Of a DNA stretch of 64,000 nt, positions 1 to 64,000 are shown piece after piece. Source of the stretch: Hungatella sp. (lineage in GTDB: Bacteria > Bacillota > Clostridia > Lachnospirales > Lachnospiraceae); NCBI GenBank assembly GCA_022792815.1, contig JAAWBS010000035.1, forward strand, positions 1 to 64,000, given 5' to 3'. The notes under the pieces are model-generated. The model saw only the letters and a program-made list of their open reading frames with translations. It was not told the origin of the DNA and did not search any database. Within the stretch, counting starts at the first letter, position 1. Every line of letters starts with the position of its first letter. The position numbers were made by a program, and so were the translations under genes.

Positions 1-38
1 TACAGTTAGATGTATCGTTCAAGGCGAAAGGAGAAAAA

Positions 39-857
39 ATGATGAATCAGACAGAGATTGGAAAATTTATTGCCAAATGTCGGAAAGAGAAAAAACTAAC
101 TCAAGCACAGTTGGCAGAAAAACTGAACATTACAGATAGGGTAGTATCCAAATGGGAAACAGGAAAAAGTATGCCCGATTCATCTATAATGTTAGAACTT
201 TGCGAAATACTGGGAATCACAGTAAACGAGTTGTTAAGCGGGGAGGAAATTGACATGGAAAGTTATGAAAAAAAGGCAGATGAAAACTTGATTTCTTTAA
301 AAAGGAAAGACGAGAATAACATGACAAGGAATGTTATTATTTCAATGCTTTTTTCAGCAACACTATTGATAGGGATTATGGTATGTCTTATTTGCAACAT
401 TGCAATATCCGGCAATTTAACATGGTCATTGATTCCGGTCAGCTCTATTGTATTCGCATGGATAATATCTTTTCCAAGTATTATTTTGGGGAAAAGAGGG
501 ATTATCGTAAGTTTAATATCATTAAGTGTTTTTATCGTCCCCTATTTGTTCTTATTGGGCAGTTTATTAAAGGCGAAAGAAGTATTTTTAGTTGGTGCAG
601 TGATGGCGGTGGCTTCAATCGCATTCCTGTGGATCATAGTTGCCGTGTTTAAGCGTATTGAAAGGAAGTTAGCTGCTTTAGGAACAACTTTTTTATCAGC
701 GATTCCATTCATGATTATTGTCAATGTAATACTGTCAAAAATGATAGAGGAGCCTGTTCTTGATGTATGGGATATGCTGTCTGTCTTTATGCTGCTGATC
801 TTGGCATTTGTCTCCTTTCTTTGTGATTACGCTAAGAAAAAGGGATTGATGAAATAA
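39..857 (+). CDS. XRE-family transcriptional regulator with C-terminal membrane domain
   Basis: The protein has 272 residues. Residues about 8-65 form a Cro/C1-type helix-turn-helix, with the typical run LTQAQLAEKLNITDRVVSKW followed by ETGKSMPD. A charged linker leads into six hydrophobic segments (about 98-123, 128-151, 155-178, 184-206, 214-233 and 244-265). The layout is therefore a cytoplasmic DNA-binding domain anchored by a polytopic membrane region, known in Firmicutes but without a general assigned function. AGGAG lies just before the tandem ATG codons, so 39 or 42 could be the start. The gene is visibly more AT-rich than everything after 1.3 kb, which suggests acquisition. The ligand and targets cannot be read from the sequence. 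Confidence 0.85.
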   Translation: MMNQTEIGKFIAKCRKEKKLTQAQLAEKLNITDRVVSKWETGKSMPDSSIMLELCEILGITVNELLSGEEIDMESYEKKADENLISLKRKDENNMTRNVIISMLFSATLLIGIMVCLICNIAISGNLTWSLIPVSSIVFAWIISFPSIILGKRGIIVSLISLSVFIVPYLFLLGSLLKAKEVFLVGAVMAVASIAFLWIIVAVFKRIERKLAALGTTFLSAIPFMIIVNVILSKMIEEPVLDVWDMLSVFMLLILAFVSFLCDYAKKKGLMK

Positions 858-868
858 TAAGAATGATT

Positions 869-1055
869 CTGAGAAGTCAACGGTAAAGATGAACGCCGTC
901 TTGCGCCACCGTCGGCAATTTCGCCAGGTACTTTCCTTAATGATAGTATTTGTCAAAAATGTGCGTACTTGTTTTTGGGCATTGCGAATGCTGACCTGTC
1001 AGGATTTAGGACAACTTATGCTTACCACAATATACTTACGACAGACAGACACTAA
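869..1055 (+). other. Possible coding remnant, unidentified
   Basis: One forward frame stays open between a TGA near 866 and a TAA at 1053-1055. It reads, in part, RRLAPPSAISPGTF and CQKCAYLFLGIANADLSG, which looks protein-like and has a CxxC pair. No convincing start codon or ribosome binding site precedes it. It may be the 3' remnant of a lost gene, or chance. I do not recognise the family. Confidence 0.2.
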
Positions 1056-1073
1056 CTGGGTCTGTCCTTTTTT
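1044..1073 (+). terminator. Rho-independent terminator-like hairpin
   Basis: A 7-bp perfect stem (GACAGAC at 1044-1050, GTCTGTC at 1060-1066) with a 9-nt loop is followed by a C and six T. It lies about 190 bp after the XRE stop, so it may end that transcript. Confidence 0.5.
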
Positions 1074-1160
1074 GCGTTCATATAAAGAGTTATTTTATAT
1101 CAAGATATATGGGAACCCCATTGAAATCATTCAGACCCAGGCGATTACACATTGATCGTA

Positions 1161-1256
1161 ATGAATACCTCCAATTTCAAGTTGTTCAACGATATCTATG
1201 GTTACGATGAAGGCAATCATGTTTGGCGAGTGACTGTAACAAAAAATCAAATATAG
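1161..1256 (+). pseudogene. GGDEF (diguanylate cyclase) domain remnant
   Basis: The 31-codon stretch begins MNTSNFKLFNDIYGYDEGNH. This matches the substrate-binding core of GGDEF domains, usually written D-x-D-x-F-K-x-x-N-D-x-Y-G-H-x-x-G-D. The metal-binding aspartates are replaced by N and S, the GG(D/E)EF signature is missing and the frame stops early at TAG. It therefore cannot be a working cyclase. It sits in the AT-rich left end with other debris. Confidence 0.5.
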
Positions 1257-1288
1257 TGCAAATAAAAGAAACAATCGTACAAATAAAA
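1256..1288 (+). promoter_or_regulatory. Direct-repeat operator, AraC-type geometry
   Basis: GTGCAAATAAAA at 1256-1267 and GTACAAATAAAA at 1277-1288 differ at one base and start exactly 21 bp apart. The second ends 14 bp before the -35 box of the next promoter. AraC-family activators are known to bind direct repeats about two helical turns apart just upstream of -35, and an AraC-family gene closes this locus at 3389-4312. Binding by that protein is an inference. Confidence 0.5.
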
Positions 1289-1302
1289 CAACCCGTAGAC
1301 TA

Positions 1303-1331
1303 TTGATTTTTCAGGGTCCGGTCGGTATACT
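1303..1331 (+). promoter_or_regulatory. SigmaA-type promoter of the salvage operon
   Basis: TTGATT (1303-1308), a 17-bp spacer and TATACT (1326-1331). The start codon of the nucleotidyltransferase follows 24 bp later with AAAGGAGG between, so the leader is very short. Confidence 0.7.
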
Positions 1332-1354
1332 TAAAGAAAAAAGGAGGTAGTCTT

Positions 1355-2287
1355 ATGGGCGAAGGAAAGAAACCGGTACTGGTGGTCATGGCAGCGGGTA
1401 TGGGAAGCCGCTACGGAGGGTTGAAGCAGATTGACCCGGTGGACGAATACGGAAATATCATCATGGATTTTTCCATTTTCGACGCCAAGGAGGCCGGGTT
1501 TGAGAAGGTGGTCTTCATCATCAAGAAGGCCATCGAGAAGGAGTTTAAGGAGAATGTGGGCAGGCGCATGGAGAAGCGGATCAAGACGGAGTATGTATAC
1601 CAGGAGCTGGACCTGATTCCGGAAGGTTTCACCGTGCCGGAGGGCAGAGTGAAGCCCTGGGGCACAGGCCATGCCATTCTCTGCTGTAAGGGCGTGGTGG
1701 AGGAGCCCTTTGCCGTGATCAATGCAGACGATTACTACGGAAAACAGGCTTTTCGGGAGATATACCGCCAGCTGACCACCTGCGGCGACGACGGGAAATA
1801 CCAGTACGCCATGGTGGGCTATCACCTGAACAACACCATGACGGAGCACGGATCCGTGGCCAGAGGCGTCTGCACCACCGATGAGGCCGGGAAGCTGGTG
1901 GATATCCATGAGAGGACCAGGATCGAGAAGAGGGGCGATGGCGGGGCTTACACGGAGGACGACGGGGCCACCTGGGTTGCGCTGCCGGGAGACACGGTGG
2001 TGTCCATGAACCTGTGGGGATTCACTCCCAGTATCCTGGAAGAACTTGACAAGCGCTTTGCGGCGTTTTTGGAGAGAGAGGTTCCGGGCAATCCCTTAAA
2101 GAGCGAGTATTTCCTGCCTTTTGTGGTGGATGAGATTTTGAAAGAAGACAAGGCGGAGGTTACGGTCCTCGAAAGCCGGGACCGGTGGTACGGTGTAACT
2201 TACAAAGAGGACAAGGAGACAGTCGTTCAGGCCATCCGTCAGCTGAAGGCGCAGGGGCTGTATCCGGAAAAATTGTGGGAGGATTGA
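1355..2287 (+). CDS. Sugar-phosphate nucleotidyltransferase family protein
   Basis: The 310-residue protein starts with the NTP_transferase signature, AAGMGSRYGGLKQ at residues 13-25, which binds the nucleotide phosphates. WGTGHA near 101-106 and NADDYYG near 123 fit the sugar- and metal-binding parts of this fold. The family joins a sugar 1-phosphate to an NTP, giving an NDP-sugar and pyrophosphate. The next gene, one base away, encodes a NahK-like anomeric kinase, so the likely substrate is an N-acetylhexosamine 1-phosphate or related sugar phosphate. A strong AAAGGAGG ribosome site supports the start. Substrate and nucleotide preference are inferred, not visible. Confidence 0.8.
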   Translation: MGEGKKPVLVVMAAGMGSRYGGLKQIDPVDEYGNIIMDFSIFDAKEAGFEKVVFIIKKAIEKEFKENVGRRMEKRIKTEYVYQELDLIPEGFTVPEGRVKPWGTGHAILCCKGVVEEPFAVINADDYYGKQAFREIYRQLTTCGDDGKYQYAMVGYHLNNTMTEHGSVARGVCTTDEAGKLVDIHERTRIEKRGDGGAYTEDDGATWVALPGDTVVSMNLWGFTPSILEELDKRFAAFLEREVPGNPLKSEYFLPFVVDEILKEDKAEVTVLESRDRWYGVTYKEDKETVVQAIRQLKAQGLYPEKLWED

Positions 2288-2288
2288 T

Positions 2289-3398
2289 ATGAGCGAAAAA
2301 GAAGTGAGAAAGATGGAAGCTGCAGAGGCATTTGCGGTAAAGGGACGGGTGAAGAGCTGTGAGCCTTACGGAAGCGGCCACATCAACCTGACCTTCCGCC
2401 TGGTCTGCGAGGAGGACGGGCGGGAATACGCGTATATTCTCCAGCAGATGAACCACGGCGTCTTCAAGGACATCGACGGGCTGATGAAGAACGTGAAGGG
2501 GGTGACCTCCTTCCTGCGCCGTCAGATCCTGGAAAACCATGGAGATCCGGACAGAGAGACTCTGAACCTGGTTCCCACAAAGGACGGAAAGGATTACTAC
2601 CAGGACAGTCTCGGAAACTTCTGGAGAGTCTACCTGTTCATCGACCAGGCCACCTGCTACAACCTGGTGGAGAAGGAAGAAGATTTCTACCAGAGCGGCA
2701 AGGCCTTCGGCCGGTTCCAGTGCCTTCTGGCAGACTATCCGGCCGACGAGCTGACCGAGACCATCGTGGACTTCCACAACACGGCAGTCAGGTTTCAGAC
2801 ATTCCAGAAGGCTGTGGAGGAGGACGTCATGGGGAGAGCGGCCGGTGTACAGGATGAGATCCGGTTTGTGCGGGAGCGGGAGAAGGACATGAGCCTTGCC
2901 TATGACCTCCAGAGAGAGGGGAAACTTCCTCTGCGGGTGAGCCATAACGACACCAAGCTGAACAATATCATGATCGACGATGCCACGGGCCAGGCCCTGT
3001 GTATCATCGACCTGGACACCATCATGCCGGGCTTCTCCATCTTTGACTACGGGGATTCCATCCGCTTCGGCGCCAACACCGCGGAGGAGGACGAGAGGGA
3101 TCTGTCCAAGGTGTCCCTGTCCCTGCCTCTTTTTGAAGTCTACACCAAGGGATTTCTGGAGGGAAGCGAGGGACGTCTGACAGAGGCGGAGACTGACATG
3201 CTTCCCTACGGTGCCAGGATGATGACTCTGGAGTGCGGTATGCGTTTCCTCACCGATTACCTTCAGGGAGATGTGTATTTCCACACCAGCAGAGAGGGAC
3301 ATAACCTGGATCGGTGCCGGACTCAGTTTGCCCTGGTTGCGGATATGGAGCGGAAATGGACCCAGATGAAGGATATCGTGAACAAGTATCACAGCTGA
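2289..3398 (+). CDS. N-acetylhexosamine 1-kinase-like (APH-fold) kinase
   Basis: The 369-residue protein has the aminoglycoside phosphotransferase/choline kinase fold. The catalytic loop SHNDTKLNN (His about 219, Asp 221) and the metal-binding IDLDTIMPG near 239 are intact. The N-lobe has GHINLTF and YILQQMNHGVF, and the C-lobe has FDYGDSIRFGAN. This pattern is that of NahK, the anomeric kinase of the lacto-N-biose/galacto-N-biose salvage route, which makes N-acetylhexosamine 1-phosphate from ATP. The nucleotidyltransferase one base upstream would use that product. I see no GalE or GNB phosphorylase gene in the window. Its 3' end overlaps the convergent AraC gene by 10 bp. Confidence 0.75.
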   Translation: MSEKEVRKMEAAEAFAVKGRVKSCEPYGSGHINLTFRLVCEEDGREYAYILQQMNHGVFKDIDGLMKNVKGVTSFLRRQILENHGDPDRETLNLVPTKDGKDYYQDSLGNFWRVYLFIDQATCYNLVEKEEDFYQSGKAFGRFQCLLADYPADELTETIVDFHNTAVRFQTFQKAVEEDVMGRAAGVQDEIRFVREREKDMSLAYDLQREGKLPLRVSHNDTKLNNIMIDDATGQALCIIDLDTIMPGFSIFDYGDSIRFGANTAEEDERDLSKVSLSLPLFEVYTKGFLEGSEGRLTEAETDMLPYGARMMTLECGMRFLTDYLQGDVYFHTSREGHNLDRCRTQFALVADMERKWTQMKDIVNKYHS

Positions 3399-4312
3399 TT
3401 GTTTTCCTGCCGTCGTCCCTTTTCCGACAGAAGGCGGATGGAGGAGGCGTACTCAGAGGGAGTCATGTGGGTAACCTTCTTAAATTGTCTGGAGAAATAG
3501 TGGATCGAGGTGTAGCCTAAGCGGTCGGAAATCTCAGTGAAATTCAGCTGGTTGGTGCGGATCAGCTCTTTGGCGGTGTCGATCTTCATCAGGGTAAAAA
3601 ATTCCATGACGCCGCAGCCATGAAGCTTTTGGAACAGTTTCTGAAGCTGAGAACGGCTTATCAGTGTGTTCTTACAGATTTTATCGATGGTCAGCTGTTC
3701 GCTGACATGTTCTTCCATATAACGGATAATTCGATGATAAGTTTCATTGGGACGCCCCAGCAAGGGGCGTCTCAGGCTTTGAGGCACGGGAAGGGGATTG
3801 GAGAAATACCGGCGGTAAAGGTGGATCAGAAGCTCCTCTAAGTAATTGCGGATCAGCTGTTCTGCGCCGAAGCCGGGAGAAGCCGTGTCGCGGATCAGTT
3901 CCTCCTGGTAGGGATCGTCCAGGCGCCCCTGAAAGGCCCGGCGGGCCTCGATGATGATCTGGGCCAGGAGAGCGCTTTCCGTGTCCTGAACCGAGAGGAT
4001 CTGTCCCTCAAAGGCTTTCATGGCAGGGGAACGGCACTCGAAAGCGATAACAACCAGGCTGGGGGCGATGCGGCCGTTGGTGATTACGTTGTGAAACTCG
4101 TTGGGCTGATGGAAGATGATGCTGCCCTTTTTTAAGGTATGGCGTTTGTCTCCTGCCATGGCGTCGATCTCCCCCTTGTCTACACAGAGCAGTTCCCAGA
4201 AGTCGTGACTCTCGCCGGGAAAGGTAAAGTCGCTCATATAATCAAAATAATGGATCGAGATGATGCTGCGGACCGTCAGGACGGTCCGCAGGGTGGTACG
4301 TTTGTATGTCAT
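3389..4312 (-). CDS. AraC-family transcriptional regulator
   Basis: The 307-residue protein has an N-terminal cupin-like sensor (about 20-95, with a WELLCVDKGE and HQPNEFH pattern). The C-terminal AraC DNA-binding domain has two helix-turn-helix units, with TIDKICKNTLISRSQLQKLF and FTEISDRLGYTSIHYFSRQF at about 200-290. It is convergent with the kinase gene. By position it is the likely regulator of the nucleotidyltransferase-kinase operon, whose promoter carries 21-bp-spaced direct repeats. The inducer is probably an amino sugar or its oligosaccharide, which is inference only. Confidence 0.88.
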   Translation of the reverse strand: MTYKRTTLRTVLTVRSIISIHYFDYMSDFTFPGESHDFWELLCVDKGEIDAMAGDKRHTLKKGSIIFHQPNEFHNVITNGRIAPSLVVIAFECRSPAMKAFEGQILSVQDTESALLAQIIIEARRAFQGRLDDPYQEELIRDTASPGFGAEQLIRNYLEELLIHLYRRYFSNPLPVPQSLRRPLLGRPNETYHRIIRYMEEHVSEQLTIDKICKNTLISRSQLQKLFQKLHGCGVMEFFTLMKIDTAKELIRTNQLNFTEISDRLGYTSIHYFSRQFKKVTHMTPSEYASSIRLLSEKGRRQENNQL

Positions 4313-4365
4313 AGGAAGGCCTCCTCAGACCAGGAAATCATAATGACCTTTTGACCCAGGTATCG

Positions 4366-5349
4366 TCATATTCCGGTGTAGGTACAGGTGATCACCACAT
4401 AACCGATATAGACGATCAGAAGCAGCACTCCCTGCCACCGGCGGAACCGGGCGGCGATCATGGCCGGGACCATCGCGATGACACCGACCAGAAGGCAGGC
4501 CGGCAGGTCTATGGCGGCGGAAGCCTGGGAGATGGGAAGGGGTTTCCCTGAGACCACGGCGCACAGAGGCATGATCAGGGACAGGTCCAGGATATTGGCG
4601 CCCAGGATGTTGCCTACCGAAAGGGCTGACTGCTTCTTTACGACAGCGGTGATGGTGGTAACCAGTTCCGGGAGAGAGGTGCCGATGGCCACGATGGTCA
4701 CACCGATGATCCGTTCCGATACTCCCACGATACGAGCCAACTCACTGCCGTTGTCCACCAGCAGCTGAGCGCCCACTACGATGCCTACGGCGCCGAGGAC
4801 AAATTTGATCATATTTGAGGTTATCTCTTTCTTCTCCGGGCGGACCCGCTCTTTGTGGGATTTAGCCGAATCCTCATCGGACATGGAACGCCGGGCGGAA
4901 TCGATGTTCTCGAAGATAAAGACCACAAACACCAGCAGAAGAACAACGGAAAGGGGAAGGCTGACCTCACCGCCAATGCCGCCGATGACGATAAGCAGGG
5001 CAGCTGCCATCATCAGCACGGACTTGGGAAGATAATCTCTCCGCTTGATGACACTGGGCATACAGATGAGGGAGATGGCCATGATCAGACCGATGTTGGC
5101 GGTGACACTGCCCACGGCATTGCCGATGGACATATCCACTTTTCCCTGGAGGGAGGCCATGAGAGAGACCAGCATCTCGGGAAGCGTGGTGGCCAGACTG
5201 ACGATGGTAGCGCCGATGATCAGTTTGGGGATCCCGCTGACCGTGGCGATCCAGGAGGCAGCATCCACAAAGAAGTCGCCTCCCTTGACGATAAAGACAA
5301 TTCCTAAGATAAATAAAAATAAGATAACAGCTAGTTTCATACTATTCAT
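4366..5349 (-). CDS. CaCA-family calcium/sodium antiporter (YrbG-like)
   Basis: The 327-residue membrane protein has the two inverted alpha-repeats of the Ca2+/cation antiporter family. Each contains a G-x-S/T-L-PE ion-binding motif: SLATTLPEMLVSLMAS near 51-66 and AIGTSLPELVTTITAV near 220-235. Each is followed by a conserved SIGNAVGSVTANI or SVGNILGANILDL helix. A hydrophilic acidic loop separates the halves. The family exchanges Ca2+ or other cations for Na+ or H+. The gene sits behind a yybP-ykoY riboswitch, which senses Mn2+ in characterised cases. Mn2+ export is therefore a reasonable alternative to Ca2+ transport here. Confidence 0.88.
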   Translation of the reverse strand: MNSMKLAVILFLFILGIVFIVKGGDFFVDAASWIATVSGIPKLIIGATIVSLATTLPEMLVSLMASLQGKVDMSIGNAVGSVTANIGLIMAISLICMPSVIKRRDYLPKSVLMMAAALLIVIGGIGGEVSLPLSVVLLLVFVVFIFENIDSARRSMSDEDSAKSHKERVRPEKKEITSNMIKFVLGAVGIVVGAQLLVDNGSELARIVGVSERIIGVTIVAIGTSLPELVTTITAVVKKQSALSVGNILGANILDLSLIMPLCAVVSGKPLPISQASAAIDLPACLLVGVIAMVPAMIAARFRRWQGVLLLIVYIGYVVITCTYTGI

Positions 5350-5404
5350 CCTTTCTTTGAATGTTTTATCTGGTGACAGGAGTACTTGTCCTCAGAAAAT
5401 AAAA

Positions 5405-5439
5405 GACTCATGTATAACTAAAATGGTTATACATGAGTC
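5405..5439 (-). terminator. Second terminator hairpin of the antiporter leader (duplicate)
   Basis: A perfect 14-bp stem, GACTCATGTATAAC with GTTATACATGAGTC, has a 7-nt loop. On the minus strand it is followed by TTTTATTTT. It is almost identical to the hairpin at 5446-5479 and lies between that hairpin and the antiporter gene. Confidence 0.7.
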
Positions 5440-5445
5440 AAAAAA

Positions 5446-5479
5446 GACTGATGTATAACGAATCGGTTATACATGAGTC
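5446..5479 (-). terminator. Riboswitch-controlled terminator of the antiporter leader
   Basis: A 14-bp stem with one mismatch is followed by six T on the minus strand. Its first arm contains CTCAT, which can instead pair with ATGAG at the 5' base of the riboswitch (5559-5563). Aptamer closure would block this terminator, so the architecture predicts an ON switch with bound metal. Confidence 0.7.
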
Positions 5480-5566
5480 TCGTTTTTTAAGACAAGCCAG
5501 ACCACATGGCCGGGGTTGTTGACTTGTCACACATACTTGTGGATGTGCTTACTACTCCCTCATTAA
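5463..5566 (-). ncRNA. yybP-ykoY (Mn2+-sensing) riboswitch
   Basis: Read on the minus strand, the leader has the L1 signature GGGAGTAG directly after the P1 strand ATGAG. A P2 stem follows (CACAT with ATGTG). Then comes a P3 stem, GACAAG with CTTGTC, enclosing the conserved TCAA and CTGGC parts of L3. These are the hallmark elements of the yybP-ykoY class, which bind Mn2+ between L1 and L3. The 3' strand of P1 falls inside the downstream terminator, giving a mutually exclusive switch. Its own sigmaA promoter lies immediately upstream. Antiporters of this type are a known target of the class. Confidence 0.85.
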
Positions 5567-5573
5567 TATGGTT

Positions 5574-5602
5574 AATTTAGCACAAAGAGGCTGGGGTGTC
5601 AA
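5574..5602 (-). promoter_or_regulatory. SigmaA-type promoter of riboswitch-antiporter unit
   Basis: On the minus strand, TTGACA (5602-5597), a 17-bp spacer and TAAATT (5579-5574). Transcription would begin near 5567, right at the start of the riboswitch. Confidence 0.7.
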
Positions 5603-5723
5603 GGGGCATTGAGAAAATTTTTGGGAGAGTTTCGGGAAAAGCACTTTACAGAGATGGTGATGTATACTATAGTTTTTATGAAAACAAGCATTCGATCAGA
5701 CAGAGAGAAAGGGGATAAGTGTT

Positions 5724-6710
5724 ATGGCGATTCGAATCGGAATTTTAGGGTATGGAAATCTGGGGAGAGGGATAGAGTGTGCGGTGAAGCATAATTCGGA
5801 TATGGAGCTGGTGGCAGTGTTTACCAGGAGGGATCCGGGATGTGTACGCATACTGACGGACCATGTTCCGGTGTATCCCATCGACCGGGCTCCCCAGATG
5901 AGAGATGACATCGACGTGATGATTTTGTGCGGGGGGAGCGCTACAGATCTTCCGGTGCAGACTCCGGAGTATGTGAAATATTTTAATGTGGTGGACAGCT
6001 TTGACACCCACGCGAAGATTCCGGAGCATTTTGAGGCGGTGGACCGGGCGGCTAAGGCCAGTGGTCATGTGGGACTGATCTGTGCGGGATGGGATCCGGG
6101 GATGTTTTCTCTGAACCGCCTGTACGCAGGTGCGATCCTGCCCGGAGGTCAGGACTATACCTTTTGGGGCAGAGGCGTGAGTCAGGGACATTCGGACGCC
6201 ATCCGGCGTGTGAAAGGGGTGAAGGACGGAAGGCAGTATACGATTCCGGTGGAGGCGGCTTTGGAGGAAGTGAGAAGCGGGAAGAACCCGCAGTTGACCA
6301 CCAGACAGAAGCATACCCGGGAGTGTTTTGTGGTGGCCGAGGAGGGAGCCGATCTGGAGGCCATCCGGGAGGAGATCGTGACGATGCCCAACTATTTCGC
6401 GGATTATGACACCACCGTCCATTTTATCAGTGAGGAGGAGTTAAAGAGAGATCACAGCGGGATCCCCCACGGCGGCTTTGTCATCCGCACGGGAAAGACG
6501 GGATGGGAGGATGAGCATAGCCATGTGGTGGAGTATCGCCTGAAACTGGATTCCAACCCGGAGTTTACGGCTTCCGTGATCGCGGCTTTTGCCAGGGCGG
6601 CGTACCGGATGCAGGAAGAGGGACAGAAAGGATGCAAAACCGTCTTTGATGTGGCGCCGGCGGCTTTAAGCCCCTTAAGCGGTGCCCAGCTGAGAGCTCA
6701 GCTTTTGTAG
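5724..6710 (+). CDS. ddh: meso-Diaminopimelate D-dehydrogenase
   Basis: The 328-residue length is that of the Ddh family. The Rossmann motif GILGYGNLGRG lies at residues 6-16. Family runs such as CGGSATDLPVQTPEY, NVVDSFDTHAKIPEH, CAGWDPGMFSLNR and FWGRGVSQGHSDAIR are all present and ordered as expected. The enzyme makes meso-diaminopimelate from tetrahydrodipicolinate, ammonia and NADPH in one step, short-cutting the succinylase or acetylase routes to lysine and peptidoglycan. GAGAAAGGGG precedes the ATG. It is monocistronic or loosely linked to the following GTPase gene. Confidence 0.93.
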   Translation: MAIRIGILGYGNLGRGIECAVKHNSDMELVAVFTRRDPGCVRILTDHVPVYPIDRAPQMRDDIDVMILCGGSATDLPVQTPEYVKYFNVVDSFDTHAKIPEHFEAVDRAAKASGHVGLICAGWDPGMFSLNRLYAGAILPGGQDYTFWGRGVSQGHSDAIRRVKGVKDGRQYTIPVEAALEEVRSGKNPQLTTRQKHTRECFVVAEEGADLEAIREEIVTMPNYFADYDTTVHFISEEELKRDHSGIPHGGFVIRTGKTGWEDEHSHVVEYRLKLDSNPEFTASVIAAFARAAYRMQEEGQKGCKTVFDVAPAALSPLSGAQLRAQLL

Positions 6711-6768
6711 TCGGCAGGTGGGATGTGATGTCAGAGGACAGGAGAGCAGGCAGGAGGCGGCGGGGCAT

Positions 6769-9519
6769 ATGGGCGGCATAGAGGGGCATAGGGCCAGAAA
6801 GCATATCTGTGTGGGTCTGCTGGCCCATGTGGATGCGGGAAAGACCACATTGTCCGAGGGAATCCTGTATGAGACGGGAGTCATCCGAAAGCCGGGGCGG
6901 GTGGACCGCAGAGACGCATTTCTGGATACCTATGACCTGGAGAGGGCCAGGGGGATCACCATCTTTTCCAAGCAGGCAGTATTTGCTCTGGGGGACAAAG
7001 AGGTGACTCTTTTGGATACCCCGGGTCATGTGGACTTTTCTCCGGAGATGGAGCGGACGCTGCAGGTGCTGGACTACGGGGTCCTGGTGATCAGCGGGGC
7101 GGACGGAGTTCAGGCCCACACGGAGACTCTGTGGCGGCTTTTGGCCAGATATGGGATTCCGGTCTTTCTGTTTGTCAATAAGATGGATCAGGCGGGGACG
7201 GATAAAGAGAAGCTGCTGGAAGGCTTAAGGAGCCGCCTCCATGAGAACTGTATCGATTTCACCGGAGGGAGAGAGGAGCGGCAGGAGAGCCTGGCCATGT
7301 GTGACGAGGAGGCGCTGGAGGGATACCTGGCGAGGGGAAGCCTTACAGACGAGGAGACAGCCGGACTCATCGCGCAGAGAAAGGCATTTCCCTGTTACTT
7401 CGGCTCGGCGCTGAAGCTGGAGGGTGTGGATGCGCTGTTAAAGGGCCTGGAGGTCTACGGGGAGCCTCCTGAGTATGGCAGAGGATTTGCGGCCAGGGTG
7501 TATAAGATCTCCAGGGATGACCAGGGAAACCGTCTGACCCATCTGAAGGTGACTGGGGGAAGTTTGAAAGTGAAGACCCTGCTGCCCTCCTGGCAGGAAG
7601 GCGGTCCCGGGGAGAAGGTCAATCAGATTCGGGTCTATTCCGGCGTCAGATACGAGGCGGTGCAGGAGGCAGAGGCCGGGAGGGTCTGCGCAGTGACCGG
7701 CCTGTCGGATACGTTTCCGGGCCAGCGGATGGGGGAGGAGAGGGAGGCAAAGCTCCCCTTCCTGGAACCGATTCTCACCTATCAGATGCTGCTGCCTGAC
7801 GGCTGTGATGTCCACAAGATGCTGCTGAACATGAGGATGCTGGAGGAGGAGGAGCCCCAGCTGCATGTGGACTGGAACGAGGCCAAGGGCGAGATCCTGG
7901 TTCAGGTCATGGGCGAGGTTCAGATTCAGGTTTTACAGAGCCTGATTCGGGAGAGATTCGGCGTGGAGACAGGGTTTGGCGACGGAAGCATCGTGTACAA
8001 GGAGACGATCCGCGAGGCGGTGGAAGGCGTGGGACACTATGAACCGCTGCGGCATTACGCGGAGGTTCATCTTCTTTTGGAGCCGGGGGAGAGGGGCAGT
8101 GGTCTGCAGTTTAAAACCAGGTGCAGCGAGGATGTATTGGACCGGAACTGGCAGCGGCTGATCCTGACCCATCTGGAGGAGAAGCGCCACAGAGGCGTGC
8201 TGACCGGGGCGGAGCTGACGGATGTGACGATCACTCTGATCGCGGGGCGTGCCCATCAGAAGCATACGGAAGGCGGAGATTTCAGGCAGGCCACCTACCG
8301 GGCGGTGCGCCAGGGGCTGATGGAGGCGGAGAGCATCCTGCTGGAGCCCTGTTATCGGTTTCGGCTGGAGATTCCCACCGAGTATACGGGAAGAGCCATG
8401 GCTGACATCGACCGGATGTGCGGCCGGTTCGAGGCTCCGGTGCAGGAAGGGGAGGTGACGGTAATCTGCGGAAATGCCTCCGTGGCTGCCATGAGGAATT
8501 ATCAGGCAGAGGTGGTGTCCTACACCAGAGGCCGAGGCCGCCTTGCCTGTACCCTCTCCGGCTATGAACCCTGCAGCGATGGGGGAGAGGCGGCAAAGGC
8601 AGCGGGCTATGATCCGGAGACGGACGGAGATAACCCGTCGGGTTCTGTCTTCTGTTCCCACGGGGCTGGCTACTATGTGCCATGGGATCAGGTAAAACAG
8701 CATATGCATGTGGAGAGTCCCCTAAAGCTGTCTGCCAGACGGGAGCTGTCTTCTCGGCGGACCGATGTGACGGCGGCCGGTGCGGCTTCCTATGGGGACG
8801 ACAAGGAACTGGAGGAGATCTTTACACGCACCTATGGCATCGACCGGCGGCAGCGGTACGGGCACCAGGGGCCGAGACGGGTGGAGTTTGAAAGCAGGTC
8901 CCAGCCGGTGAGGACCAGAGAACCGGAGGAAGAATACCTTCTGGTGGACGGGTACAATGTGATCTTTGCCTGGGAGGAGTTAAAGGAGCTGGCCAAGACC
9001 ACCATCGACGGGGCCAGGCACAGACTGATGGACATCCTGTGCAATTACCAGGGGTATAAGAACTGTATCCTGATTCTGGTCTTTGACGCCTACAAGGTGG
9101 AGGGAGGGCTGGGACAGGCTATCCGGTACCACAACATCCATGTGGTTTACACCAAGGAGGCGGAGACCGCGGACCAGTATATCGAGAAGCTGGCCCACGA
9201 GATGGGGAAGAACCACCAGGTGACCGTGGCCACCTCGGACGGCCTGGAACAGCTGATCATCCGGGGTGAGGGGTGCCGCCTGATGTCAGCCAAGGACCTG
9301 CGGGATGAGATTCTCTACGCCGCCCGCGAGATGGAAGCACAGCACCTGGAGCCTCTGAGGCAGAAGGCGGGGCAGGGGAAAAACTATCTGTTCCACTATG
9401 CGGAGGAAAAAGTAGCAGAGTACCTAGAGGAGATGCGGCTGGGAAAAGAGCAGGAAGAAAAGGCCGCCCAAAGGACGGAGGAGTCCCGTAACGCCTCCCG
9501 TCAAGAAAGGAAGAGTTGA
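6769..9519 (+). CDS. TetM/EF-G-like translational GTPase fused to a C-terminal NYN (YacP/Rae1-like) domain
   Basis: The 916-residue protein starts at the ATG at 6769, which has CAGGAGG about 11 bp upstream and is better placed than the GTG at 6718. The GTPase motifs are AHVDAGKTTL (G1), DTPGHVDF (G3) and NKMDQAG (G4). EF-G domains II-V follow to about residue 640, and the run SVFCSHGAGYYVPWDQV is typical of the ribosomal-protection family. From about 722 a PIN-like NYN domain begins: YLLVDGYNVIFAW, LVFDAYK, ETADQYIE and VATSDGLEQ, so the acidic catalytic positions look intact. Rae1/YacP of Bacillus cuts mRNA in the ribosomal A site. The fusion suggests a factor that binds stalled ribosomes and cuts or senses RNA there. 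A tetracycline-resistance role is not implied. Confidence 0.85.
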   Translation: MGGIEGHRARKHICVGLLAHVDAGKTTLSEGILYETGVIRKPGRVDRRDAFLDTYDLERARGITIFSKQAVFALGDKEVTLLDTPGHVDFSPEMERTLQVLDYGVLVISGADGVQAHTETLWRLLARYGIPVFLFVNKMDQAGTDKEKLLEGLRSRLHENCIDFTGGREERQESLAMCDEEALEGYLARGSLTDEETAGLIAQRKAFPCYFGSALKLEGVDALLKGLEVYGEPPEYGRGFAARVYKISRDDQGNRLTHLKVTGGSLKVKTLLPSWQEGGPGEKVNQIRVYSGVRYEAVQEAEAGRVCAVTGLSDTFPGQRMGEEREAKLPFLEPILTYQMLLPDGCDVHKMLLNMRMLEEEEPQLHVDWNEAKGEILVQVMGEVQIQVLQSLIRERFGVETGFGDGSIVYKETIREAVEGVGHYEPLRHYAEVHLLLEPGERGSGLQFKTRCSEDVLDRNWQRLILTHLEEKRHRGVLTGAELTDVTITLIAGRAHQKHTEGGDFRQATYRAVRQGLMEAESILLEPCYRFRLEIPTEYTGRAMADIDRMCGRFEAPVQEGEVTVICGNASVAAMRNYQAEVVSYTRGRGRLACTLSGYEPCSDGGEAAKAAGYDPETDGDNPSGSVFCSHGAGYYVPWDQVKQHMHVESPLKLSARRELSSRRTDVTAAGAASYGDDKELEEIFTRTYGIDRRQRYGHQGPRRVEFESRSQPVRTREPEEEYLLVDGYNVIFAWEELKELAKTTIDGARHRLMDILCNYQGYKNCILILVFDAYKVEGGLGQAIRYHNIHVVYTKEAETADQYIEKLAHEMGKNHQVTVATSDGLEQLIIRGEGCRLMSAKDLRDEILYAAREMEAQHLEPLRQKAGQGKNYLFHYAEEKVAEYLEEMRLGKEQEEKAAQRTEESRNASRQERKS

Positions 9520-9520
9520 G

Positions 9521-11470
9521 ATGAATGCCATAAAAATTGAGACATTTACCCGGTTTCAGTTTGTCAGCAATCCCTCGTTTGCGCCGGACGGGCAAAGCCT
9601 GGCCTTTGTGGTGCAGCGTGGAGATCTGGAGGACAATGACTACAAAGGTGATTTGTACCTTTATCGCTGCGATGACGGAAGGGTGAGGCGGCTTACCACG
9701 GCAGGCGATGCCAAGAGTTATGTGTGGACCCACAGGGGGACCCTGCTGTTTCCGGCTTCCAGGGACAAAAACAAGGAGGACAAGGAGAAGGACTCCACCA
9801 GCTACTATGAGATCTCCCCTGACGGAGGCGAGGCGGCAAGGGCATTTACCCTGCCGGTGAAAGCCACGGGGATGTACCGGGTGGACGAGGACCGGTATTT
9901 GGTCATGGCGGTGACAGAGCTGGCTAAGAGGAAGGAGGGGAAGGACGAGGCCTATGAGGTGGTGGACGAGATCCCCTTCTGGTTTAACGGCAAGGGATTT
10001 ACCAACGGGCTTAGGAACCGTCTGTACTGCTACCGTGTCTCCACGGGAGAGCTGACACCCATATCGGAGGAGAGTGCCGATGTGGACACCTACTCGGTGA
10101 GGGGCTCCAAAGTGCTCTATAAGGCCTACCCGTGGACGGATATCCACGACCAGTACGACGGGATCTACCTCTGTGACCTGGATACCGGGGAGAACCGCTG
10201 CCTTCTTGAGAAGGATACCCGCCGGACGGGCATGATTGGGTTCTGGGCAGACGATGAGGCCGTGGTGGCCTCAGGCGTGGACAATCCCCACGGCAACGGC
10301 AAATACATGGATTTCTATACCATGAATCTGGAGACCGGCCGGATGAACCTTCTGGCGGAATATGATTACAGCAGCGGCTCTGGAAGCGTGGGAAGCGATG
10401 CCAGATTGGGCGGGGGACGGACGGTAAAGGCAGGGGACGGGATCTGCTATTTTGTCACCACCAGAGGGGACAGCGCCCATCTGTACGCCATAAAAAGAGA
10501 CGGGACTCTGGAGGGCATCGTGACGGACCGGGGTTCCTGTGACAGCTTTGACGTGAAGGACGGCCATGTGGTGGTCTGCGGTCTCTACGGGGACCGGCTG
10601 GCAGAGCTCTATCTGGACGGAACACAGATTACGGAGTTCAATGACATGAGTCAGTGGCAGGTGTGCCCCAGAAAGGAGTACACCATGAAGGCCGGCGACG
10701 GATATGATCTGACCGGGTGGGTGATGGAGCCGGCAGGGTACGAGCCGGGGAAGAAATATCCGGCCATCCTCCATATCCACGGCGGCCCCAGGACCGTGTT
10801 CGGAACCGTGTTCCACCACGAGATGCAGATGTGGGCCAACGCGGGCTATTTCGTATTTTTCACCAACCCCAGAGGCTCCGACGGCTTTGGCACAGAGTTC
10901 GGAGATATCAACGGCAAATACGGCACAGTGGACTATGACAATCTCATGGAATTTACAGACTATGTCCTGGACCGGGAGCCGGACATCGACCGGGAGAGAG
11001 TGGGTGTCACCGGCGGTTCCTACGGCGGATTTATGACCAACTGGATCATCGGCCACACGGACCGGTTCCGGGCAGCTGCCTCCCAGCGCTCCATCGCCAA
11101 CTGGATCTCCTTTGAGTACATGTCCGACATCGGCCACACCTTCACAAAGGACAACCAGGCGGCTTTCGCCTGTGAGGACGTGGAAAAGCTGTGGTTTCAC
11201 TCCCCCATCAAGTACATAGAGGGATGCAGGACGCCTACCCTGTTTGTCCATTCGGATCAGGACTATCGGTGCAACATCGCCGAGGGTATGGAGATGTTTG
11301 CCGCCTTGAAGGTGCTGGGAGTGGATACCCGGATGCTGGTGGTGAAGGGGGAGACCCATGAGCTGTCCCGGTCCGGAAGGCCCAGAAACAGGATTGTGCG
11401 CATGAGGGAGATCTTGAACTGGATGGATCGGTACCTGAAGACAGAGGATGCCGGGAAGGAGGAGCAGTGA
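9521..11470 (+). CDS. S9-family (prolyl oligopeptidase-type) peptidase, copy 1
   Basis: The 649-residue protein has an N-terminal beta-propeller of WD40-like repeats (about 1-380) and a C-terminal alpha/beta-hydrolase domain. The oxyanion-side motif HIHGGPRTVFG, nucleophile motif GGSYGGFMTNW (Ser 500), acidic motif HSDQDYRCN and catalytic His in GETHELSRSGRP are all present. This is the acylaminoacyl-peptidase/dipeptidyl-peptidase layout, which trims short or N-blocked peptides. No signal peptide is seen, so it acts in the cytoplasm. It starts one base after the GTPase stop and overlaps its paralogue downstream at TGATG. Confidence 0.9.
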   Translation: MNAIKIETFTRFQFVSNPSFAPDGQSLAFVVQRGDLEDNDYKGDLYLYRCDDGRVRRLTTAGDAKSYVWTHRGTLLFPASRDKNKEDKEKDSTSYYEISPDGGEAARAFTLPVKATGMYRVDEDRYLVMAVTELAKRKEGKDEAYEVVDEIPFWFNGKGFTNGLRNRLYCYRVSTGELTPISEESADVDTYSVRGSKVLYKAYPWTDIHDQYDGIYLCDLDTGENRCLLEKDTRRTGMIGFWADDEAVVASGVDNPHGNGKYMDFYTMNLETGRMNLLAEYDYSSGSGSVGSDARLGGGRTVKAGDGICYFVTTRGDSAHLYAIKRDGTLEGIVTDRGSCDSFDVKDGHVVVCGLYGDRLAELYLDGTQITEFNDMSQWQVCPRKEYTMKAGDGYDLTGWVMEPAGYEPGKKYPAILHIHGGPRTVFGTVFHHEMQMWANAGYFVFFTNPRGSDGFGTEFGDINGKYGTVDYDNLMEFTDYVLDREPDIDRERVGVTGGSYGGFMTNWIIGHTDRFRAAASQRSIANWISFEYMSDIGHTFTKDNQAAFACEDVEKLWFHSPIKYIEGCRTPTLFVHSDQDYRCNIAEGMEMFAALKVLGVDTRMLVVKGETHELSRSGRPRNRIVRMREILNWMDRYLKTEDAGKEEQ

Positions 11471-13473
11471 TGGGACAGACAGAGAAAAGACCAGTAAGGC
11501 GGGAGGATTTATTTCAGTTTCGTTTCGTGTCCGAGGTGTCCCTTTCCCCGGACAGAGAATGGGCGGTCTACGCGGTAAATCAGGCTGATGAGGAGGAGAA
11601 TCGCTACCACAGCAGCATCTGGGCGGTCAACGGGAGGACGAAAGAGAACCGGATGCTGGCTGCGAGGGGGGAAGCCAAATCCCCCATATGGCTGGACGAG
11701 AAGACGGTTCTGTTTGCCTCGGGCCGAGACGCGAAGAAGGAAGAGGGAAACAACGAGACGGTCTACTATCGGATCGCCGTCGACGGAGGCGAGGCCGTGA
11801 AGGCCATGACCGTCCCGGCAAAGGTGGAGAAGCTGAGACGGCTGGGATCTGACTGGCTTGTGATGGCCACAGCCGACGAGAAGGAGGAGACCGGACCGAA
11901 GGATGGGAAGGATTCCGGGAGCCTGGAGGCCGTGGAGGGGGAGGACTATCATATCTATGAGGAGCTTCCCTTCTGGTTCAACGGAAAGGGGATCCGCAGC
12001 AGGAAGCGGTGCGCCCTCTATCTGTTCCGGGAAGAGACCGGTGAGTTGACCCGGATTACCCCGAAATATCTGGAGACAGTCTCTTTTGACGTATCCTCTG
12101 ACAAGACTAAGGTGGCTTACTGCGGTCCGGTCTACGACAGTGTGATGCCCAGGACCTGCGGTCTCTATCTCTACGATGTGGGCACCGGGGATACGAAGCA
12201 GCTGGTGGCGGAAGACCTCTGCGACGTGAACCAGGTGTGCTTTATGGGCAATGACCGGATCTTTTATACGGGCAGCACCTATGAGAGAGTGGGAAAACAC
12301 CCCAGATATTATGTCTGGGATCTGAGCGAAGGCAGCGGGGTGCAGCTTCCCTACTGCGACCGGTCTGTGGGAAACAGTGTGGGAAGCGATGCCAAATTCG
12401 GCGGCGGCAGGTCTGTGGCCTACTGTGAGGAGAGGGATACCTTGTACCTTCTGCAGACTCTGTGGGGAGACTGTAAGCTGATGGCCATGGACCGGGCCGG
12501 CATCCTGCGGGAGGTGACCGATGTTCCGGGTTCTGTCACCGGATTTGACGTGAAGGGAGACATTGTGATCATGACTGCCATGAGGGGGCAGCACCTGGCA
12601 GAGGTGTACCGCCTGAACCCGGATGACGGCCGCGAGGAGAAACTGACAGGCTTCAATGACGAGTATCTGGACAGCCATAAGATTTCGGAGCCGGAGGCCT
12701 TCCGCTATGAGAGCAAAAACGGCTTTGAAATGGAGGGGTATGTGATCAGGCCGGCAGATTACGAGCCAGGGAAGAAGTATCCGGCGGTGCTGGAGATCCA
12801 CGGAGGCCCTAAGACCGCGTCAGGCTCCGTCTTTTTTCACGAGTACCAGTGTCTGGCAAGCGACGGATACTTTGTGATCTATTCCAACCCCAGAGGTTCC
12901 GACGGCAGAGGGGAGAAGTTTGCGGATCTGACGGAGGTCTTCGGCGGAGATGATTTCGAAGATCTGCTGGAGTTTACAGATCAGGTGCTGGAGCGCTGTC
13001 CGGACATTGACGGCAGGCGGATCGGCATATGCGGCGGTTCCTACGGCGGATTTATGTGCAACTGGATGGTGGGGCACACGGACCGGTTCGCGGCAGCCGT
13101 CTCCCAGCGCTCCATCTCCAACTATCTGACCAAATGCCTGTATACGGACATCGGCTACTATGCCAACCGGCTGCAGATGGGGGCATTTCCCTGGGAGGAT
13201 TTCCACAAGGTGTGGTCCATGTCCCCCCTAAGCGGGGCACACCGCGCCGAAACACCCCTTCTGCTTCTCCAGTCCGACGAGGATTACCGGTGCTGGATGG
13301 GAGATGCCGTCCAGATGTTCTCCGCCGTAAAGCGCCGGGGAACGGATGCCAGGCTGGTACTGTTTCACGGTGAAAACCATGATCTGTCCAGAAGCGGAAA
13401 ACCGAAGAACCGTATGACCAGGCTGAGAGAGCTGGAGGGATGGTTTGAGAGATACCTTTGTCCCGAGGCTTAG
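11470..13473 (+). CDS. S9-family (prolyl oligopeptidase-type) peptidase, copy 2
   Basis: The 667-residue protein is clearly paralogous to the preceding gene and is translationally coupled to it, with ATG inside the TGATG overlap. The start is taken as the ATG at 11470 rather than the GTG one codon earlier. It has the same order of propeller and hydrolase domain, with EIHGGPKTASG, the nucleophile motif GGSYGGFMCNW (Ser 524), QSDEDYRCW and GENHDLSRSGKP. Tandem duplication followed by divergence suggests two specificities towards imported peptides. Confidence 0.9.
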   Translation: MGQTEKRPVRREDLFQFRFVSEVSLSPDREWAVYAVNQADEEENRYHSSIWAVNGRTKENRMLAARGEAKSPIWLDEKTVLFASGRDAKKEEGNNETVYYRIAVDGGEAVKAMTVPAKVEKLRRLGSDWLVMATADEKEETGPKDGKDSGSLEAVEGEDYHIYEELPFWFNGKGIRSRKRCALYLFREETGELTRITPKYLETVSFDVSSDKTKVAYCGPVYDSVMPRTCGLYLYDVGTGDTKQLVAEDLCDVNQVCFMGNDRIFYTGSTYERVGKHPRYYVWDLSEGSGVQLPYCDRSVGNSVGSDAKFGGGRSVAYCEERDTLYLLQTLWGDCKLMAMDRAGILREVTDVPGSVTGFDVKGDIVIMTAMRGQHLAEVYRLNPDDGREEKLTGFNDEYLDSHKISEPEAFRYESKNGFEMEGYVIRPADYEPGKKYPAVLEIHGGPKTASGSVFFHEYQCLASDGYFVIYSNPRGSDGRGEKFADLTEVFGGDDFEDLLEFTDQVLERCPDIDGRRIGICGGSYGGFMCNWMVGHTDRFAAAVSQRSISNYLTKCLYTDIGYYANRLQMGAFPWEDFHKVWSMSPLSGAHRAETPLLLLQSDEDYRCWMGDAVQMFSAVKRRGTDARLVLFHGENHDLSRSGKPKNRMTRLRELEGWFERYLCPEA

Positions 13474-13537
13474 CTCCCCGAGCGAGAAAAGAAGTGCATC
13501 TTACATGATCAGCCAGACCGGCAAGGAGGAAAAGAAC

Positions 13538-14899
13538 GTGACAAGAGCAGAACAATTAGCAGAGATGACAGCCAGACACGAAGCCCTGATCTACGAGACA
13601 GCGGACTATATCTGGAAGCATCCGGAGACCGGTTACCGGGAGTGGAACACATCCGATTACCTGGCCCGGCAGTTTGAAAAACTGGGTTATACCCTGGTGA
13701 AAGCGGGGGATATCCCCGGATTTTATGCGGACTTAGACACGGGAAGACCGGGGCCTAAGATCGCGATTTTAGGGGAGCTGGACTCCCTGATCGTGAAAAA
13801 CCACCCAGATGCGGCCGCTGACACCTGCGCCGTCCATGCCTGCGGCCATAACGCCCAGTGCGCCACCTTGATCGGCGTGGCGGCGGCCCTTAAGGAGCCG
13901 GGGGCCTTAGACGGGATGTGTGGTTCGATCCGCCTCATAGCGGTTCCGGCGGAGGAGCTGATCGAGCTGGGATTCCGGGAGGAGCTGAGGAAAAAGGGGA
14001 CCATCAAGTATTTCGGCGGCAAGGTGGAATTTATCTCCAGGGGGTATTTTGACGGCGTGGACATCTCCATGATGATTCACTCCGGCAACCTGAAGGAGGG
14101 GAAGGCCCTGTGCGTCAGCAAGGGCTGCAACGGCTGCATCACGAAAAATATCACATTCAAAGGGGTGTCCGCCCATGCAGGAGGTTCGCCTCAGGACGGA
14201 AGGAATGCCCTGTACGCTGCCACCTGCGGCCTCAACGCGGTCAATGCCCTGAGAGAGACCTTTGTGGACGATGAACATATCCGGTTCCACCCCATCATCA
14301 CCCAGGCAGGGCTGGCGGTCAACGCCATCCCTGAGGCGGCAAAGGTGGAGACCTATGTGAGAGGCGCGTCATTTGACAGTATGTACAAGTACAATAAAAA
14401 AGTGAATCTGGCCCTGGCCGCGTCCGCGGCATCCATCGGATGCAATGTGGAACTGGACGACCATCCGGGATATTTCCCCCTGAACAATGACCCGGTGCTG
14501 TCCCAGGTGGTGGCGGATGCCATGAGGGCAGTGGCAGGCCCTGACAGCGTGGAGTTTGACGGAGTGTGGGGGACAGGAAGCACGGATATGGGCGACGTGT
14601 CCGCCATCATGCCGGCGGTGCATCCCCACGCCAGCGGGGCCGTGGGAATCGGCCACGGCAAGGACTATTACATCGCGGACAAGAAGCTGGCCTGCTTACG
14701 GCCGGCCCAGTGTCTGGTGGTGGCTGCGGATATGCTTCTGGGTGAGGAAGGTGCTCTGGCGAGGAAGGTCATCGCCGAGGCAAAGCCGTATTTCAAGTCC
14801 AAGGAGGAATACTTGGCGGCCATCGACAGGGTGTCTATGACCAAAGATGCAGTGACTTATAACGAGGACGGGACGGTGACCCTGGACTTTTCCAAATGA
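13538..14899 (+). CDS. M20-family amidohydrolase (AbgB-like)
   Basis: The 453-residue protein starts at a GTG at 13538 with AAGGAGG eight bases upstream; an upstream in-frame ATG lies inside the previous gene. It has the metal-site pattern GELDSL, HACGHNAQ near residue 100, and a lid domain with SAHAGGSPQDGRNALYA. These resemble the p-aminobenzoyl-glutamate hydrolase (AbgB) branch of M20D. Such enzymes split N-acyl or aroyl amino acids and small peptides. Lying between the S9 peptidases and the metal amidohydrolase, it probably works on products of peptide breakdown. The exact substrate is unknown. Confidence 0.85.
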   Translation: MTRAEQLAEMTARHEALIYETADYIWKHPETGYREWNTSDYLARQFEKLGYTLVKAGDIPGFYADLDTGRPGPKIAILGELDSLIVKNHPDAAADTCAVHACGHNAQCATLIGVAAALKEPGALDGMCGSIRLIAVPAEELIELGFREELRKKGTIKYFGGKVEFISRGYFDGVDISMMIHSGNLKEGKALCVSKGCNGCITKNITFKGVSAHAGGSPQDGRNALYAATCGLNAVNALRETFVDDEHIRFHPIITQAGLAVNAIPEAAKVETYVRGASFDSMYKYNKKVNLALAASAASIGCNVELDDHPGYFPLNNDPVLSQVVADAMRAVAGPDSVEFDGVWGTGSTDMGDVSAIMPAVHPHASGAVGIGHGKDYYIADKKLACLRPAQCLVVAADMLLGEEGALARKVIAEAKPYFKSKEEYLAAIDRVSMTKDAVTYNEDGTVTLDFSK

Positions 14900-14926
14900 C
14901 AGGAGACAGCAAAGGAGGAGAGGACA

Positions 14927-16072
14927 TTGTATTGTATTAAAAACGGCAGGATTCACGACATGGTGAATCCCCAGGCATATGAGGGAGATATTCTGATCGA
15001 CAGAGGAAAGATCGTCAAGGTGGGAACAGAGCTGAGGATCCCGGAGGGGACGAAGGTTTATGATGCTGCCGGAAAAGAGGTTTATCCGGGCTTTATCGAT
15101 GCCCACAGCCATCTGGGGCTGGACGGTTACGGAATCGGCTTTGAGGGCCAGGATTACAATGAGATGAATGACATCTGCTCGGCTCATCTGAGGGGGATCG
15201 ACAGCTTTAATCCCCTGGATCCCACCGTACACTCTGCGGCCATGGGCGGCGTCACCTGTGTGGGAACCGGCCCTGGAAGCGCCAATGTGCTGGGAGGTAC
15301 CTTCTTTGCGGTGAAGACCACGGGAAAAAGAGTGGATGACATGATCGTGAAGAACCCGGTTGCCATGAAATGCGCCTTCGGGGAGAATCCAAAGCGCTGC
15401 TACAAGGACAAGAATAATTTCGCCCGCATGTCCACGGCAGCAAAGCTGAGAGAGATGCTGTTTAAGGCTCAGGATTACAAGGCCAGAAAAGAGGCAGCCG
15501 GCGACGACCCCTTAAAGAAACCGGCTTTTGACATGAAGATGGAGGCATTGATCCCGGTGCTGGACGGCCGGATCCCTCTGAAGGCCCACGCCCATCAGGC
15601 CAACGATATCCTGACAGCCATCCGCATCGCCAGGGAGTTTGGCGTGAAGCTGACTCTGGAGCACTGCACCGAGGGACATCTGATTGTGGATGAACTGGCT
15701 ATGGAGAATCTGCCCTGCGCCGTAGGCCCCAGCCTGGGACATGCCACCAAGTTTGAACTTCAGAACAAGACGTGGAAGACCCCGGGTATCCTGGCCGCCG
15801 CAGGCTGTCAGGTCTCCATCATCACCGACGCACCGGTGATCCCCCAGCAGCATCTGGCCCTCTGTGCCGCTATGGCGGTCAAGGCGGGGATGGACCCTTA
15901 TGAGGCCATGAAGGCTATCACTGTCAATCCGGCGAGACACTTAGGGATCGAGGATCGGGTGGGGACGCTGGAGGAAGGAAAAGATGCGGACATCGTGGTG
16001 TATGACGGATGTCCCCTTGAGGTGGCTTCCACATTGGAATTGGTATTGATCGACGGAAACGAAGTGAGATAG
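14927..16072 (+). CDS. Metal-dependent amidohydrolase (COG1228-like), copy 1
   Basis: The 381-residue TIM-barrel amidohydrolase uses a TTG start with AAAGGAGGAG correctly spaced. The N-terminal metal pair lies in GFIDAHSHLGLDG (about 56-68). Further ligands lie in KAHAHQAND, LEHCTEGH and the TDAPVIPQQH run. The family includes imidazolonepropionase and prolidase-like enzymes that open cyclic or peptide amides. An almost identical copy lies at 24041-25186, on the far side of the peptide transporter. It shares the operon direction with the M20 gene 27 bp upstream. Confidence 0.85.
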   Translation: MYCIKNGRIHDMVNPQAYEGDILIDRGKIVKVGTELRIPEGTKVYDAAGKEVYPGFIDAHSHLGLDGYGIGFEGQDYNEMNDICSAHLRGIDSFNPLDPTVHSAAMGGVTCVGTGPGSANVLGGTFFAVKTTGKRVDDMIVKNPVAMKCAFGENPKRCYKDKNNFARMSTAAKLREMLFKAQDYKARKEAAGDDPLKKPAFDMKMEALIPVLDGRIPLKAHAHQANDILTAIRIAREFGVKLTLEHCTEGHLIVDELAMENLPCAVGPSLGHATKFELQNKTWKTPGILAAAGCQVSIITDAPVIPQQHLALCAAMAVKAGMDPYEAMKAITVNPARHLGIEDRVGTLEEGKDADIVVYDGCPLEVASTLELVLIDGNEVR

Positions 16073-16083
16073 GAAGAGAAAAG

Positions 16084-16121
16084 GGAGAAGGACCAGGATT
16101 ACAGCCGGTCCTTCTCCTCTT
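16084..16121. terminator. Convergent-gene terminator hairpin
   Basis: GGAGAAGGACC (16084-16094) pairs perfectly with GGTCCTTCTCC (16107-16117), followed by TCTTTT. It ends the plus-strand amidohydrolase unit and overlaps the 3' end of the minus-strand methyltransferase gene. Confidence 0.75.
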
Positions 16122-16926
16122 TTGATCTCAGCTGCCAAAAAGCCACGGCGCCGGCGGCAGCCACATTAAGAGAGTCCACGCCGTGAAACATGGGGATCCG
16201 CACGGTGTAGTCGCAGTCTGCGATGGTCCGGGGGGACAGGCCGTCCCCCTCGGATCCCAGGATCACGGCCAGCTTATCCTGAGCCGTGAGGACAGGGTCC
16301 TCGACGCTGACAGACCGGTCACACAGGGCCATGGCGGCTGTCCGAAAGCCAAGGTCTCTTAGGAGCGGCACCGGAGATTCCCCCTCCAGGTAAGTCCAGG
16401 GAATCTGGAACACCGTGCCCATGCTGACCCTTATGGCACGGCGGTAAAGGGGATCGCAGCAGGACGGGGTCAACAGCACGGCATCCATGCCCAGGGCGGC
16501 GGCACATCGGATGATGGCGCCCGTGTTGGTAGGGTTCATCACATGTTCCAGCACGGCGACGCGGTGTGCTCCCGCGCAGATGTCTTCTGGGGCCGGAAGC
16601 CGGCGGCGTCTCATGGCGCACAGCATGCCCCGTGTCAGATGGAACCCGGTCAGCCGTGTCAGGATCCGGGAGTCGGCGGTGTAGGCGGGGATGTCCCCGC
16701 AGCGCTCAAAGACCTGCCTGGTGTGGCCGTCCATAGGCTTTTCTTCGAAAAGCATGGAGACAGGACGGTATCCGCCATCCAGAGCCCGCTCGATGACTTT
16801 GGGGCTCTCCGCGATAAAAAGCCCTTTCTGCGGCTCATGACAGCGGAGAAGCTGTACCTCTGACATTCTGGCGTAGACATCCAGCTCTGTGGCGGCCAGG
16901 TCTGTGATCGGGATGATATGGGGCAT
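16099..16926 (-). CDS. TrmH/SpoU-family RNA 2'-O-methyltransferase
   Basis: The 275-residue protein has a substrate-binding N-terminal part and a C-terminal SPOUT trefoil-knot domain. The three family motifs are EHVMNPTNTGAIIRCAAALG, VILGSEGDGL and IPMFHGVDSLNVAAAGAVA. These enzymes methylate ribose 2'-OH in rRNA or tRNA using SAM. The target nucleotide cannot be read from the sequence. A GGAGG site precedes the ATG. It runs opposite to the peptide-use genes on either side. Confidence 0.9.
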   Translation of the reverse strand: MPHIIPITDLAATELDVYARMSEVQLLRCHEPQKGLFIAESPKVIERALDGGYRPVSMLFEEKPMDGHTRQVFERCGDIPAYTADSRILTRLTGFHLTRGMLCAMRRRRLPAPEDICAGAHRVAVLEHVMNPTNTGAIIRCAAALGMDAVLLTPSCCDPLYRRAIRVSMGTVFQIPWTYLEGESPVPLLRDLGFRTAAMALCDRSVSVEDPVLTAQDKLAVILGSEGDGLSPRTIADCDYTVRIPMFHGVDSLNVAAAGAVAFWQLRSKEEKDRL

Positions 16927-16953
16927 GGACGGACCTCCTTGACAGTCAGTGGT

Positions 16954-18129
16954 TTACTTTTTCAGTGCCAGTTCATAGATGCCTAAAAGCATCTCGCATC
17001 CCACGGCCAGGGCCTGCTCGTCCGGGCACATGAAGGCGCTGTGGAGGGGATAGTAGGTTCCGGAACAGTCGCCGCCTACGCCCAGGAAGAAATGTCCCCC
17101 TGTCCTGTGGAGCAGGTAGTAGGCAAAGTCTTCTCCCACCATGGAGGGATAGGTGTCATCCAGGGGAGAGTACCCCAGCTCTCTGGCGGCCTGGCGGATC
17201 AGTTCGGCGTGGTCGGCCGGATTGAATACGGCGGGATAGCTGTACTCGTATCTGACGGAAGCGGATCCCCCCATGGCCTTGGCTGTATGTTCGGCTATGG
17301 CGGTCATGCGGTCTGTGATCAGCTTCAGAGTGGACCCGTAGTAGGTGCGGATGGTTCCCACGATCTGAGCGCTCTCCTGGATCACGTTCTCCGTGGTTCC
17401 GCTGTGGATCTGGCAGCAGCTGACCACCGCGCTGTCACAGGGATGAACGCTGCGGCTTACGATCGTCTGGAAGGCCATGACCATCTGGCAGGCCATGACG
17501 ATGGGATCCACCGTATCCTGAGGCTTTGCGCCATGTCCGCTTTTTCCTTTTACATCCACCCAGAAGGTAGTGGGGCTTGCCATGACAGGGCCGTCTTTGC
17601 AGCCGATCTGGCCGGTCTTTAGCTCCGGCGCCACATGGAATCCGTAGTAGGCCTCCACGTCATCCAAAAGCCCGGCTTTGATCATGGGGGATGCGCCGCC
17701 GGGGAATTTCTCTTCCGAGGGCTGGAAGATCAGCACCACCGTGCCTTCTATGAGCTCCGGATGTCTGGCCATCACCAGGCCGAAGGCGAGGAGGACAGCC
17801 ATGTGACAGTCATGTCCGCAGGCGTGCATGATCCCGGGGTTTTCCGAGGCAAAGGGAAGGCCTGTCTCCTCCCGGATAGGCAGGGCATCGATGTCTGCCC
17901 GGAAGGCCAGGACCTTGCCGGGTCTTGTCCCCTCGATCCGGGCAACCAGGCCGTGGCCTGCCGGGTTCAAGGTGTATGAGATCGAATGTTTCTCCATGAC
18001 AGAGGCCAGGTATCCGGTGGTCTTCTCCTCCTGCATGGACAGCTCCGGATGGGCGTGGAGATATCTGCGGAACTCCACAGCCTCCCCATAGACCTGTTTG
18101 GTGTACGTTTTGATCAGTTCTTTGTTCAT
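16954..18129 (-). CDS. M20D-family amidohydrolase (N-acyl amino acid hydrolase type)
   Basis: The 391-residue protein has the full M20D metal-site pattern: FRADIDALPI, HACGHDCHMAVLL (about 105-117), FQPSEEKFPGG and, towards the end, a PSMVGEDFAYY run. The family hydrolyses N-acetyl, hippuryl or similar N-acyl amino acids. It lies upstream of the methyltransferase on the same strand, with its own promoter and a dyad operator in the leader. It reads away from the divergent ABC transporter and probably joins the same peptide and acyl-amino-acid use pathway. Confidence 0.88.
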   Translation of the reverse strand: MNKELIKTYTKQVYGEAVEFRRYLHAHPELSMQEEKTTGYLASVMEKHSISYTLNPAGHGLVARIEGTRPGKVLAFRADIDALPIREETGLPFASENPGIMHACGHDCHMAVLLAFGLVMARHPELIEGTVVLIFQPSEEKFPGGASPMIKAGLLDDVEAYYGFHVAPELKTGQIGCKDGPVMASPTTFWVDVKGKSGHGAKPQDTVDPIVMACQMVMAFQTIVSRSVHPCDSAVVSCCQIHSGTTENVIQESAQIVGTIRTYYGSTLKLITDRMTAIAEHTAKAMGGSASVRYEYSYPAVFNPADHAELIRQAARELGYSPLDDTYPSMVGEDFAYYLLHRTGGHFFLGVGGDCSGTYYPLHSAFMCPDEQALAVGCEMLLGIYELALKK

Positions 18130-18150
18130 GGCGGTTCTCCTTTTTGAGTT

Positions 18151-18164
18151 GGTAGAAATCTACC
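18151..18164. promoter_or_regulatory. Dyad operator GGTAGA-N2-TCTACC
   Basis: A perfect 14-bp dyad lies four bases downstream of the -10 box of the M20D gene promoter, close to its transcription start. This is a typical position for a repressor site. GntR-family operators often look like this, but no such gene is present in the window. Confidence 0.45.
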
Positions 18165-18168
18165 TTTC

Positions 18169-18196
18169 ATTATAAAAGTTCTCCGGAAAATTTCAA
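18169..18196 (-). promoter_or_regulatory. SigmaA-type promoter of the M20D amidohydrolase gene
   Basis: On the minus strand, TTGAAA (18196-18191), a 16-bp spacer and TATAAT (18174-18169), ahead of the dyad and an AAAAAGGAG ribosome site. Confidence 0.7.
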
Positions 18197-18394
18197 GATT
18201 TCCTGTCAAAACAATAGAACTTCTTTTGGACGGGGAGCAGGAGCGATGATTTGAAAACTGCCTGGGGCCGGAGATAACTTTATTTAATTAATAGAATACT
18301 TAAGAATCTTAAGAAAAAATGGAAAGACAGAGATGCCCGGAATTGGGATAAGATGGTTATTAGCGGGTTTATTGTAGATTCATAACATTTCATA

Positions 18395-18423
18395 TTGATT
18401 TACCGGTTAATCTATGATATATT
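18395..18423 (+). promoter_or_regulatory. SigmaA-type promoter of the peptide ABC transporter operon
   Basis: TTGATT (18395-18400), a 17-bp spacer and TATATT (18418-18423), about 70 bp before the substrate-binding protein start. The surrounding 18.24-18.43 kb is AT-rich with no gene. Confidence 0.6.
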
Positions 18424-18492
18424 AACTAAATAATATTTTCCGATGCATCCAGCCTTACGGCCGTGCAAATAAATTCACGAGGTGATAGTATT

Positions 18493-20088
18493 ATGAAAAA
18501 AAGAACACTGCGGCTTTTTGCCACCGCGATGGTCCTTTCTCTTGCCGCCAGCCTGTTTACCGGCTGCAGCTCAGGGAACAAAGGGGGGAGTTCCGACCCG
18601 ACCCAGGCAGGAGGGACAGCGGAGACCTCTGCTTCTTCAGGTGGTTCCGGAAGCTCTTCCGCATCCGGTAAGGACACTCTGATCATCGTAACCGCCAACG
18701 AGACGCCAAGCGTCACCACGAACCTGCACAACGCAGTAGCCGGTGATTATCTGAACAAGATGACCCATAACTCCCTGTTTTATATGGACGAGAACATGGC
18801 CGTGCAGCCGGACCTGGTTGAGAGCTATGAGAACCCCAGCGACACCGAGTGGATCTTCAAACTGAAACAGGGCGTAAAGTTCCACAACGGAGAAGAGATG
18901 AAAGCTGCAGACGTCAAGGCTTCTCTGGAGCTCTGCAAGACCTCCCCGGATGTGTCCCTGTACGGAAACTCCACCGGAACCATCGAGGTGGTTGACGACT
19001 ACACCGTGAAGATCACCACCGACGGCCCCCAGTCCGGTCTTTTGATTGACCTCTGCCACCACGGCAACGCGATCATCCCGGCAGCCCTGATCGAGAGCGG
19101 ACATGACTTCAACAAAGAGCCCATCGGCACCGGCCCATATAAGCTGACCTCATGGAAGAAGGGCGAGAGCCTGGAATTTGAGGCATTTGCAGACTACTTT
19201 AAGGGTGAGCCGCCTATCAAGAAGGTCATCTGGAAGGTGATCCCGGAGGGCTCCTCCCGTACCATGGCCCTTGAGGCAGGTGAGGCCGACCTGATCGTCG
19301 AGGTGGAGAACAACGACCTCTCCCGCCTGGCAGACAACTCCAAGGTAGCCGTGTTCAACGAGGGTTCCACCTCTCACAACTTTATGATGATCAACAATGA
19401 GAGAGCGCCCTTTGACAACATTAACTTCCGCCGCGCCATCGACGCTGCCATCGACAAGAACGCGATCATCCAGGTGGCCTTAAACGGCGCCGGCACGGTA
19501 GCCGACTCCATGGTTCCGGACTGCTTCCCGGGAACCACCAACGAAGGCGCTCCGACCTATGATGTGGAGAAGGCTAAGGCCTACTTTGCAGAGTCCGGAC
19601 TGAATGCTGCTGACTGCGGTTTCGCCCTGATCTGCTCCGACGATACCAAGCTCCGCGTGGGCCAGGTGATTCAGAGCTGTCTGAAGGAGAATCTCGGAAT
19701 CGACATCACTCTGGAGTCCATGGACCTTGCCACCTACCTTGACGTAACTGCCACCGGAGACTATGACGCTGCGATCGGCGGCTATACCGCCAACTCTCTG
19801 CTGGCTTACGCCCAGGGCGTTTACCACTCCGATGCCATCAACGCTTCCAACAAGACCCGTACCAACGAGCCGGAGATTGATGCTCTCATCGAGGAGCTTC
19901 AGGCAACCGTTGATCAGGCCGAGAATGAGAAGGTTGCCACGAAGTTCAACCTTGCCATCAACGAGCTGTGCCCCCAGATTCCACTGTATATGCGAAACAA
20001 TGTCCGCGCTTATGACTCCGGACTGGCAGGCTTCAATCTGAACGCAGGCGGCAATACCTACTATGACTGGATGAGTTGGGGAAACTAA
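18493..20088 (+). CDS. Peptide ABC transporter substrate-binding lipoprotein (family 5, DppA/OppA-type)
   Basis: The 531-residue protein starts at the ATG at 18493, which has GAGGTGA upstream and begins a clear lipoprotein signal: MKKRT, a hydrophobic core, then FTGCSSG with the lipobox Cys at 25. A Gly/Ser-rich spacer follows. The mature part has SBP family 5 features such as FKLKQGVKFHNGEEMKAADV and RRAIDAAIDKNAI. It would capture peptides outside the membrane for the four transporter genes that follow. The leaky terminator after it would keep it more abundant than the membrane subunits. Confidence 0.92.
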   Translation: MKKRTLRLFATAMVLSLAASLFTGCSSGNKGGSSDPTQAGGTAETSASSGGSGSSSASGKDTLIIVTANETPSVTTNLHNAVAGDYLNKMTHNSLFYMDENMAVQPDLVESYENPSDTEWIFKLKQGVKFHNGEEMKAADVKASLELCKTSPDVSLYGNSTGTIEVVDDYTVKITTDGPQSGLLIDLCHHGNAIIPAALIESGHDFNKEPIGTGPYKLTSWKKGESLEFEAFADYFKGEPPIKKVIWKVIPEGSSRTMALEAGEADLIVEVENNDLSRLADNSKVAVFNEGSTSHNFMMINNERAPFDNINFRRAIDAAIDKNAIIQVALNGAGTVADSMVPDCFPGTTNEGAPTYDVEKAKAYFAESGLNAADCGFALICSDDTKLRVGQVIQSCLKENLGIDITLESMDLATYLDVTATGDYDAAIGGYTANSLLAYAQGVYHSDAINASNKTRTNEPEIDALIEELQATVDQAENEKVATKFNLAINELCPQIPLYMRNNVRAYDSGLAGFNLNAGGNTYYDWMSWGN

Positions 20089-20113
20089 GGGATATATTCT
20101 AACCTGCATTGAG

Positions 20114-20149
20114 ACAGGGATCGGCCCTGGCGGGCCGGTTCCTGTTTTG
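20114..20149 (+). terminator. Intra-operon attenuating hairpin
   Basis: A long near-perfect hairpin (ACAGG-ATCGGCC with GGCCGGT-CCTGT) followed by TTTTG lies between the binding-protein gene and the first permease gene. Such elements commonly lower expression of the downstream subunits. Confidence 0.65.
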
Positions 20150-20194
20150 TGCTTTAAACAATTTTAATTTCACGAAAGGAGGAGATCACACAGG

Positions 20195-21124
20195 ATGATC
20201 AAGTTTATTATCAAACGTCTGCTGGCGCTGATCCCTGTTCTCCTGGGCGTCACCCTGCTGGTATTTTTTATCCTGGATCTGGCCCCCGGTGACCCTGCCA
20301 AAACCATTCTCGGCGAGCAGGCACGTCCCGAAGACATCGCTGCGCTCCGGGAGGAGATGGGACTGAACGATCCGTTTATCGTGCGCTATGGCCGCTATAT
20401 GTTCGACCTGGTTCAGGGAGACCTGGGAACTTCCTACAAGACCCGGGATCCCGTAGGCGAGGAGGTATGGGCCCGCCTTCCCAATACCATCACTCTGGCG
20501 CTGACCTCTACGGCTGTCGCTATCCTTCTTGCCCTGCCTTTGGGCATCATTGCCGCTATCAAGCAGAATACACTGTTTGACGGCATCAGTATGTTCATAT
20601 CCCTGTTGGGCATATCCATGCCGGTCTTCTGGATGGGACTTTTATTGATTCTGTTTTTCTCCGTAAAGCTGGGATGGTTTCCTGTGGCCGGAGCCGACCA
20701 GGGGATTAAGAGCCTGGTGCTGCCTTCCGTGGCTTTGGGCTTTATGCATATGGCCGCCATCGCCCGTACTACACGAAGCTCCATGCTGGAGACCATCCGT
20801 CAGGACTATATCCGCACCGTGCGGGCCAAGGGACTTCCGGAGCGGGATATCATTACCGACCACGCCCTCCGCAACGCATTGATTCCCACCACCACTGTCA
20901 TCGGCCTGCAGATCGGTCAGATGCTGGGCGGCTCCGTCCTCACGGAGAGCGTGTTCGCGTGGCCGGGCATCGGACGCTACATGATCCAGTCCATCCAGGG
21001 CCGTGACATCCCCTCGGTCATGGGCTGCATCATTATCTTTGCCATCGGCTTTGCGCTCATCAACCTGCTGGTGGACCTGATTTACGGTTTCATCGATCCC
21101 CGTATTAAAGCACAGTATAAATAG
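20195..21124 (+). CDS. Peptide ABC transporter permease (DppB-type)
   Basis: The 309-residue protein begins with the DppB-type leader MIKFIIKRLLALIPVLLGV and the LAPGDPA motif, and has about six membrane segments. The EAA loop that touches the ATPase reads DYIRTVRAKGLPERDII near 205-221. AAAGGAGGAG precedes the ATG. It pairs with the next permease gene 15 bp downstream. Confidence 0.93.
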   Translation: MIKFIIKRLLALIPVLLGVTLLVFFILDLAPGDPAKTILGEQARPEDIAALREEMGLNDPFIVRYGRYMFDLVQGDLGTSYKTRDPVGEEVWARLPNTITLALTSTAVAILLALPLGIIAAIKQNTLFDGISMFISLLGISMPVFWMGLLLILFFSVKLGWFPVAGADQGIKSLVLPSVALGFMHMAAIARTTRSSMLETIRQDYIRTVRAKGLPERDIITDHALRNALIPTTTVIGLQIGQMLGGSVLTESVFAWPGIGRYMIQSIQGRDIPSVMGCIIIFAIGFALINLLVDLIYGFIDPRIKAQYK

Positions 21125-21139
21125 GAAGGAGGAGAAAAA

Positions 21140-22033
21140 ATGAGCAAAGTTTCTGCCATAAATGAAAACGAACAGATTTCTGTCAAGAAAAAAAGTCAGT
21201 TCGCAGACGTCTGGAAGCGTCTCTGCCGCAATAAGACAGCCCTCCTGGGGCTGGTGATCGTCATACTTCTGGTTCTGATCGGTATCCTCTCTCCTATCAT
21301 CTTTGATTATGAGACACAGGTGATCAAGACCGACTATTCCAACACCCTGCAGCCTCCCTCTGCGGCCCATCCCTTCGGCACGGACGAACTGGGCCGAGAC
21401 ATTCTGATCCGTACCCTGTATGCCACTTCCACATCCCTCTCCATCGGTGTGGTCACGGTCATCGCGGCTCTGGCCGTCGGACTGGTGCTGGGCTCTGCAG
21501 CCGGATATTTCGGAGGCAAGACGGATATGATCATCATGCGCATCATGGATATTTTTCTGGCGATTCCCGGCACGCTTCTGGCCATCTGCATCATGGCATC
21601 TCTGGGCGGTTCCATCACGAACCTGGTGATCGCCATGGCAGTGTCATCTACCCCAAAGTTTGCTCGGGTGGTCCGCGGAGCGGTCATGACGGTCCGCGAT
21701 TCCGAATATGTAGAGGCGGCCCGTGCCATCGGCGCCAAGGATACGACCATTATCTTCCACGATGTTCTCCCCAACAGTCTGGCGCCCATTATCGTCCAGA
21801 CTACGCTGGAAGTGGCTACGGTGATCCTCTCCATCGCCGGGCTTTCCTTTATCGGCCTGGGGATCCCGGCTCCGAGGCCGGAGTGGGGTGCCATGCTTTC
21901 CGCTTCCCGTTCCTATATCCGAGACTACAGCTACATGTGTATGTTCCCGGGACTGGCGATCATGATTACCATCCTTTCCCTGAACCTTTTGGGCGACGGC
22001 CTGCGCGATGCCCTTGATCCCAGACTGCGCTAA
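21140..22033 (+). CDS. Peptide ABC transporter permease (DppC-type)
   Basis: The 297-residue protein has the cytoplasmic N-terminus and first membrane helix (about 32-54) typical of DppC/OppC. It carries HPFGTDELGRDILIR and the EAA loop EYVEAARAIGAKDTTII. It is the second channel half of the importer. GGAAGGAGG precedes the start, and 12 bp separate it from the first ATPase gene. Confidence 0.93.
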   Translation: MSKVSAINENEQISVKKKSQFADVWKRLCRNKTALLGLVIVILLVLIGILSPIIFDYETQVIKTDYSNTLQPPSAAHPFGTDELGRDILIRTLYATSTSLSIGVVTVIAALAVGLVLGSAAGYFGGKTDMIIMRIMDIFLAIPGTLLAICIMASLGGSITNLVIAMAVSSTPKFARVVRGAVMTVRDSEYVEAARAIGAKDTTIIFHDVLPNSLAPIIVQTTLEVATVILSIAGLSFIGLGIPAPRPEWGAMLSASRSYIRDYSYMCMFPGLAIMITILSLNLLGDGLRDALDPRLR

Positions 22034-22045
22034 GGAGGTGCCGAG

Positions 22046-23059
22046 ATGAGCGAAGATGTGAAGAAAGATTTAACCGCCGAAATCAAAGATCTGGTTGTGG
22101 AGTTCCGCACTGATTACGGCGTTGTTCAGGCGTTAAACGGACTGGAACTGGAGATTGAGAGGGGAAAGACCCTGGGACTGGTAGGCGAGACCGGCGCCGG
22201 AAAGACCACCACCGGACTTTCCCTGCTGCGTCTGATCCCAAACCCGCCGGGAGTCATCGTCTCCGGCTCCATAAAGCTTGACGGAAAGGACATTCTTTCC
22301 ATGAGCGACAAGGAGATGCAGGCCATCCGGGGCAAGACCGTGGCCATGATCTTTCAGGATCCCATGACATCCTTAGATCCGGTTATGACAGTGGAGCATC
22401 AGATCGCCGAGGTCATCAAGCTCCACGAGGAGGGGGGACAGGCGGAGGCATTAAAGAGGGCCCGTGAGATGCTGGAGCTGGTGGGAATTCCCGGAAGCCG
22501 CGGCAGCGAGTATCCCCATCAGTTCTCCGGCGGCATGAAGCAGCGTGTGGTCATCGCCATGGCTCTGGCCTGTAACCCGGAGCTTCTCATCGCCGATGAG
22601 CCGACCACGGCTCTGGACGTGACCATTCAGGCTCAGGTTTTGGAGATGATGAAGGGCCTTCGTGAGAAATACAATACATCCATGCTGATGATCACCCATG
22701 ATTTAGGGATTGTGGCGGAGATCTGCGACAAGGTTTCGGTGATCTATGCCGGCCACGTCATCGAGCACGGAACCCTTGAGGATATTTTCAAAAATACCCG
22801 CCACCCGTACACGGAGGGGCTGTTCAACTCCCTCCCCAACCTTGAGGATCGTCAGGCAGAGTTAAAGCCTATCAAGGGCCTGATGCCGGATCCCAGCAAC
22901 CTGCCCCAGGGCTGCGCCTTCTGCCCTCGCTGTGATTACGCCATGGATGTCTGCAAGACTCAAAAGCCGGGCCGGACCTACCGCACCGACACTCACTATG
23001 TGGAGTGTCATCTGTACAACAAGGACAATATTCAGGAAGGGAAGGTGAAAGGCCGATGA
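22046..23059 (+). CDS. Peptide ABC transporter ATP-binding protein (DppD-type)
   Basis: The 337-residue ATPase has Walker [10 protein letters not shown], signature [15 protein letters not shown], Walker [13 protein letters not shown] and the switch His in [10 protein letters not shown]. The C-terminal oligopeptide/dipeptide region carries the cysteine-rich [15 protein letters not shown]. It overlaps the next ATPase gene by 4 bp at ATGA. Its signature motif is canonical, unlike its partner's. Confidence 0.94.
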
Positions 23060-24009
23060 GCACACAGCCGCTGCTTGACGTTAGGAATTTAAAGAAATAT
23101 TTCAGCACACCCAAGGGGATGCTGCACGCCGTTGATGACGTCACCTTTACCATTGAAAAAGGAAAAACCCTTGGCGTGGTCGGCGAGTCCGGCTGCGGCA
23201 AGTCCACGACGGGGCGGGCCATCTTAAGGCTTCTGGAACCTACCTCGGGCCAGGTGATGTTCGAGGGTCAGGACGTGGTAAAACTGTCCAAGGAAGAGAT
23301 GCGTAAAAAGCGCACCGAGATGCAGATCATTTTCCAGGATCCGTTTTCCAGCCTGAATCCCCGTAAGACGGTGAGCCAGATCATCGCGGATCCGTTAAAG
23401 ATCAATAAGATCATCACCAACCCGGCCAAACGGATGGAGCGGGTCCGTGAGCTGATGGAGATCGTAGGCCTTGCCGACCGTCTGGTCAACACCTACCCCC
23501 ATGAGTTGGACGGAGGCCGCCGCCAGAGGATCGGCATCGCCCGGGCCCTGGCGCTGAACCCTAAGTTTATCGTATGTGACGAGCCGGTTTCAGCCCTGGA
23601 CGTTTCGATTCAGGCACAGATTTTGAACCTGATGAAGGAACTCCAGAAGAAGATGGGACTGACCTACATGTTCATCACCCATGATCTGTCGGTGGTCAAC
23701 CACTTCTCTGACGATATCGCCGTCATGTATCTGGGCAAGCTGATCGAGAAGGCTCCCTCTGAGGAGCTGTTTGAGAATCCGACTCACCCCTATACCAAGG
23801 CGCTCCTGTCCGCGATCCCGGTTCCGTCCTTGGACAACCGCAGAGAGCGGATCCTCTTAAAAGGTGAGATCACCTCACCCATCGAGCCGCCTGCGGCCTG
23901 CCGGTTTGCAAACCGCTGTCCCTATGCGACAGACCGCTGCAGGGGCGAGGAGCCGCAGCTTAAGGAGATCAGGCCGGGACATTTTGTTTCCTGCTTTTTG
24001 AGCGAGTAA
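23056..24009 (+). CDS. Peptide ABC transporter ATP-binding protein (DppF-type)
   Basis: The 317-residue protein starts at the ATG at 23056, coupled to the previous stop; an in-frame ATG 51 bp upstream is internal to that gene. It has Walker [12 protein letters not shown], Walker [13 protein letters not shown], the switch His in [10 protein letters not shown], and a C-terminal cysteine run [14 protein letters not shown]. The ABC signature reads LDGGRRQR in place of LSGGQRQR, so the conserved Ser is an Asp. I believe this variant recurs in clostridial DppF proteins. It may make one of the two ATP sites asymmetric. Confidence 0.93.
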
Positions 24010-24040
24010 CGCAGAAAAAGAAAAACCGGAGGAAAGAAAG

Positions 24041-25186
24041 ATGTTATGCATTAAGAACGGCAGAATCCACGATATGGTGAATCCCCAGGTCTATGAGGGG
24101 GATATCCTTGTGGATGGAGGAAAGATAGTAAAGATCGGACAGAATCTGGATGTTCCCGCCGGGGGCGAGATCTGGGATGCCGCGGGGAAGGAAGTATATC
24201 CGGGATTTATTGATGCCCACAGTCATCTGGGCCTGGACGGCTACGGCATCGGATTTGAAGGCCAGGATTTCAATGAGGTAAATGATATCTGTGCCTGCCA
24301 TTTAAGAGGGATCGACAGTTTTAATCCTCTGGATCCCACCGTACATTCCGCGGCCATGGGCGGAGTCACCTGCGTGGGAACCGGCCCGGGAAGCGCCAAC
24401 GTGCTGGGAGGAACCTTCTTTGCGGTGAAGACCACAGGAAAAAGAGTGGATGATATGGTCGTGAAGAACCCTGTGGCCATGAAGTGCGCTTTCGGCGAGA
24501 ATCCCAAGCGCTTCCACAAAGACAAGACCAATTATGCCCGTATGTCCACGGCGGCTAAACTGAGGGAGATGCTGTTCAAGGCACAGGATTATCAGGCAAG
24601 GAAGGAAGCAGCAGGAGACGATGTCTTAAAGCAGCCGGCCTTTGACATGAAGATGGAGGCTCTGATCCCGGTGCTTAAGGGAGAGATCCCCTTAAAGGCT
24701 CACGCTCATCAGGCCAACGACATCCTGACCGCCATCCGCATCGCCAAAGAATTTGGCGTGAAGATGACTCTGGAGCATTGCACCGAGGGACATCTGATCG
24801 TGGATGAACTGGTGGGGGAGAATCTGCCCTGCGCAGTAGGCCCAAGCCTGGGTCATGCCACCAAGTTTGAGCTTCAGAATAAGACCTGGGCTACTCCCGG
24901 GATCCTGGCGGCAGCCGGCTGTCAGGTATCCATCATCACGGATGCGCCGGTGATCCCTCAGCAGCACTTGACTCTCTGTGCGGCCATGGCGGTGAAGGCG
25001 GGCATGGATCCCTACGAGGCCATGAAAGCCATCACAGTCAACCCCGCCAGACATCTGGGCATCGAGGACAGGGTAGGTACCCTGGAGGAAGGAAAGGATG
25101 CAGATATCCTGGTTTATAGCGGATGCCCGCTGGAAGTTGCCTCCGCGCTGGAGCTGGTGCTCATCGACGGCAGGAGAGTAGATTAA
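24041..25186 (+). CDS. Metal-dependent amidohydrolase (COG1228-like), copy 2
   Basis: The 381-residue protein is nearly identical to the product of 14927-16072, with the same length and metal motifs (DAHSHLGLDG, KAHAHQAND, LEHCTEGH, TDAPVIPQQH). Here the start is ATG with GGAGGAAAG upstream. It lies 31 bp after the second ATPase gene, so it belongs to the transporter operon. That suggests its substrate enters through this importer. The pair flanking the transporter implies duplication with both copies kept functional. Confidence 0.86.
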   Translation: MLCIKNGRIHDMVNPQVYEGDILVDGGKIVKIGQNLDVPAGGEIWDAAGKEVYPGFIDAHSHLGLDGYGIGFEGQDFNEVNDICACHLRGIDSFNPLDPTVHSAAMGGVTCVGTGPGSANVLGGTFFAVKTTGKRVDDMVVKNPVAMKCAFGENPKRFHKDKTNYARMSTAAKLREMLFKAQDYQARKEAAGDDVLKQPAFDMKMEALIPVLKGEIPLKAHAHQANDILTAIRIAKEFGVKMTLEHCTEGHLIVDELVGENLPCAVGPSLGHATKFELQNKTWATPGILAAAGCQVSIITDAPVIPQQHLTLCAAMAVKAGMDPYEAMKAITVNPARHLGIEDRVGTLEEGKDADILVYSGCPLEVASALELVLIDGRRVD

Positions 25187-25203
25187 AAGAGGGATGGCGG
25201 TTC

Positions 25204-25707
25204 ATGGGTGAGAAATTGACAAAGAGTGACGTGGAGAAGATCCAAAAGGAGATCAATCACCGGAAACTGGTGGTCCGGAAGGAGGCCCTGGAGGCGGTGA
25301 AGGAAGCCAGAGCCCATGGGGACTTAAGCGAGAATTTTGAGTACCACGCTGCCAAGAAGGACAAGAACCAGAACGAGAGCCGGATCCGCTATCTGGAGCG
25401 GATGTTAAAAAATGCACAGATCGTGTCCGACGAGTCGAGAGACGACGAGGTGGGCCTCAACAACACCGTGGAACTTTATATGGAGGATGACGATGAGGTG
25501 GAGACCTACCGGCTGGTGACTTCCATCCGGGGCAGCTCCCTGAAAAACATGATCAGTACCGAGTCGCCTCTTGGAAAAGCCATCTTCAGACATAAGGTAG
25601 GAGACCGGGTGTATGTGAAAGTCAGCGACACCGTGGGGTACTATGTGGTGATTCGGGGAATCGAGAATACCCGGGATGACACGGAGGACCGGATCCGGAG
25701 TTTTTAG
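25204..25707 (+). CDS. GreA/GreB-family transcription elongation factor-like protein
   Basis: The 167-residue protein has the N-terminal coiled-coil hairpin with the diagnostic ARAHGDLSENFEYHAAKKDK (about 33-52). The two acidic residues that reactivate backtracked RNA polymerase are in place. A C-terminal FKBP-like domain (about 90-165) follows, with SPLGKAIFRHKVGDRV. The start at 25204 is preferred over upstream in-frame codons inside the amidohydrolase gene. Main GreA proteins are usually a little shorter, so this may be a paralogue. A strong terminator follows. Confidence 0.85.
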   Translation: MGEKLTKSDVEKIQKEINHRKLVVRKEALEAVKEARAHGDLSENFEYHAAKKDKNQNESRIRYLERMLKNAQIVSDESRDDEVGLNNTVELYMEDDDEVETYRLVTSIRGSSLKNMISTESPLGKAIFRHKVGDRVYVKVSDTVGYYVVIRGIENTRDDTEDRIRSF

Positions 25708-25735
25708 AGCAGACAATGTCGGAAAATAAAGAGTG

Positions 25736-25775
25736 AATCCCCGAACCGTGGTGAAGGACGGTTCGGGGATTTTTT
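25736..25775 (+). terminator. Rho-independent terminator
   Basis: A perfect 14-bp stem (AATCCCCGAACCGT with its complement) with an 8-nt loop runs into six T. It ends the transporter-amidohydrolase-GreA unit. Confidence 0.9.
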
Positions 25776-25802
25776 CTGTAGGAGAGTGTGTCCTTAGAGT
25801 GG

Positions 25803-26684
25803 CTACATCTCCCCAAAGGTATGATTAAACCGCTTATCAAGAGGAGTTCCTTCCTCTACATGCTCCATAAAGTTGACGATCAGTTCCGCCGCCATGGGGA
25901 TGGCCTTCTGGTATCGCCGCTCCAGCTCCCTGGTAATGGGGGCACACTTTGGGTCAGGCTGCTCTTTGATCACCATCTCCTGAACAGCTTTGGGGAGATG
26001 GCTGCCTTTCATGACAAACCGGGCGATAAACCGCAGCTTCTTTCCGGAAGGGGCCAGAAGATTGCAGCACAGCCGCATGGAGCGGATGGAGGTGAGGATC
26101 TGCCGGGCAGTGATATCCGGAAAGAATCTGCTGATGATTCCCCCGTAGAAGAGTCTGGCTCTCAGATGGGGTGTCGGACGGCAGGTCATGGGATTGAGCC
26201 CGTCGTGGAGCATCAGATCCCGGTCCAGCTCCGCCTCGATCTCACTGTGGGAGATTCCCGTCTCCCGCACCATGTGCTCCACATAGGGATGACAGCTGCT
26301 GTCCAGGGCAAAATGACAGAGAAATCCGAATATATAGGCGTATTTGGCGGAGGTGACATAAGAGACGAAGGCAGAGGGACGCGGCTTCCCTGCTTTGGCC
26401 CGTGAGGACTGCCTGAGGGAATTCTTACGGATCCTTCGGGGACTTTTCTTTTGCATAACCAAGGCGGCCTGTTCAAAAAATTCTTTGCCCGGCCTGTCAT
26501 GCATGGCAAATCCGGTCTGATTGACCGGGTTTTTCTGGAATACCTTAAAGTAAAACAGAAGGTCCGGACCGTGAAGACCGATGTTGTACAGTCCGCCATG
26601 GGAGCGGACCATCTCCTGAATCCTCTGAGGCAGACGCTTGTATACATCCCGGCCGAAGCGGTAGTGGGCATAGGTGGTAGGCAT
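25803..26684 (-). CDS. Zinc-dependent phospholipase C-family protein
   Basis: The 293-residue protein starts at MPTTYAHYRFG; six extra in-frame codons upstream overlap the SDR gene. It has the His/Asp-rich fold of clostridial zinc-dependent phospholipase C relatives, with GLHGPDLLFYF, HDRPGKEFFEQA and a GFLCHFALDSSCHPYVEH run carrying metal-ligand His and Asp residues. No secretion signal is evident, unlike secreted toxins, so an intracellular phosphoesterase role is more likely. It follows the SDR gene on the same strand without a gap. Confidence 0.8.
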   Translation of the reverse strand: MPTTYAHYRFGRDVYKRLPQRIQEMVRSHGGLYNIGLHGPDLLFYFKVFQKNPVNQTGFAMHDRPGKEFFEQAALVMQKKSPRRIRKNSLRQSSRAKAGKPRPSAFVSYVTSAKYAYIFGFLCHFALDSSCHPYVEHMVRETGISHSEIEAELDRDLMLHDGLNPMTCRPTPHLRARLFYGGIISRFFPDITARQILTSIRSMRLCCNLLAPSGKKLRFIARFVMKGSHLPKAVQEMVIKEQPDPKCAPITRELERRYQKAIPMAAELIVNFMEHVEEGTPLDKRFNHTFGEM

Positions 26685-26685
26685 G

Positions 26686-27417
26686 TCAGATCCACCCCCC
26701 ATCCAGTCCGATGATCTGTCCGGTCAGATAGGAATTCTTGTATCCTAAGTGGTACACCAGGTCTGCGACTTCCTCTGCAAGCCCCAGCCGTCCGGCGGGA
26801 ATCTCGTCCACCAGTCTGATCAGCTCCTCCTCTTCCAGGAATTGGTTCATCTCTGTGTCGATAGCCCCGCAGGCCACGGCATTAACCTGGATGTTGCTGG
26901 GAGCCAGTTCCTTAGCTAACGCCTTGGTAAATGCATTGATTCCCCCCTTGGTGGCAGAGTATGCCACCTCACAGGCCGCTCCCACACTGCCCCACACGGA
27001 GGAGATGTTGATGATCTTGCCGTATTTCTGTGACACCATGCCGGGGATAGCCAGCTTGCTTAAATTGAATACGGAAGTCAGGTTGGTGCGGATGACCCGG
27101 TCCCAGTCCTCGCTCTTCATGTCCTGAAGCAGGCCGATGTAGGAGACCCCGGCGTTATTGACCAGGACATCCAAGGTGCCGAACTGTTTTCTTATCTGTT
27201 CAAACAGTTTCTCACACTGGTTCAGATCTCCCATATCTCCCAGAAATGCCAGACATGGCACCTGGTAGGATTCGATCTCCTTCTTTGTCTGCATGAGACG
27301 CTCTTCCCTGTGAACACAGTTGATGACTACATTGTAATTTTTTTTCGCGAATTTTATGGCGATGGCCTTTCCGATTCCACGGGAAGCGCCGGTTACCAGA
27401 ACAGTTTTTCTGGCCAT
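26686..27417 (-). CDS. SDR-family oxidoreductase (FabG / YmfI-like)
   Basis: The 243-residue short-chain dehydrogenase has the cofactor motif TGASRGIGKA (about 9-18), NNAGVSYIG (about 87-95), the catalytic Ser in NISSVWGS and the YSATKGG catalytic Tyr-Lys pair near 153-157. The usual reading is 3-oxoacyl-ACP reductase. The isolated position, away from any fab cluster, and the general look also fit YmfI, the reductase that finishes the 5-aminopentanol group on elongation factor P. I cannot choose between these from motifs alone. Confidence 0.85.
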   Translation of the reverse strand: MARKTVLVTGASRGIGKAIAIKFAKKNYNVVINCVHREERLMQTKKEIESYQVPCLAFLGDMGDLNQCEKLFEQIRKQFGTLDVLVNNAGVSYIGLLQDMKSEDWDRVIRTNLTSVFNLSKLAIPGMVSQKYGKIINISSVWGSVGAACEVAYSATKGGINAFTKALAKELAPSNIQVNAVACGAIDTEMNQFLEEEELIRLVDEIPAGRLGLAEEVADLVYHLGYKNSYLTGQIIGLDGGWI

Positions 27418-27577
27418 AGTATCACCTCTTTTTCAATGATGTTGGGGCCAAAAGCATTTTGTCCCTATATAGGATATTGTATCACGTTTGAGGAAGGGAG
27501 GGAAGAGGTTAGCGGATACTGGTTCGATTTAAAACATTTTGCAGGCTGAGGACAACAGTCTGGTAAAAATGAGGATC

Positions 27578-27606
27578 TTGAAAAAGGAGATATTTCATAG
27601 TATACT
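27578..27606 (+). promoter_or_regulatory. SigmaA-type promoter of trxB
   Basis: TTGAAA (27578-27583), a 17-bp spacer and TATACT (27601-27606). A leader of about 115 nt follows with a small GGACA/TGTCC hairpin near 27661-27680. The rest of 27418-27577 shows nothing else I can name. Confidence 0.7.
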
Positions 27607-27726
27607 GTAAATACTATTGTCTATGGAGGGTAATAAGAAGGATATATTGACGTTGTAAACGGACAGAGATTTTTATGTCCGTGAAGGGCATCTTGGCATG
27701 GAATATTTGTGAGGTGATTGCAGCAT

Positions 27727-28734
27727 ATGGAGAAAAATAAGGTGAAACAGATGGAACATGGATACGATCTGATTATCATCGGCTCAGGACCGGCTGGTCT
27801 GTCAGCAGCGATCTACGCTCAGAGGGCCAGGCTTGACACTCTGGTGATCGAGAAGGACATGGTAAGCGGCGGCCAGGTGTTGACCACTTACGAGGTAGAT
27901 AACTATCCGGGTCTTCCCGGCATCGGCGGCTTTGATCTGGGGATGAAGCTCAGGGAACACGCAGAGAGGCTTGGAGCCGTGTTTGTCACGGACCAGGTGG
28001 TGCGGGTGGAGGAAGACCAAGAGGAGGCCGGGGAGACGGGGGAAGGAGAGCTTCTCAAGGCGGCGGAGCTGGCCCCGGCAAGAGGGATGAAGCAGGTAAT
28101 CTGCGGCAGCGGAAGTTATCGGGCAAAGACTGTGCTCATCGCCACGGGAGCTGCCCATCGGAAACTGGGGGTGGAGGGAGAAGAGAGACTGACCGGTATG
28201 GGTGTGTCTTACTGCGCCACCTGTGACGGGGCATTTTTCCGGAACAAGGAGGTAGCGGTAGTAGGCGGAGGAGATGTGGCCCTGGAGGATGCCATCTTCC
28301 TGTCAAGGATGTGCAGTAAGGTCTGGTTGATTCACCGCAGAGATGAGTTCAGAGGGGCCAAGAGCCTGCAGGAGAACGTGTTCCGGCAGGAGAATATCAG
28401 GATCCTGTGGGACACCACGGTGGAAGAGATCCAGGGAGAACAGGCAGTAGAAGGCCTTCGCATAAGAAACAAGAAGACTCAGGAGGAATCTATACTGAAG
28501 GTACAGGGGGTATTTATCGCCGTTGGGATCACTCCCAACAGCCGGGCCTTTGACGGATTGGTAGAGATGGAAGACGGGTACATCAGAGCCGGAGAGGATA
28601 CAAGGACTTCGGTTCCCGGTATCTTTGCCGCCGGTGACGTGAGGACCAAGGCGCTGCGCCAGATCGTCACAGCCGCAGCCGACGGGGCCAACGGAGTGAC
28701 GGCGGTGGAGAGGTATCTGGCAGGGGAAGGCTGA
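27727..28734 (+). CDS. trxB: Thioredoxin-disulfide reductase
   Basis: The protein has 335 residues from the ATG at 27727, which has GAGGTG ten bases upstream. The FAD motif GSGPAGLSAAIYAQRA, the redox-active CATCDGAFF, the NADPH motif VVGGGDVALEDA and the C-terminal GIFAAGDVRTKALRQI are all present. It passes electrons from NADPH to thioredoxin. A charged insert of about 30 residues near 100-130 (Glu-rich, then APARGMKQ) makes it longer than the usual 310-320. No thioredoxin gene is adjacent. Confidence 0.92.
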   Translation: MEKNKVKQMEHGYDLIIIGSGPAGLSAAIYAQRARLDTLVIEKDMVSGGQVLTTYEVDNYPGLPGIGGFDLGMKLREHAERLGAVFVTDQVVRVEEDQEEAGETGEGELLKAAELAPARGMKQVICGSGSYRAKTVLIATGAAHRKLGVEGEERLTGMGVSYCATCDGAFFRNKEVAVVGGGDVALEDAIFLSRMCSKVWLIHRRDEFRGAKSLQENVFRQENIRILWDTTVEEIQGEQAVEGLRIRNKKTQEESILKVQGVFIAVGITPNSRAFDGLVEMEDGYIRAGEDTRTSVPGIFAAGDVRTKALRQIVTAAADGANGVTAVERYLAGEG

Positions 28735-28752
28735 ACTCGGTCAGGAAGACAG

Positions 28753-28790
28753 AGTCTGCTCTGAGACGGAGACGTTGGTCAGAGCAGACT
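28753..28790 (+). terminator. Hairpin after trxB
   Basis: A perfect 12-bp stem, AGTCTGCTCTGA with TCAGAGCAGACT, with a 14-nt loop; only a weak T-run follows. It probably ends or slows the trxB transcript. Confidence 0.55.
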
Positions 28791-28821
28791 TTCGCTATTT
28801 AATTGTGTGCCATTACATTTA

Positions 28822-28883
28822 TTTCAAATCATGCAAGATTTGCTTCTATTATTTCTAAAGTCTTTCAAACCGTGCAAGTTTGA
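28822..28883. promoter_or_regulatory. Pair of related dyad motifs before the MATE gene
   Basis: TTTCAAATCATGCAAGATTTG (28822-28842, 21 bp) and a second version with TTTCAAAC, GTGCAA and GTTTGA (28863-28883) begin 41 bp apart, about four helical turns. Each has internal dyad symmetry. They look like two binding sites of one regulator in front of the exporter gene, or debris of the event that removed its start. Confidence 0.35.
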
Positions 28884-28905
28884 TGATATCATAACCTGAA
28901 AGATT

Positions 28906-30168
28906 ATGATGCTGGGATCCTTTGGAGAGATCCAGCTCTCAGCTTACAGCCTGGCCAACCAGTACTATAATTTTTATACGATTTTCTGTATGGGAATTAT
29001 CGGCGGCTCCAGTGTGCTGGCGGCCCAGTACTGGGGGGCAGGGGACAAGGAGAAGGTGAGAGAAACTTTCAGCATGGCTATGCGGCTGGCATTGGGGCTG
29101 TCGGTATTCTTTGCCGTCATCACCATGCTGATTCCTGACAAGATCATGGCGATCTATACATCCGAGCAGGCGGTTATCACTCAGGGAGTGCGCTATCTGG
29201 AGATCACGGCATTTATTTTTGTGATCCACGGAACCGGGTTTGTGGCGGCTCAGCTGATGCGGTCTGTGGGTCAGGCCCAGCTCGGGCTTGTGGTGTCTGT
29301 CATCTCCTTTGCAGTCAATGTGTTCGCCAACTATGTGTTTATCTTCGGAAAATTCGGAGCGCCGAGAATGGAGATCGCCGGGGCTGCGCTGGGAACCCTT
29401 TTTGCGAGGACGGCAGAGTTTGCCGCCACTTTTGTGTACATACTGATGATCGACAAAAAGTTGGGACTTCGCCTGAGGCATCTGATCAAATCCCCGTCGG
29501 CCGTATTTTATAAAAATTATTTCCGACTGGGAGCTCCGGTACTGGTAAGCGACGCCCTGCTGGGCCTGGGAGGAAACTTAGTCTCCATCGTGCTGGGCCA
29601 TATGGGAGCTGCCGTAGTGGCGGCCAACGCCATCTGCCAGGTAGTGGATCGTCTGTGTACCGTGGTAATCCAAGGGGTGTCCAATGCCTCCAGCATCATC
29701 ACCGGCAACGCGGTGGGAGCCGGGGACAGGGAGCGGGCCATGGCTCAGGGGGAGACCCTTTATTTCCTCAGCATCGTTTTTGGCGTGGTCAGCGCGGCTT
29801 TGGTCTTTGTCTTCGGCCCTATGACTATCTCGGTCTACACCCTCACCGATGAGACCATCGTCGTCACCAGACAGCTGATGAATGCCTATGTGGTCATCGT
29901 ATTTTTCCAGGCCATTCAGTCTGTGATGACAAAAGGAGTCTTAAGAGGCGGAGGGGATACCAAGTTCCTGATGATGGCGGACATCCTGTTCATGTGGGTG
30001 GTGTCCATCCCCCTTGGGGCCGTCGGTGGCCTGATCCTCTTCTGGCCGGCCTGGCTGACCATGCTGTGTCTTCGGATCGACTATATCATCAAATCCGCCT
30101 GGTGCGTATCCAGGCTTCTGGGCGGCAAGTGGATTCACGAGGCGGAAGGGCTGGGCCGGAGAGGCTGA
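28906..30168 (+). pseudogene. MATE-family efflux transporter, 5'-truncated
   Basis: The frame encodes 420 residues of a multidrug and toxin extrusion transporter, with two bundles of membrane helices and runs such as GGSSVLAAQYWGAGDKEKV and KGVLRGGGDTKFLMMADI. It begins at MMLGSFGEIQLSAYSLANQ. In intact relatives that stretch follows a first membrane helix of about 30 residues. Here an in-frame TGA stands two codons before the first ATG and the sequence upstream is not MATE-like. No good ribosome site precedes it. The first helix is therefore lost, and the gene is probably inactive or makes a shortened protein. Confidence 0.7.
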
Positions 30169-30243
30169 AAAGTATGCCGCTTTAAACTCCGGATACCGCT
30201 GCCCTAGACTCCGCAGAGCGGTCCATTCCCCATTCACAGAAAA

Positions 30244-30274
30244 TCCCCCGGCAGCCTCTTAGGCTGCCGGGGGA
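30244..30274 (-). terminator. Terminator of raiA
   Basis: A perfect 14-bp GC-rich stem, TCCCCCGGCAGCCT with its complement and a 3-nt loop. On the minus strand it is followed by TTTTC, just after the raiA stop. It also separates the MATE remnant. Confidence 0.75.
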
Positions 30275-30296
30275 ATACGCACACATTTTTTTATCC

Positions 30297-30827
30297 TTAT
30301 ACTTCCGGTTCGATCAAACCGTAGGAATTTCCCTTTCTCTTATATACCACACTGATCTGGTCGGTCTCCGCGTTGCGGAACATGTAGAAGTTATGTCCCA
30401 GCAGCTCCATCTCCAGACAGGCATCCTCCGGATACATAGGCTTCATGTCGAAATGCTTGGTCTTCTCGATCCGGATCTCCTCCTCGTGGACCTCTTCCTC
30501 CTCTTCCATAAACAGGGTGGAAAAGGCCTGAGCCGACTGTTTCTTGTCGATCAGTTTCTTCCGATACTTTTTGATCTGCCGTTCTATGATCTCTTCCACC
30601 AAGTCGATGGATACATACATATCATTGCTTGACTCCTCGGCGCGGATGATGCTTCCTTTGACGGGGATGGTCACCTCGATTTTCTGCTGTTCTCTCTGAA
30701 CGCTCAGGGTAACGACTGCCTCGGTGTCAGGGCTGAAATATTTCTCAAGCTTCCCCAGCTTGTCCTGGATGGCATCCCGTAATCCCTGTGTCACTTCGAT
30801 ATTTCTTCCTGTAATCGTGTAACGCAT
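30297..30827 (-). CDS. raiA: Long-form ribosome hibernation promoting factor
   Basis: The 176-residue protein has an N-terminal S30AE/YfiA domain (about 1-100, starting MRYTITGRNIEVTQGL) and a C-terminal dimerisation domain (about 120-176, with FDMKPMYPEDACLEMELLGH). It is therefore the long HPF of Firmicutes that joins 70S ribosomes into 100S dimers in stationary phase. The position next to secA and prfB is the conserved Firmicutes order. A sigmaA promoter lies upstream on the minus strand. Confidence 0.94.
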   Translation of the reverse strand: MRYTITGRNIEVTQGLRDAIQDKLGKLEKYFSPDTEAVVTLSVQREQQKIEVTIPVKGSIIRAEESSNDMYVSIDLVEEIIERQIKKYRKKLIDKKQSAQAFSTLFMEEEEEVHEEEIRIEKTKHFDMKPMYPEDACLEMELLGHNFYMFRNAETDQISVVYKRKGNSYGLIEPEV

Positions 30828-30857
30828 ATGATCAACTCCTTCTTTTGAGATGGTTTC

Positions 30858-30886
30858 AGTATACCACAGATAGTCAAAAAACTCAA
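30858..30886 (-). promoter_or_regulatory. SigmaA-type promoter of raiA
   Basis: On the minus strand, TTGAGT (30886-30881), a 17-bp spacer and TATACT (30863-30858), followed by AAGGAGTTG before the start codon. Confidence 0.65.
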
Positions 30887-31050
30887 TGAAATAAAGAATA
30901 ATATTTTGACAATTGACAGGAATTATTCTTGAAATTCATCGACTTTTCGGCCTGAAAATCTTGTCGAAAAAGGGCTGTTTATGAGTTCTGAACAAAAACA
31001 GGACGGCTTCCCGGGCAGGTGGACAGGGAAGAAAAAGGGGGTGAAGGAGG

Positions 31051-31166
31051 TGTGGATAATGTGGATAACTTTGTGTATAACTGCTTTTTGCTGAAAAATG
31101 GACATTTATGATGTGGATAACTTTGGAAGGGAGATGTGGATTTCAGTCTGTGGATAATGTGGACAA
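31051..31166 (+). other. DnaA-box cluster
   Basis: Five perfect matches to TGTGNATAA (complement TTATNCACA) lie on one strand within about 107 bp: 31051-31059, 31060-31068, 31072-31080, 31112-31120 and 31149-31157. Four are TGTGGATAA, the complement of the high-affinity TTATCCACA. A one-mismatch copy, TGTGGACAA, follows at 31158-31166. An AT-rich stretch (31180-31280) comes next. The gap lies between the divergent raiA and secA promoters and has no gene. The usual origin neighbours (dnaA, dnaN, rpmH) are absent, so a DnaA-titration, reactivation or regulatory site is more likely than the main origin. Confidence 0.6.
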
Positions 31167-31271
31167 GCGAAGAATCGAACATAATTTTTGTGAAAAGTGC
31201 TGAGATTTCCATGGACAGATATATTATGTAATCCTGGAAAATGAATTTTTTGTTAATAACCGGAGAATTAG

Positions 31272-31300
31272 TTGAATAAACGGGAGGTTGGTGATACAAT
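31272..31300 (+). promoter_or_regulatory. SigmaA-type promoter of secA
   Basis: TTGAAT (31272-31277), a 17-bp spacer and TACAAT (31295-31300), about 50 bp before the secA start, which has AGGAGAG. Confidence 0.65.
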
Positions 31301-31348
31301 AAGAAAGATTGTATCGAAAAATAAAGAGTTAATATAGGAGAGTGACCC

Positions 31349-33922
31349 ATGAATCTCATTGAAAAAGTGTTCGGTACGCACAGCGAGCGCGAATTAAAGA
31401 TGATAAATCCGATTGTCGATAAGATCCAGGCTCTGCGTCCTGAGATGATCGCGCTGTCAGATGAGCAGCTGAAGGACCGGACAAGGATTTTCAAGGAAAG
31501 GCTGGCAGCAGGGGAGACTCTGGACGATATCCTCCCTGAGGCATTTGCCACGGTCAGGGAAGCCGCGAGAAGGACTCTCAAGATGGAGCATTACCCGGTT
31601 CAGCTCATCGGCGGGATCGTGCTCCACCAGGGGCGTATCGCGGAGATGAAGACCGGTGAAGGAAAGACGCTGGTGTCTACGGCTCCGGCATATCTCAATG
31701 CCCTGGCGGGAAAGGGCGTTCATATTGTAACAGTCAACGATTATCTGGCCAAGCGTGATGCGGAGTGGATGGGCCAGGTTCACGAATTTCTGGGCCTGAG
31801 TGTGGGTGTGGTGTTAAATTCCATGACTTCCGAGGAGAGGAAGAAGGCATATGCCTGCGATATCACCTATGTGACCAACAACGAGCTGGGGTTCGATTAT
31901 CTGAGAGACAACATGGCCATCTACAAGGAGCAGATGGTTTTGAGAGACCTGGACTACGCCATCATCGACGAGGTGGACTCGGTGCTCATCGACGAGGCCA
32001 GGACCCCTCTTATCATATCCGGTCAAAGCGGCAAGTCCACTAAGCTCTATGAGGTCTGTGACATCCTGGCCCGTCAGCTGGAGAAGGGCCAGGCGTCGGG
32101 AGAATTTACCAAGATGAATGCCATCATGGGAGAGGAGATCACAGAGACCGGAGACTTTGTGGTCAACGAGAAGGACAAGGTGGTGAACTTAACCGAATCC
32201 GGTGTCAAGAAGGTGGAGGATTTCTTCCACATCGAAAACTTGGCGGATCCTGAGAATTTAGAGATTCAGCACAACATCATCCTGGCCCTGCGTGCCAATA
32301 ACCTGATGTTTCGGGACAAGGATTATGTGGTGAAGGACGACGAGGTGCTGATCGTCGATGAATTTACGGGACGTATCATGCCGGGACGGCGGTATTCCGA
32401 CGGCCTCCATCAGGCCATCGAGGCCAAGGAGCATGTGAACGTGAGGAGAGAGTCCAAGACTCTGGCCACCATCACCTTCCAGAACTTTTTCAACAAGTTC
32501 CGGAAGAAGGCGGGTATGACCGGTACGGCGCTGACGGAGGAGAAGGAGTTCCGCAACACCTACGCCATGGATGCCATCGAGATTCCCACCAACAAACCTG
32601 TCGCCCGCAAGGATCTCAACGACGCGGTCTACAAGACCAAGAAAGAGAAATATACCGCCGTGGTGGAGGAGGTGGAGCGGGCCTATGAGAAGGGCCAGCC
32701 GGTGCTGGTAGGCACCATCACCATCGAGACCTCCGAGCTGCTGAGCAAGATGCTAAAGCGCAAGGGGATTCCCCATAAGGTGCTGAACGCCAAGTTCCAT
32801 GAACTGGAGGCGGAGATCGTGGCTGAGGCCGGTGTCCACAAGGCAGTCACCATCGCCACCAATATGGCGGGCCGAGGTACGGATATCAAGCTGGACGACG
32901 AGTCCAAAAGTCTGGGCGGATTAAAGATCATCGGCACGGAGCGCCACGAGTCCAGGCGTATCGACAACCAGCTGAGAGGACGTTCCGGCCGTCAGGGAGA
33001 CCCGGGAGAGTCCAGATTCTACATCTCCCTGGAGGATGACCTTATGCGTCTCTTCGGCTCCGAGCGGCTGATGGATATGTTTAACGCCCTGGGAGTTCCC
33101 GAGGGGGAGCAGATCGAGCACAAGATGTTGTCCAATGCCATCGAGAAGGCCCAGAAGAAGATCGAGAACAACAACTACGGGATCCGCGAGAACCTTCTCA
33201 AGTACGACGAGGTGGCAAACGAGCAGAGAGAAGTGATCTACGCCGAGCGCCGGAAGGTGCTGGACGGCGACAATATGCGGGATGTGATCTTAAAGATGGT
33301 CACAGACATCGTGGAGCACGCGGTGGACATGGCGGTTCCCGACGATGCGCCTGCCGACGCCTGGGATATGAAGGAGTTAAATGACCTGCTCCTTCCTATC
33401 GTTCCCCTGCAGCCGGTGATTCTCACTGATGAGCAGAAGAGCTCTATGAAGAAGAACGAGTTAAAACATATGCTCAAGGAGTCTGCCATCAAGCTCTATG
33501 AGGACAAGGAAGCCCAATTCCCGGAGGCAGAGCAGATCCGTGAGATCGAGCGTGTGATCCTCCTGAAGGTGATCGATAACAAGTGGATGTCCCACATCGA
33601 CGACATGGAGCAGCTGCGCCAGGGCATCGGCCTTCAGGCATACGGCCAGAGAGATCCCCTGGTGGAGTACAAGATGAGCGCCTACGAGATGTTTGACGGC
33701 ATGACGGCGGCAGTGAAGGAGGACACGGTTCGGATCCTGTTCCACATCCGGGTAGAGCAGAAGGTGGAGAGAGAGCCGGCGGCCAAAGTGACGGGAACCA
33801 ACAAGGACGACAGCGCCCTGAGGGCTCCTGTGAGGAAGATCGAGAAGAAGATCTATCCCAACGACCCCTGCCCCTGCGGCAGCGGAAAGAAGTACAAACA
33901 GTGCTGCGGAAGGATCAAATAG
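31349..33922 (+). CDS. secA: Preprotein translocase motor SecA
   Basis: The 857-residue ATPase drives proteins through SecYEG. The first nucleotide-binding domain has [17 protein letters not shown] and the DEAD-type [14 protein letters not shown]. The second has [12 protein letters not shown] and [20 protein letters not shown]. The C-terminal zinc tail [14 protein letters not shown] (SEC-C) that contacts SecB or the ribosome is intact. Length and order are standard for the main SecA1. Confidence 0.97.
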
Positions 33923-33937
33923 GTCCTTTTGATACAG

Positions 33938-33957
33938 GCCCCGGCAGCTGCCGGGGC
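33938..33957 (+). terminator. GC-rich hairpin between secA and prfB
   Basis: A perfect 20-base palindrome forms a strong stem directly after secA. No T-run follows, so it is more likely an mRNA 3'-end stabiliser or processing element than a full terminator. Confidence 0.45.
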
Positions 33958-33996
33958 TTGAACTTATGATTAATTATAAAGAAAGAAGGTGACACA

Positions 33997-35116
33997 GTGG
34001 TAGAGTTAGATCAGTTCAAGTATACGTTATCTACGTATGAAAAACCATTAGTGGAAGTGAGGGATTCACTTTGACCTGGCAGGCAAGATAGAGCGGATTG
34101 CAGAGCTTGACAGGTCTATGGAGGAGCCGGGATTCTGGGATGACCCGGAGCGCTCCACCAAACTGATGAAAGAGGCCAAGAATTTAAAAGATACGGTGGA
34201 AGACTTTCAGAAGCTGGAGAACCAGTATGAGGAGATCGGTCTGCTCATCGAGATGGGGTATGAGGAAGATGACCCGGATGTGATTCCGGAGATCCAGGAG
34301 ATGCTGGAGGAGTTTGAGACAGAGCTGGAGACTCTGAGGATCACTACCCTGTTGTCAGGAGAATATGACAACAACAACGCGATTCTCCGGTTAAATGCGG
34401 GGGCCGGCGGAACCGAGTCCTGTGACTGGTGCAGCATGCTGTACCGGATGTACTGTCGGTGGGCGGACAAAAAGGGGTTTACCACAGAAGTTCTGGACTA
34501 TCTGGACGGAGACGAGGCGGGTATCAAGTCCGTCACAATCCAGATCAACGGGGACAATGCCTACGGCTATCTGAAGTCAGAGCACGGCGTCCACCGTCTG
34601 GTTCGGATCTCTCCCTTTAACGCGGCGGGAAAGAGACAGACCTCCTTCGTGTCCTGCGATATCATGCCGGACATCAAGGAAGACCTGGATGTGGAGATCA
34701 ATCAGGATGACCTGCGCATCGATACCTACCGCTCCAGCGGCGCCGGAGGACAGCATATCAACAAGACCTCCTCCGCCATCCGCATCACCCATATTCCCAC
34801 GGGAATCGTGGTACAGTGCCAGAACGAGCGGTCTCAGTTCCAGAATAAGGACAAGGCCATGCAGATGTTAAAGTCCAAGCTGTTCATCTTAAAGCAGCAG
34901 GAGAACGCGGCCAATCTCTCCGACATCCGGGGAGACGTGGCTGAGATCGGCTGGGGAAGCCAGATCCGCTCCTATGTCCTCCAGCCCTACACCATGGTGA
35001 AGGACCACAGGACCAACGAGGAGAGCGGCAATGTAAACGCCGTGCTGGACGGTGCGCTGGACCCCTTTATCAGCGCCTATCTGAGATGGATTCGTCTGGG
35101 CAGTGAAAAAAAATAG
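33997..35116 (+). CDS. prfB: Peptide chain release factor 2 with programmed +1 frameshift
   Basis: Translation starts at GTG 33997 (AAGAAGGTG upstream), reads 25 codons to CTT and meets an in-frame TGA at 34072-34074. The context AGGG-ATTCA-CTT-TGA-C is the classic RF2 autoregulatory site: an internal Shine-Dalgarno, slippery CTT and weak stop. A +1 shift continues at GAC 34073 to give about 372 residues. The shifted frame has SPF in RISPFNAAGKRQ and the catalytic GGQ in SSGAGGQHINKTSSA. RF2 itself reads UGA, so low RF2 favours the shift. This is not a sequencing error. Confidence 0.96.
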
Positions 35117-35269
35117 TTGCATCCCGAAAACAAATGTGCTAATATCTTTCGCAGGAACACAGATGTACATGTATCACGAACGCTCTGTCCGGAGAAGACA
35201 AGGGAATCCTGCTCAGGAGCAAGAGCAGGAGATTTCCGAGGGATTTCTCAGGAGGAAAGGGGAATTGGA

Positions 35270-35713
35270 GTGGAGGAAAAAGGGACGTATTTTCTCGTGA
35301 AGCAGAAGGCGGTTCCGGAGGTGCTGTTAAAGGTGGTGGAAGCCAAGAAACTTCTGGAGTCCGAGAAGGTCATGACGATTCAAGAGGCCACGGATGTGGT
35401 GGGCATCAGCAGAAGCTCCTTTTATAAATACAAAGATGATATCCTGCCGTTTTACGACAACACCAAGGGAAAGACGGTGACATTTGTCCTTCAGATCGAT
35501 GACGAACAGGGGCTTTTGTCGGATCTTCTGAGGATCGTGGCGGTCTATAAGGCCAACATCCTTACGATCTATCAGAGTATCCCGGTGAATTCCCTTGCCA
35601 CCCTGACCTTAAGCGTGGAGGTTCGCTCCGACACAGGCAGTCTCTCCAGTATGATCGGGGAGATGGAGGCCATGACCGGGGTTCACTATGTGAAAATATT
35701 AGCCAGGGAATAA
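35270..35713 (+). CDS. ACT domain-containing protein (PheB / UPF0735 family)
   Basis: The 147-residue protein starts at the GTG at 35270, which gives MEEKGTYFLVKQKAVPEVLL, the usual N-terminus of this family. AGGAGG lies 14 bases upstream. A helix-turn-helix-like segment (about 34-58, IQEATDVVGISRSSFYKYKD) precedes a C-terminal ACT domain (about 65-147) that would bind an amino acid. The family is often encoded beside hom or thr genes, as here. Amino-acid-responsive control is likely, but its target is not established. Confidence 0.85.
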   Translation: MEEKGTYFLVKQKAVPEVLLKVVEAKKLLESEKVMTIQEATDVVGISRSSFYKYKDDILPFYDNTKGKTVTFVLQIDDEQGLLSDLLRIVAVYKANILTIYQSIPVNSLATLTLSVEVRSDTGSLSSMIGEMEAMTGVHYVKILARE

Positions 35714-35731
35714 TCGGTTTTTATGATCACT

Positions 35732-35763
35732 CCCCGGCCGGTCGCTTCTGTGACCGGTCGGGG
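35732..35763 (+). terminator. Hairpin between ACT gene and hom
   Basis: A near-perfect 12-bp GC-rich stem, CCCCGGCCGGTC with GACCGGTCGGGG and an 8-nt loop. No T-run follows. It could attenuate or stabilise the mRNA ahead of hom. Confidence 0.4.
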
Positions 35764-35814
35764 GCGGTGTCATAAGGAACCGAGAGACAGTCTCTGAGGG
35801 AGGATGAGGATAAG

Positions 35815-37050
35815 ATGATAAAAGTTGCGATTATGGGATATGGAACCATCGGTTCCGGTGTCTATGAGATTTTGGAGAGAAACAGGGAGATCGTGAGCCG
35901 GGCGGCAGGACAGGAGATCCAGGTTGCCTATATTCTGGATTTGAGGGAGTTTCCGGGAAGCGCGGTGGAGAACAAGATCGTCCATGATTTCGATGTGATC
36001 CGGGATGATGACGAGGTGAAGATCGTGGTGGAGACCATGGGCGGCCTTGAGCCGGCCTATTCCTTTGTGAAGGCCTGCCTTGAGTCCGGCAAACATGTGG
36101 CCACCTCCAACAAGGCCTTAGTGGCGGCCCATGGAACCGAGCTTTTGGCCATAGCCAGAGAAAAACAGGTGAATTTTCTGTTTGAGGCCAGCGTGGGAGG
36201 AGGAATTCCCATTATCCGGCCTCTGTACCGCTGTCTTATGGGGGAAAAGATCGAGGAGATCACTGGTATCTTAAACGGCACCACCAACTTTATTCTGACC
36301 AAGATGGACAAGGAAGGTACCTCCTTCCAGTGGGCTTTAAAAGAGGCGCAGGCCTTAGGATACGCGGAGCGCAACCCGGAGGCTGACGTGGAAGGCCATG
36401 ATACCTGCCGGAAGCTGGCCATTCTCATCGCCATGGTCACCGGAAAAGAAGTGAACTATGAGGAGATCTCCACGGAGGGGATCACCGAGATCACGGATGT
36501 GGACTTCAAGTACGCCGCTGCCCTGGATACCTCCATCAAACTGGTAGGATCCAGCCATATGGAAGCCGGAAAGGTACATGCCTGGGTGGCGCCTGTGATG
36601 ATCGACAGGGATCACCCACTGTATGCGGTCAGCGACGTGTACAACGGGATTCTGGTAAAGGGCACTATGCTGGGAACTACCATGTACTATGGAAGCGGGG
36701 CGGGAAAGCTTCCCACAGCCAGCGCGGTGGTGGCGGATATCCTGGAGGCGGCAAAGGAGATGGATTCCAATATCCCTCTGGGATGGACGGAGGAAAAGCA
36801 GGAGATTTCGCCTATAGGCGAGTCCGTTCACCGCTACTTTGTCAGAGTATCCGGGACCTATGAGGATCGGAAGGACATGGTGGAGACGGTCTTCGGCAAA
36901 TCCCGGGTCGTAGAACTTCCGGAGATGGAGGAGTTTGCCTTTCTCACCGGACCGATGAAAGAGTCCCGGTTTCTGGAGAACTTAGAGATCCTGAAGGTAG
37001 AGCTGACGGCAGAGTATCAGAAAGTGATTCAGGTGATTCGGGCCGAGTGA
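35815..37050 (+). CDS. hom: Homoserine dehydrogenase
   Basis: The 411-residue enzyme reduces aspartate semialdehyde to homoserine with NAD(P)H on the way to threonine and methionine. The Rossmann motif is GYGTIGSGVYE (about 8-18). NKALVAAHG, the catalytic-domain GGGIPIIRPL and NGTTNFILTKM, and EADVEGHDTCRKLAILI are all present. A C-terminal ACT domain (about 335-411) provides feedback control. GAGGATGAGGATAAG precedes the ATG. It overlaps the next gene by 4 bp. Confidence 0.95.
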   Translation: MIKVAIMGYGTIGSGVYEILERNREIVSRAAGQEIQVAYILDLREFPGSAVENKIVHDFDVIRDDDEVKIVVETMGGLEPAYSFVKACLESGKHVATSNKALVAAHGTELLAIAREKQVNFLFEASVGGGIPIIRPLYRCLMGEKIEEITGILNGTTNFILTKMDKEGTSFQWALKEAQALGYAERNPEADVEGHDTCRKLAILIAMVTGKEVNYEEISTEGITEITDVDFKYAAALDTSIKLVGSSHMEAGKVHAWVAPVMIDRDHPLYAVSDVYNGILVKGTMLGTTMYYGSGAGKLPTASAVVADILEAAKEMDSNIPLGWTEEKQEISPIGESVHRYFVRVSGTYEDRKDMVETVFGKSRVVELPEMEEFAFLTGPMKESRFLENLEILKVELTAEYQKVIQVIRAE

Positions 37051-37424
37051 CGGATATGTTTTTCAGAAATCTATGGGATTTATGGAAATGGTCAAAAGGG
37101 CAGGGTTTTCCCTGCCTGTTTCATGCTCTCACCGGTCTCTACTGCCCCGGCTGCGGCGGCACCAGGGCTGTGGGCTATCTGCTTCACGGAGATTTGATAA
37201 AAAGTCTGCAATACCATCCTCTGCCGGTCTGCATGGCTACGGCAGCACTGATCCGGGCAGCCGGATACCTGTCTCGCCGAATCAGGAAAGACGGCTCTTG
37301 CGGAGATCGGGGGCAGAGACAGCAGGTCTTGGCCATGATTTGGGCCTGGGTTGGAATCCTGCTTGTGAACTGGGCCATAAAAAACTGGTTCCTTGTGGTC
37401 ATGGGGATTGACCTCCTTCCATGA
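37047..37424 (+). CDS. DUF2752 small membrane protein
   Basis: The 125-residue protein has FHALTGLYCPGCGGTRAVGYLLHGD near 21-45, the defining CPGCGGTRA motif of DUF2752, followed by hydrophobic stretches near 50-72 and 95-115. The family is widespread and of unknown function; the paired cysteines may bind metal. The start overlaps the hom stop, so it is translationally coupled to it. Confidence 0.85.
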   Translation: MTDMFFRNLWDLWKWSKGQGFPCLFHALTGLYCPGCGGTRAVGYLLHGDLIKSLQYHPLPVCMATAALIRAAGYLSRRIRKDGSCGDRGQRQQVLAMIWAWVGILLVNWAIKNWFLVVMGIDLLP

Positions 37425-37446
37425 CCACAGGGAACCACAACGTTTA

Positions 37447-37497
37447 TGGGGAGCGGCAGATCATCTGCCACTCCCCACAAGCCCTGGGATACAGGGC
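37447..37497. terminator. Bidirectional terminator hairpins
   Basis: TGGGGAG-GGCAGAT pairs with ATCTGCC-CTCCCCA (37447-37461 and 37463-37477), and a second hairpin, GCCCTG with CAGGGC, follows at 37481-37497. They sit between two convergent genes. Confidence 0.6.
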
Positions 37498-37511
37498 TGT
37501 CTTAAGTCTGA

Positions 37512-38318
37512 CTATTCATACATCTGCATCATCTCATTATACAGATCCAAAAACTCAGGGTGTGACAGAAGATATCCCCAGTAAACGGTCATGAGGACGC
37601 TGACGAGGATGGAGAGGATCCCCAGCACAAGTCCGACTACGGCAAAACCGGAAAACGGCTGTCCCTTCCTGGACAAAATTGCCAGCACGATGGCTATCAT
37701 GGCCAGAGGAAACTGAATAAAGGGAATACAGCATCCCAGCAGAGAGAAGATTCCCACGATCATGGATGCCATAGCCATGTTGTTGTGGGGCTTGGGCGGC
37801 TGTCCGTAAGGCGGGTAGTTCTGCCAGTTCTGCTGATTCTGCTGCCCGTAAGGAGATTGCTGCCAGTTCTGCCGGTTCTGCTGCCCATATGGGTCCTGCT
37901 GCCAATTCTGTGGATTTTGCTGTCCGTAAGGCGGTTGCTGCCAGTTCTGCTGATTCTGCTGTCCGTAAGGCGGTTGCTGCCAGTTCTGCTGATTCTGCTG
38001 TCCGTAAGGCGGTTGCTGCCGGTTCTGCTGATTCTGCTGTCCGTAAGGCGGGTAGTTCTGCCAGTTCTGTTGATTCTGCTGTCCATAGGGTGGCTGCTGC
38101 CGGTTCTGCTGTCCATAAGGCTGCTGTTGTTCCTGTTCTCCGGATTGATTTTCCCCTGAGTGAAGGATGGGGGGATCCTGGTGCTCATTCATTGGCATAT
38201 TCTGTGGAGAAGCCGGAAGTTCCGGAGACTGTCCCCCATTCTGATTATTATTATCGAGAGGGTCCGACATCATGGTCTGCTCCCCGGAAGAATCGTTTTG
38301 ATCGCGGTAATCGTCCAT
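37512..38318 (-). CDS. DUF4190 membrane protein with Q/N-rich tandem-repeat N-terminus
   Basis: The 268-residue protein has a low-complexity hydrophilic region (about 1-180). Its core is about nine tandem units of the type YGQQNQQNWQQPP, rich in Gln, Asn, Tyr and Pro. Two membrane helices follow (about 182-213 and 220-248, with the CC-containing run IVGIFSLLGCCIPF), typical of DUF4190 proteins. The repeat arm should be disordered and has prion-like composition. The DNA repeats are about 39-42 bp and probably change in number between strains. It is divergent from the TIR gene and shares a leader motif with the zinc-ribbon gene at 47474. Confidence 0.8.
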   Translation of the reverse strand: MDDYRDQNDSSGEQTMMSDPLDNNNQNGGQSPELPASPQNMPMNEHQDPPILHSGENQSGEQEQQQPYGQQNRQQPPYGQQNQQNWQNYPPYGQQNQQNRQQPPYGQQNQQNWQQPPYGQQNQQNWQQPPYGQQNPQNWQQDPYGQQNRQNWQQSPYGQQNQQNWQNYPPYGQPPKPHNNMAMASMIVGIFSLLGCCIPFIQFPLAMIAIVLAILSRKGQPFSGFAVVGLVLGILSILVSVLMTVYWGYLLSHPEFLDLYNEMMQMYE

Positions 38319-38350
38319 TCTAACTCCTTTCCTGTTGTATCTGCCTGGGT

Positions 38351-38383
38351 ATTTGCGAAACTCAAAACTTGTCGGAATATTCC
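38351..38383 (-). promoter_or_regulatory. Shared leader motif, copy 1
   Basis: On the minus strand, GGAATATTCC, three bases, then AAGTTTTGAGTTTCGCAAAT, 32 bp before the DUF4190 start. The 20-mer is repeated exactly at 47415-47434, with the palindrome core GAATATTC at the same distance. Both lead to CAGGAAAGGAG ribosome sites. Confidence 0.55.
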
Positions 38384-38416
38384 CTCAGCATTGACTTTCC
38401 CAATCACCTGTGCATC

Positions 38417-38436
38417 TACCCCCGTGCATGGGGGTA
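38417..38436. repeat. Small GC hairpin in the divergent intergenic region
   Basis: TACCCCC pairs with GGGGGTA around a 6-nt loop. It lies between the divergent DUF4190 and TIR promoters and has no T-run. Its function is unknown. Confidence 0.35.
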
Positions 38437-38562
38437 ACGAAAAATATTGTAACACGAAAAATCACTGATGTCCACAACTCTTTCCCGTTTTAACAGAACA
38501 GAGGGCCGGTACAGCTGTGGAACCAAATAAGGTCAGCAGCCAGGTTCTTTATCCTCTTTCCA

Positions 38563-38591
38563 TTTACATTCCGCACAATCATTGCTATAAT
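38563..38591 (+). promoter_or_regulatory. SigmaA-type promoter of the TIR gene
   Basis: TTTACA (38563-38568), a 17-bp spacer and a consensus TATAAT (38586-38591). Transcription near 38598 rules out in-frame ATGs at 38517 and 38592 and fixes the start at 38631. Confidence 0.75.
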
Positions 38592-38630
38592 ATGGAATTG
38601 GAATATACGGAAAAAGGGGTATCAGCAACT

Positions 38631-41606
38631 ATGGATGAAAAAGTGTTTATCAGCTACAGCAGAAAAGACACTGACTGGGCGGACAGGATCAAAGCCACCT
38701 TGGAATCCAACGGAGTCAGCTGCTGGATGGACCGCGCGGGGATCAATGCGGGTGAGAAGTACACCAGAGAGATCATCAATGCCATCAAGCGCTGCGATGT
38801 GTTCCTTCTGGTCCTGTCTCCCAATGCGGAGCGGTCGGAGTGGGTTCCCAAGGAGCTTGGCAAGGCCATCCAGTACCGCAAGTACATTATACCGGTAAAG
38901 ATTACGGACTTTGAAGTGGAGGAATTTGAACTTCAGCTGGAAAATATCCAGATCTTTGAGCTGGACAATCTGTCGGAGATCCAGACTCAGATCAATCTGG
39001 TCAATACTGTAAAAAGTGTTTTGCAGCTGAAACCGGTGGACCGTCAGTCCTACACCCGGATCCCTGACGAACCGTCACACGGACCGGCAAAAGGGACAAG
39101 TCCCTCCAAAACATCCTTTGCCAGTAAGAAAAGGAACTTTCTCTTCGGAGGCCTGCTTGCGGCCGTGCTGGCTGTGGGGATTCTGTCAGGCTGGCTGCTG
39201 TTAGGAAAAAGGGACCGGGATGCAGGAGCAGACCCGGAGAGTCAGACCATAGTATCCGCCGAAGGAGAGACGGAGGACTCCGGCGAGGAGAGGAGAGACG
39301 GCAAAGAAAGCGGGGATTCCGAGAAGACAGGGAAACAGGCGGAAGATAATTCTGACGGGGAGAACAAAGAGGCACCGACGCGACCCGGGAAAGCCGAGGA
39401 GTCCGGCATTCTCTCAGACGCGGAGACGGAACTGTGCACGCTCCATGTGATGAATTCCGTCAATGCCGCAATCAGTGAAAAGGTGACCAATTCCGCCGGA
39501 CAGACTTTTGATCAGGCGGTGTCAGGCAAGGGGAACTACTCCCAATGCCTTGCGACGTTCTATCTGGGCGGCAGCTATGGCCGGTTTATCGGAACCATAA
39601 GTTGTCCTGATGACGTGGGCAATGCAGGTACCTGGCGGTTTTTGGTGTGGCTGGATGAAGAGAAAGACGATCCGGTGATGGAATTGAAACTGGGACGTTC
39701 CACGCCTCCGACTCTTCTGGATATCGATGTCACCGGCCACGACACCATCACGTTCTGGGCGGAAAGCGGATCCGGGGATACCGGCTTTGTCGTCTCTGAC
39801 GGCTGGCTGTACGGTACAGAAGGGCAGGCTCCGCAGACTGCGGGTGTGGACAACACTACATCCTCCCGGGATGCCCTGCTTACCTCTCAGCACCTGATGA
39901 ACTCTATCAATGCGGAGATTAAGAAGAAGGCGGTCAATTCTGCCGGTCAGACCTTTGATCAGGCAGTGACGGCCAAGGGGCGGTATTCCCAGAGTCTTGC
40001 GGCCTTTTATCTGGGCAGCAGCTACAGTCGATTTGTGGGAACCTTGAGCTGTCCTGATGATGTCTCCGGAGCCAATTCCTGGAATTACAAGATATGGCTG
40101 GATGAAGACAAAGATGATCCGGTGATGGAGGGAACCATGAGCCGTTCTATGCCCCCTACGCTTGTGGATCTGGATGTCACCGGTCACAACACGATCACGT
40201 TCTGGGTGGAGGAGAAGAGCTGGGATACGGGATTTATGATCTCGGATGCCATCATGTACAAACCCGATGACCCTGCTCCGGCGGAGGTATCCGTGGATCA
40301 TACCGCCACTGCAATAGAGGGAGACCTTACCTCCATGCATCTGATGAATGCTCTCAATGCCCGCATCGACGAAAAGGTGACCAATTCCGCCGGCCAGACT
40401 TTTCCCAGGGCAGTGACGGCCAAGGGCCGATACAGCGCCAGCCTGGCAGCGTTCTATCTGGGCGGAGGATACAGCCGGTTTGTGGGCACCTTAAGCTGCC
40501 CCGAAGACGTCTCTGGGGCCAATACCTGGAATTACAAGATATGGCTGGATGAAGAGAAAGACGATCCGGTGATGGAGGGAACCATGAGCCGTTCCACGCC
40601 GCCTACGCTTTTAGATCTGGATGTCACGGGCCATGACACCATCACCTTCTGGGTGGAGGAGAAGAGCTGGGATACGGGATTTATGATCTCGGATGCCATC
40701 TTGTACGAGCCTGGGGATTCCCCTCCCGAGGCTCCTGAAGTGGACCGTACCATACCGGCAGACAGCGGAGAGCTGACCGTGCAGCATCTGATGAATCACA
40801 TTAACGGAGAGATCAGAAAGAAGGCCGTCAACACGGCCGGTCAGACCTTTCCTCAGGCGGTGGCGGTAAAGGGACGTTACACAAAAAGCTTCACTACCTT
40901 TTATCTTGGGGATAACTTCACCCGTTTCATCGGAACCTTAAGCTGTCCCGACGATTTGGCGTATAATGGTGGTTATTCATTTAAAGTGTGGCTGGATGGC
41001 GAGGAAGAAGAGCCGGTGATTGACATGACTATGAGCCGCGCCACGCCGCCGACTCTTCTGGATATTGACGTCACCGGTCACGAGACCATTACCTTTTGGA
41101 CAGAGGAGAGCAGCCACGACACAGGTTTTATGATCTCGGATGCATGGCTGTACCGTTCCACTGACCAGATTCCGGAGTCTCCTTCTGCGGATAACTCCAT
41201 AGCAGCGGCGGATACCAACCTAACTTCTCAGCATATGATGATTTACAGCGGCACCGGTATGGTAAAGAAGGCCGTAAACTCCGCGGGTCAGACCTTTGAC
41301 CAGGCCGTAGTGGCCCAGGGGCGTTATGCGGTGAACCAGGCCACATTCTATCTGGGCCATAACTACAGCCGGTTGACGGGAACGATTTCCTGTCCGGATC
41401 AGATCTCACACGCCAAGAATTTTGTAGTTAAAATCTGGCTGGACGACGAAAAAGACGAACCGGTGCGGGAGTTTACCATGAGCCGCTCTATGGCACCCGA
41501 AGCCCTTGACATCGATGTCACCGGCCACGAGACCATTACGTTTTGGGCGGAAGAGGCCTCCCAGGATACAGGCTTTCTCATCTCCGACGGGATCCTGATC
41601 CCATAA
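38631..41606 (+). CDS. TIR domain - transmembrane - five NPCBM-like repeats
   Basis: The 991-residue protein starts at MDEKVFISYSRKDTDW. Residues 2-135 form a TIR domain with FISYSRKD, SCWMDRAGINAGEKY and LLVLSPNAERSEWVPKEL. The W71-x3-E75 motif supplies the Glu that is catalytic in NAD-cleaving bacterial TIRs. One membrane helix (about 168-190) and an acidic Ser/Glu/Asp linker (to about 260) follow. Five repeats of about 148 residues begin near 265, 416, 564, 713 and 861. Each has SAGQTFDQAV, FYLG-x2-YSRF-x-GT-x-SCP, KIWLDEEKDDPV and DIDVTGHDTITFW. These look like NPCBM carbohydrate-binding domains. The topology resembles a Toll receptor in reverse: TIR inside, ligand-binding repeats outside. 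Enzyme activity and ligand are inferred. Confidence 0.8.
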   Translation: MDEKVFISYSRKDTDWADRIKATLESNGVSCWMDRAGINAGEKYTREIINAIKRCDVFLLVLSPNAERSEWVPKELGKAIQYRKYIIPVKITDFEVEEFELQLENIQIFELDNLSEIQTQINLVNTVKSVLQLKPVDRQSYTRIPDEPSHGPAKGTSPSKTSFASKKRNFLFGGLLAAVLAVGILSGWLLLGKRDRDAGADPESQTIVSAEGETEDSGEERRDGKESGDSEKTGKQAEDNSDGENKEAPTRPGKAEESGILSDAETELCTLHVMNSVNAAISEKVTNSAGQTFDQAVSGKGNYSQCLATFYLGGSYGRFIGTISCPDDVGNAGTWRFLVWLDEEKDDPVMELKLGRSTPPTLLDIDVTGHDTITFWAESGSGDTGFVVSDGWLYGTEGQAPQTAGVDNTTSSRDALLTSQHLMNSINAEIKKKAVNSAGQTFDQAVTAKGRYSQSLAAFYLGSSYSRFVGTLSCPDDVSGANSWNYKIWLDEDKDDPVMEGTMSRSMPPTLVDLDVTGHNTITFWVEEKSWDTGFMISDAIMYKPDDPAPAEVSVDHTATAIEGDLTSMHLMNALNARIDEKVTNSAGQTFPRAVTAKGRYSASLAAFYLGGGYSRFVGTLSCPEDVSGANTWNYKIWLDEEKDDPVMEGTMSRSTPPTLLDLDVTGHDTITFWVEEKSWDTGFMISDAILYEPGDSPPEAPEVDRTIPADSGELTVQHLMNHINGEIRKKAVNTAGQTFPQAVAVKGRYTKSFTTFYLGDNFTRFIGTLSCPDDLAYNGGYSFKVWLDGEEEEPVIDMTMSRATPPTLLDIDVTGHETITFWTEESSHDTGFMISDAWLYRSTDQIPESPSADNSIAAADTNLTSQHMMIYSGTGMVKKAVNSAGQTFDQAVVAQGRYAVNQATFYLGHNYSRLTGTISCPDQISHAKNFVVKIWLDDEKDEPVREFTMSRSMAPEALDIDVTGHETITFWAEEASQDTGFLISDGILIP

Positions 41607-41625
41607 CAACTATTTTTTGAACACA

Positions 41626-41656
41626 ACAGGGGGCGTCGGTTTGCGGCGCCCCCTGT
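41626..41656. terminator. Bidirectional terminator between TIR and DHH genes
   Basis: ACAGGGGGCG (41626-41635) pairs with CGCCCCCTGT (41647-41656). It lies between the stops of two convergent genes, with TTTTTT on the minus-strand exit side. Confidence 0.7.
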
Positions 41657-41660
41657 CTTA

Positions 41661-43220
41661 TCAGGATTCCTGTTCCTCCTGGCACAAGGTGTAGATTCTG
41701 GAAAAAATGTCTTTTTTTACGATATACAGATCCCTCGGATCGTCTTTTCTGGCCACCAGATAGTCTTCTTTTTCTCCGAGCATATATTTTTCCTTATCCC
41801 ACTGGGTGAAGAGTTTGGTGCGCCGGTCAAGGCGGCGAGCGTATACCTTGGAGATGTCCCTGGAGATACAGGTTTTGGCATAGGGGATCAGGGGCCGGTT
41901 TTCCCCGGTAACCGTGTTGCGGACGGTGGGCTGGTATTCTCCCCGGAAATCATAAGGCTCCTCTGATGTCTCATAATTTTTCTTCACATTCTCCAGCCGG
42001 CTGGGATAGATCTCATGATCGATTCCGATCATGATACAAAGCCCTGCCTCCACCGTAATCTCCACGTCACCTTCCAGCATGCGCACCAGAATTTCCGTTC
42101 CCGCCGGGAAGATATCCTCAGCCCGGGCATATCCGACAGAAATGGGGTTTTTCTGATAAATCTTCATATCAGAGAGAGTGAGGCGATAGCAGTCCGTGTC
42201 TATGATCTCCTCTTCGCCGAAATAGGTCTCCAGGCGGGAGCGGAGGATCCGGTGGGCGGCGTCTATGGTTCGGACAGACCCCAGGGCACCTAACTCTTTC
42301 TCATAGACCTTCTTTAAACGGGCCCCGTCCAGAAATCCGCCTGCCTTCATCACATGTCCGCCTGCGGAGCCGATCTCTCTTGACACAAAGGAGGCCAGAT
42401 CATCTGCCCGTGCCTCCTTCACACAGCTTCGGACAGACATCTTTACATTGTCACCCAGCATACAGAAGGCGATGCAGGTATTCACCACATCCACCTCGAT
42501 CAGCATGTCGCTGATGATTCCCAGGATATTGGGATCACAGGGCTCCGATTTCACCAGGGCAAATTTCTGTTTTTCGCTGTAGTCATAGCTGGCCAGAGCC
42601 TCACTGGCGATCCTCAGCTCCTCCAGGGATAAGTTGGTATTCTGGAAATGGATGACGGCGCTCTTGTCGATCTTTAACTCGTCCCGCATGTCTTTGTCCA
42701 TGGGATGGGAAATCTCCTGAAGGCGGTTGGTATCCATGTACAGCCCGTAGTAAAGGGCAGTGGCCAGCTTTCTGTTTTGGTTTACGTCATAGCCGGCCTC
42801 TGTCAGCATGTACCAGACGATGGTGGAGCATGCGCCGTAGTTGCTGTGTATCTTACAGAGAGAGGGCAGGGCTTCGGGGCAGGAGATCTGGTGGTGGTCT
42901 ATGACAGCCAGATTTTTCCCCCCAAACTTCTGTACATTACCCTGGCCGTACTGACAGTCAATGGTCAGGAGAAGCTCCGGTTCCTCTAGGGTCTCAACGT
43001 GTTCAATGGGAATATCAAATTTATCTTTTAAAAGAACCAGATTGCTTTTTTGGATCACCTGTTTGCCGCCGTACAGAAGCCTGGGATTTTTTCCATGTTC
43101 CTTCAGATAGGTATAGATTCCGTATCCGCTGGCGATGGCATCCGCATCCGGGTTATCGTGGCACTGAATTGCGATGTCATCATATTGGAGCAGATCCCCC
43201 AGTCTCAGATTCATGTACAT
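41661..43220 (-). CDS. DHH-family phosphoesterase with C-terminal extension
   Basis: The 519-residue protein starts at the first ATG, with AAAGGAGG seven bases upstream. The DHH core is clear: CHDNPDADAIASGYG (about 19-33), LTIDCQYGQGN, AVIDHHQ and YGLYMDTNR. A DHHA1-like region near 290-330 carries GSAGGHVMKAGGF. NrnA-type enzymes of this class degrade nano-RNA, pAp or linear cyclic-dinucleotide products, but are only about 320 residues long. The extra 180 residues here are unexplained. It overlaps the upstream RyR gene by 10 bp, so the two are co-translated. Confidence 0.82.
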   Translation of the reverse strand: MYMNLRLGDLLQYDDIAIQCHDNPDADAIASGYGIYTYLKEHGKNPRLLYGGKQVIQKSNLVLLKDKFDIPIEHVETLEEPELLLTIDCQYGQGNVQKFGGKNLAVIDHHQISCPEALPSLCKIHSNYGACSTIVWYMLTEAGYDVNQNRKLATALYYGLYMDTNRLQEISHPMDKDMRDELKIDKSAVIHFQNTNLSLEELRIASEALASYDYSEKQKFALVKSEPCDPNILGIISDMLIEVDVVNTCIAFCMLGDNVKMSVRSCVKEARADDLASFVSREIGSAGGHVMKAGGFLDGARLKKVYEKELGALGSVRTIDAAHRILRSRLETYFGEEEIIDTDCYRLTLSDMKIYQKNPISVGYARAEDIFPAGTEILVRMLEGDVEITVEAGLCIMIGIDHEIYPSRLENVKKNYETSEEPYDFRGEYQPTVRNTVTGENRPLIPYAKTCISRDISKVYARRLDRRTKLFTQWDKEKYMLGEKEDYLVARKDDPRDLYIVKKDIFSRIYTLCQEEQES

Positions 43221-43516
43221 GATGATTCCTCCTTTGGTATAATCCGGTATCCCAGTTTCCAGATCAGCTTGATGGTCTCAAGAGCCGTGCTGCGGTCATA
43301 AAGTTTCTCTTCCTCCGGCAGCTGATCATAGGGAACCAGGCATGGGGTTTCCTTTTTCTCGTCGTCCCGGACCGGACCATAGTTCCAGCCTTGACGGATC
43401 CGCTGCAAAGCCCAGTTTTCATGGACATTCTCCGCCAGCTTTTCCGCCAGTTCCTCAATGTAGTCCGGCAGGTCAACCATGGAGGTGTCTGTGGGAATAG
43501 GTTTATAAGGGTTCAT
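43211..43516 (-). CDS. RyR-domain protein
   Basis: The 101-residue protein is essentially one ryanodine-receptor (RyR) repeat. It reads YKPIPTDTSMVDLP, then ENVHENWALQRIRQGWNYGP, DDEKKETPCLVPYDQLPEEE and YDRSTALETIKLIWKLGY, matching the family from end to end. Bacterial RyR domains have been proposed to sense nucleotide-derived ligands. Here the gene is coupled to a DHH phosphoesterase and converges on a TIR gene, which fits that idea. The ligand is unknown. GGGAGGCGG precedes the ATG on the minus strand. Confidence 0.82.
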   Translation of the reverse strand: MNPYKPIPTDTSMVDLPDYIEELAEKLAENVHENWALQRIRQGWNYGPVRDDEKKETPCLVPYDQLPEEEKLYDRSTALETIKLIWKLGYRIIPKEESSCT

Positions 43517-43609
43517 CTGTCCGCCTCCCTTGTCGTCTCATTTTTTCGATAGTGCTATTTTACAATAGAACCCCCGGTTTGTCCATCGCCCTTCCCTCTT
43601 TTTCCGCGC

Positions 43610-43638
43610 TTGATAAATCCCGGTTTTTATGATAGGAT
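43610..43638 (+). promoter_or_regulatory. SigmaA-type promoter of the structured RNA
   Basis: TTGATA (43610-43615), a 17-bp spacer and TAGGAT (43633-43638). No open reading frame with a ribosome site follows before the terminator near 43880. Confidence 0.55.
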
Positions 43639-43644
43639 AGGACT

Positions 43645-43884
43645 GATAAAATCCGGTAACCGTTCAGGTGGTCCGGCCATGTTGACAGATGAGGCACAGA
43701 GGCTGGCGGATGGAGAAACAATCCGAAGGAGGTGAAGAACCTTCATTTAGAAAATGGAAGATAATTGGGATTATAGGAAGTGGAACCCCTATGCCCCCTG
43801 TAGCCTGAGATTATTGAATATAGTATTACGGAATCCAAGTCAGACCTGCATCCGCCCTTATTGAGGCGGCGGCAGGTTTATTTT
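43645..43884 (+). ncRNA. Candidate structured regulatory RNA with switchable terminator
   Basis: A transcript from the promoter above would be about 240 nt and ends in a strong terminator (ACCTGC with GCAGGT plus CCGCC with GGCGG, 43844-43877, then a T-rich tail). GGCGGATG at 43705-43712 is perfectly complementary to CATCCGCC at 43849-43856, which is part of the terminator, so the two folds exclude each other. Further pairings are a CCGG...CCGG hairpin (43652-43676), TTGG-ATT with AATCCAA, and ATAGG with CCTAT. This could be a riboswitch-like leader for the zinc-ribbon genes at 44122, a 6S-like RNA or an unnamed ncRNA. I could not match a known class. Confidence 0.4.
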
Positions 43885-43979
43885 TGTTTCCTGGGATAGT
43901 CGTTCTGCGAAAAGAACGCTCGGCTTTGCAGGCATATCCCGCTTTTTCAGCTTATTTTTTTTCCTATAATCCCAATTAT
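43761..43979. repeat. 19-bp perfect inverted repeat
   Basis: ATAATTGGGATTATAGGAA at 43761-43779 is repeated exactly in inverted form at 43961-43979. The left arm is inside the RNA candidate and the right arm is beyond its terminator. Between them is a second hairpin set (CGTTCT with AGAACG, and GGGATA with TATCCC before GCTTTTT). I see no target-site duplication, so this may be an RNA long-range stem or a small mobile repeat. Confidence 0.5.
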
Positions 43980-44121
43980 GGCGCAAAAGAATTCACAAAA
44001 TCAATGAATACGTGTGTTTGAGAAAAAAGTGGGTGATTTTTGAAAAAGTGAGTCTGGAAGCCTTATAAAATAAGGGCTTAAGATTCCGAGAAGTTATATT
44101 ATTTACAAGGAGGAAAAGGAG

Positions 44122-45060
44122 ATGTTTTGTCCAAACTGCGGAAAAGAAATAAAAGACAATGTAAAATTTTGTCCTATATGCGGAGAAGCGACGGGAAAGA
44201 AGCCTGCAGGGGATCATAAGAAGGGGGTCATGCCTTTGGGAGCCAACCAGAAGTTATCCGTGAAGATCCCTGCGGCAAAGATCCCTGCGGTGAAACTTCC
44301 GACAGCCCAATCTGCCTCCCGCACTCTGCCGCTGAAAGAACCCAGGAAACTGGTGCTTCCCCTGGCAGCCGTTGTATTGGTCCTGATTCTCATTTCGGGG
44401 ATCAGCTTTTTGATGAAGCCAAGGCTGAAAGACGAAAAGGCGAAAGAGATCGTAGCCCAGTATTTCGAGACTCATGAGGAGTATGAAGAAAGCGAGGATC
44501 AGTACAGAGAATGCTTCCGGTATATGGTAAATGACCTGACCAGACAGCTTTCCAGTAACCTGTCGTCTGTTTTAAGCAGTTTTGTGGATACCAGAAAAGT
44601 GGACGTAAACGCCATGTCTCAGGACATCGGAAGCATGCTTTCCGACTATTTTTCCAATGACTCCAACCAGATTACGCTCGGTGAGGCCGTGATCGCGGAG
44701 GCTGAGTATGAGGTGGGGGAAGTGGTGAAAAAAGACGGGGTCGTGAGTGTGGAGGTCACGGTGACAGGCCTGAATATCGGGGAAGTGAACCGGCAGCTGA
44801 TCTCCGACTCTGTCAGCGGCCAGGGACTGGCGAACCTTGTCATAAAACTTGCCGGCGGAGGGCTTCTGGGAAGTGTGGCAGATGTGGCCGGAGGAGACAT
44901 TTCTTTTCTGCTGGACGGATTTGTCAGGAAGGCCAAAAACGTGGACGAAAAAAACACCTGCACAGGAACCATAGAATTTGAATACAACAAAAAGACGAAA
45001 GAGTGGGAGATCAGCCGTGCAGACTCGAAACTTTTGGATACCTACTTTGGAATAGACTGA
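44122..45060 (+). CDS. Zinc-ribbon membrane protein with exterior domain
   Basis: The 312-residue protein starts MFCPNCGKEIKDNVKFCPIC, a four-cysteine zinc ribbon. A basic Pro/Ala/Lys linker and one membrane helix (about 76-98) follow, then an exterior domain of about 210 residues without a family I can name. The exterior part begins with an acidic helix (EEYEESEDQYREC) and has a GGGLLGSVADVAGG stretch. AAGGAGGAAAAGGAG precedes the ATG. It is the first of four zinc-ribbon genes in a row. Confidence 0.75.
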   Translation: MFCPNCGKEIKDNVKFCPICGEATGKKPAGDHKKGVMPLGANQKLSVKIPAAKIPAVKLPTAQSASRTLPLKEPRKLVLPLAAVVLVLILISGISFLMKPRLKDEKAKEIVAQYFETHEEYEESEDQYRECFRYMVNDLTRQLSSNLSSVLSSFVDTRKVDVNAMSQDIGSMLSDYFSNDSNQITLGEAVIAEAEYEVGEVVKKDGVVSVEVTVTGLNIGEVNRQLISDSVSGQGLANLVIKLAGGGLLGSVADVAGGDISFLLDGFVRKAKNVDEKNTCTGTIEFEYNKKTKEWEISRADSKLLDTYFGID

Positions 45061-45078
45061 TGATGAGGAGGAGAGACG

Positions 45079-45495
45079 ATGGGATTACTAGACACATTAC
45101 AGGGAAAGGGAACCGGTGCGGCAGGACAATTTGATCTGCAGATCGCGGAGACGGAGCGGCTTTTGAAGGAGGAATACGCGGCAGTAGGGGAGATCTTTTT
45201 AAAACGAAGCGGGAACAACTTTGAGAGAGAATACATACCCCACGTCAATGAAGTGAAGAAGCTGACGGAACAGAAAAAGACTTTGGAGAGGAATAAACTG
45301 GCAGCTCAGGGACTGCGCCTGTGTGAGAGCTGCAGCCAGACCATCCCCTTGGACAGCGTTTTCTGCAATAAGTGCGGAGCGAAGATGGAACCATTTGTGG
45401 TCTCGACAGCAGGGGGAAGATTCTGCCCGTCCTGCGGTGCTCCCATAGAAAAGGGCAATACATTCTGCAGCGAGTGCGGAGCGAAATTAGGCTGA
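45079..45495 (+). CDS. Small double zinc-ribbon protein
   Basis: The 138-residue soluble protein has an N-terminal helical, charged region (about 15-75, likely coiled coil). Two zinc ribbons follow: CESCSQTIPLDSVFCNKCG near 76-94 and CPSCGAPIEKGNTFCSECG near 116-134. No membrane segment is seen. It lies 18 bp after the preceding gene. It may be a cytoplasmic adaptor that contacts the zinc ribbons of its membrane-bound neighbours, which is inference. Confidence 0.75.
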   Translation: MGLLDTLQGKGTGAAGQFDLQIAETERLLKEEYAAVGEIFLKRSGNNFEREYIPHVNEVKKLTEQKKTLERNKLAAQGLRLCESCSQTIPLDSVFCNKCGAKMEPFVVSTAGGRFCPSCGAPIEKGNTFCSECGAKLG

Positions 45496-45514
45496 TCATA
45501 CCAGGAGGAGAACT

Positions 45515-47152
45515 ATGTTTTGTGGAAATTGCGGAAAAGAAATTTCGGGAAAAAACGGGGTCTGCGAATTCTGCGGAGCTGCGTTTGCAGGAAACGGAAA
45601 TACACAGGAGAGCAGCAAGGAGCCTCTGTCTCAGTCGCCTTTGCCGTCTAAGGTCCGGGGGAAAAAGAAGATACTGGCTGTGGCTGCGGCCGTCGTGTGT
45701 GTGGCGGTCGGGGCTCTGGCCTTCGCCGCGTTTCGTCTGGCAGGAAGTCCGAAACAGAAAGTCCTTATAGGAGCGGCAAAGACCGTGAAAGCGGGAATCA
45801 TGGGAGATACCACACTGGTGGGGGTCCTGGGGCTGGACCAGATGATCGAGGAGATCCAGAAAGGAAATACGGCCCAGATTTTTGAGATGAATTACCCGGA
45901 AGGGGGAACGGGGATACGGGTTCAGGCTTTTCTTGATCAGAAGAAAGGCGTATCCCGCACGGAGATTTCTCCCACCATAAGAAATATGGACCTGACAGAG
46001 TTTATTCTCTATAAGAAGGAGAATCTTCTGCATTTCGGTCTGCCGGATGTTCTGGACGATGTGTATTATGTGGACCTGTCCAACCTTCAGGGCGAGTATT
46101 CCGGCTCTGCGCTGGACCGGTTGATTCAGGAAGAGACCGGCATGCGCCTGGAACATGTTCTGCCCGGGGACATGACTGCCAAAGAGACCCATTCCTATCT
46201 GAAAAGCTGCCAGGAAGAGCTGGGAGCCCTCTATGACAGCATGGAGGTGGAAAAAGACGGAACCGAGACCATCCGCATCGGCGGCAAGAGCCAGAAATGC
46301 GGCAAATACCATGTGATCATTTCCGGCAGCAGTGTAAAAGACCTTCTGTCGGCGTCTCTGGACTATCTCGAGGAACAACAGGGAATGTATGTGTTTATGG
46401 GAGAAAGTCTGATCGACGAGTATGATACCATATACTGGCTGAAAAAGGAGGTGCTGCCCAGGCTTAAGTTTCGGGATCTCGACATGACGGTATGTCTGGA
46501 CAAGAAAGGCCGTCTGGTGTCCTTAAAGGGCGAGTGGAGTGTGACTGCAGGAGGTCTTCCCGAGCCGATAAAACTGGAATATGAAGGCACATTTACCGGA
46601 GGTGCCAGCCCTCTGGACAAGATCAGGGGAGTGCTTCTGATCTCCTCCGATGGACAGGAGTATGAATTTACTTTTGAGCGGGATAAACAATTTCAGAAAA
46701 AGTCCAGTCTGAAGGATCATATGGATCTGACGATTGTAGAGCTATACGGGAATTCTACCTTTACCTACCCGTTCTCCTATGAGTTTTCCTATAATCTCAC
46801 CAACGGTAAGTGGGATGCCGCCCTGGTTAAGACGGATACCGGAACTCAGCTTTTGGGAGAGGGTAAGATCTCGGATGTGGAGAAAGGCAAGGAATTAAGC
46901 ATCACTTTGGATCAGATGATCGATCCATGGAACAATTACTATGAAGGTTCCTATAAACTGACCGCTCTGGAAAAGGAAGGCGTCAGCCCTCTGGATGGGA
47001 TTGAGAAAGGCATATCCCTTTTTGACATGAGCAGATCGGAGCTGGTGGGAGTAGGTGAGGATCTGTCCGAATGGATGGACCGGATGTCGGGAGATTCTTA
47101 TTATGGTGGTTCGTCCGTACCTGAGGAGACGACCGCAGATGAAGATGACTGA
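45515..47152 (+). CDS. Zinc-ribbon membrane protein with large exterior domain
   Basis: The 545-residue protein starts MFCGNCGKEISGKNGVCEFC, then has a short Ser-rich linker, a membrane helix (about 49-71) and an exterior region of about 470 residues. That region includes repeated segments resembling lipoprotein-like or DUF-type beta structure (KLEYEGTFTGGASPLDKI, and LTALEKEGVSPLDGI near the end). The tail is Gly/Ser/acidic. The family is not recognised, but it shares its layout with the genes at 44122 and 47474. AGGAGG precedes the ATG. Confidence 0.75.
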   Translation: MFCGNCGKEISGKNGVCEFCGAAFAGNGNTQESSKEPLSQSPLPSKVRGKKKILAVAAAVVCVAVGALAFAAFRLAGSPKQKVLIGAAKTVKAGIMGDTTLVGVLGLDQMIEEIQKGNTAQIFEMNYPEGGTGIRVQAFLDQKKGVSRTEISPTIRNMDLTEFILYKKENLLHFGLPDVLDDVYYVDLSNLQGEYSGSALDRLIQEETGMRLEHVLPGDMTAKETHSYLKSCQEELGALYDSMEVEKDGTETIRIGGKSQKCGKYHVIISGSSVKDLLSASLDYLEEQQGMYVFMGESLIDEYDTIYWLKKEVLPRLKFRDLDMTVCLDKKGRLVSLKGEWSVTAGGLPEPIKLEYEGTFTGGASPLDKIRGVLLISSDGQEYEFTFERDKQFQKKSSLKDHMDLTIVELYGNSTFTYPFSYEFSYNLTNGKWDAALVKTDTGTQLLGEGKISDVEKGKELSITLDQMIDPWNNYYEGSYKLTALEKEGVSPLDGIEKGISLFDMSRSELVGVGEDLSEWMDRMSGDSYYGGSSVPEETTADEDD

Positions 47153-47473
47153 CATCAGAGAGACATAGAGCCTTGTGAAAGCCTAAGTTGAGAGAATATT
47201 CTGAGAATATATTCCGTACAAAGCCTTCGTACACCGGGCATTCCACTGAGAAATGTCACCAACCGCCAGGTTGATGACCTGCGTGCGCATCAGCGCACTT
47301 CCGCTGAACCCAATAGAACAAAAAACACTCGGGCAGAGGTCCCTCCTGTTTTTTATGGTCTCAGCTCCATGGTGTAATGGCTTTTCCTGGAACATATTGT
47401 CAGAATATTCAGCCAAGTTTTGAGTTTCGCAAATGCCTAAAGAGGGACAGCAGGAAAGGAGCAGATAAAAGCT
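47153..47473. other. Hairpin-rich intergenic stretch
   Basis: No gene is supported here. It contains several small perfect hairpins (CAGGT/ACCTG and GTGCGC/GCGCAC near 47271-47296), two T-rich runs, GAGAATATTC-type sequences near 47190-47210 and the shared leader motif at 47403-47434. A minus-strand frame (47183-47416) has a protein-like end (MRTQVINLAVGDISQW) but no match I know. Confidence 0.4.
47403..47434 (+). promoter_or_regulatory. Shared leader motif, copy 2
   Basis: GAATATTC, four bases, then AAGTTTTGAGTTTCGCAAAT, 39 bp before the start of the zinc-ribbon gene at 47474. The 20-mer is identical to that in the DUF4190 leader on the minus strand at 38370-38351, with the same spacing to GAATATTC. 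The following CAGGAAAGGAG is also shared. Confidence 0.55.
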
Positions 47474-50254
47474 ATGAATACATGTACAAACTGCGGTTTT
47501 GAAAATCCGGAGGGCGCCGTTTTCTGCGGAGAGTGCGGAGCGGCTCTCGGACAGACAAAAGCGCCGCAGGATGCCGGTCAGCCGCAGTGTGTGCAGCCGG
47601 AAGAAATCGGAGGTTCCGGATCGGATTTGGGACAGCAGGAGTCATCTGTCGGTTTCCGGGGAGAACCTGCGCAGACGCAAGAGGATGATTCCCTGCCGCA
47701 GCTGCCTTTGCCGGAGCCCGTCTCCTATGAACGGAGCAAAAGATCCGGGGCAGTCGGCATTCTTCTGAAGGCGATGGGGATAACGATCCTGGCCGGAATC
47801 TGCTTTGCCGCCGGAGGTATGGCGAGAAAGATGGTTCCGGCTGCTGCCCGTACCGCCGCTCTGAGAATTCATCATGACAGCGAACCGGGGGCTGCTGCTG
47901 TCTGCTATGATGCCGAGGGGTACAGCGATATCGGCAAGGTCACGGTGACAGGTCATCAGGGGAAGGTATTGGACACGGCAGACCAGGTAAAAGAAGGGTG
48001 TTACCGGTGGATTGCCTCCTGTCAGTCTCTGGTCTACCTGGACTCCCAGGGAGATCTGTATGTGAAGGCTGTGGGCGGGGAGGCAGTTCGGCTGGCACAG
48101 CAGACAGACTGGTCTTCTCTGAATCCGAAAATAAGTGATGACGGGAGACTTCTTGTTTACCGGGATTTGTCCGGGGAAGAGGAGAGGAAGACCGTATATG
48201 ATCTGAAGGCGGGCGAAGAGATGGCAGTGCTGGAGATGGGAGAGCACATGCCATATTATGACGCAGACAGCGGTATTCTTTATTACATCAACTCAGACAG
48301 CACCCTGACTGCCATAGATGATTCCGGCGAAAACCAGAGGGTTAAGGGGGATATCTCTGACTTTAAGGTACAGGACGGAGTTGTTTTCTGCAATACTGTC
48401 TCAGGGGAAAAAAGTTACGTGATCGGAGCGGAGACAGAGATTTCCCTTGACGGGTATAACCAGAGCGCATTTGGAGTATTGAACCGGGATCAGTATGTGG
48501 TCCTCCTGACGGATAGACAGTCAGGAGACCAGCAGCTTGTCATGTGTGTCCCCGGCCTGGAGCCGGCGGTGCTGGACCGAGGCCCTCTGTCAGGGTGGAG
48601 AAGCAGCTTCACAGACATGAATGATGCGATGGAGTATATGGTCTACGCAGAGGCAAGCAGCCGTATCTACTATGTAAAAAACGGTTCTTTATACTATATG
48701 GTCATCCCGGAACTGGATGAAAAGGCCCTGTCCGATCAGCAGCGTTTTGAGGAGGCCGTTGATGTGATCAAAGAAAAACTGGCTTCCGGCATCAGGGAAT
48801 GGGATATGCCCGCCATGGAGAAAGCCGGGGACATCATGGAGGGGGAGAAAGCCGCGGCGCTCTCGTTTCAATGCAGCCCTAACGGAGAAAACCTGGCATG
48901 GATTAACTCGAGAAACGAGTTGGAGTTCTATTGTCAGCCCCTTGACGGCAGCGATAAGGCAGGTGAGGAGTCTCCGGAACCTCTGACAGTGGACCGGAAC
49001 GTGCGGGATTTCCGGGTATGGGACCATTCCCTTGTGTATGTGACTGATGGATGGGAGCTTAAAAAATTGCCTCTGACTCCGGGAGTTTTTCCGGAAGATA
49101 CACAGGGCGCGGTTCTGCTCTACACCATGAAAGGTCTGGCGCAGAGCCGGACGGAGGCAGAAGGGGATCAGAACACTCAGGCTGACGAAGGCGGCAGTCA
49201 GGGATTTTTGACCAAAGGCAGTACCTATGGAGACTATGTTGCCATGGCAGATCCGTCGGACGGACTTCTGCAGGTCTTTAACAGTGAAAATGAAGTGATC
49301 ACTCTGGAGCCGCACATGGATGTCCATGACCGAGTGGATGTCTGGAGTTCTACCGTGTGGGACAGAAAGCTGACGCTGGAGGATATCGCCGGATTCTATT
49401 CCTGTGAATATGAGGCGTCTTCTTATCCGGGGACATACGGGGAGGCATTGGTGGAGATCAACTCCCAGGGGCAGTGGGATGCCATATGTTACGTGACTCT
49501 TTCTGGCAGTCCCAATGTGCATGAGCTCAAGGGAGATCTCACATGGGAGGAAAAAGATATCCATTCTCTGGAGTGGGAGCCCACCATGGATTTAGACTTG
49601 GATTTGGACAGCCTATATGACCAGATGGAATTTGAGGGCCTGGATCCAGATGAATTTGATGAAGCCTGGGAGACGTTAATGGAATCGCTAGGATTAAGGG
49701 CTTCTAATGTAAATCCCATAATTCTATATCAATTTGAAAAACTCCGGTCTGAGTTGGAAGACTCCGATCTGGAGCCGTTACGCTACCATATAGAGCTCCG
49801 GGATAACGGTTTCGTGGCCGTGGTTCTGAATAGAGAGGGCCCAGAGCTAAACCTGACCAGGGCTACAGCCGATCAGTTTGCCTATGCCAGGAAAATGTTG
49901 GAGTGGAAAGATCGGATGGAACAGGGAGCCGAGGAGAGAAGACAATATATCCAACAGGAACAGGAACGGATCCGAGAGGAAAAGAGACGGCAGGAGGAAG
50001 AGAGAAAACGGCAGGAGGAACAGCAGAAACGGCAGGCTCTGATAACGCAGGCCAGGTCTTACTATAATAATGGCGTATATCTTTCCAAGGGAACCAGGCT
50101 GTATACCACGACCAGTCTCTCTTCTGCTTCGTCCAACAAAACGGCCAAAAACGAGACCTGGGATGTATATGATTACCAGGTAGATGAGTCATCTAATCGT
50201 ATCTGGCTTAAGGTGAAAAATTCCCGCAATCAATACTTTTGGGTATACAGATAG
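47474..50254 (+). CDS. Large zinc-ribbon membrane protein with propeller-like exterior and coiled coil
   Basis: The 926-residue protein starts MNTCTNCGFENPEGAVFCGE, a four-Cys zinc ribbon. A linker and membrane helix (about 92-118) follow. The exterior region (about 130-620) has short repeated strands such as RWIASCQSLVYLDSQGDLYV and DADSGILYYINSDSTLTAI, as in DUF5050/WD40-like propellers. Then come an acidic stretch, a highly charged Gln/Glu/Arg coiled coil (about 815-860, EQERIREEKRRQEEERKRQ) and a C-terminal SH3-like segment ending YFWVYR. No enzyme motif is visible. It looks like a surface scaffold or sensor. Confidence 0.72.
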   Translation: MNTCTNCGFENPEGAVFCGECGAALGQTKAPQDAGQPQCVQPEEIGGSGSDLGQQESSVGFRGEPAQTQEDDSLPQLPLPEPVSYERSKRSGAVGILLKAMGITILAGICFAAGGMARKMVPAAARTAALRIHHDSEPGAAAVCYDAEGYSDIGKVTVTGHQGKVLDTADQVKEGCYRWIASCQSLVYLDSQGDLYVKAVGGEAVRLAQQTDWSSLNPKISDDGRLLVYRDLSGEEERKTVYDLKAGEEMAVLEMGEHMPYYDADSGILYYINSDSTLTAIDDSGENQRVKGDISDFKVQDGVVFCNTVSGEKSYVIGAETEISLDGYNQSAFGVLNRDQYVVLLTDRQSGDQQLVMCVPGLEPAVLDRGPLSGWRSSFTDMNDAMEYMVYAEASSRIYYVKNGSLYYMVIPELDEKALSDQQRFEEAVDVIKEKLASGIREWDMPAMEKAGDIMEGEKAAALSFQCSPNGENLAWINSRNELEFYCQPLDGSDKAGEESPEPLTVDRNVRDFRVWDHSLVYVTDGWELKKLPLTPGVFPEDTQGAVLLYTMKGLAQSRTEAEGDQNTQADEGGSQGFLTKGSTYGDYVAMADPSDGLLQVFNSENEVITLEPHMDVHDRVDVWSSTVWDRKLTLEDIAGFYSCEYEASSYPGTYGEALVEINSQGQWDAICYVTLSGSPNVHELKGDLTWEEKDIHSLEWEPTMDLDLDLDSLYDQMEFEGLDPDEFDEAWETLMESLGLRASNVNPIILYQFEKLRSELEDSDLEPLRYHIELRDNGFVAVVLNREGPELNLTRATADQFAYARKMLEWKDRMEQGAEERRQYIQQEQERIREEKRRQEEERKRQEEQQKRQALITQARSYYNNGVYLSKGTRLYTTTSLSSASSNKTAKNETWDVYDYQVDESSNRIWLKVKNSRNQYFWVYR

Positions 50255-50263
50255 GAGGAAGAT

Positions 50264-50806
50264 GTGATGAAGAGACAGACAAAACCGATTCTGATTCTCG
50301 TCTCTGTGGTTTTGTGTATCCTGTCAGCGGCAGCAGGATTCTTTTTCTCCCCGAACATCCTGTCCGGACAGCCTGTTCTGAAAGTGACGGTATCTGAGGA
50401 CTCTGTAGAGAGAGAAGAGGTCAGCGACCGGGAGGCAGGATACGAGATCCCGCCTCGGCCTGCGGCCGAGACAGAACCGGAATCCGGGCAGTGGAAGCAG
50501 AACGAGACAGGCCAGTACACCTATGAGAACCCGGACGGCTCTTTGGCCACAGGGTGGCAGCGGATTGACGGTCCCTGGTACTATTTTGACGACAGCGGGA
50601 TCATGCAGACCGGCTGGCTGGAATCCGAGGGAGCCTGGTATTATCTGGATGCCAGCGGTGAGATGATGATCGGATGGATAAAGGATAACGGAAGCTGGTA
50701 TTATCTGGATGCTTCCGGAAAGATGGCTGTGAATTGTTATACACCTGACGGGTCTTGGGTGGACGGCTCCGGTAAACTGGCCGTGAACCCCAATTGGGGC
50801 GGTTGA
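50264..50806 (+). CDS. Secreted protein with cell-wall/glucan-binding (choline-binding-type) repeats
   Basis: The 180-residue protein has an N-terminal membrane signal (about 8-28) and an acidic spacer (about 45-70). About four repeats of roughly 20 residues follow, each with the GW-x8-WYY(F/L)D-x-SG pattern of CW_binding_1 modules. Such repeats bind choline-bearing or other wall polymers. It starts 9 bp after the large zinc-ribbon gene with AGGAGG, so it is probably co-transcribed, which ties this cluster to the cell envelope. Confidence 0.83.
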   Translation: MMKRQTKPILILVSVVLCILSAAAGFFFSPNILSGQPVLKVTVSEDSVEREEVSDREAGYEIPPRPAAETEPESGQWKQNETGQYTYENPDGSLATGWQRIDGPWYYFDDSGIMQTGWLESEGAWYYLDASGEMMIGWIKDNGSWYYLDASGKMAVNCYTPDGSWVDGSGKLAVNPNWGG

Positions 50807-50833
50807 TCTTTCCATACGGCGGAAGTTTATTAT

Positions 50834-50861
50834 GGGCGGCGATGAGAATCGCCGCCCGTTT
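50834..50861 (+). terminator. Rho-independent terminator of the zinc-ribbon cluster
   Basis: A perfect 10-bp stem, GGGCGGCGAT with ATCGCCGCCC and a 4-nt loop, followed by GTTTTC. Confidence 0.85.
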
Positions 50862-50926
50862 TCGTGAATGAAACGGAGATTGGGAATTTTGAAAAGCGTT
50901 TCATCAGGAGAATCGATATAAAATTG

Positions 50927-50950
50927 TGCCAAATAGTATATGTTTTGGTA
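50927..50950. promoter_or_regulatory. Dyad operator, upstream copy
   Basis: A 24-bp imperfect dyad with half-sites TGCCAAAT and TTTTGGTA around eight AT-rich bases. Its partner lies 137 bp downstream. Both are in the gene-free, AT-rich region before the regulator-YfhO genes. Confidence 0.5.
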
Positions 50951-51063
50951 ATGTTTTCTGATAATTCAAATCAGCATAATCTTAGCATAAAATCCACAAA
51001 ATTACAAGTAAATAAATGATTTCGACCGGAGATATCCACAAAAATTCTGCACAGAAATCCGTG

Positions 51064-51087
51064 TACCAAAACATATACATTTTGGTA
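51064..51087. promoter_or_regulatory. Dyad operator, perfect copy
   Basis: A 24-bp palindrome with half-sites TACCAAAA and TTTTGGTA around CATATACA. With the copy at 50927 it forms a two-site arrangement suited to a dimeric repressor or activator and DNA looping. The cognate protein is not known; the BTAD-type regulator nearby is a candidate. Confidence 0.55.
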
Positions 51088-51149
51088 CAGCCATGATGAT
51101 TTTCGGGATTATGTTAGATTTTGACTGTATGGGGGAGGAGGGCGTGAAG

Positions 51150-51548
51150 ATGGAAGTGTATGCGGTATTTCTGATCTCCCTGTCCGATACGGCAGAGGGG
51201 CAGTTGTGGGGGAGTCTTACATCTCTGTCCGACGGAGAGTCTTATGACTTTGGAGATCTGACGGAGGCGGTTTTGAAGATGGAGGAGCTTTTGAACCGGC
51301 AGGCAGGCCCCCGATCTTCTCCCTTAAGGCAATTTGACCGGACAGGGGAGACGAGAAGAGGCCGAAATCTGCTGCCCGCAAAGAGAAAAGGGACAAAAAA
51401 TCAGTTCTGTATCCGGGTCTATTACCGTCAGCACGGCAGTTGGCAGGGGGAGATCGGGTGGCAGAACGGAGAACAGAGAATACGTTTTCGCAGTGTGCTG
51501 GAACTGTTGAGACTGATAGACAGTGCGGCAGGGATTCTGCAGATATGA
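51150..51548 (+). CDS. Hypothetical protein
   Basis: The protein has 132 residues from the ATG at 51150, which has AGGAGG eight bases upstream; an ATG at 51093 in the same frame has no ribosome site. It starts MEVYAVFLISLSDTAEGQLW and is charged and soluble, with a basic middle (TRRGRNLLPAKRKG) and a C-terminal half with alternating hydrophobic residues (FCIRVYYRQHGSWQGEIGW). I do not recognise a family. It is followed 34 bp later by the regulator gene, so it may be a small partner of it. Confidence 0.6.
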   Translation: MEVYAVFLISLSDTAEGQLWGSLTSLSDGESYDFGDLTEAVLKMEELLNRQAGPRSSPLRQFDRTGETRRGRNLLPAKRKGTKNQFCIRVYYRQHGSWQGEIGWQNGEQRIRFRSVLELLRLIDSAAGILQI

Positions 51549-51582
51549 CCTTTTAATCAGAAAAATGCAGAGGTGATACACC

Positions 51583-52857
51583 ATGTTTGTACATATGCTC
51601 GGAGTGCCCTTTTACATCTGTACTGATGAAAAGCAGGAGATCCACGAGATCTTTAAGTCTCCCATGCTCCGCAACCGTTCCGTCAAGATGCTCCATCTCC
51701 TGGCCTGCCTGTTATATCACCATGGGGAGATGATCGACCGTTCCCGCCTTCTGGCCGTACTCTACGGCGAAGACCATGAGGAGACGGCGTGCAATAATCT
51801 GAGAGCCGTGATCTTCCGGCTGCGCAGGATCTTGGAGAAGTTGGGGCTGCCGGATGGAGATTATATCGTGAGCCGCAAGGGGACCTATGGCTGGAACGAG
51901 GACTTCTGTCCTCTTAAGATCGATGCGGAGTTGTTTGCAGCCCAGGCAGGGAGAGCCCTTGCCATGGAGGACGAGAAGACGGCAGAGAAGACAGAGGCTC
52001 TGATGGAAGCGGTCAGCCGCTATAAGGGAAGTTTTCTGCCGCTGTTTGAAAATGAGACCTGGGTCATCCAGGAGGAACTGAGATACAGAAAACAGCTGGG
52101 GGAATGTATGGATGCCCTGTACCGACTTTTGGAGAATCAGGGCAGGCAGAGGGAGATCCTGCCCGTCTGCACCGGCCTTTTGTCGGTGATGCCAGACGAG
52201 AAGTGGTATCTCTTCCAGATCAGAGCCTTTCTCTCCCTGAAAGAGCCGGCTATGGCCTACCGCATCTATGAGGAGGCCATAAAAGTCATGGTGGACAGTC
52301 TGGGGAGGAAGCCGTCGCCGGAATTTACCGGTATCTTTCAGAGCGTCAACAAAAATCCGGAGAAATCCCTGGAGACGATCGGAAAGATCAGGGAGATGCT
52401 GGATGACCGGGAGATGCTGGGCAGAGCCTACTATTGCAGCTTTCCCAGCTTTATCGATGCCTACCGCATATCCGGCAGACTGATGCAGAGGAACCGAAGC
52501 CTGTCCTTTCTGATATTATGTACTGTGACCACTTCCGACGGACACATTATAGAAAATAAAGATAAGCTGGAGAAATTGTCGGGCCAGCTGAAAGAGGCGA
52601 TTATGGAATCAGCCAGAGGTTCTGACATGATGACGCGCTACAGCATGTCTCAGTATCTGCTGCTGCTCAACGGCATCACCAGGGAAGAATGCCCCATCGT
52701 CACGGGACGGATCGATCACAGATTCCGGCAGGCCAGCACTTCCCCCAATTATAGGATCAGCTATTACATTTCTTCCGTTAAAGATGTGCCTCCCCTTTCG
52801 GCCATCACAGAATACCGGCAGGATGATGCCCGGGAACAGGCGGGGCGCGGAATATGA
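51583..52857 (+). CDS. SARP/BTAD-type transcriptional regulator
   Basis: The 424-residue protein has an N-terminal OmpR-like winged helix (about 20-110, with LLHHG-type and NNLRAVIFRLRRILEKLGLP runs). A bacterial transcriptional activation (BTAD) helical repeat domain (about 115-260, WVIQEELRYRKQLGECMDAL and AYRIYEEAIKVMVDSLGRKP) follows, then a C-terminal segment of about 160 residues that I cannot assign. Such proteins are one-component activators. It overlaps the YfhO gene at ATGA, so it most likely controls, or is co-produced with, that membrane protein. Confidence 0.8.
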   Translation: MFVHMLGVPFYICTDEKQEIHEIFKSPMLRNRSVKMLHLLACLLYHHGEMIDRSRLLAVLYGEDHEETACNNLRAVIFRLRRILEKLGLPDGDYIVSRKGTYGWNEDFCPLKIDAELFAAQAGRALAMEDEKTAEKTEALMEAVSRYKGSFLPLFENETWVIQEELRYRKQLGECMDALYRLLENQGRQREILPVCTGLLSVMPDEKWYLFQIRAFLSLKEPAMAYRIYEEAIKVMVDSLGRKPSPEFTGIFQSVNKNPEKSLETIGKIREMLDDREMLGRAYYCSFPSFIDAYRISGRLMQRNRSLSFLILCTVTTSDGHIIENKDKLEKLSGQLKEAIMESARGSDMMTRYSMSQYLLLLNGITREECPIVTGRIDHRFRQASTSPNYRISYYISSVKDVPPLSAITEYRQDDAREQAGRGI

Positions 52858-55535
52858 GAACCGTCAGAAATCCGATTCGTGCCTGTTGCCTGGCCGTGGG
52901 GATCTTTCTGGCGCTGGCAGCCGCCAAAGGGTTTCACCCCTTTGGCCCATATTCCATCCTCCAGATCGATCTGTTTCACCAGTACGCTCCTTTCCAGGAA
53001 GAGCTGAGAAGCCGTCTTATGGAGGGGAAGAGCCTGATCTATAGCTGGGAAGGCGGGCTGGGAAAGGCTTTTTTTCCTCAGATGGCCTATTACACGGCCA
53101 GCCCCTTCAGTTTTCTGTGCCTGTTCCTCCCTCAGAAGGGGATCGCGGATTTTATGCTGTTTCTGATCGGGGTGAAGATGGCTCTGGCGGCCGGGTGCTT
53201 CACGTATTATTTGGAACAGCATTTCGAGGAGGAGGATCCTGTCTCCGTATTGTGGGGAATCCTCTACGCGTTCAGCGGTTTTATGACCGCTTACTGCTGG
53301 AATGTGATGTGGCTGGACGATCTGGCCCTGTTTCCTCTGGCGGCGGCCGGCATCGACCGGCTGCTTAAGAAAGATGACGGCAGACTTTATCTGGGGGCCC
53401 TCGCCTGTGGGATCCTGTTTAATTTTTATATGGCCTTTCTCGTGTGCGTGGGCTCTGTGCTCTATGTTTTGGTACAGGCAGGCTGCATGTTCCGGAGAGA
53501 TCAGCTGAGGCAGTGGATAAAAAAAGGGATTCGCTATGCCGTTCTGTCGGTCCTGGCAGCGGGATTGAGCGGATTCCTGATTCTGCCGGCAGCCTTGTCC
53601 CTGTCCCAGACGGCGGCAGGGGAGGCGCAGCTGTCCGGGTTTCAGATCTATCAGAATTTCTGGCAGATCGGGGAGAGCCATCTGCTCGGAGCAGTGCCCC
53701 AGGTGCTGTCCGGCAATGACAAGGTGCCCAACATCGGCTGCGGGCTCCTGGCGCTCATCCTGACTGTGTGTTATTTTTCGGATCCGGGTATCCCAAAGAG
53801 AGACAAGGCGGCATACGGCGGGGCACTGGTGTTTCTTTTGTGCTGCTGTGTGTTCAGGCCTCTGGATTTTGCGATCCACGGCATGCATTTTCCGGCTAAT
53901 CTGCCGCATCGGTTTATGTTTATCTACCTGTTTCTGGTCCTAAGTCTGGGATACCGGATGTGGAGGCGGAGAGAACGGCTGACCGGGAGGATGATTCTGG
54001 CGGCAGTCCTGTTTTGGGGCGTGGTCCTTCTGGCGTCAGAGTACGGCATCGTCCCGGCCAGAAGAGACCTGATGAGGCTGTACTCGGAGCGGGAGGTGAT
54101 CCTGAATCTGGCGCTGCTGTCGGGTTACGGCCTGTTTCTGACATGGGTCATCGGGAAGAGCAGGATCCGTGGGCGGGAGAAAAGGGGCGGCCCGACAAAG
54201 GCAGGGTTTCTGATTCTTCTTTGCCTGATAACAGGGGAGTGTTTTTATTCCGGCTGCAATGGCCTGGTGAGAAAGACCTCCTATGACAATTACAGCAAAA
54301 ATCAGGACGAGGCTGCCGAGGTTCGTCAGTATCTGGATGAGAAGGAGCAGGGGGATTTTTACCGTATGGAATTCAGGAGGTTTCTGACTGTCAATGACGG
54401 GGCTCTGTTTCATTATCACGGTCTGAGTCAGTTCTCCTCCATGGCTCCGGGCGGGATGTCACGGCTTATGGGCCGCCTGGGATTTTCAGGGGGCTCCAAC
54501 TCCTACCGGTACTATGATCCGACGCCTCTCTTGGACGGTATTTTCGATATCTCCTATGTCATCGAGAAGACGGATGACGGGAACGGAGGCATGAAAAATC
54601 CCTACTATACCTATGTGGACACCATAGACAATATGGAGATCTATGAAAATCCCCGGGCTCTCGGGCCTGGGTTTATAGTCCCCCGTGAGATGGAACAGTG
54701 GGACACGGACAAGGACTGCCCCTTTGAAGTACAGAATGAGTTTGCCCGCAGGGCCGGGCTTGAGAAGGATCTGTTTACCTTGATTCCTCTGGAACAGATC
54801 GAGACGGCCCATATGGAGATCACGGAGTCCGGGGAAAATTTTGTCCGATATCAGGTAGACGACCCCTATAACCTGGAACAGATCCCCGAATTATATGGAA
54901 CATTAACTGGCCTGGAGGAGGGACACTACTTTCTCTGGGTTCAGGCAGGCCAGGCAAAGCGGCTTCTCTATGAGTGGGAGGGCCAGAGACAGGACCGGGA
55001 GCTGTCGGCGGGAAAAAGTCTGTTCGATCTGCGGCAGATACCGGCAGGAAAAGGGGTAAAGGTCACCCTTCCCTTCAACAACCGGTCGGAACACGATATG
55101 AAATTTGCCGAGACCGGTGAGGCGAAGATCTATGCGGCCAGATATGACGATCAGGCTTACCAGGAACTGTATGGGCTTCTGTCCAAAGAGCCGTGGGTGA
55201 TCACCGGATGGGGCGATACCTTTCTGGAGGGGGAGGTGGAGAGCCGGGAGGGCGGAATCCTCTGGACCTCCGTCCCCTGGGAAAAGGGGTGGCAGGCCAC
55301 GGTGGACGGGGAGCGTTGTCAGCCGATTCCTTTGGGTGACAACGGAGTTTTGGGAGTAAGGATAAAGCCGGGCAGTTCCACGGTCCGTCTGGAGTATCAC
55401 TTGCCCGGGCAGAAAGCAGGACTGGCCCTTTCCGCCATAGCTCTGGTCATCGGTTTTTGTCTGAGGTGGGGAGAGCCGGATTTTCCGGGAAAAATGGAAA
55501 AAAGATCAAAAAGGGCGGGGAAAAATAACATATGA
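52854..55535 (+). CDS. YfhO-family membrane protein
   Basis: The 893-residue protein has about a dozen membrane helices in its first 480 residues and a large exterior C-terminal half with one last helix near 865. Family runs include FGPYSILQIDLFHQYAPFQEE-like sequence near 25-45, GFMTAYCWNVMWLDDLALFPL and HFPANLPHRFMFIYLFL. YfhO proteins resemble GT-C glycosyltransferases and, in Bacillus and relatives, glycosylate lipoteichoic acid or related polymers. A wall-polymer sugar transfer role fits its envelope-rich surroundings. It begins inside the stop of the BTAD gene. Confidence 0.88.
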   Translation: MRTVRNPIRACCLAVGIFLALAAAKGFHPFGPYSILQIDLFHQYAPFQEELRSRLMEGKSLIYSWEGGLGKAFFPQMAYYTASPFSFLCLFLPQKGIADFMLFLIGVKMALAAGCFTYYLEQHFEEEDPVSVLWGILYAFSGFMTAYCWNVMWLDDLALFPLAAAGIDRLLKKDDGRLYLGALACGILFNFYMAFLVCVGSVLYVLVQAGCMFRRDQLRQWIKKGIRYAVLSVLAAGLSGFLILPAALSLSQTAAGEAQLSGFQIYQNFWQIGESHLLGAVPQVLSGNDKVPNIGCGLLALILTVCYFSDPGIPKRDKAAYGGALVFLLCCCVFRPLDFAIHGMHFPANLPHRFMFIYLFLVLSLGYRMWRRRERLTGRMILAAVLFWGVVLLASEYGIVPARRDLMRLYSEREVILNLALLSGYGLFLTWVIGKSRIRGREKRGGPTKAGFLILLCLITGECFYSGCNGLVRKTSYDNYSKNQDEAAEVRQYLDEKEQGDFYRMEFRRFLTVNDGALFHYHGLSQFSSMAPGGMSRLMGRLGFSGGSNSYRYYDPTPLLDGIFDISYVIEKTDDGNGGMKNPYYTYVDTIDNMEIYENPRALGPGFIVPREMEQWDTDKDCPFEVQNEFARRAGLEKDLFTLIPLEQIETAHMEITESGENFVRYQVDDPYNLEQIPELYGTLTGLEEGHYFLWVQAGQAKRLLYEWEGQRQDRELSAGKSLFDLRQIPAGKGVKVTLPFNNRSEHDMKFAETGEAKIYAARYDDQAYQELYGLLSKEPWVITGWGDTFLEGEVESREGGILWTSVPWEKGWQATVDGERCQPIPLGDNGVLGVRIKPGSSTVRLEYHLPGQKAGLALSAIALVIGFCLRWGEPDFPGKMEKRSKRAGKNNI

Positions 55536-55619
55536 CATAACACCCCCTTTGTTATACTTGATTCAGAAAAAGGAAATTGGCTGTCTCTGCAGCCACATAT
55601 AAGGAAGGAGAGAAGGAGA

Positions 55620-58600
55620 ATGAAAAGGAAGCGCAGATTCTCTGTGAAAAAGAATCTTTTGCCTGCGTTGCTGGCGGCAGCGATGGTTTTTGCCAATGTC
55701 AGCGGGGATCTGGGTGCCGTAATGGCCGCCCAGACAGAGACGATCGAGTTCGACATTCAGGGAGCTGACCTGGTGAGTGCGATCCGGGAAGCCGTAGAAA
55801 GCGGTTCGCCGGTGACAAAAGATGATCTGGATTTTACTGACGGGGCAGTTGACAGATATGAGAGCCTGTTTTTTGGTTCTGGCAAGGTGTATGAGGTCTA
55901 TCCGCTCCTCGACGGCGGAGACCCGGACGGTGATGTAAGGATTTTTGTGCGGGTGCCGGAAGATGCCGATGAGACCTATGAACTGACCGGTGATGAGGAG
56001 GTTATTTTCCTCTATATCAACAATGGGGAAGAGACCCTCAGTTTTACCACCAGCGTGCTCAGAACCGTCAATGGAAACGAGAAGGTTAAGAAAACCGGAA
56101 AGGTTTCTGTAAAAGCGTACGAGGATGCATTCGGAGAAGGCGGCGCTGTCAAAACGACCCCGCAGGCTTCGACTCCAGCCGGAGAGGGCCAGAATAAGGA
56201 TCAGGTTAAGCCGGAAGAGGGAAAGACCCAGGACAGTCAGGAGACAGAGGCAGAGACGTCGGAGAGTCAGGATGACCAGAACAGCGCCGAAACTGAGGCG
56301 GGAGACGAAACTGCAGCAGAGGAACAGGGGGAGTCTGGAGACGAGACCGCAGCCGTGGATCAGACAGAGGCAGGCACTGAAACCGCAGCAGAAGAACAGA
56401 CGGAGTCCGGAGACGAGACTGCAGCCGTGGATCAGACAGAGGCAGGCACTGAAACCGCAGCGGAGGAACAGCAGGAGCCTGGAGACGGGACTGCAGCGGA
56501 GGAACAGACGGAGTCCGGAGACGAGACTGCAGCCGTGGATCAGACTGAGAACAGCGGCGAAATCGTAACCGGAAAACAGCCGGAGGCAGACCGCGAAACC
56601 GTGACAGGAGGCCAGACCGGCAGCGAAGAAGTTTCCGAAGCCGGAGAAGAAACCGGAGATCAGGTTCAGGACGAGACAGAGTCCGAGGCAAAGGAATCTG
56701 TGACAGAAGGCGAAGGGACAGAGGAAGAGTCTGGCGCCGTGGAGCAGGAGACAGAAGAAGAGGGAGAATCTGAGGCAGCCGGAGAGGCCCATGAGGAGTC
56801 TGAGGCCCAGACAGATGGAGTCAGTGTTTCTGTTTCCCGCCATGATGCTCTCCGGGTAATGGCCGAGATGGAGACGGAAACAGAGATTCAGGGAGAGACA
56901 GAGGTTGAGGAAGAGGAGACTGAAAAAGAGGTTGAGATAGAAAAAGAGGTTGAGACAGAGGCTGAGACTTCTGTTGAGACAGAAGCAGACACGGAAAGTG
57001 CGGAAAAGGTCGGAGATGCAGCTGAGACAGCAGGTGCGGAAGAGACCGAGGTCCAGGACCAGGCCGGGGAAGAGACGGCTGAAGATGACACTTGGACAGA
57101 GACAGAAGCCGCAGAATCCGAGAAGGAGACTCAAGCAGAGACAGAAAGTGCAGAAGAGACAGAATCCGAGACAGAAAAGGAAGCAGAGACTGTAATTGAG
57201 ACAGAAGCCGAGACTCAGGCTCCGGCAGAGACGGAAACCGCTGCGGAGGGGAAGGCTCCCGCCCAGGCAGATACCGTGAAAGATAAAGTCGCTGTTTCCG
57301 ACGGCAGCAGACCGGCTGCGGCTGATCTGGTGGGAATCGGTTGCGGAAGCACTGCCAAGGCATATACCGCTACTCTGGAAGAACTGAAGGTTCTGGAAGA
57401 TGTTCAGGGATTCCCGGCATTTGAGACAGAGCTTTTGATGTCAGATGGAACCGTTATCCGGCTTTCCGCAAAAGAAGGTGTCCTCCCCGAGGGAGTCACC
57501 GCCGTGGCAGATGTGGTGACCGGACTTGACGATGTGATCAAGGAAAAGGTAGAAGAGGGTGCCGCACAGTCCGGCGAAGCGAAGGAAGTTGTGGCTTCTT
57601 TGGCCTACAATATCGACCTTCTGGACGCAGACGGCGAGAAATTAGATAACGCAGCCTGGAATCGTTCTGTACAGGTGACATTTGCCGGCCCCATGATTGA
57701 GGAGTACAGCAGAGGTGCTGATCTGGTAGAGGTCATGTATGTGGAAACTGCAGGCGAGGATATGTATCAGGCAGAGATCGCACAGGAGGATGTGGTCTCC
57801 GTTGAGACGGTCTCTGATTCCGTCAATGTAGCCGGGGAAGAGAGTGTTGAGGAGATTGAGTTTAACGCGGAGCATTTTTCCCTGTATGCCCCCACTTTTA
57901 TGAACGTGAGGAATGTGGAGGGAAAGGCAAGAATCGGTGCAAACGGTTATCCTTCCCTGAAAGAGGCCGTCGCGGCGGCGCAGGGCGGCGATGAGATCGT
58001 GCTGATGGAGAACGAGAGCCTGACAGAGACTATCGTGATTGATAAGGAAGTGACGATCACGGCAGAGAATGGGGCTGAGATCAGCAGAGCTAGTGTTAAG
58101 AGCGGAAGAAATCAAGTTGTTAAGACGATATTTAAAATAGAGTCTGAGGGAAATCTGACTTTAAGAGATATTACATTAAGAGGCGACAGAGCTGCTGAGA
58201 GCAGCGTAAAGAAATATAATACATTTACGCCGATCAGCTGCAGCGGTAGCCTCGTAATGGAAAAGGGGGCTGTGATCTCTGGTTTTATAAGCCATAGAGG
58301 CGGTGGACTGACCATAGAAAATGGAGGTACAGCCACAATAAATGGCGGCGAAATTAGCAATAATACTGCAATAAGTTTAGGTGATCTCAGAGATGATCGA
58401 GCATATGGCGGTGGAGTTTATGTAAAAGATGGAAATCTTTTTATAAATGGCGGCCAGATTATTAACAATATTGCAGATTCCGATAACGATAAAAACGGTG
58501 CTAAGGGAGCAGCATATGGCGGCGGTATTTATATTGCAGCAGGCAGTGTTGTCCTGAATGATGGCCAGATCAGTGGAAATACGGTAGGTACAGCTTCATA

Positions 58601-60164
58601 TCCTAATAGCGATGGCGGCGGCATCTTTGTTGGTGATGAGTGTACTTTTATCATGAACGGAGGCGAAATCAGCAATAATACTGCACTGAAAAAGGGCGGC
58701 GGAATCTGCATCGGAGAGGACCAGCCCAGTGCCAGCGATAAGGTTCAGCTTATTGCCGGAACGATTTCCGGAAACCATGCTAAGACGGGAGGCGGGATTT
58801 ATGTCTCTTTGGAAAGTGAATTGGCATTAGAGCGTGTGGTAATTGCCGGAAATACTGCTTATACAGGAGGCGGGGCATGGAGCTGCGCTTACGGAAAAGG
58901 ATATTTTTACGCGACAAGAGGCGGGTTCCTTTCTGGAAATTCTGCAGACAGACGCGGTGGTGATTTTAATTCCTTAAGCCAGCGGAGCAATAGCATCCTT
59001 CATTTGGCAAGTCGCCTTCACAATGGAAAGCTTGTAAGATGGTATCAGGATGGGGAAAAGGGCGGTTGGTTTGATGGGGAAATCGGGACAGCGGAGATTC
59101 CAAATATTGGAGAATATATAAATATTTGGAAACAGGTTCAGCCGTTCCCATATGGAGATGACATCAGTGTTCGCAATGAGACCGATGGAAGCTATGAAGG
59201 TGATGACTACTATAAGCTGTTTATCACCGGCAATACAGCCGATTCCGAAGGTGGAGGACTTGCTTTTAATGGCATCGTAAGAATGGGTGAAGATGCTGAC
59301 ATTAATGTCAAAGTAGTAAAAATCTGGTTGGGAGAAGACGGAACAGATATTACTGATAGCGGGGTTCATCCGGAATCTGTTAAAGTAACTTTGGTAAACA
59401 AAAATACAGGTGCCAGACTTGAAACAGTAGAACTAAACAGCAGTAACAGTTGGAGCCATGAGTTCAAAGGTCTTCCGGAAGCTGAATATACAGTGGAGGA
59501 AGAAGCAGTGGAAAACTGGGATGGTACAGTCGGAGAAATGTCGGGAGATGGTGACAGTTATGTTATTGCCATTACAAATAAACCTGTAGAGACCACGACT
59601 GAAACCACAACAGAGACGACAACAGAGACCACGACGGAAACTACTACAGAGACGACAACAGAGACCACGACGGAAACTACTACAGAGACAACAACTGAGA
59701 CAACAACAGAGACCACGACGGAAACTACTACAGAGACAACAACCCAGTCTACCACAGAAAGTACAACGGAGACCACGACCAAAGCTACAACGGAAACTAC
59801 CACAGAAACAACTACGGAGACCACGACAGAAACTACCACAGAAGCAACTACAGAAACCACCACAGAAACCACAACCACATCGACTCCTCAAAATCCGGGA
59901 GGAGGTGGTGGTGGTGACGATGACACACCGGAAAGGGATAATCCGCCGGTGACGACCATCGAAAATCCTCCGGTTCCCTTGGCTGATCTGCCGGAAAAAG
60001 AGACCGGGAATACTCAGGAGACAGTTGTGATTTTTGATGAGGAAGTTCCGCTTATCGGTCTTCCAAAAACAGGAAGAACGGGTTCGGCGGCAGGGGTACT
60101 GTTCCTGTTATCCGGTATGATGCTGGCCATTGACGGTCTGCTGAAAAAGAAACGGGAAAGTTGA
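55620..60164 (+). CDS. LPKTG-anchored surface protein with beta-helix and Cna-B domains
   Basis: The 1514-residue protein has a signal peptide (about 1-36). A folded region (about 40-165) is followed by a long Glu/Thr/Ala-rich stretch (about 180-560) with near-perfect units such as EEQTESGDETAAVDQTEAG. A mixed domain (about 570-760) and a right-handed beta-helix-like region (about 770-1220) follow, with repeated GG-x-I-NNTA and GGGIYV motifs. A Cna-B domain (about 1228-1320) is followed by roughly 100 residues of TTTE repeats. A sortase signal LPKTG (from 1481), a membrane helix and KKKRES end the protein. It is covalently wall-attached, probably an adhesin. The beta-helix part is AT-richer than the rest, a hint of domain exchange. 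Confidence 0.9.
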   Translation: MKRKRRFSVKKNLLPALLAAAMVFANVSGDLGAVMAAQTETIEFDIQGADLVSAIREAVESGSPVTKDDLDFTDGAVDRYESLFFGSGKVYEVYPLLDGGDPDGDVRIFVRVPEDADETYELTGDEEVIFLYINNGEETLSFTTSVLRTVNGNEKVKKTGKVSVKAYEDAFGEGGAVKTTPQASTPAGEGQNKDQVKPEEGKTQDSQETEAETSESQDDQNSAETEAGDETAAEEQGESGDETAAVDQTEAGTETAAEEQTESGDETAAVDQTEAGTETAAEEQQEPGDGTAAEEQTESGDETAAVDQTENSGEIVTGKQPEADRETVTGGQTGSEEVSEAGEETGDQVQDETESEAKESVTEGEGTEEESGAVEQETEEEGESEAAGEAHEESEAQTDGVSVSVSRHDALRVMAEMETETEIQGETEVEEEETEKEVEIEKEVETEAETSVETEADTESAEKVGDAAETAGAEETEVQDQAGEETAEDDTWTETEAAESEKETQAETESAEETESETEKEAETVIETEAETQAPAETETAAEGKAPAQADTVKDKVAVSDGSRPAAADLVGIGCGSTAKAYTATLEELKVLEDVQGFPAFETELLMSDGTVIRLSAKEGVLPEGVTAVADVVTGLDDVIKEKVEEGAAQSGEAKEVVASLAYNIDLLDADGEKLDNAAWNRSVQVTFAGPMIEEYSRGADLVEVMYVETAGEDMYQAEIAQEDVVSVETVSDSVNVAGEESVEEIEFNAEHFSLYAPTFMNVRNVEGKARIGANGYPSLKEAVAAAQGGDEIVLMENESLTETIVIDKEVTITAENGAEISRASVKSGRNQVVKTIFKIESEGNLTLRDITLRGDRAAESSVKKYNTFTPISCSGSLVMEKGAVISGFISHRGGGLTIENGGTATINGGEISNNTAISLGDLRDDRAYGGGVYVKDGNLFINGGQIINNIADSDNDKNGAKGAAYGGGIYIAAGSVVLNDGQISGNTVGTASYPNSDGGGIFVGDECTFIMNGGEISNNTALKKGGGICIGEDQPSASDKVQLIAGTISGNHAKTGGGIYVSLESELALERVVIAGNTAYTGGGAWSCAYGKGYFYATRGGFLSGNSADRRGGDFNSLSQRSNSILHLASRLHNGKLVRWYQDGEKGGWFDGEIGTAEIPNIGEYINIWKQVQPFPYGDDISVRNETDGSYEGDDYYKLFITGNTADSEGGGLAFNGIVRMGEDADINVKVVKIWLGEDGTDITDSGVHPESVKVTLVNKNTGARLETVELNSSNSWSHEFKGLPEAEYTVEEEAVENWDGTVGEMSGDGDSYVIAITNKPVETTTETTTETTTETTTETTTETTTETTTETTTETTTETTTETTTETTTETTTQSTTESTTETTTKATTETTTETTTETTTETTTEATTETTTETTTTSTPQNPGGGGGGDDDTPERDNPPVTTIENPPVPLADLPEKETGNTQETVVIFDEEVPLIGLPKTGRTGSAAGVLFLLSGMMLAIDGLLKKKRES
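56290..56560 (+). repeat. Coding tandem repeats, Glu/Thr-rich
   Basis: Several imperfect copies of units near 66 bp and their fragments encode the acidic repeats of the surface protein. Copy number is likely to vary between strains. Confidence 0.7.
59590..59880 (+). repeat. Coding tandem repeats, TTTE array
   Basis: Close to 290 bp of 12-bp units (ACNACNGARACN) encode Thr-Thr-Thr-Glu repeats, a wall-spanning and probably glycosylated stalk just before the sortase signal. The repeats also create false antisense Val-rich frames. Confidence 0.85.
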
Positions 60165-60178
60165 ATAGAATGATGATT

Positions 60179-60212
60179 CGGCAGCAGTATGAGAAGATAC
60201 TGCTGCCGTTTT
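60179..60212 (+). terminator. Rho-independent terminator of the surface protein gene
   Basis: A perfect 12-bp stem, CGGCAGCAGTAT with its complement and a 6-nt loop, followed by TTTTCC. Confidence 0.85.
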
Positions 60213-60314
60213 CCTTGCATCATAGGATCCTGATATTTTCAGGGTACGGGGGTGAAAGTTTCGGAGCTTTGGCAGTAAAATCGTAAGATTTCTGCGAGGA
60301 CTGGGTGAGATACC

Positions 60315-60360
60315 CCCTGTCAGACAAGAGAGAATACTTTTGTCTGACAGGGAGTATTTT
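60315..60360 (+). terminator. Second hairpin, terminator-like
   Basis: A perfect 13-bp stem, CCCTGTCAGACAA with TTGTCTGACAGGG, with a 12-nt loop, followed by AGTATTTTT. It may back up the previous terminator or act in a separate short transcript. Confidence 0.6.
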
Positions 60361-60392
60361 TGCTGACTTTTTCTGCACATTTATAGTTTGGG

Positions 60393-60422
60393 TTGTTAAC
60401 AGCGCTGAAAACGTGTTATACT
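60393..60422 (+). promoter_or_regulatory. Possible promoter of the tex operon
   Basis: TTGTTA (60393-60398), an 18-bp spacer and TATACT (60417-60422). The tex start lies about 330 bp downstream. The leader (60430-60750) has a GAATTCCTTCT/AGAAGGATTC hairpin near 60611-60640 and nothing else I can name. Confidence 0.45.
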
Positions 60423-60755
60423 ATAACAAAGAGATAGGGGCCAAAAGGTATTTTTCCCTCTATGAGTTTTCTCAAAGCGCTTCCAGCAAAGCAGGGTATG
60501 CGGCAGCTTCTGAGGAAGAGAAAATGGGACAGCCTGCAAATTGGTGTATTTCTGATATGACACAATAAGATTACATAAAGGACAGTGGATTTTCTCCGCG
60601 GCTCTCCGGGCGAATTCCTTCTGGACACAGAGAAGGATTCAATATATAATGATGACGATACCGTAGCAGAAGGTGCGGCCACAGCATACCCATATGGTTG
60701 GCCATGGCCTTTTGCTGCGGTCCCGTCAAAGAAAAGACAAAAGGAATGAACACAC

Positions 60756-62897
60756 ATGGACATCATAAAAGCATTGCAGCAGGAACTGAACATAGGCTAC
60801 CATCAAGTAGAAGCCGCCGTAAAGCTCATAGACGAGGGCAACACTATCCCCTTCATCGCCAGATACCGGAAAGAGCAGACCGGAGCTTTAAACGACGAGG
60901 TGCTGAGAAACTTGGACGAGCGTCTGAAGTACCTGAGAAATCTGGAGGAGAAGAAGGAGCAGGTGCTCACCTCCATCCGGGAGCAGGAGAAGCTGACCCC
61001 GGAATTAGAGCGTCAGATTCTCGAGGCCGCTACCCTGGTGGCAGTGGAAGACTTATACCGGCCATACCGCCCCAAGAGAAGGACCAGGGCCACCATCGCC
61101 CAGGAGAAGGGATTAGGTCCCTTGGCAGACACCATCGCTCTGCAGATGACAAAGGAGCCCTTAGAACATCTGGCTGCCTCTTACATTTCCGAAGAAAAAG
61201 GAGTAGCTTCCGTCCAGGAAGCCATCGCCGGGGCGGGAGATATCCTGGCGGAGCGGATTTCCGATGAAGCCAAGTACCGCACCTACATCCGAAACGTCAC
61301 CATGAAGCAGGGGACCATCCAGTCGTCTGCCAAGGATGAGACGGCAGAATCGGTGTACGAGATGTATTACAGCTATGAGGAGTCTCTAAAGAAGACGGCG
61401 GGACATCGGATTCTGGCTCTGAACCGGGGGGAGAAGGAAAAGGTTCTGACCGTGAAGATCTGTGCGCCGGAGGAGGACATCCTCCGATATCTGGAAAAGC
61501 AGGTGATCCTCCGGGAGAACCCCTACACGACCCCTGTCTTAAAGTCAGTCATTGAGGACAGCTACAAGCGCCTCATCGCCCCGGCCATCGAGAGGGAGAT
61601 CCGCGGCCAGCTGACGGAGACGGCAGAGGACGGCGCTATCAAGGTGTTCGGCAAGAATTTGGAGCAGCTGCTGATGCAGCCTCCCATCGCGGGAAAGGTG
61701 GTCCTGGGGTGGGATCCGGCCTTTCGGACCGGCTGTAAGCTGGCAGTAGTCGATGAGACCGGAAAGGTTTTGGACACGGTGGTGATCTACCCCACAGCGC
61801 CTCAGAACAAGGTGGCAGAGGCCAAGAACGTGCTGAAGAACATGATCAGGAAGTACGGCATTTCTCTGATTTCCGTGGGCAACGGCACTGCCTCCAGGGA
61901 GTCGGAGCAGGTGATCGTGGAACTGTTAAAAGAGATTCCGGATAAGGTCCAGTACGTCATCGTCAACGAGGCCGGCGCTTCCGTCTATTCCGCCAGCAAG
62001 CTGGCTACGGAGGAATTCCCGGGCTTTGACGTGGGGCAGAGGAGTGCGGCTTCCATCGCCAGACGGCTTCAGGACCCTCTGGCAGAGCTGGTAAAGATTG
62101 ACCCCAAATCCATCGGCGTGGGACAGTACCAGCACGACATGAACCAGAAACATCTGGGCGAGGCCTTAGAGGGCGTGGTGGAGGACTGCGTCAACAAGGT
62201 GGGCGTGGACGTGAATACGGCTTCAGCGCCTCTTTTAGAGTACGTGTCGGGAATCAATAAAGCCCTGGCCAAGAATATCGTGGCTTACCGTGAAGAACAC
62301 GGGGCATTCCAGACCAGAAGCCAGCTTCTCAAGGTGGCTAAACTAGGTCCCAAGGCCTATGAACAGTGTGCGGGATTTATGAGGATCCAGGGAGGAAAGA
62401 ATCCTCTCGACGGCACCAGCGTCCACCCGGAGAGCTATGGGGCGGCCCAGACGCTTCTGGAAAAACTGGGCTGTAAGCCGGAGGAGATCTCATCTGGAGG
62501 CCTAAAGGGAATCGGAAAGAAGATCACTGACTATAAAAAGTTATCCGGGGAGTTGGGAGTAGGCGAGATCACCTTGAGAGACATCGTCAAGGAGCTGGAA
62601 AAGCCTGCCAGGGATCCCAGGGAGGAGATGCCCAAGCCCATTTTACGGACCGATGTGCTGGATATGAAGGACTTGACCCCAGGCATGGTGTTAAAAGGGA
62701 CTGTGCGCAATGTCATCGACTTCGGGGCGTTTGTGGACATCGGCGTCCACCAGGACGGCCTGGTGCATATCTCCCAGATGACGGACCGGTACATCAAACA
62801 CCCCATGGAGGTAGTCAGTGTAGGGGATATCGTGGAGGTGAAGGTCCTCAGTGTGGACCTGTCCAAGAAGAGGATTGCCCTTACCATGAAAGGATAG
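60756..62897 (+). CDS. tex: Tex-family RNA-binding transcription accessory protein
   Basis: The 713-residue protein has the N-terminal Tex domain (about 1-190, YHQVEAAVKLIDEGNTIPFI), a YqgF/RNase H-like domain (about 320-450, VVLGWDPAFRTGCKLAVVD), helix-hairpin-helix units (about 485-560, LLEYVSGINKALAKNIVAYR) and a C-terminal S1 RNA-binding domain (about 640-713, GTVRNVIDFGAFVDIGVHQD). Tex binds nucleic acids and affects transcription and toxin expression in several bacteria. Its exact role is still debated. It is followed closely by the YcxB-like gene and tsaE. Confidence 0.93.
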   Translation: MDIIKALQQELNIGYHQVEAAVKLIDEGNTIPFIARYRKEQTGALNDEVLRNLDERLKYLRNLEEKKEQVLTSIREQEKLTPELERQILEAATLVAVEDLYRPYRPKRRTRATIAQEKGLGPLADTIALQMTKEPLEHLAASYISEEKGVASVQEAIAGAGDILAERISDEAKYRTYIRNVTMKQGTIQSSAKDETAESVYEMYYSYEESLKKTAGHRILALNRGEKEKVLTVKICAPEEDILRYLEKQVILRENPYTTPVLKSVIEDSYKRLIAPAIEREIRGQLTETAEDGAIKVFGKNLEQLLMQPPIAGKVVLGWDPAFRTGCKLAVVDETGKVLDTVVIYPTAPQNKVAEAKNVLKNMIRKYGISLISVGNGTASRESEQVIVELLKEIPDKVQYVIVNEAGASVYSASKLATEEFPGFDVGQRSAASIARRLQDPLAELVKIDPKSIGVGQYQHDMNQKHLGEALEGVVEDCVNKVGVDVNTASAPLLEYVSGINKALAKNIVAYREEHGAFQTRSQLLKVAKLGPKAYEQCAGFMRIQGGKNPLDGTSVHPESYGAAQTLLEKLGCKPEEISSGGLKGIGKKITDYKKLSGELGVGEITLRDIVKELEKPARDPREEMPKPILRTDVLDMKDLTPGMVLKGTVRNVIDFGAFVDIGVHQDGLVHISQMTDRYIKHPMEVVSVGDIVEVKVLSVDLSKKRIALTMKG

Positions 62898-62904
62898 GTG
62901 GAAT

Positions 62905-63411
62905 ATGGCGAAAGAGCAGACATTTCAGTTTCACATTCAGGTGACCGCCGGGGATCTGTGGAAGTTTTCCATGTATCACGCCAACAAGGGGTATCTGGGA
63001 GTGTTCAATGTGCTGTTTACCCTGGCTTCCCTCTATCTCCTGGTGACCCGCTGGATGAGCGCTCCCGTCTTTCAGCGGGCGCTTCTGGCAGTGTGCGTGC
63101 TGATGTTTACGGTATGGCAGCCGGGGCTTCTGTTTCTGAAGGCCATGAAGCAGGTGAGAAATGACAGGCTCAAAGATCCCATGACCATGACCTTCGGGCG
63201 GGAGGGATTTTCCGTGTCCCAGGGGGAGCAGACTATGGAGGTGACCTGGGATGAGACCGGCAGGGTCGTGGGAATCCCGGGAGAATATATTCTGTATATG
63301 GGACGGCTCCGGGCCTATCTTCTGCCTGATCGGATCATGGGAGAGGAGAAAGAGCCGTTTGCCGGATTTTTGAGAGAAATTTTGCCGAAAGAAAGGCTTA
63401 AGAGGATATAG
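62905..63411 (+). CDS. YcxB-like membrane protein
   Basis: The 168-residue protein has two membrane helices (about 32-50 and 54-74) and a C-terminal soluble domain with FGREGFSVSQGEQTMEVTWDE, the typical pattern of YcxB proteins. The family function is unknown. AGGTGGAAT precedes the ATG, 7 bp after tex. It overlaps neither neighbour and ends 2 bp before tsaE. Confidence 0.75.
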   Translation: MAKEQTFQFHIQVTAGDLWKFSMYHANKGYLGVFNVLFTLASLYLLVTRWMSAPVFQRALLAVCVLMFTVWQPGLLFLKAMKQVRNDRLKDPMTMTFGREGFSVSQGEQTMEVTWDETGRVVGIPGEYILYMGRLRAYLLPDRIMGEEKEPFAGFLREILPKERLKRI

Positions 63412-63413
63412 AG

Positions 63414-63848
63414 ATGGTTTATGAGACACAGAGACCGGAGGAGACCTACAGACTGGGAGAGGCCATGGGGCAAGAGGCCTGCCCCGGCACGGTATACTGC
63501 TTAGAGGGCGATCTGGGGGTGGGCAAGACCGTGTTCACCCAGGGGTTTGCCAAGGGCCTGGGGGTCGGCGGCCCGGTGAACAGTCCCACCTTTACCATCC
63601 TGCAGCAGTACGAGGACGGGCGGATGCCCCTGTACCATTTTGATGTGTATCGTATCGGGGATGTGGAGGAGATGGAGGAGATCGGATACGAGGACTGCTT
63701 TTACGGGGAGGGAGTCTGTCTGGTGGAGTGGCCGTCGCTGATCCGAGAGATCCTGCCCGAGAGGACCCTGTGGGTCACAATCGAAAAAGACGTGGAGAAA
63801 GGTTTCGACTATCGGAGGATTACCGTGGAGGAGAGGAAGCACCCATGA
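63414..63848 (+). CDS. tsaE: tRNA threonylcarbamoyladenosine biosynthesis ATPase TsaE
   Basis: The 144-residue ATPase has Walker A GDLGVGKTVFTQG (about 32-44), the family motif NSPTFTILQQYE, HFDVYRIGD and VEWPSLI. TsaE works with TsaB and TsaD to place t6A at position 37 of ANN-decoding tRNAs. Its stop overlaps the tsaB start at ATGA. Confidence 0.95.
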   Translation: MVYETQRPEETYRLGEAMGQEACPGTVYCLEGDLGVGKTVFTQGFAKGLGVGGPVNSPTFTILQQYEDGRMPLYHFDVYRIGDVEEMEEIGYEDCFYGEGVCLVEWPSLIREILPERTLWVTIEKDVEKGFDYRRITVEERKHP

Positions 63849-64000
63849 AACTGTTAGGAATCGAGAGCTCGTCGCTGGTGGCCTCCGTGGCGGTGGTCAC
63901 CGAAGATGTGGTGACGGCGGAATACACCGTAAATTTTAAAAAGACTCACTCCCAGACCCTGCTTCCCATGATCGACGAGATCGTGAGCATGCTGGAGCTG
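63845..64000 (+). CDS. tsaB: tRNA t6A complex dimerisation subunit TsaB (partial)
   Basis: Only the first 52 codons are in the window. They begin MKLLGIESSSLVASVAVVTE and contain KKTHSQTLLPMIDEIV, the usual N-terminus of TsaB, an ASKHA-fold partner of TsaD. It is coupled to tsaE by a 4-bp overlap and is cut by the window end. Confidence 0.9.
   Translation, partial: MKLLGIESSSLVASVAVVTEDVVTAEYTVNFKKTHSQTLLPMIDEIVSMLEL

Follow-up and report, generated by a model that had tools for sequence, protein, structure and literature searches.

A predicted membrane-spanning TIR protein with five NPCBM-type repeats lies beside a RyR-DHH gene pair in Hungatella sp.

The TIR-NPCBM gene and its neighbors

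The window (the whole stretch of 64,000 nucleotides of Hungatella sp. contig JAAWBS010000035.1 analyzed here) carries on its plus strand a gene for a protein combining a TIR domain, a predicted membrane helix, and five NPCBM-type repeats. Two overlapping genes, encoding a DHH-family phosphoesterase and a small RyR-domain protein, face it on the minus strand. The features of the locus are the following.

38563..38591, plus strand: sigma-70-type promoter-like site, TTTACA-17-TATAAT (11/12 matches, TG before the second hexamer)
38631..41606, plus strand: TIR-membrane helix-(NPCBM)5 protein, 991 aa (ORF, Pfam, and hydropathy)
38643..38966, plus strand: TIR_2 domain (PF13676), residues 5-112 (Pfam, E 4.1e-25)
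38841-38843 and 38853-38855, plus strand: W71 and E75 of the W71-VPK-E75 motif in TIR_2
39135..39200, plus strand: one membrane helix predicted around residues 169-190 (basis limited to hydropathy and flanking charge)
39201..39419, plus strand: charged, acidic linker from the helix to the first repeat (sequence)
39420..39821, plus strand: NPCBM-type repeat 1 (Pfam, alignment)
39867..40268, plus strand: NPCBM-type repeat 2 (Pfam, alignment)
40314..40715, plus strand: NPCBM-type repeat 3, 81% identical to repeat 2 (Pfam, alignment)
40761..41162, plus strand: NPCBM-type repeat 4 (Pfam, alignment)
41208..41603, plus strand: NPCBM-type repeat 5, reaching the protein end (Pfam, alignment)
41661..43220, minus strand: 519-aa phosphoesterase of the DHH family, whose gene converges on the TIR gene across a 54-bp gap (PF01368, E 2.8e-14)
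43211..43516, minus strand: RyR-domain protein, 101 aa (PF02026, E 1e-34)

The TIR-NPCBM reading frame runs from an ATG at 38631 to a stop codon ending at 41606, as the preliminary description of this DNA had placed it. An alternative in-frame GTG at 38517 would extend the frame, but the ATG is the likelier start because the GTG sits upstream of the promoter-like site. That site had been described as close to consensus, which is accurate for the site itself; such sites were, however, not in excess in the 5.5-kb stretch scanned (5 found against 3.8 +/- 1.9 after shuffling). Profile scores and a full-length relative in the genus (genome G305) exclude chance as an explanation of the gene, which on these comparisons is real. 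It accounts for the sole TIR_2 match and for all five NPCBM matches in the 3.8-Mb genome it comes from, which is 89% complete.

Domain organization of the TIR-NPCBM protein

The TIR_2 domain scored 89 bits, where the cut-off is 28, and its W71-VPK-E75 motif lines up with the WVHKE of SARM1 chains, in which we take the glutamate to be catalytic. The intact W-x3-E motif reported earlier is therefore upheld. Among 27 distinct TIR domains, the window included, that were picked for their resemblance to this one (two duplicates were removed from 29 rows), the glutamate was kept in 27/27 and the tryptophan in 18/27. Conservation of the motif makes this TIR domain a putative enzyme.

A single hydrophobic helix had also been proposed, and hydropathy agrees in predicting one near residues 169-190: the best 19-residue windows begin at 173 and 174, and all those with a mean above 1.4 begin at 167-176. 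The protein has no N-terminal signal peptide, because its only helix lies 170 residues in. The 16 residues that lead into the helix have a net charge of +5, those that follow it one of -1, and the remainder is acidic, with a net charge of -66 across 799 aa. Given the single internal helix, these flanking charges, and the acidic remainder, the best reading is a predicted topology with the TIR domain inside and the repeats outside. The reversed topology was considered and rejected. The same charge count in the G305 relative gave 0 before and +1 after the helix; it does not help to assign a topology because the hand-set helix limits split a KKK. The earlier view of the protein as a single-pass receptor is thus favored as regards its orientation, while the carbohydrate-binding part of that view is weaker (see below). 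The accompanying statement that most bacterial TIR proteins are soluble needs qualifying, as membrane TIRs are not rare in this family. A TIR match was present in 22/299 genomes of the family sample, own genome included, and 6/23 TIR loci other than the gene described here encode a predicted membrane helix, followed by LRR (1), DUF6273 (2), TPR/Sel1 (2), or no confident domain (1).

The protein matched NPCBM (PF08305) in five stretches with E 4.3e-37 and 127.6 bits (cut-off 23.9), and each repeat scored above this cut-off in the genome search (27.1-32.3 bits). The NPCBM-like pattern of the repeats and their number, both noted previously, hold; all four intervals between them in the alignment measure exactly 149 residues rather than 148. 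When compared with 13 canonical NPCBMs from related genomes, the repeats matched with 94% probability over 91 columns (profile-profile). In the alignment of nine repeats with these 13 canonical relatives, YS stands in place of the canonical HA and DTGFxISDA in place of DHADW(ADAK), and the CBM51-type motifs HA and DHADW are absent from all nine. A PDB search with the repeat profile returned no CBM51 chain or solved relative, only two plastocyanin matches with E about 1, whereas a canonical NPCBM query does retrieve the solved chains 2vmg and 2vmh, which we take to be CBM51 structures. Judged by profile and alignment, the repeats are genuine NPCBMs that have diverged from the canonical ones. 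Their family membership makes glycan binding likely, but the carbohydrate-binding character ascribed to the repeats earlier is weakened because two conserved motifs of canonical NPCBMs are replaced. No relative of the repeats was found in the viral contigs searched.

Relatives of the TIR-NPCBM protein

A survey for the same layout, which had been suggested as a check, recovered TIR-membrane-NPCBM proteins in 4/26 genomes of the genus (the window, G305, G316, and G317). Those of G316 and G317 are cut by contig ends and have TIR domains without the tryptophan; their Pfam NPCBM matches are weak or absent, and they were tied to the layout because they resemble the repeats of the window protein (E 1e-15 and 6e-10). 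The repeat profile had matches in 4/397 family genomes, own included, the other three being weak (E 1e-7 to 9e-7). The full-length G305 relative has four repeats instead of five, and is 84% identical to the window protein in the TIR domain (114/135) and 49% in the ectodomain (288/590), a comparison by which the ectodomain changes faster than the TIR domain. Repeats are more similar within each protein (54-81% and 60-77% identity) than between the two (42-52%), and the array would therefore have been rebuilt independently in each lineage. G305 also holds a broken TIR-NPCBM copy elsewhere.

A broad scan for homologs of the full protein yielded 12 further loci, which matched only TIR residues 72-143 and were dropped as chance matches; on checking, the matches at 9/12 fell at E 6e-4 to 8e-4, and each involved a 664-aa protein that lacks a full TIR domain. 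The plasmid search gave seven records that matched the TIR part only, and the phage search found no relatives. A phage-borne origin of the TIR gene was considered and rejected.

The RyR-DHH gene pair

The best functional clue at the locus is the RyR-DHH pair, which was absent from the preliminary description. The RyR protein scored 119 bits against PF02026 (cut-off 27.4). Its gene overlaps the start of the DHH gene by 10 bp, and the two likely form one operon; the TIR gene is convergent with them, and so belongs to a separate transcription unit. Among the curated NCBIfam models that could point to a DHH substrate, the nearest scored far below its cut-off, and PADLOC found nothing at E 1e-3 when run on RyR, DHH, and two other neighbors.

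Phage RyR-domain proteins, according to the portion of a recent preprint that we drew on, degrade or sequester the 2'/3'cADPR made by TIR proteins (PMC13232231, preprint May 2026). Residues H32, W35, and D74 of the window RyR match the spacings of H75, W78, and D117 of the phage protein RyDEP, a correspondence derived from the spacings and from an alignment with animal RyRs rather than with RyDEP itself. The histidine, tryptophan, and aspartate are invariant in 16/16 standalone RyR proteins, and the position of RyDEP H100 is T, H, N, or D. In the window RyR this position is a threonine (T57), an observation that runs against a role as an off-switch for TIR signals.

Linkage of RyR, DHH, and TIR genes in related bacteria

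Standalone RyR genes, defined as open frames of up to 121 aa, numbered 16 with the window included: nine came from the family sample (own included), two more from the genus, and five more from an order sample, which was taken as a replicate once the family set was known and with a stricter E cut-off of 1e-20. A TIR gene lies within 3 kb of 7/16 (the window, G313, G261, G176, G154, G028, and G553), where random placement, computed from TIR_2 counts, predicts 0.09. The corresponding P is 7e-13, rising to 5e-6 when the chance rate is multiplied by ten; once the window and G313, the loci of discovery, are set aside, the count is 5/14 (P 1e-8, or 7e-4 at the tenfold rate), and the order-level replicate alone gives 1/5 (P 0.027), all of these values assuming a random placement that accessory islands violate, so that the null is too generous. 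Eleven RyR loci could be read for 3 kb in both directions, and 4 of them (G165, G050, G677, and G681) have no TIR in that range; in the remaining five of the 16 (G316, G349, G092, G423, and G638) less than 3 kb was available on one side. Two of the RyR-bearing genomes, G050 and G349, have no TIR_2 match at all.

NPCBM loci, being actual accessory loci, served as a control at shorter range. A TIR lies within 1.5 kb of 3/16 standalone RyR loci against 0/29 NPCBM loci (Fisher P 0.04), the window not being counted at this distance as its TIR gene is 1.6 kb from RyR, and within 1.5 kb of 5/26 loci where the RyR domain is part of a larger protein (P 0.02 against the same 0/29). Other RyR neighbors include protein kinases, a PP2C phosphatase, Card1/CARF-nuclease-like proteins, and a membrane protein. 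RyR genes are thus recurrently linked with TIR genes of different kinds.

Within the genus, the DHH gene was found in 5/26 genomes, namely the window and four relatives that are 43-53% identical; four further genomes have DHH matches of 27-31% only. As the G316 gene reaches a contig end, the 3' flank is readable in four of the five loci, and in three of these (the window, G305, and G313) a convergent TIR gene lies 54-72 bp from DHH. The three TIR proteins differ in architecture (TIR-TM-NPCBM, TIR-TPR, and TIR-FHA) and are 19-26% identical. Beyond DHH, RyR, and TIR, no orthologous neighbors common to these three loci were recognized; other matches shared with the window are weak, with up to 34% identity, and mainly involve ABC-transporter and choline-binding ORFs. 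DHH adjoins a RyR domain in 4/5 loci, as a small RyR gene in the window, G313, and G316 and as a RyR-domain membrane protein in G312, where DHH is in pieces on two contigs and the 4.1-kb contig with DHH-RyR contains no TIR. The G305 DHH locus has a TIR and no RyR, and the intact TIR-NPCBM gene of that genome lies elsewhere with neither RyR nor DHH beside it.

A possible model and its alternatives

The model that we tentatively favor, at somewhat under an even chance, is that a surface TIR receptor makes an NAD-derived signal and that RyR, perhaps with DHH, is the off-switch. The protein would span the membrane once, with its N-terminus inside and its C-terminus outside, and its five NPCBM-type beta-sandwich domains would sense an external ligand such as a polysaccharide, a phage particle, or an altered envelope. 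Clustering of the receptor would gather the cytosolic TIR domains, which could then convert NAD+ to a nucleotide product, probably a signal of the cyclic ADP-ribose type, and/or cause NAD+ loss. The RyR-DHH operon would be the terminating arm, with RyR binding or hydrolyzing the TIR product and the DHH phosphoesterase possibly processing nucleotides further as helper or effector. Ring nucleases occur beside CRISPR type III effectors, and by analogy an off-switch would suit the observation that RyR is constant while the TIR proteins and putative effectors vary.

RyR-DHH could instead be a reader/effector arm, in which RyR binds the TIR product and activates DHH, leading to destruction of nucleotides or RNA. 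We consider this rather unlikely, but the tie of DHH to RyR, which is firmer than its tie to TIR, keeps it more open: DHH and RyR overlap in the window, and four of the five close DHH genes of the genus adjoin a RyR domain. Binding without cleavage of cADPR also has precedent, since, in the part of the preprint consulted, six of the eight phage homologs tested besides RyDEP bound the signals and none cleaved them (PMC13232231). However, RyR elsewhere adjoins other putative effectors (Card1/CARF-nuclease-like proteins and a membrane protein), which fits a constant eraser better, and its His/Asp pair is invariant in 16/16.

It is unlikely, though less so than the two readings that follow, that the TIR receptor acts alone and that RyR-DHH is an unrelated accessory module sharing a variable region of the genome. 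The convergent orientation, the intact G305 relative without RyR-DHH alongside, the DHH-RyR of G312 without a TIR, and the overly generous null all fit it. The linkage of 7/16 RyR genes to a TIR within 3 kb, with P 5e-6 even at ten times the chance rate, and the 1.5-kb control (RyR 3/16 and 5/26 against NPCBM 0/29) argue against it.

That the TIR domain has no enzymatic role and serves for docking, linking a partner in the cytosol to an adhesin or glycan-binding protein at the surface, seems quite improbable. TIR domains are, in the sections of the review consulted, most commonly described as assembly units of signaling complexes (PMC7075850), family NPCBM ectodomains also occur on membrane proteins with other N-termini (e.g., L098, zinc-ribbon-like by eye), and the G316 and G317 TIRs lack the tryptophan; but both Glu and Trp are kept in the window and G305, and the 89% complete genome has no second TIR_2 match to serve as partner. 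Least of all do we expect the RyR gene to be a phage counter-defense gene stranded in the chromosome: RyR matches do occur in 252/50,697 phage records (E 1e-3 or better), the nearest being two human-gut phage records at 56-58% identity, but RyR-DHH is a two-gene unit in three genomes and no phage gene was recognized among the 13 scanned neighbors of the TIR gene.

Extending the favored reading of a receptor with an off-switch, the locus might be one form of a chromosomal signaling cassette that couples an interchangeable TIR receptor, in this case one with a membrane-spanning lectin array, to its own RyR-DHH pair for erasing the cyclic ADP-ribose that TIR makes. Such a cassette would be a cellular counterpart, and perhaps the source, of the phage RyDEP enzymes. 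This wider proposal is doubtful, but it would have consequences. The TIR systems of bacteria are known for the most part as alarms that are set off within the cell and run in one direction; such a cassette would let bacteria use TIR signals reversibly and not only for suicide, and an outward-facing receptor would widen the range of what TIR systems sense. A chromosomal off-switch would explain how such receptors can be safely expressed and would give the phage enzymes a possible origin in cells. It would also be relevant to a long-standing question, namely whether the RyR domain of animal channels is contacted by cyclic ADP-ribose.

Comparison with known systems

Neither a membrane-spanning TIR-NPCBM array nor a RyR-DHH partner was found in the literature searched, and no description of a bacterial RyR-TIR linkage was recognized there, few subscription papers being covered. 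A 2015 survey of nucleotide-centered conflict systems by Burroughs et al. may touch on this linkage.

The window TIR has profile matches to the ThsB and ThcB4 models of Thoeris, but ThcB4 scores it at 46 against a cut-off of 220, and the protein has the layout of a membrane receptor. Membership in Thoeris was rejected, as no Thoeris effector was found beside the gene by Pfam (13 neighbors), PADLOC (four), or NCBIfam (the TIR protein, DHH, and RyR). CBM51/NPCBM modules belong to the same Pfam family as the repeats, which differ from them at the two motifs described above. With animal Toll-like receptors, as outlined in the consulted sections of PMC7075850, the protein shares the layout of a single-pass receptor with a cytosolic TIR; it differs in its N-terminal TIR (the reverse order), in having NPCBM rather than LRR, and in lacking the RDxxPG box 2. 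The window RyR resembles RyDEP in its PF02026 domain and in the spacing of its His, Trp, and Asp (PMC13232231, in the portion used); unlike that phage protein, it is chromosomal, paired with DHH, beside a TIR gene, and has T at H100.

The closest precedent is given by Kaur et al. 2021 (PMC8195603), who, in the part of the article consulted, report NPCBM domains often fused to TIR and kinases and predict them to be intracellular sensors of invaders, found mostly in multicellular Actinobacteria and encoded close to AP-ATPase/caspase genes. The fusion of NPCBM to a TIR effector is common to both and is therefore not new. No NTPase or caspase was found among the 13 scanned neighbors of the TIR gene, and in contrast to those intracellular systems the window protein has a predicted membrane helix and a five-fold array. 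The membrane-spanning NPCBM array is a variant of these published NPCBM-TIR fusions.

RyR genes in other genomic contexts

RyR and DHH genes were also found next to each other in two genomes of the same genus:
L121:5036-11320 (G313), gene for a membrane-helix protein kinase, adjoining those for RyR, DHH and a TIR-FHA protein
L213:1656-4103, - strand (G312), RyR-domain membrane protein of 668 aa
The adjoining of the kinase, RyR, DHH and TIR-FHA genes suggests that TIR signaling at the G313 locus is under phosphorylation control. In G312, the RyR-domain membrane protein lies downstream of the DHH gene, 24 bp from its end, and no TIR gene is present on that contig.

Standalone RyR genes were preceded immediately 5' by genes encoding large proteins with a Card1-like endonuclease C-terminus:
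L122:2075-5053, - strand
L156:5404-9927, + strand
L210:10151-14377, - strand
The C-terminal match exceeded the Pfam cut-off in L122 only, remaining below it in L156 and L210; PADLOC gave CARF-nuclease matches in the L122 and L210 proteins. A family of membrane proteins also adjoins RyR genes:
L158:8148-9863, + strand
L212:8210-9943, - strand
L211:8091-9902, - strand
The L158 protein is 55% and 33% identical to the other two. The two members scanned (L158 and L212) had no Pfam match, and the family may resemble SLOG/SLATT.

Two human gut phage records (MT836850.1 and MT837259.1) carry RyR domains 56-58% identical to the window RyR, and from these sequences exchange of the RyR gene between phage and host is possible.

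Neighbors and relatives of the TIR gene

Window 37512-38318, - strand, DUF4190-like protein (Pfam match below cut-off), divergent from the TIR gene
Window 44122-50254, + strand, four proteins in a row, close to the TIR gene
L082:16501-17126, + strand, second, broken TIR-NPCBM copy of G305
L089:7326-9515, + strand, 729-aa protein, its TIR domain followed by a membrane helix and leucine-rich repeats

The DUF4190-like protein has short Gln/Asn/Pro/Tyr-rich repeats followed by two membrane helices. Near the broken G305 copy is an ORF that, judged by eye, resembles a site-specific recombinase. Among the four proteins in a row, three have zinc ribbons (Pfam) and three a membrane helix. As such zinc-ribbon proteins lie near the window TIR gene, and a zinc-ribbon-like membrane protein of G241 (L098) carries an NPCBM match, the sequences hint that N-terminal modules are swapped. 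Compared with a Toll-like receptor, the L089 protein is its bacterial mirror image.
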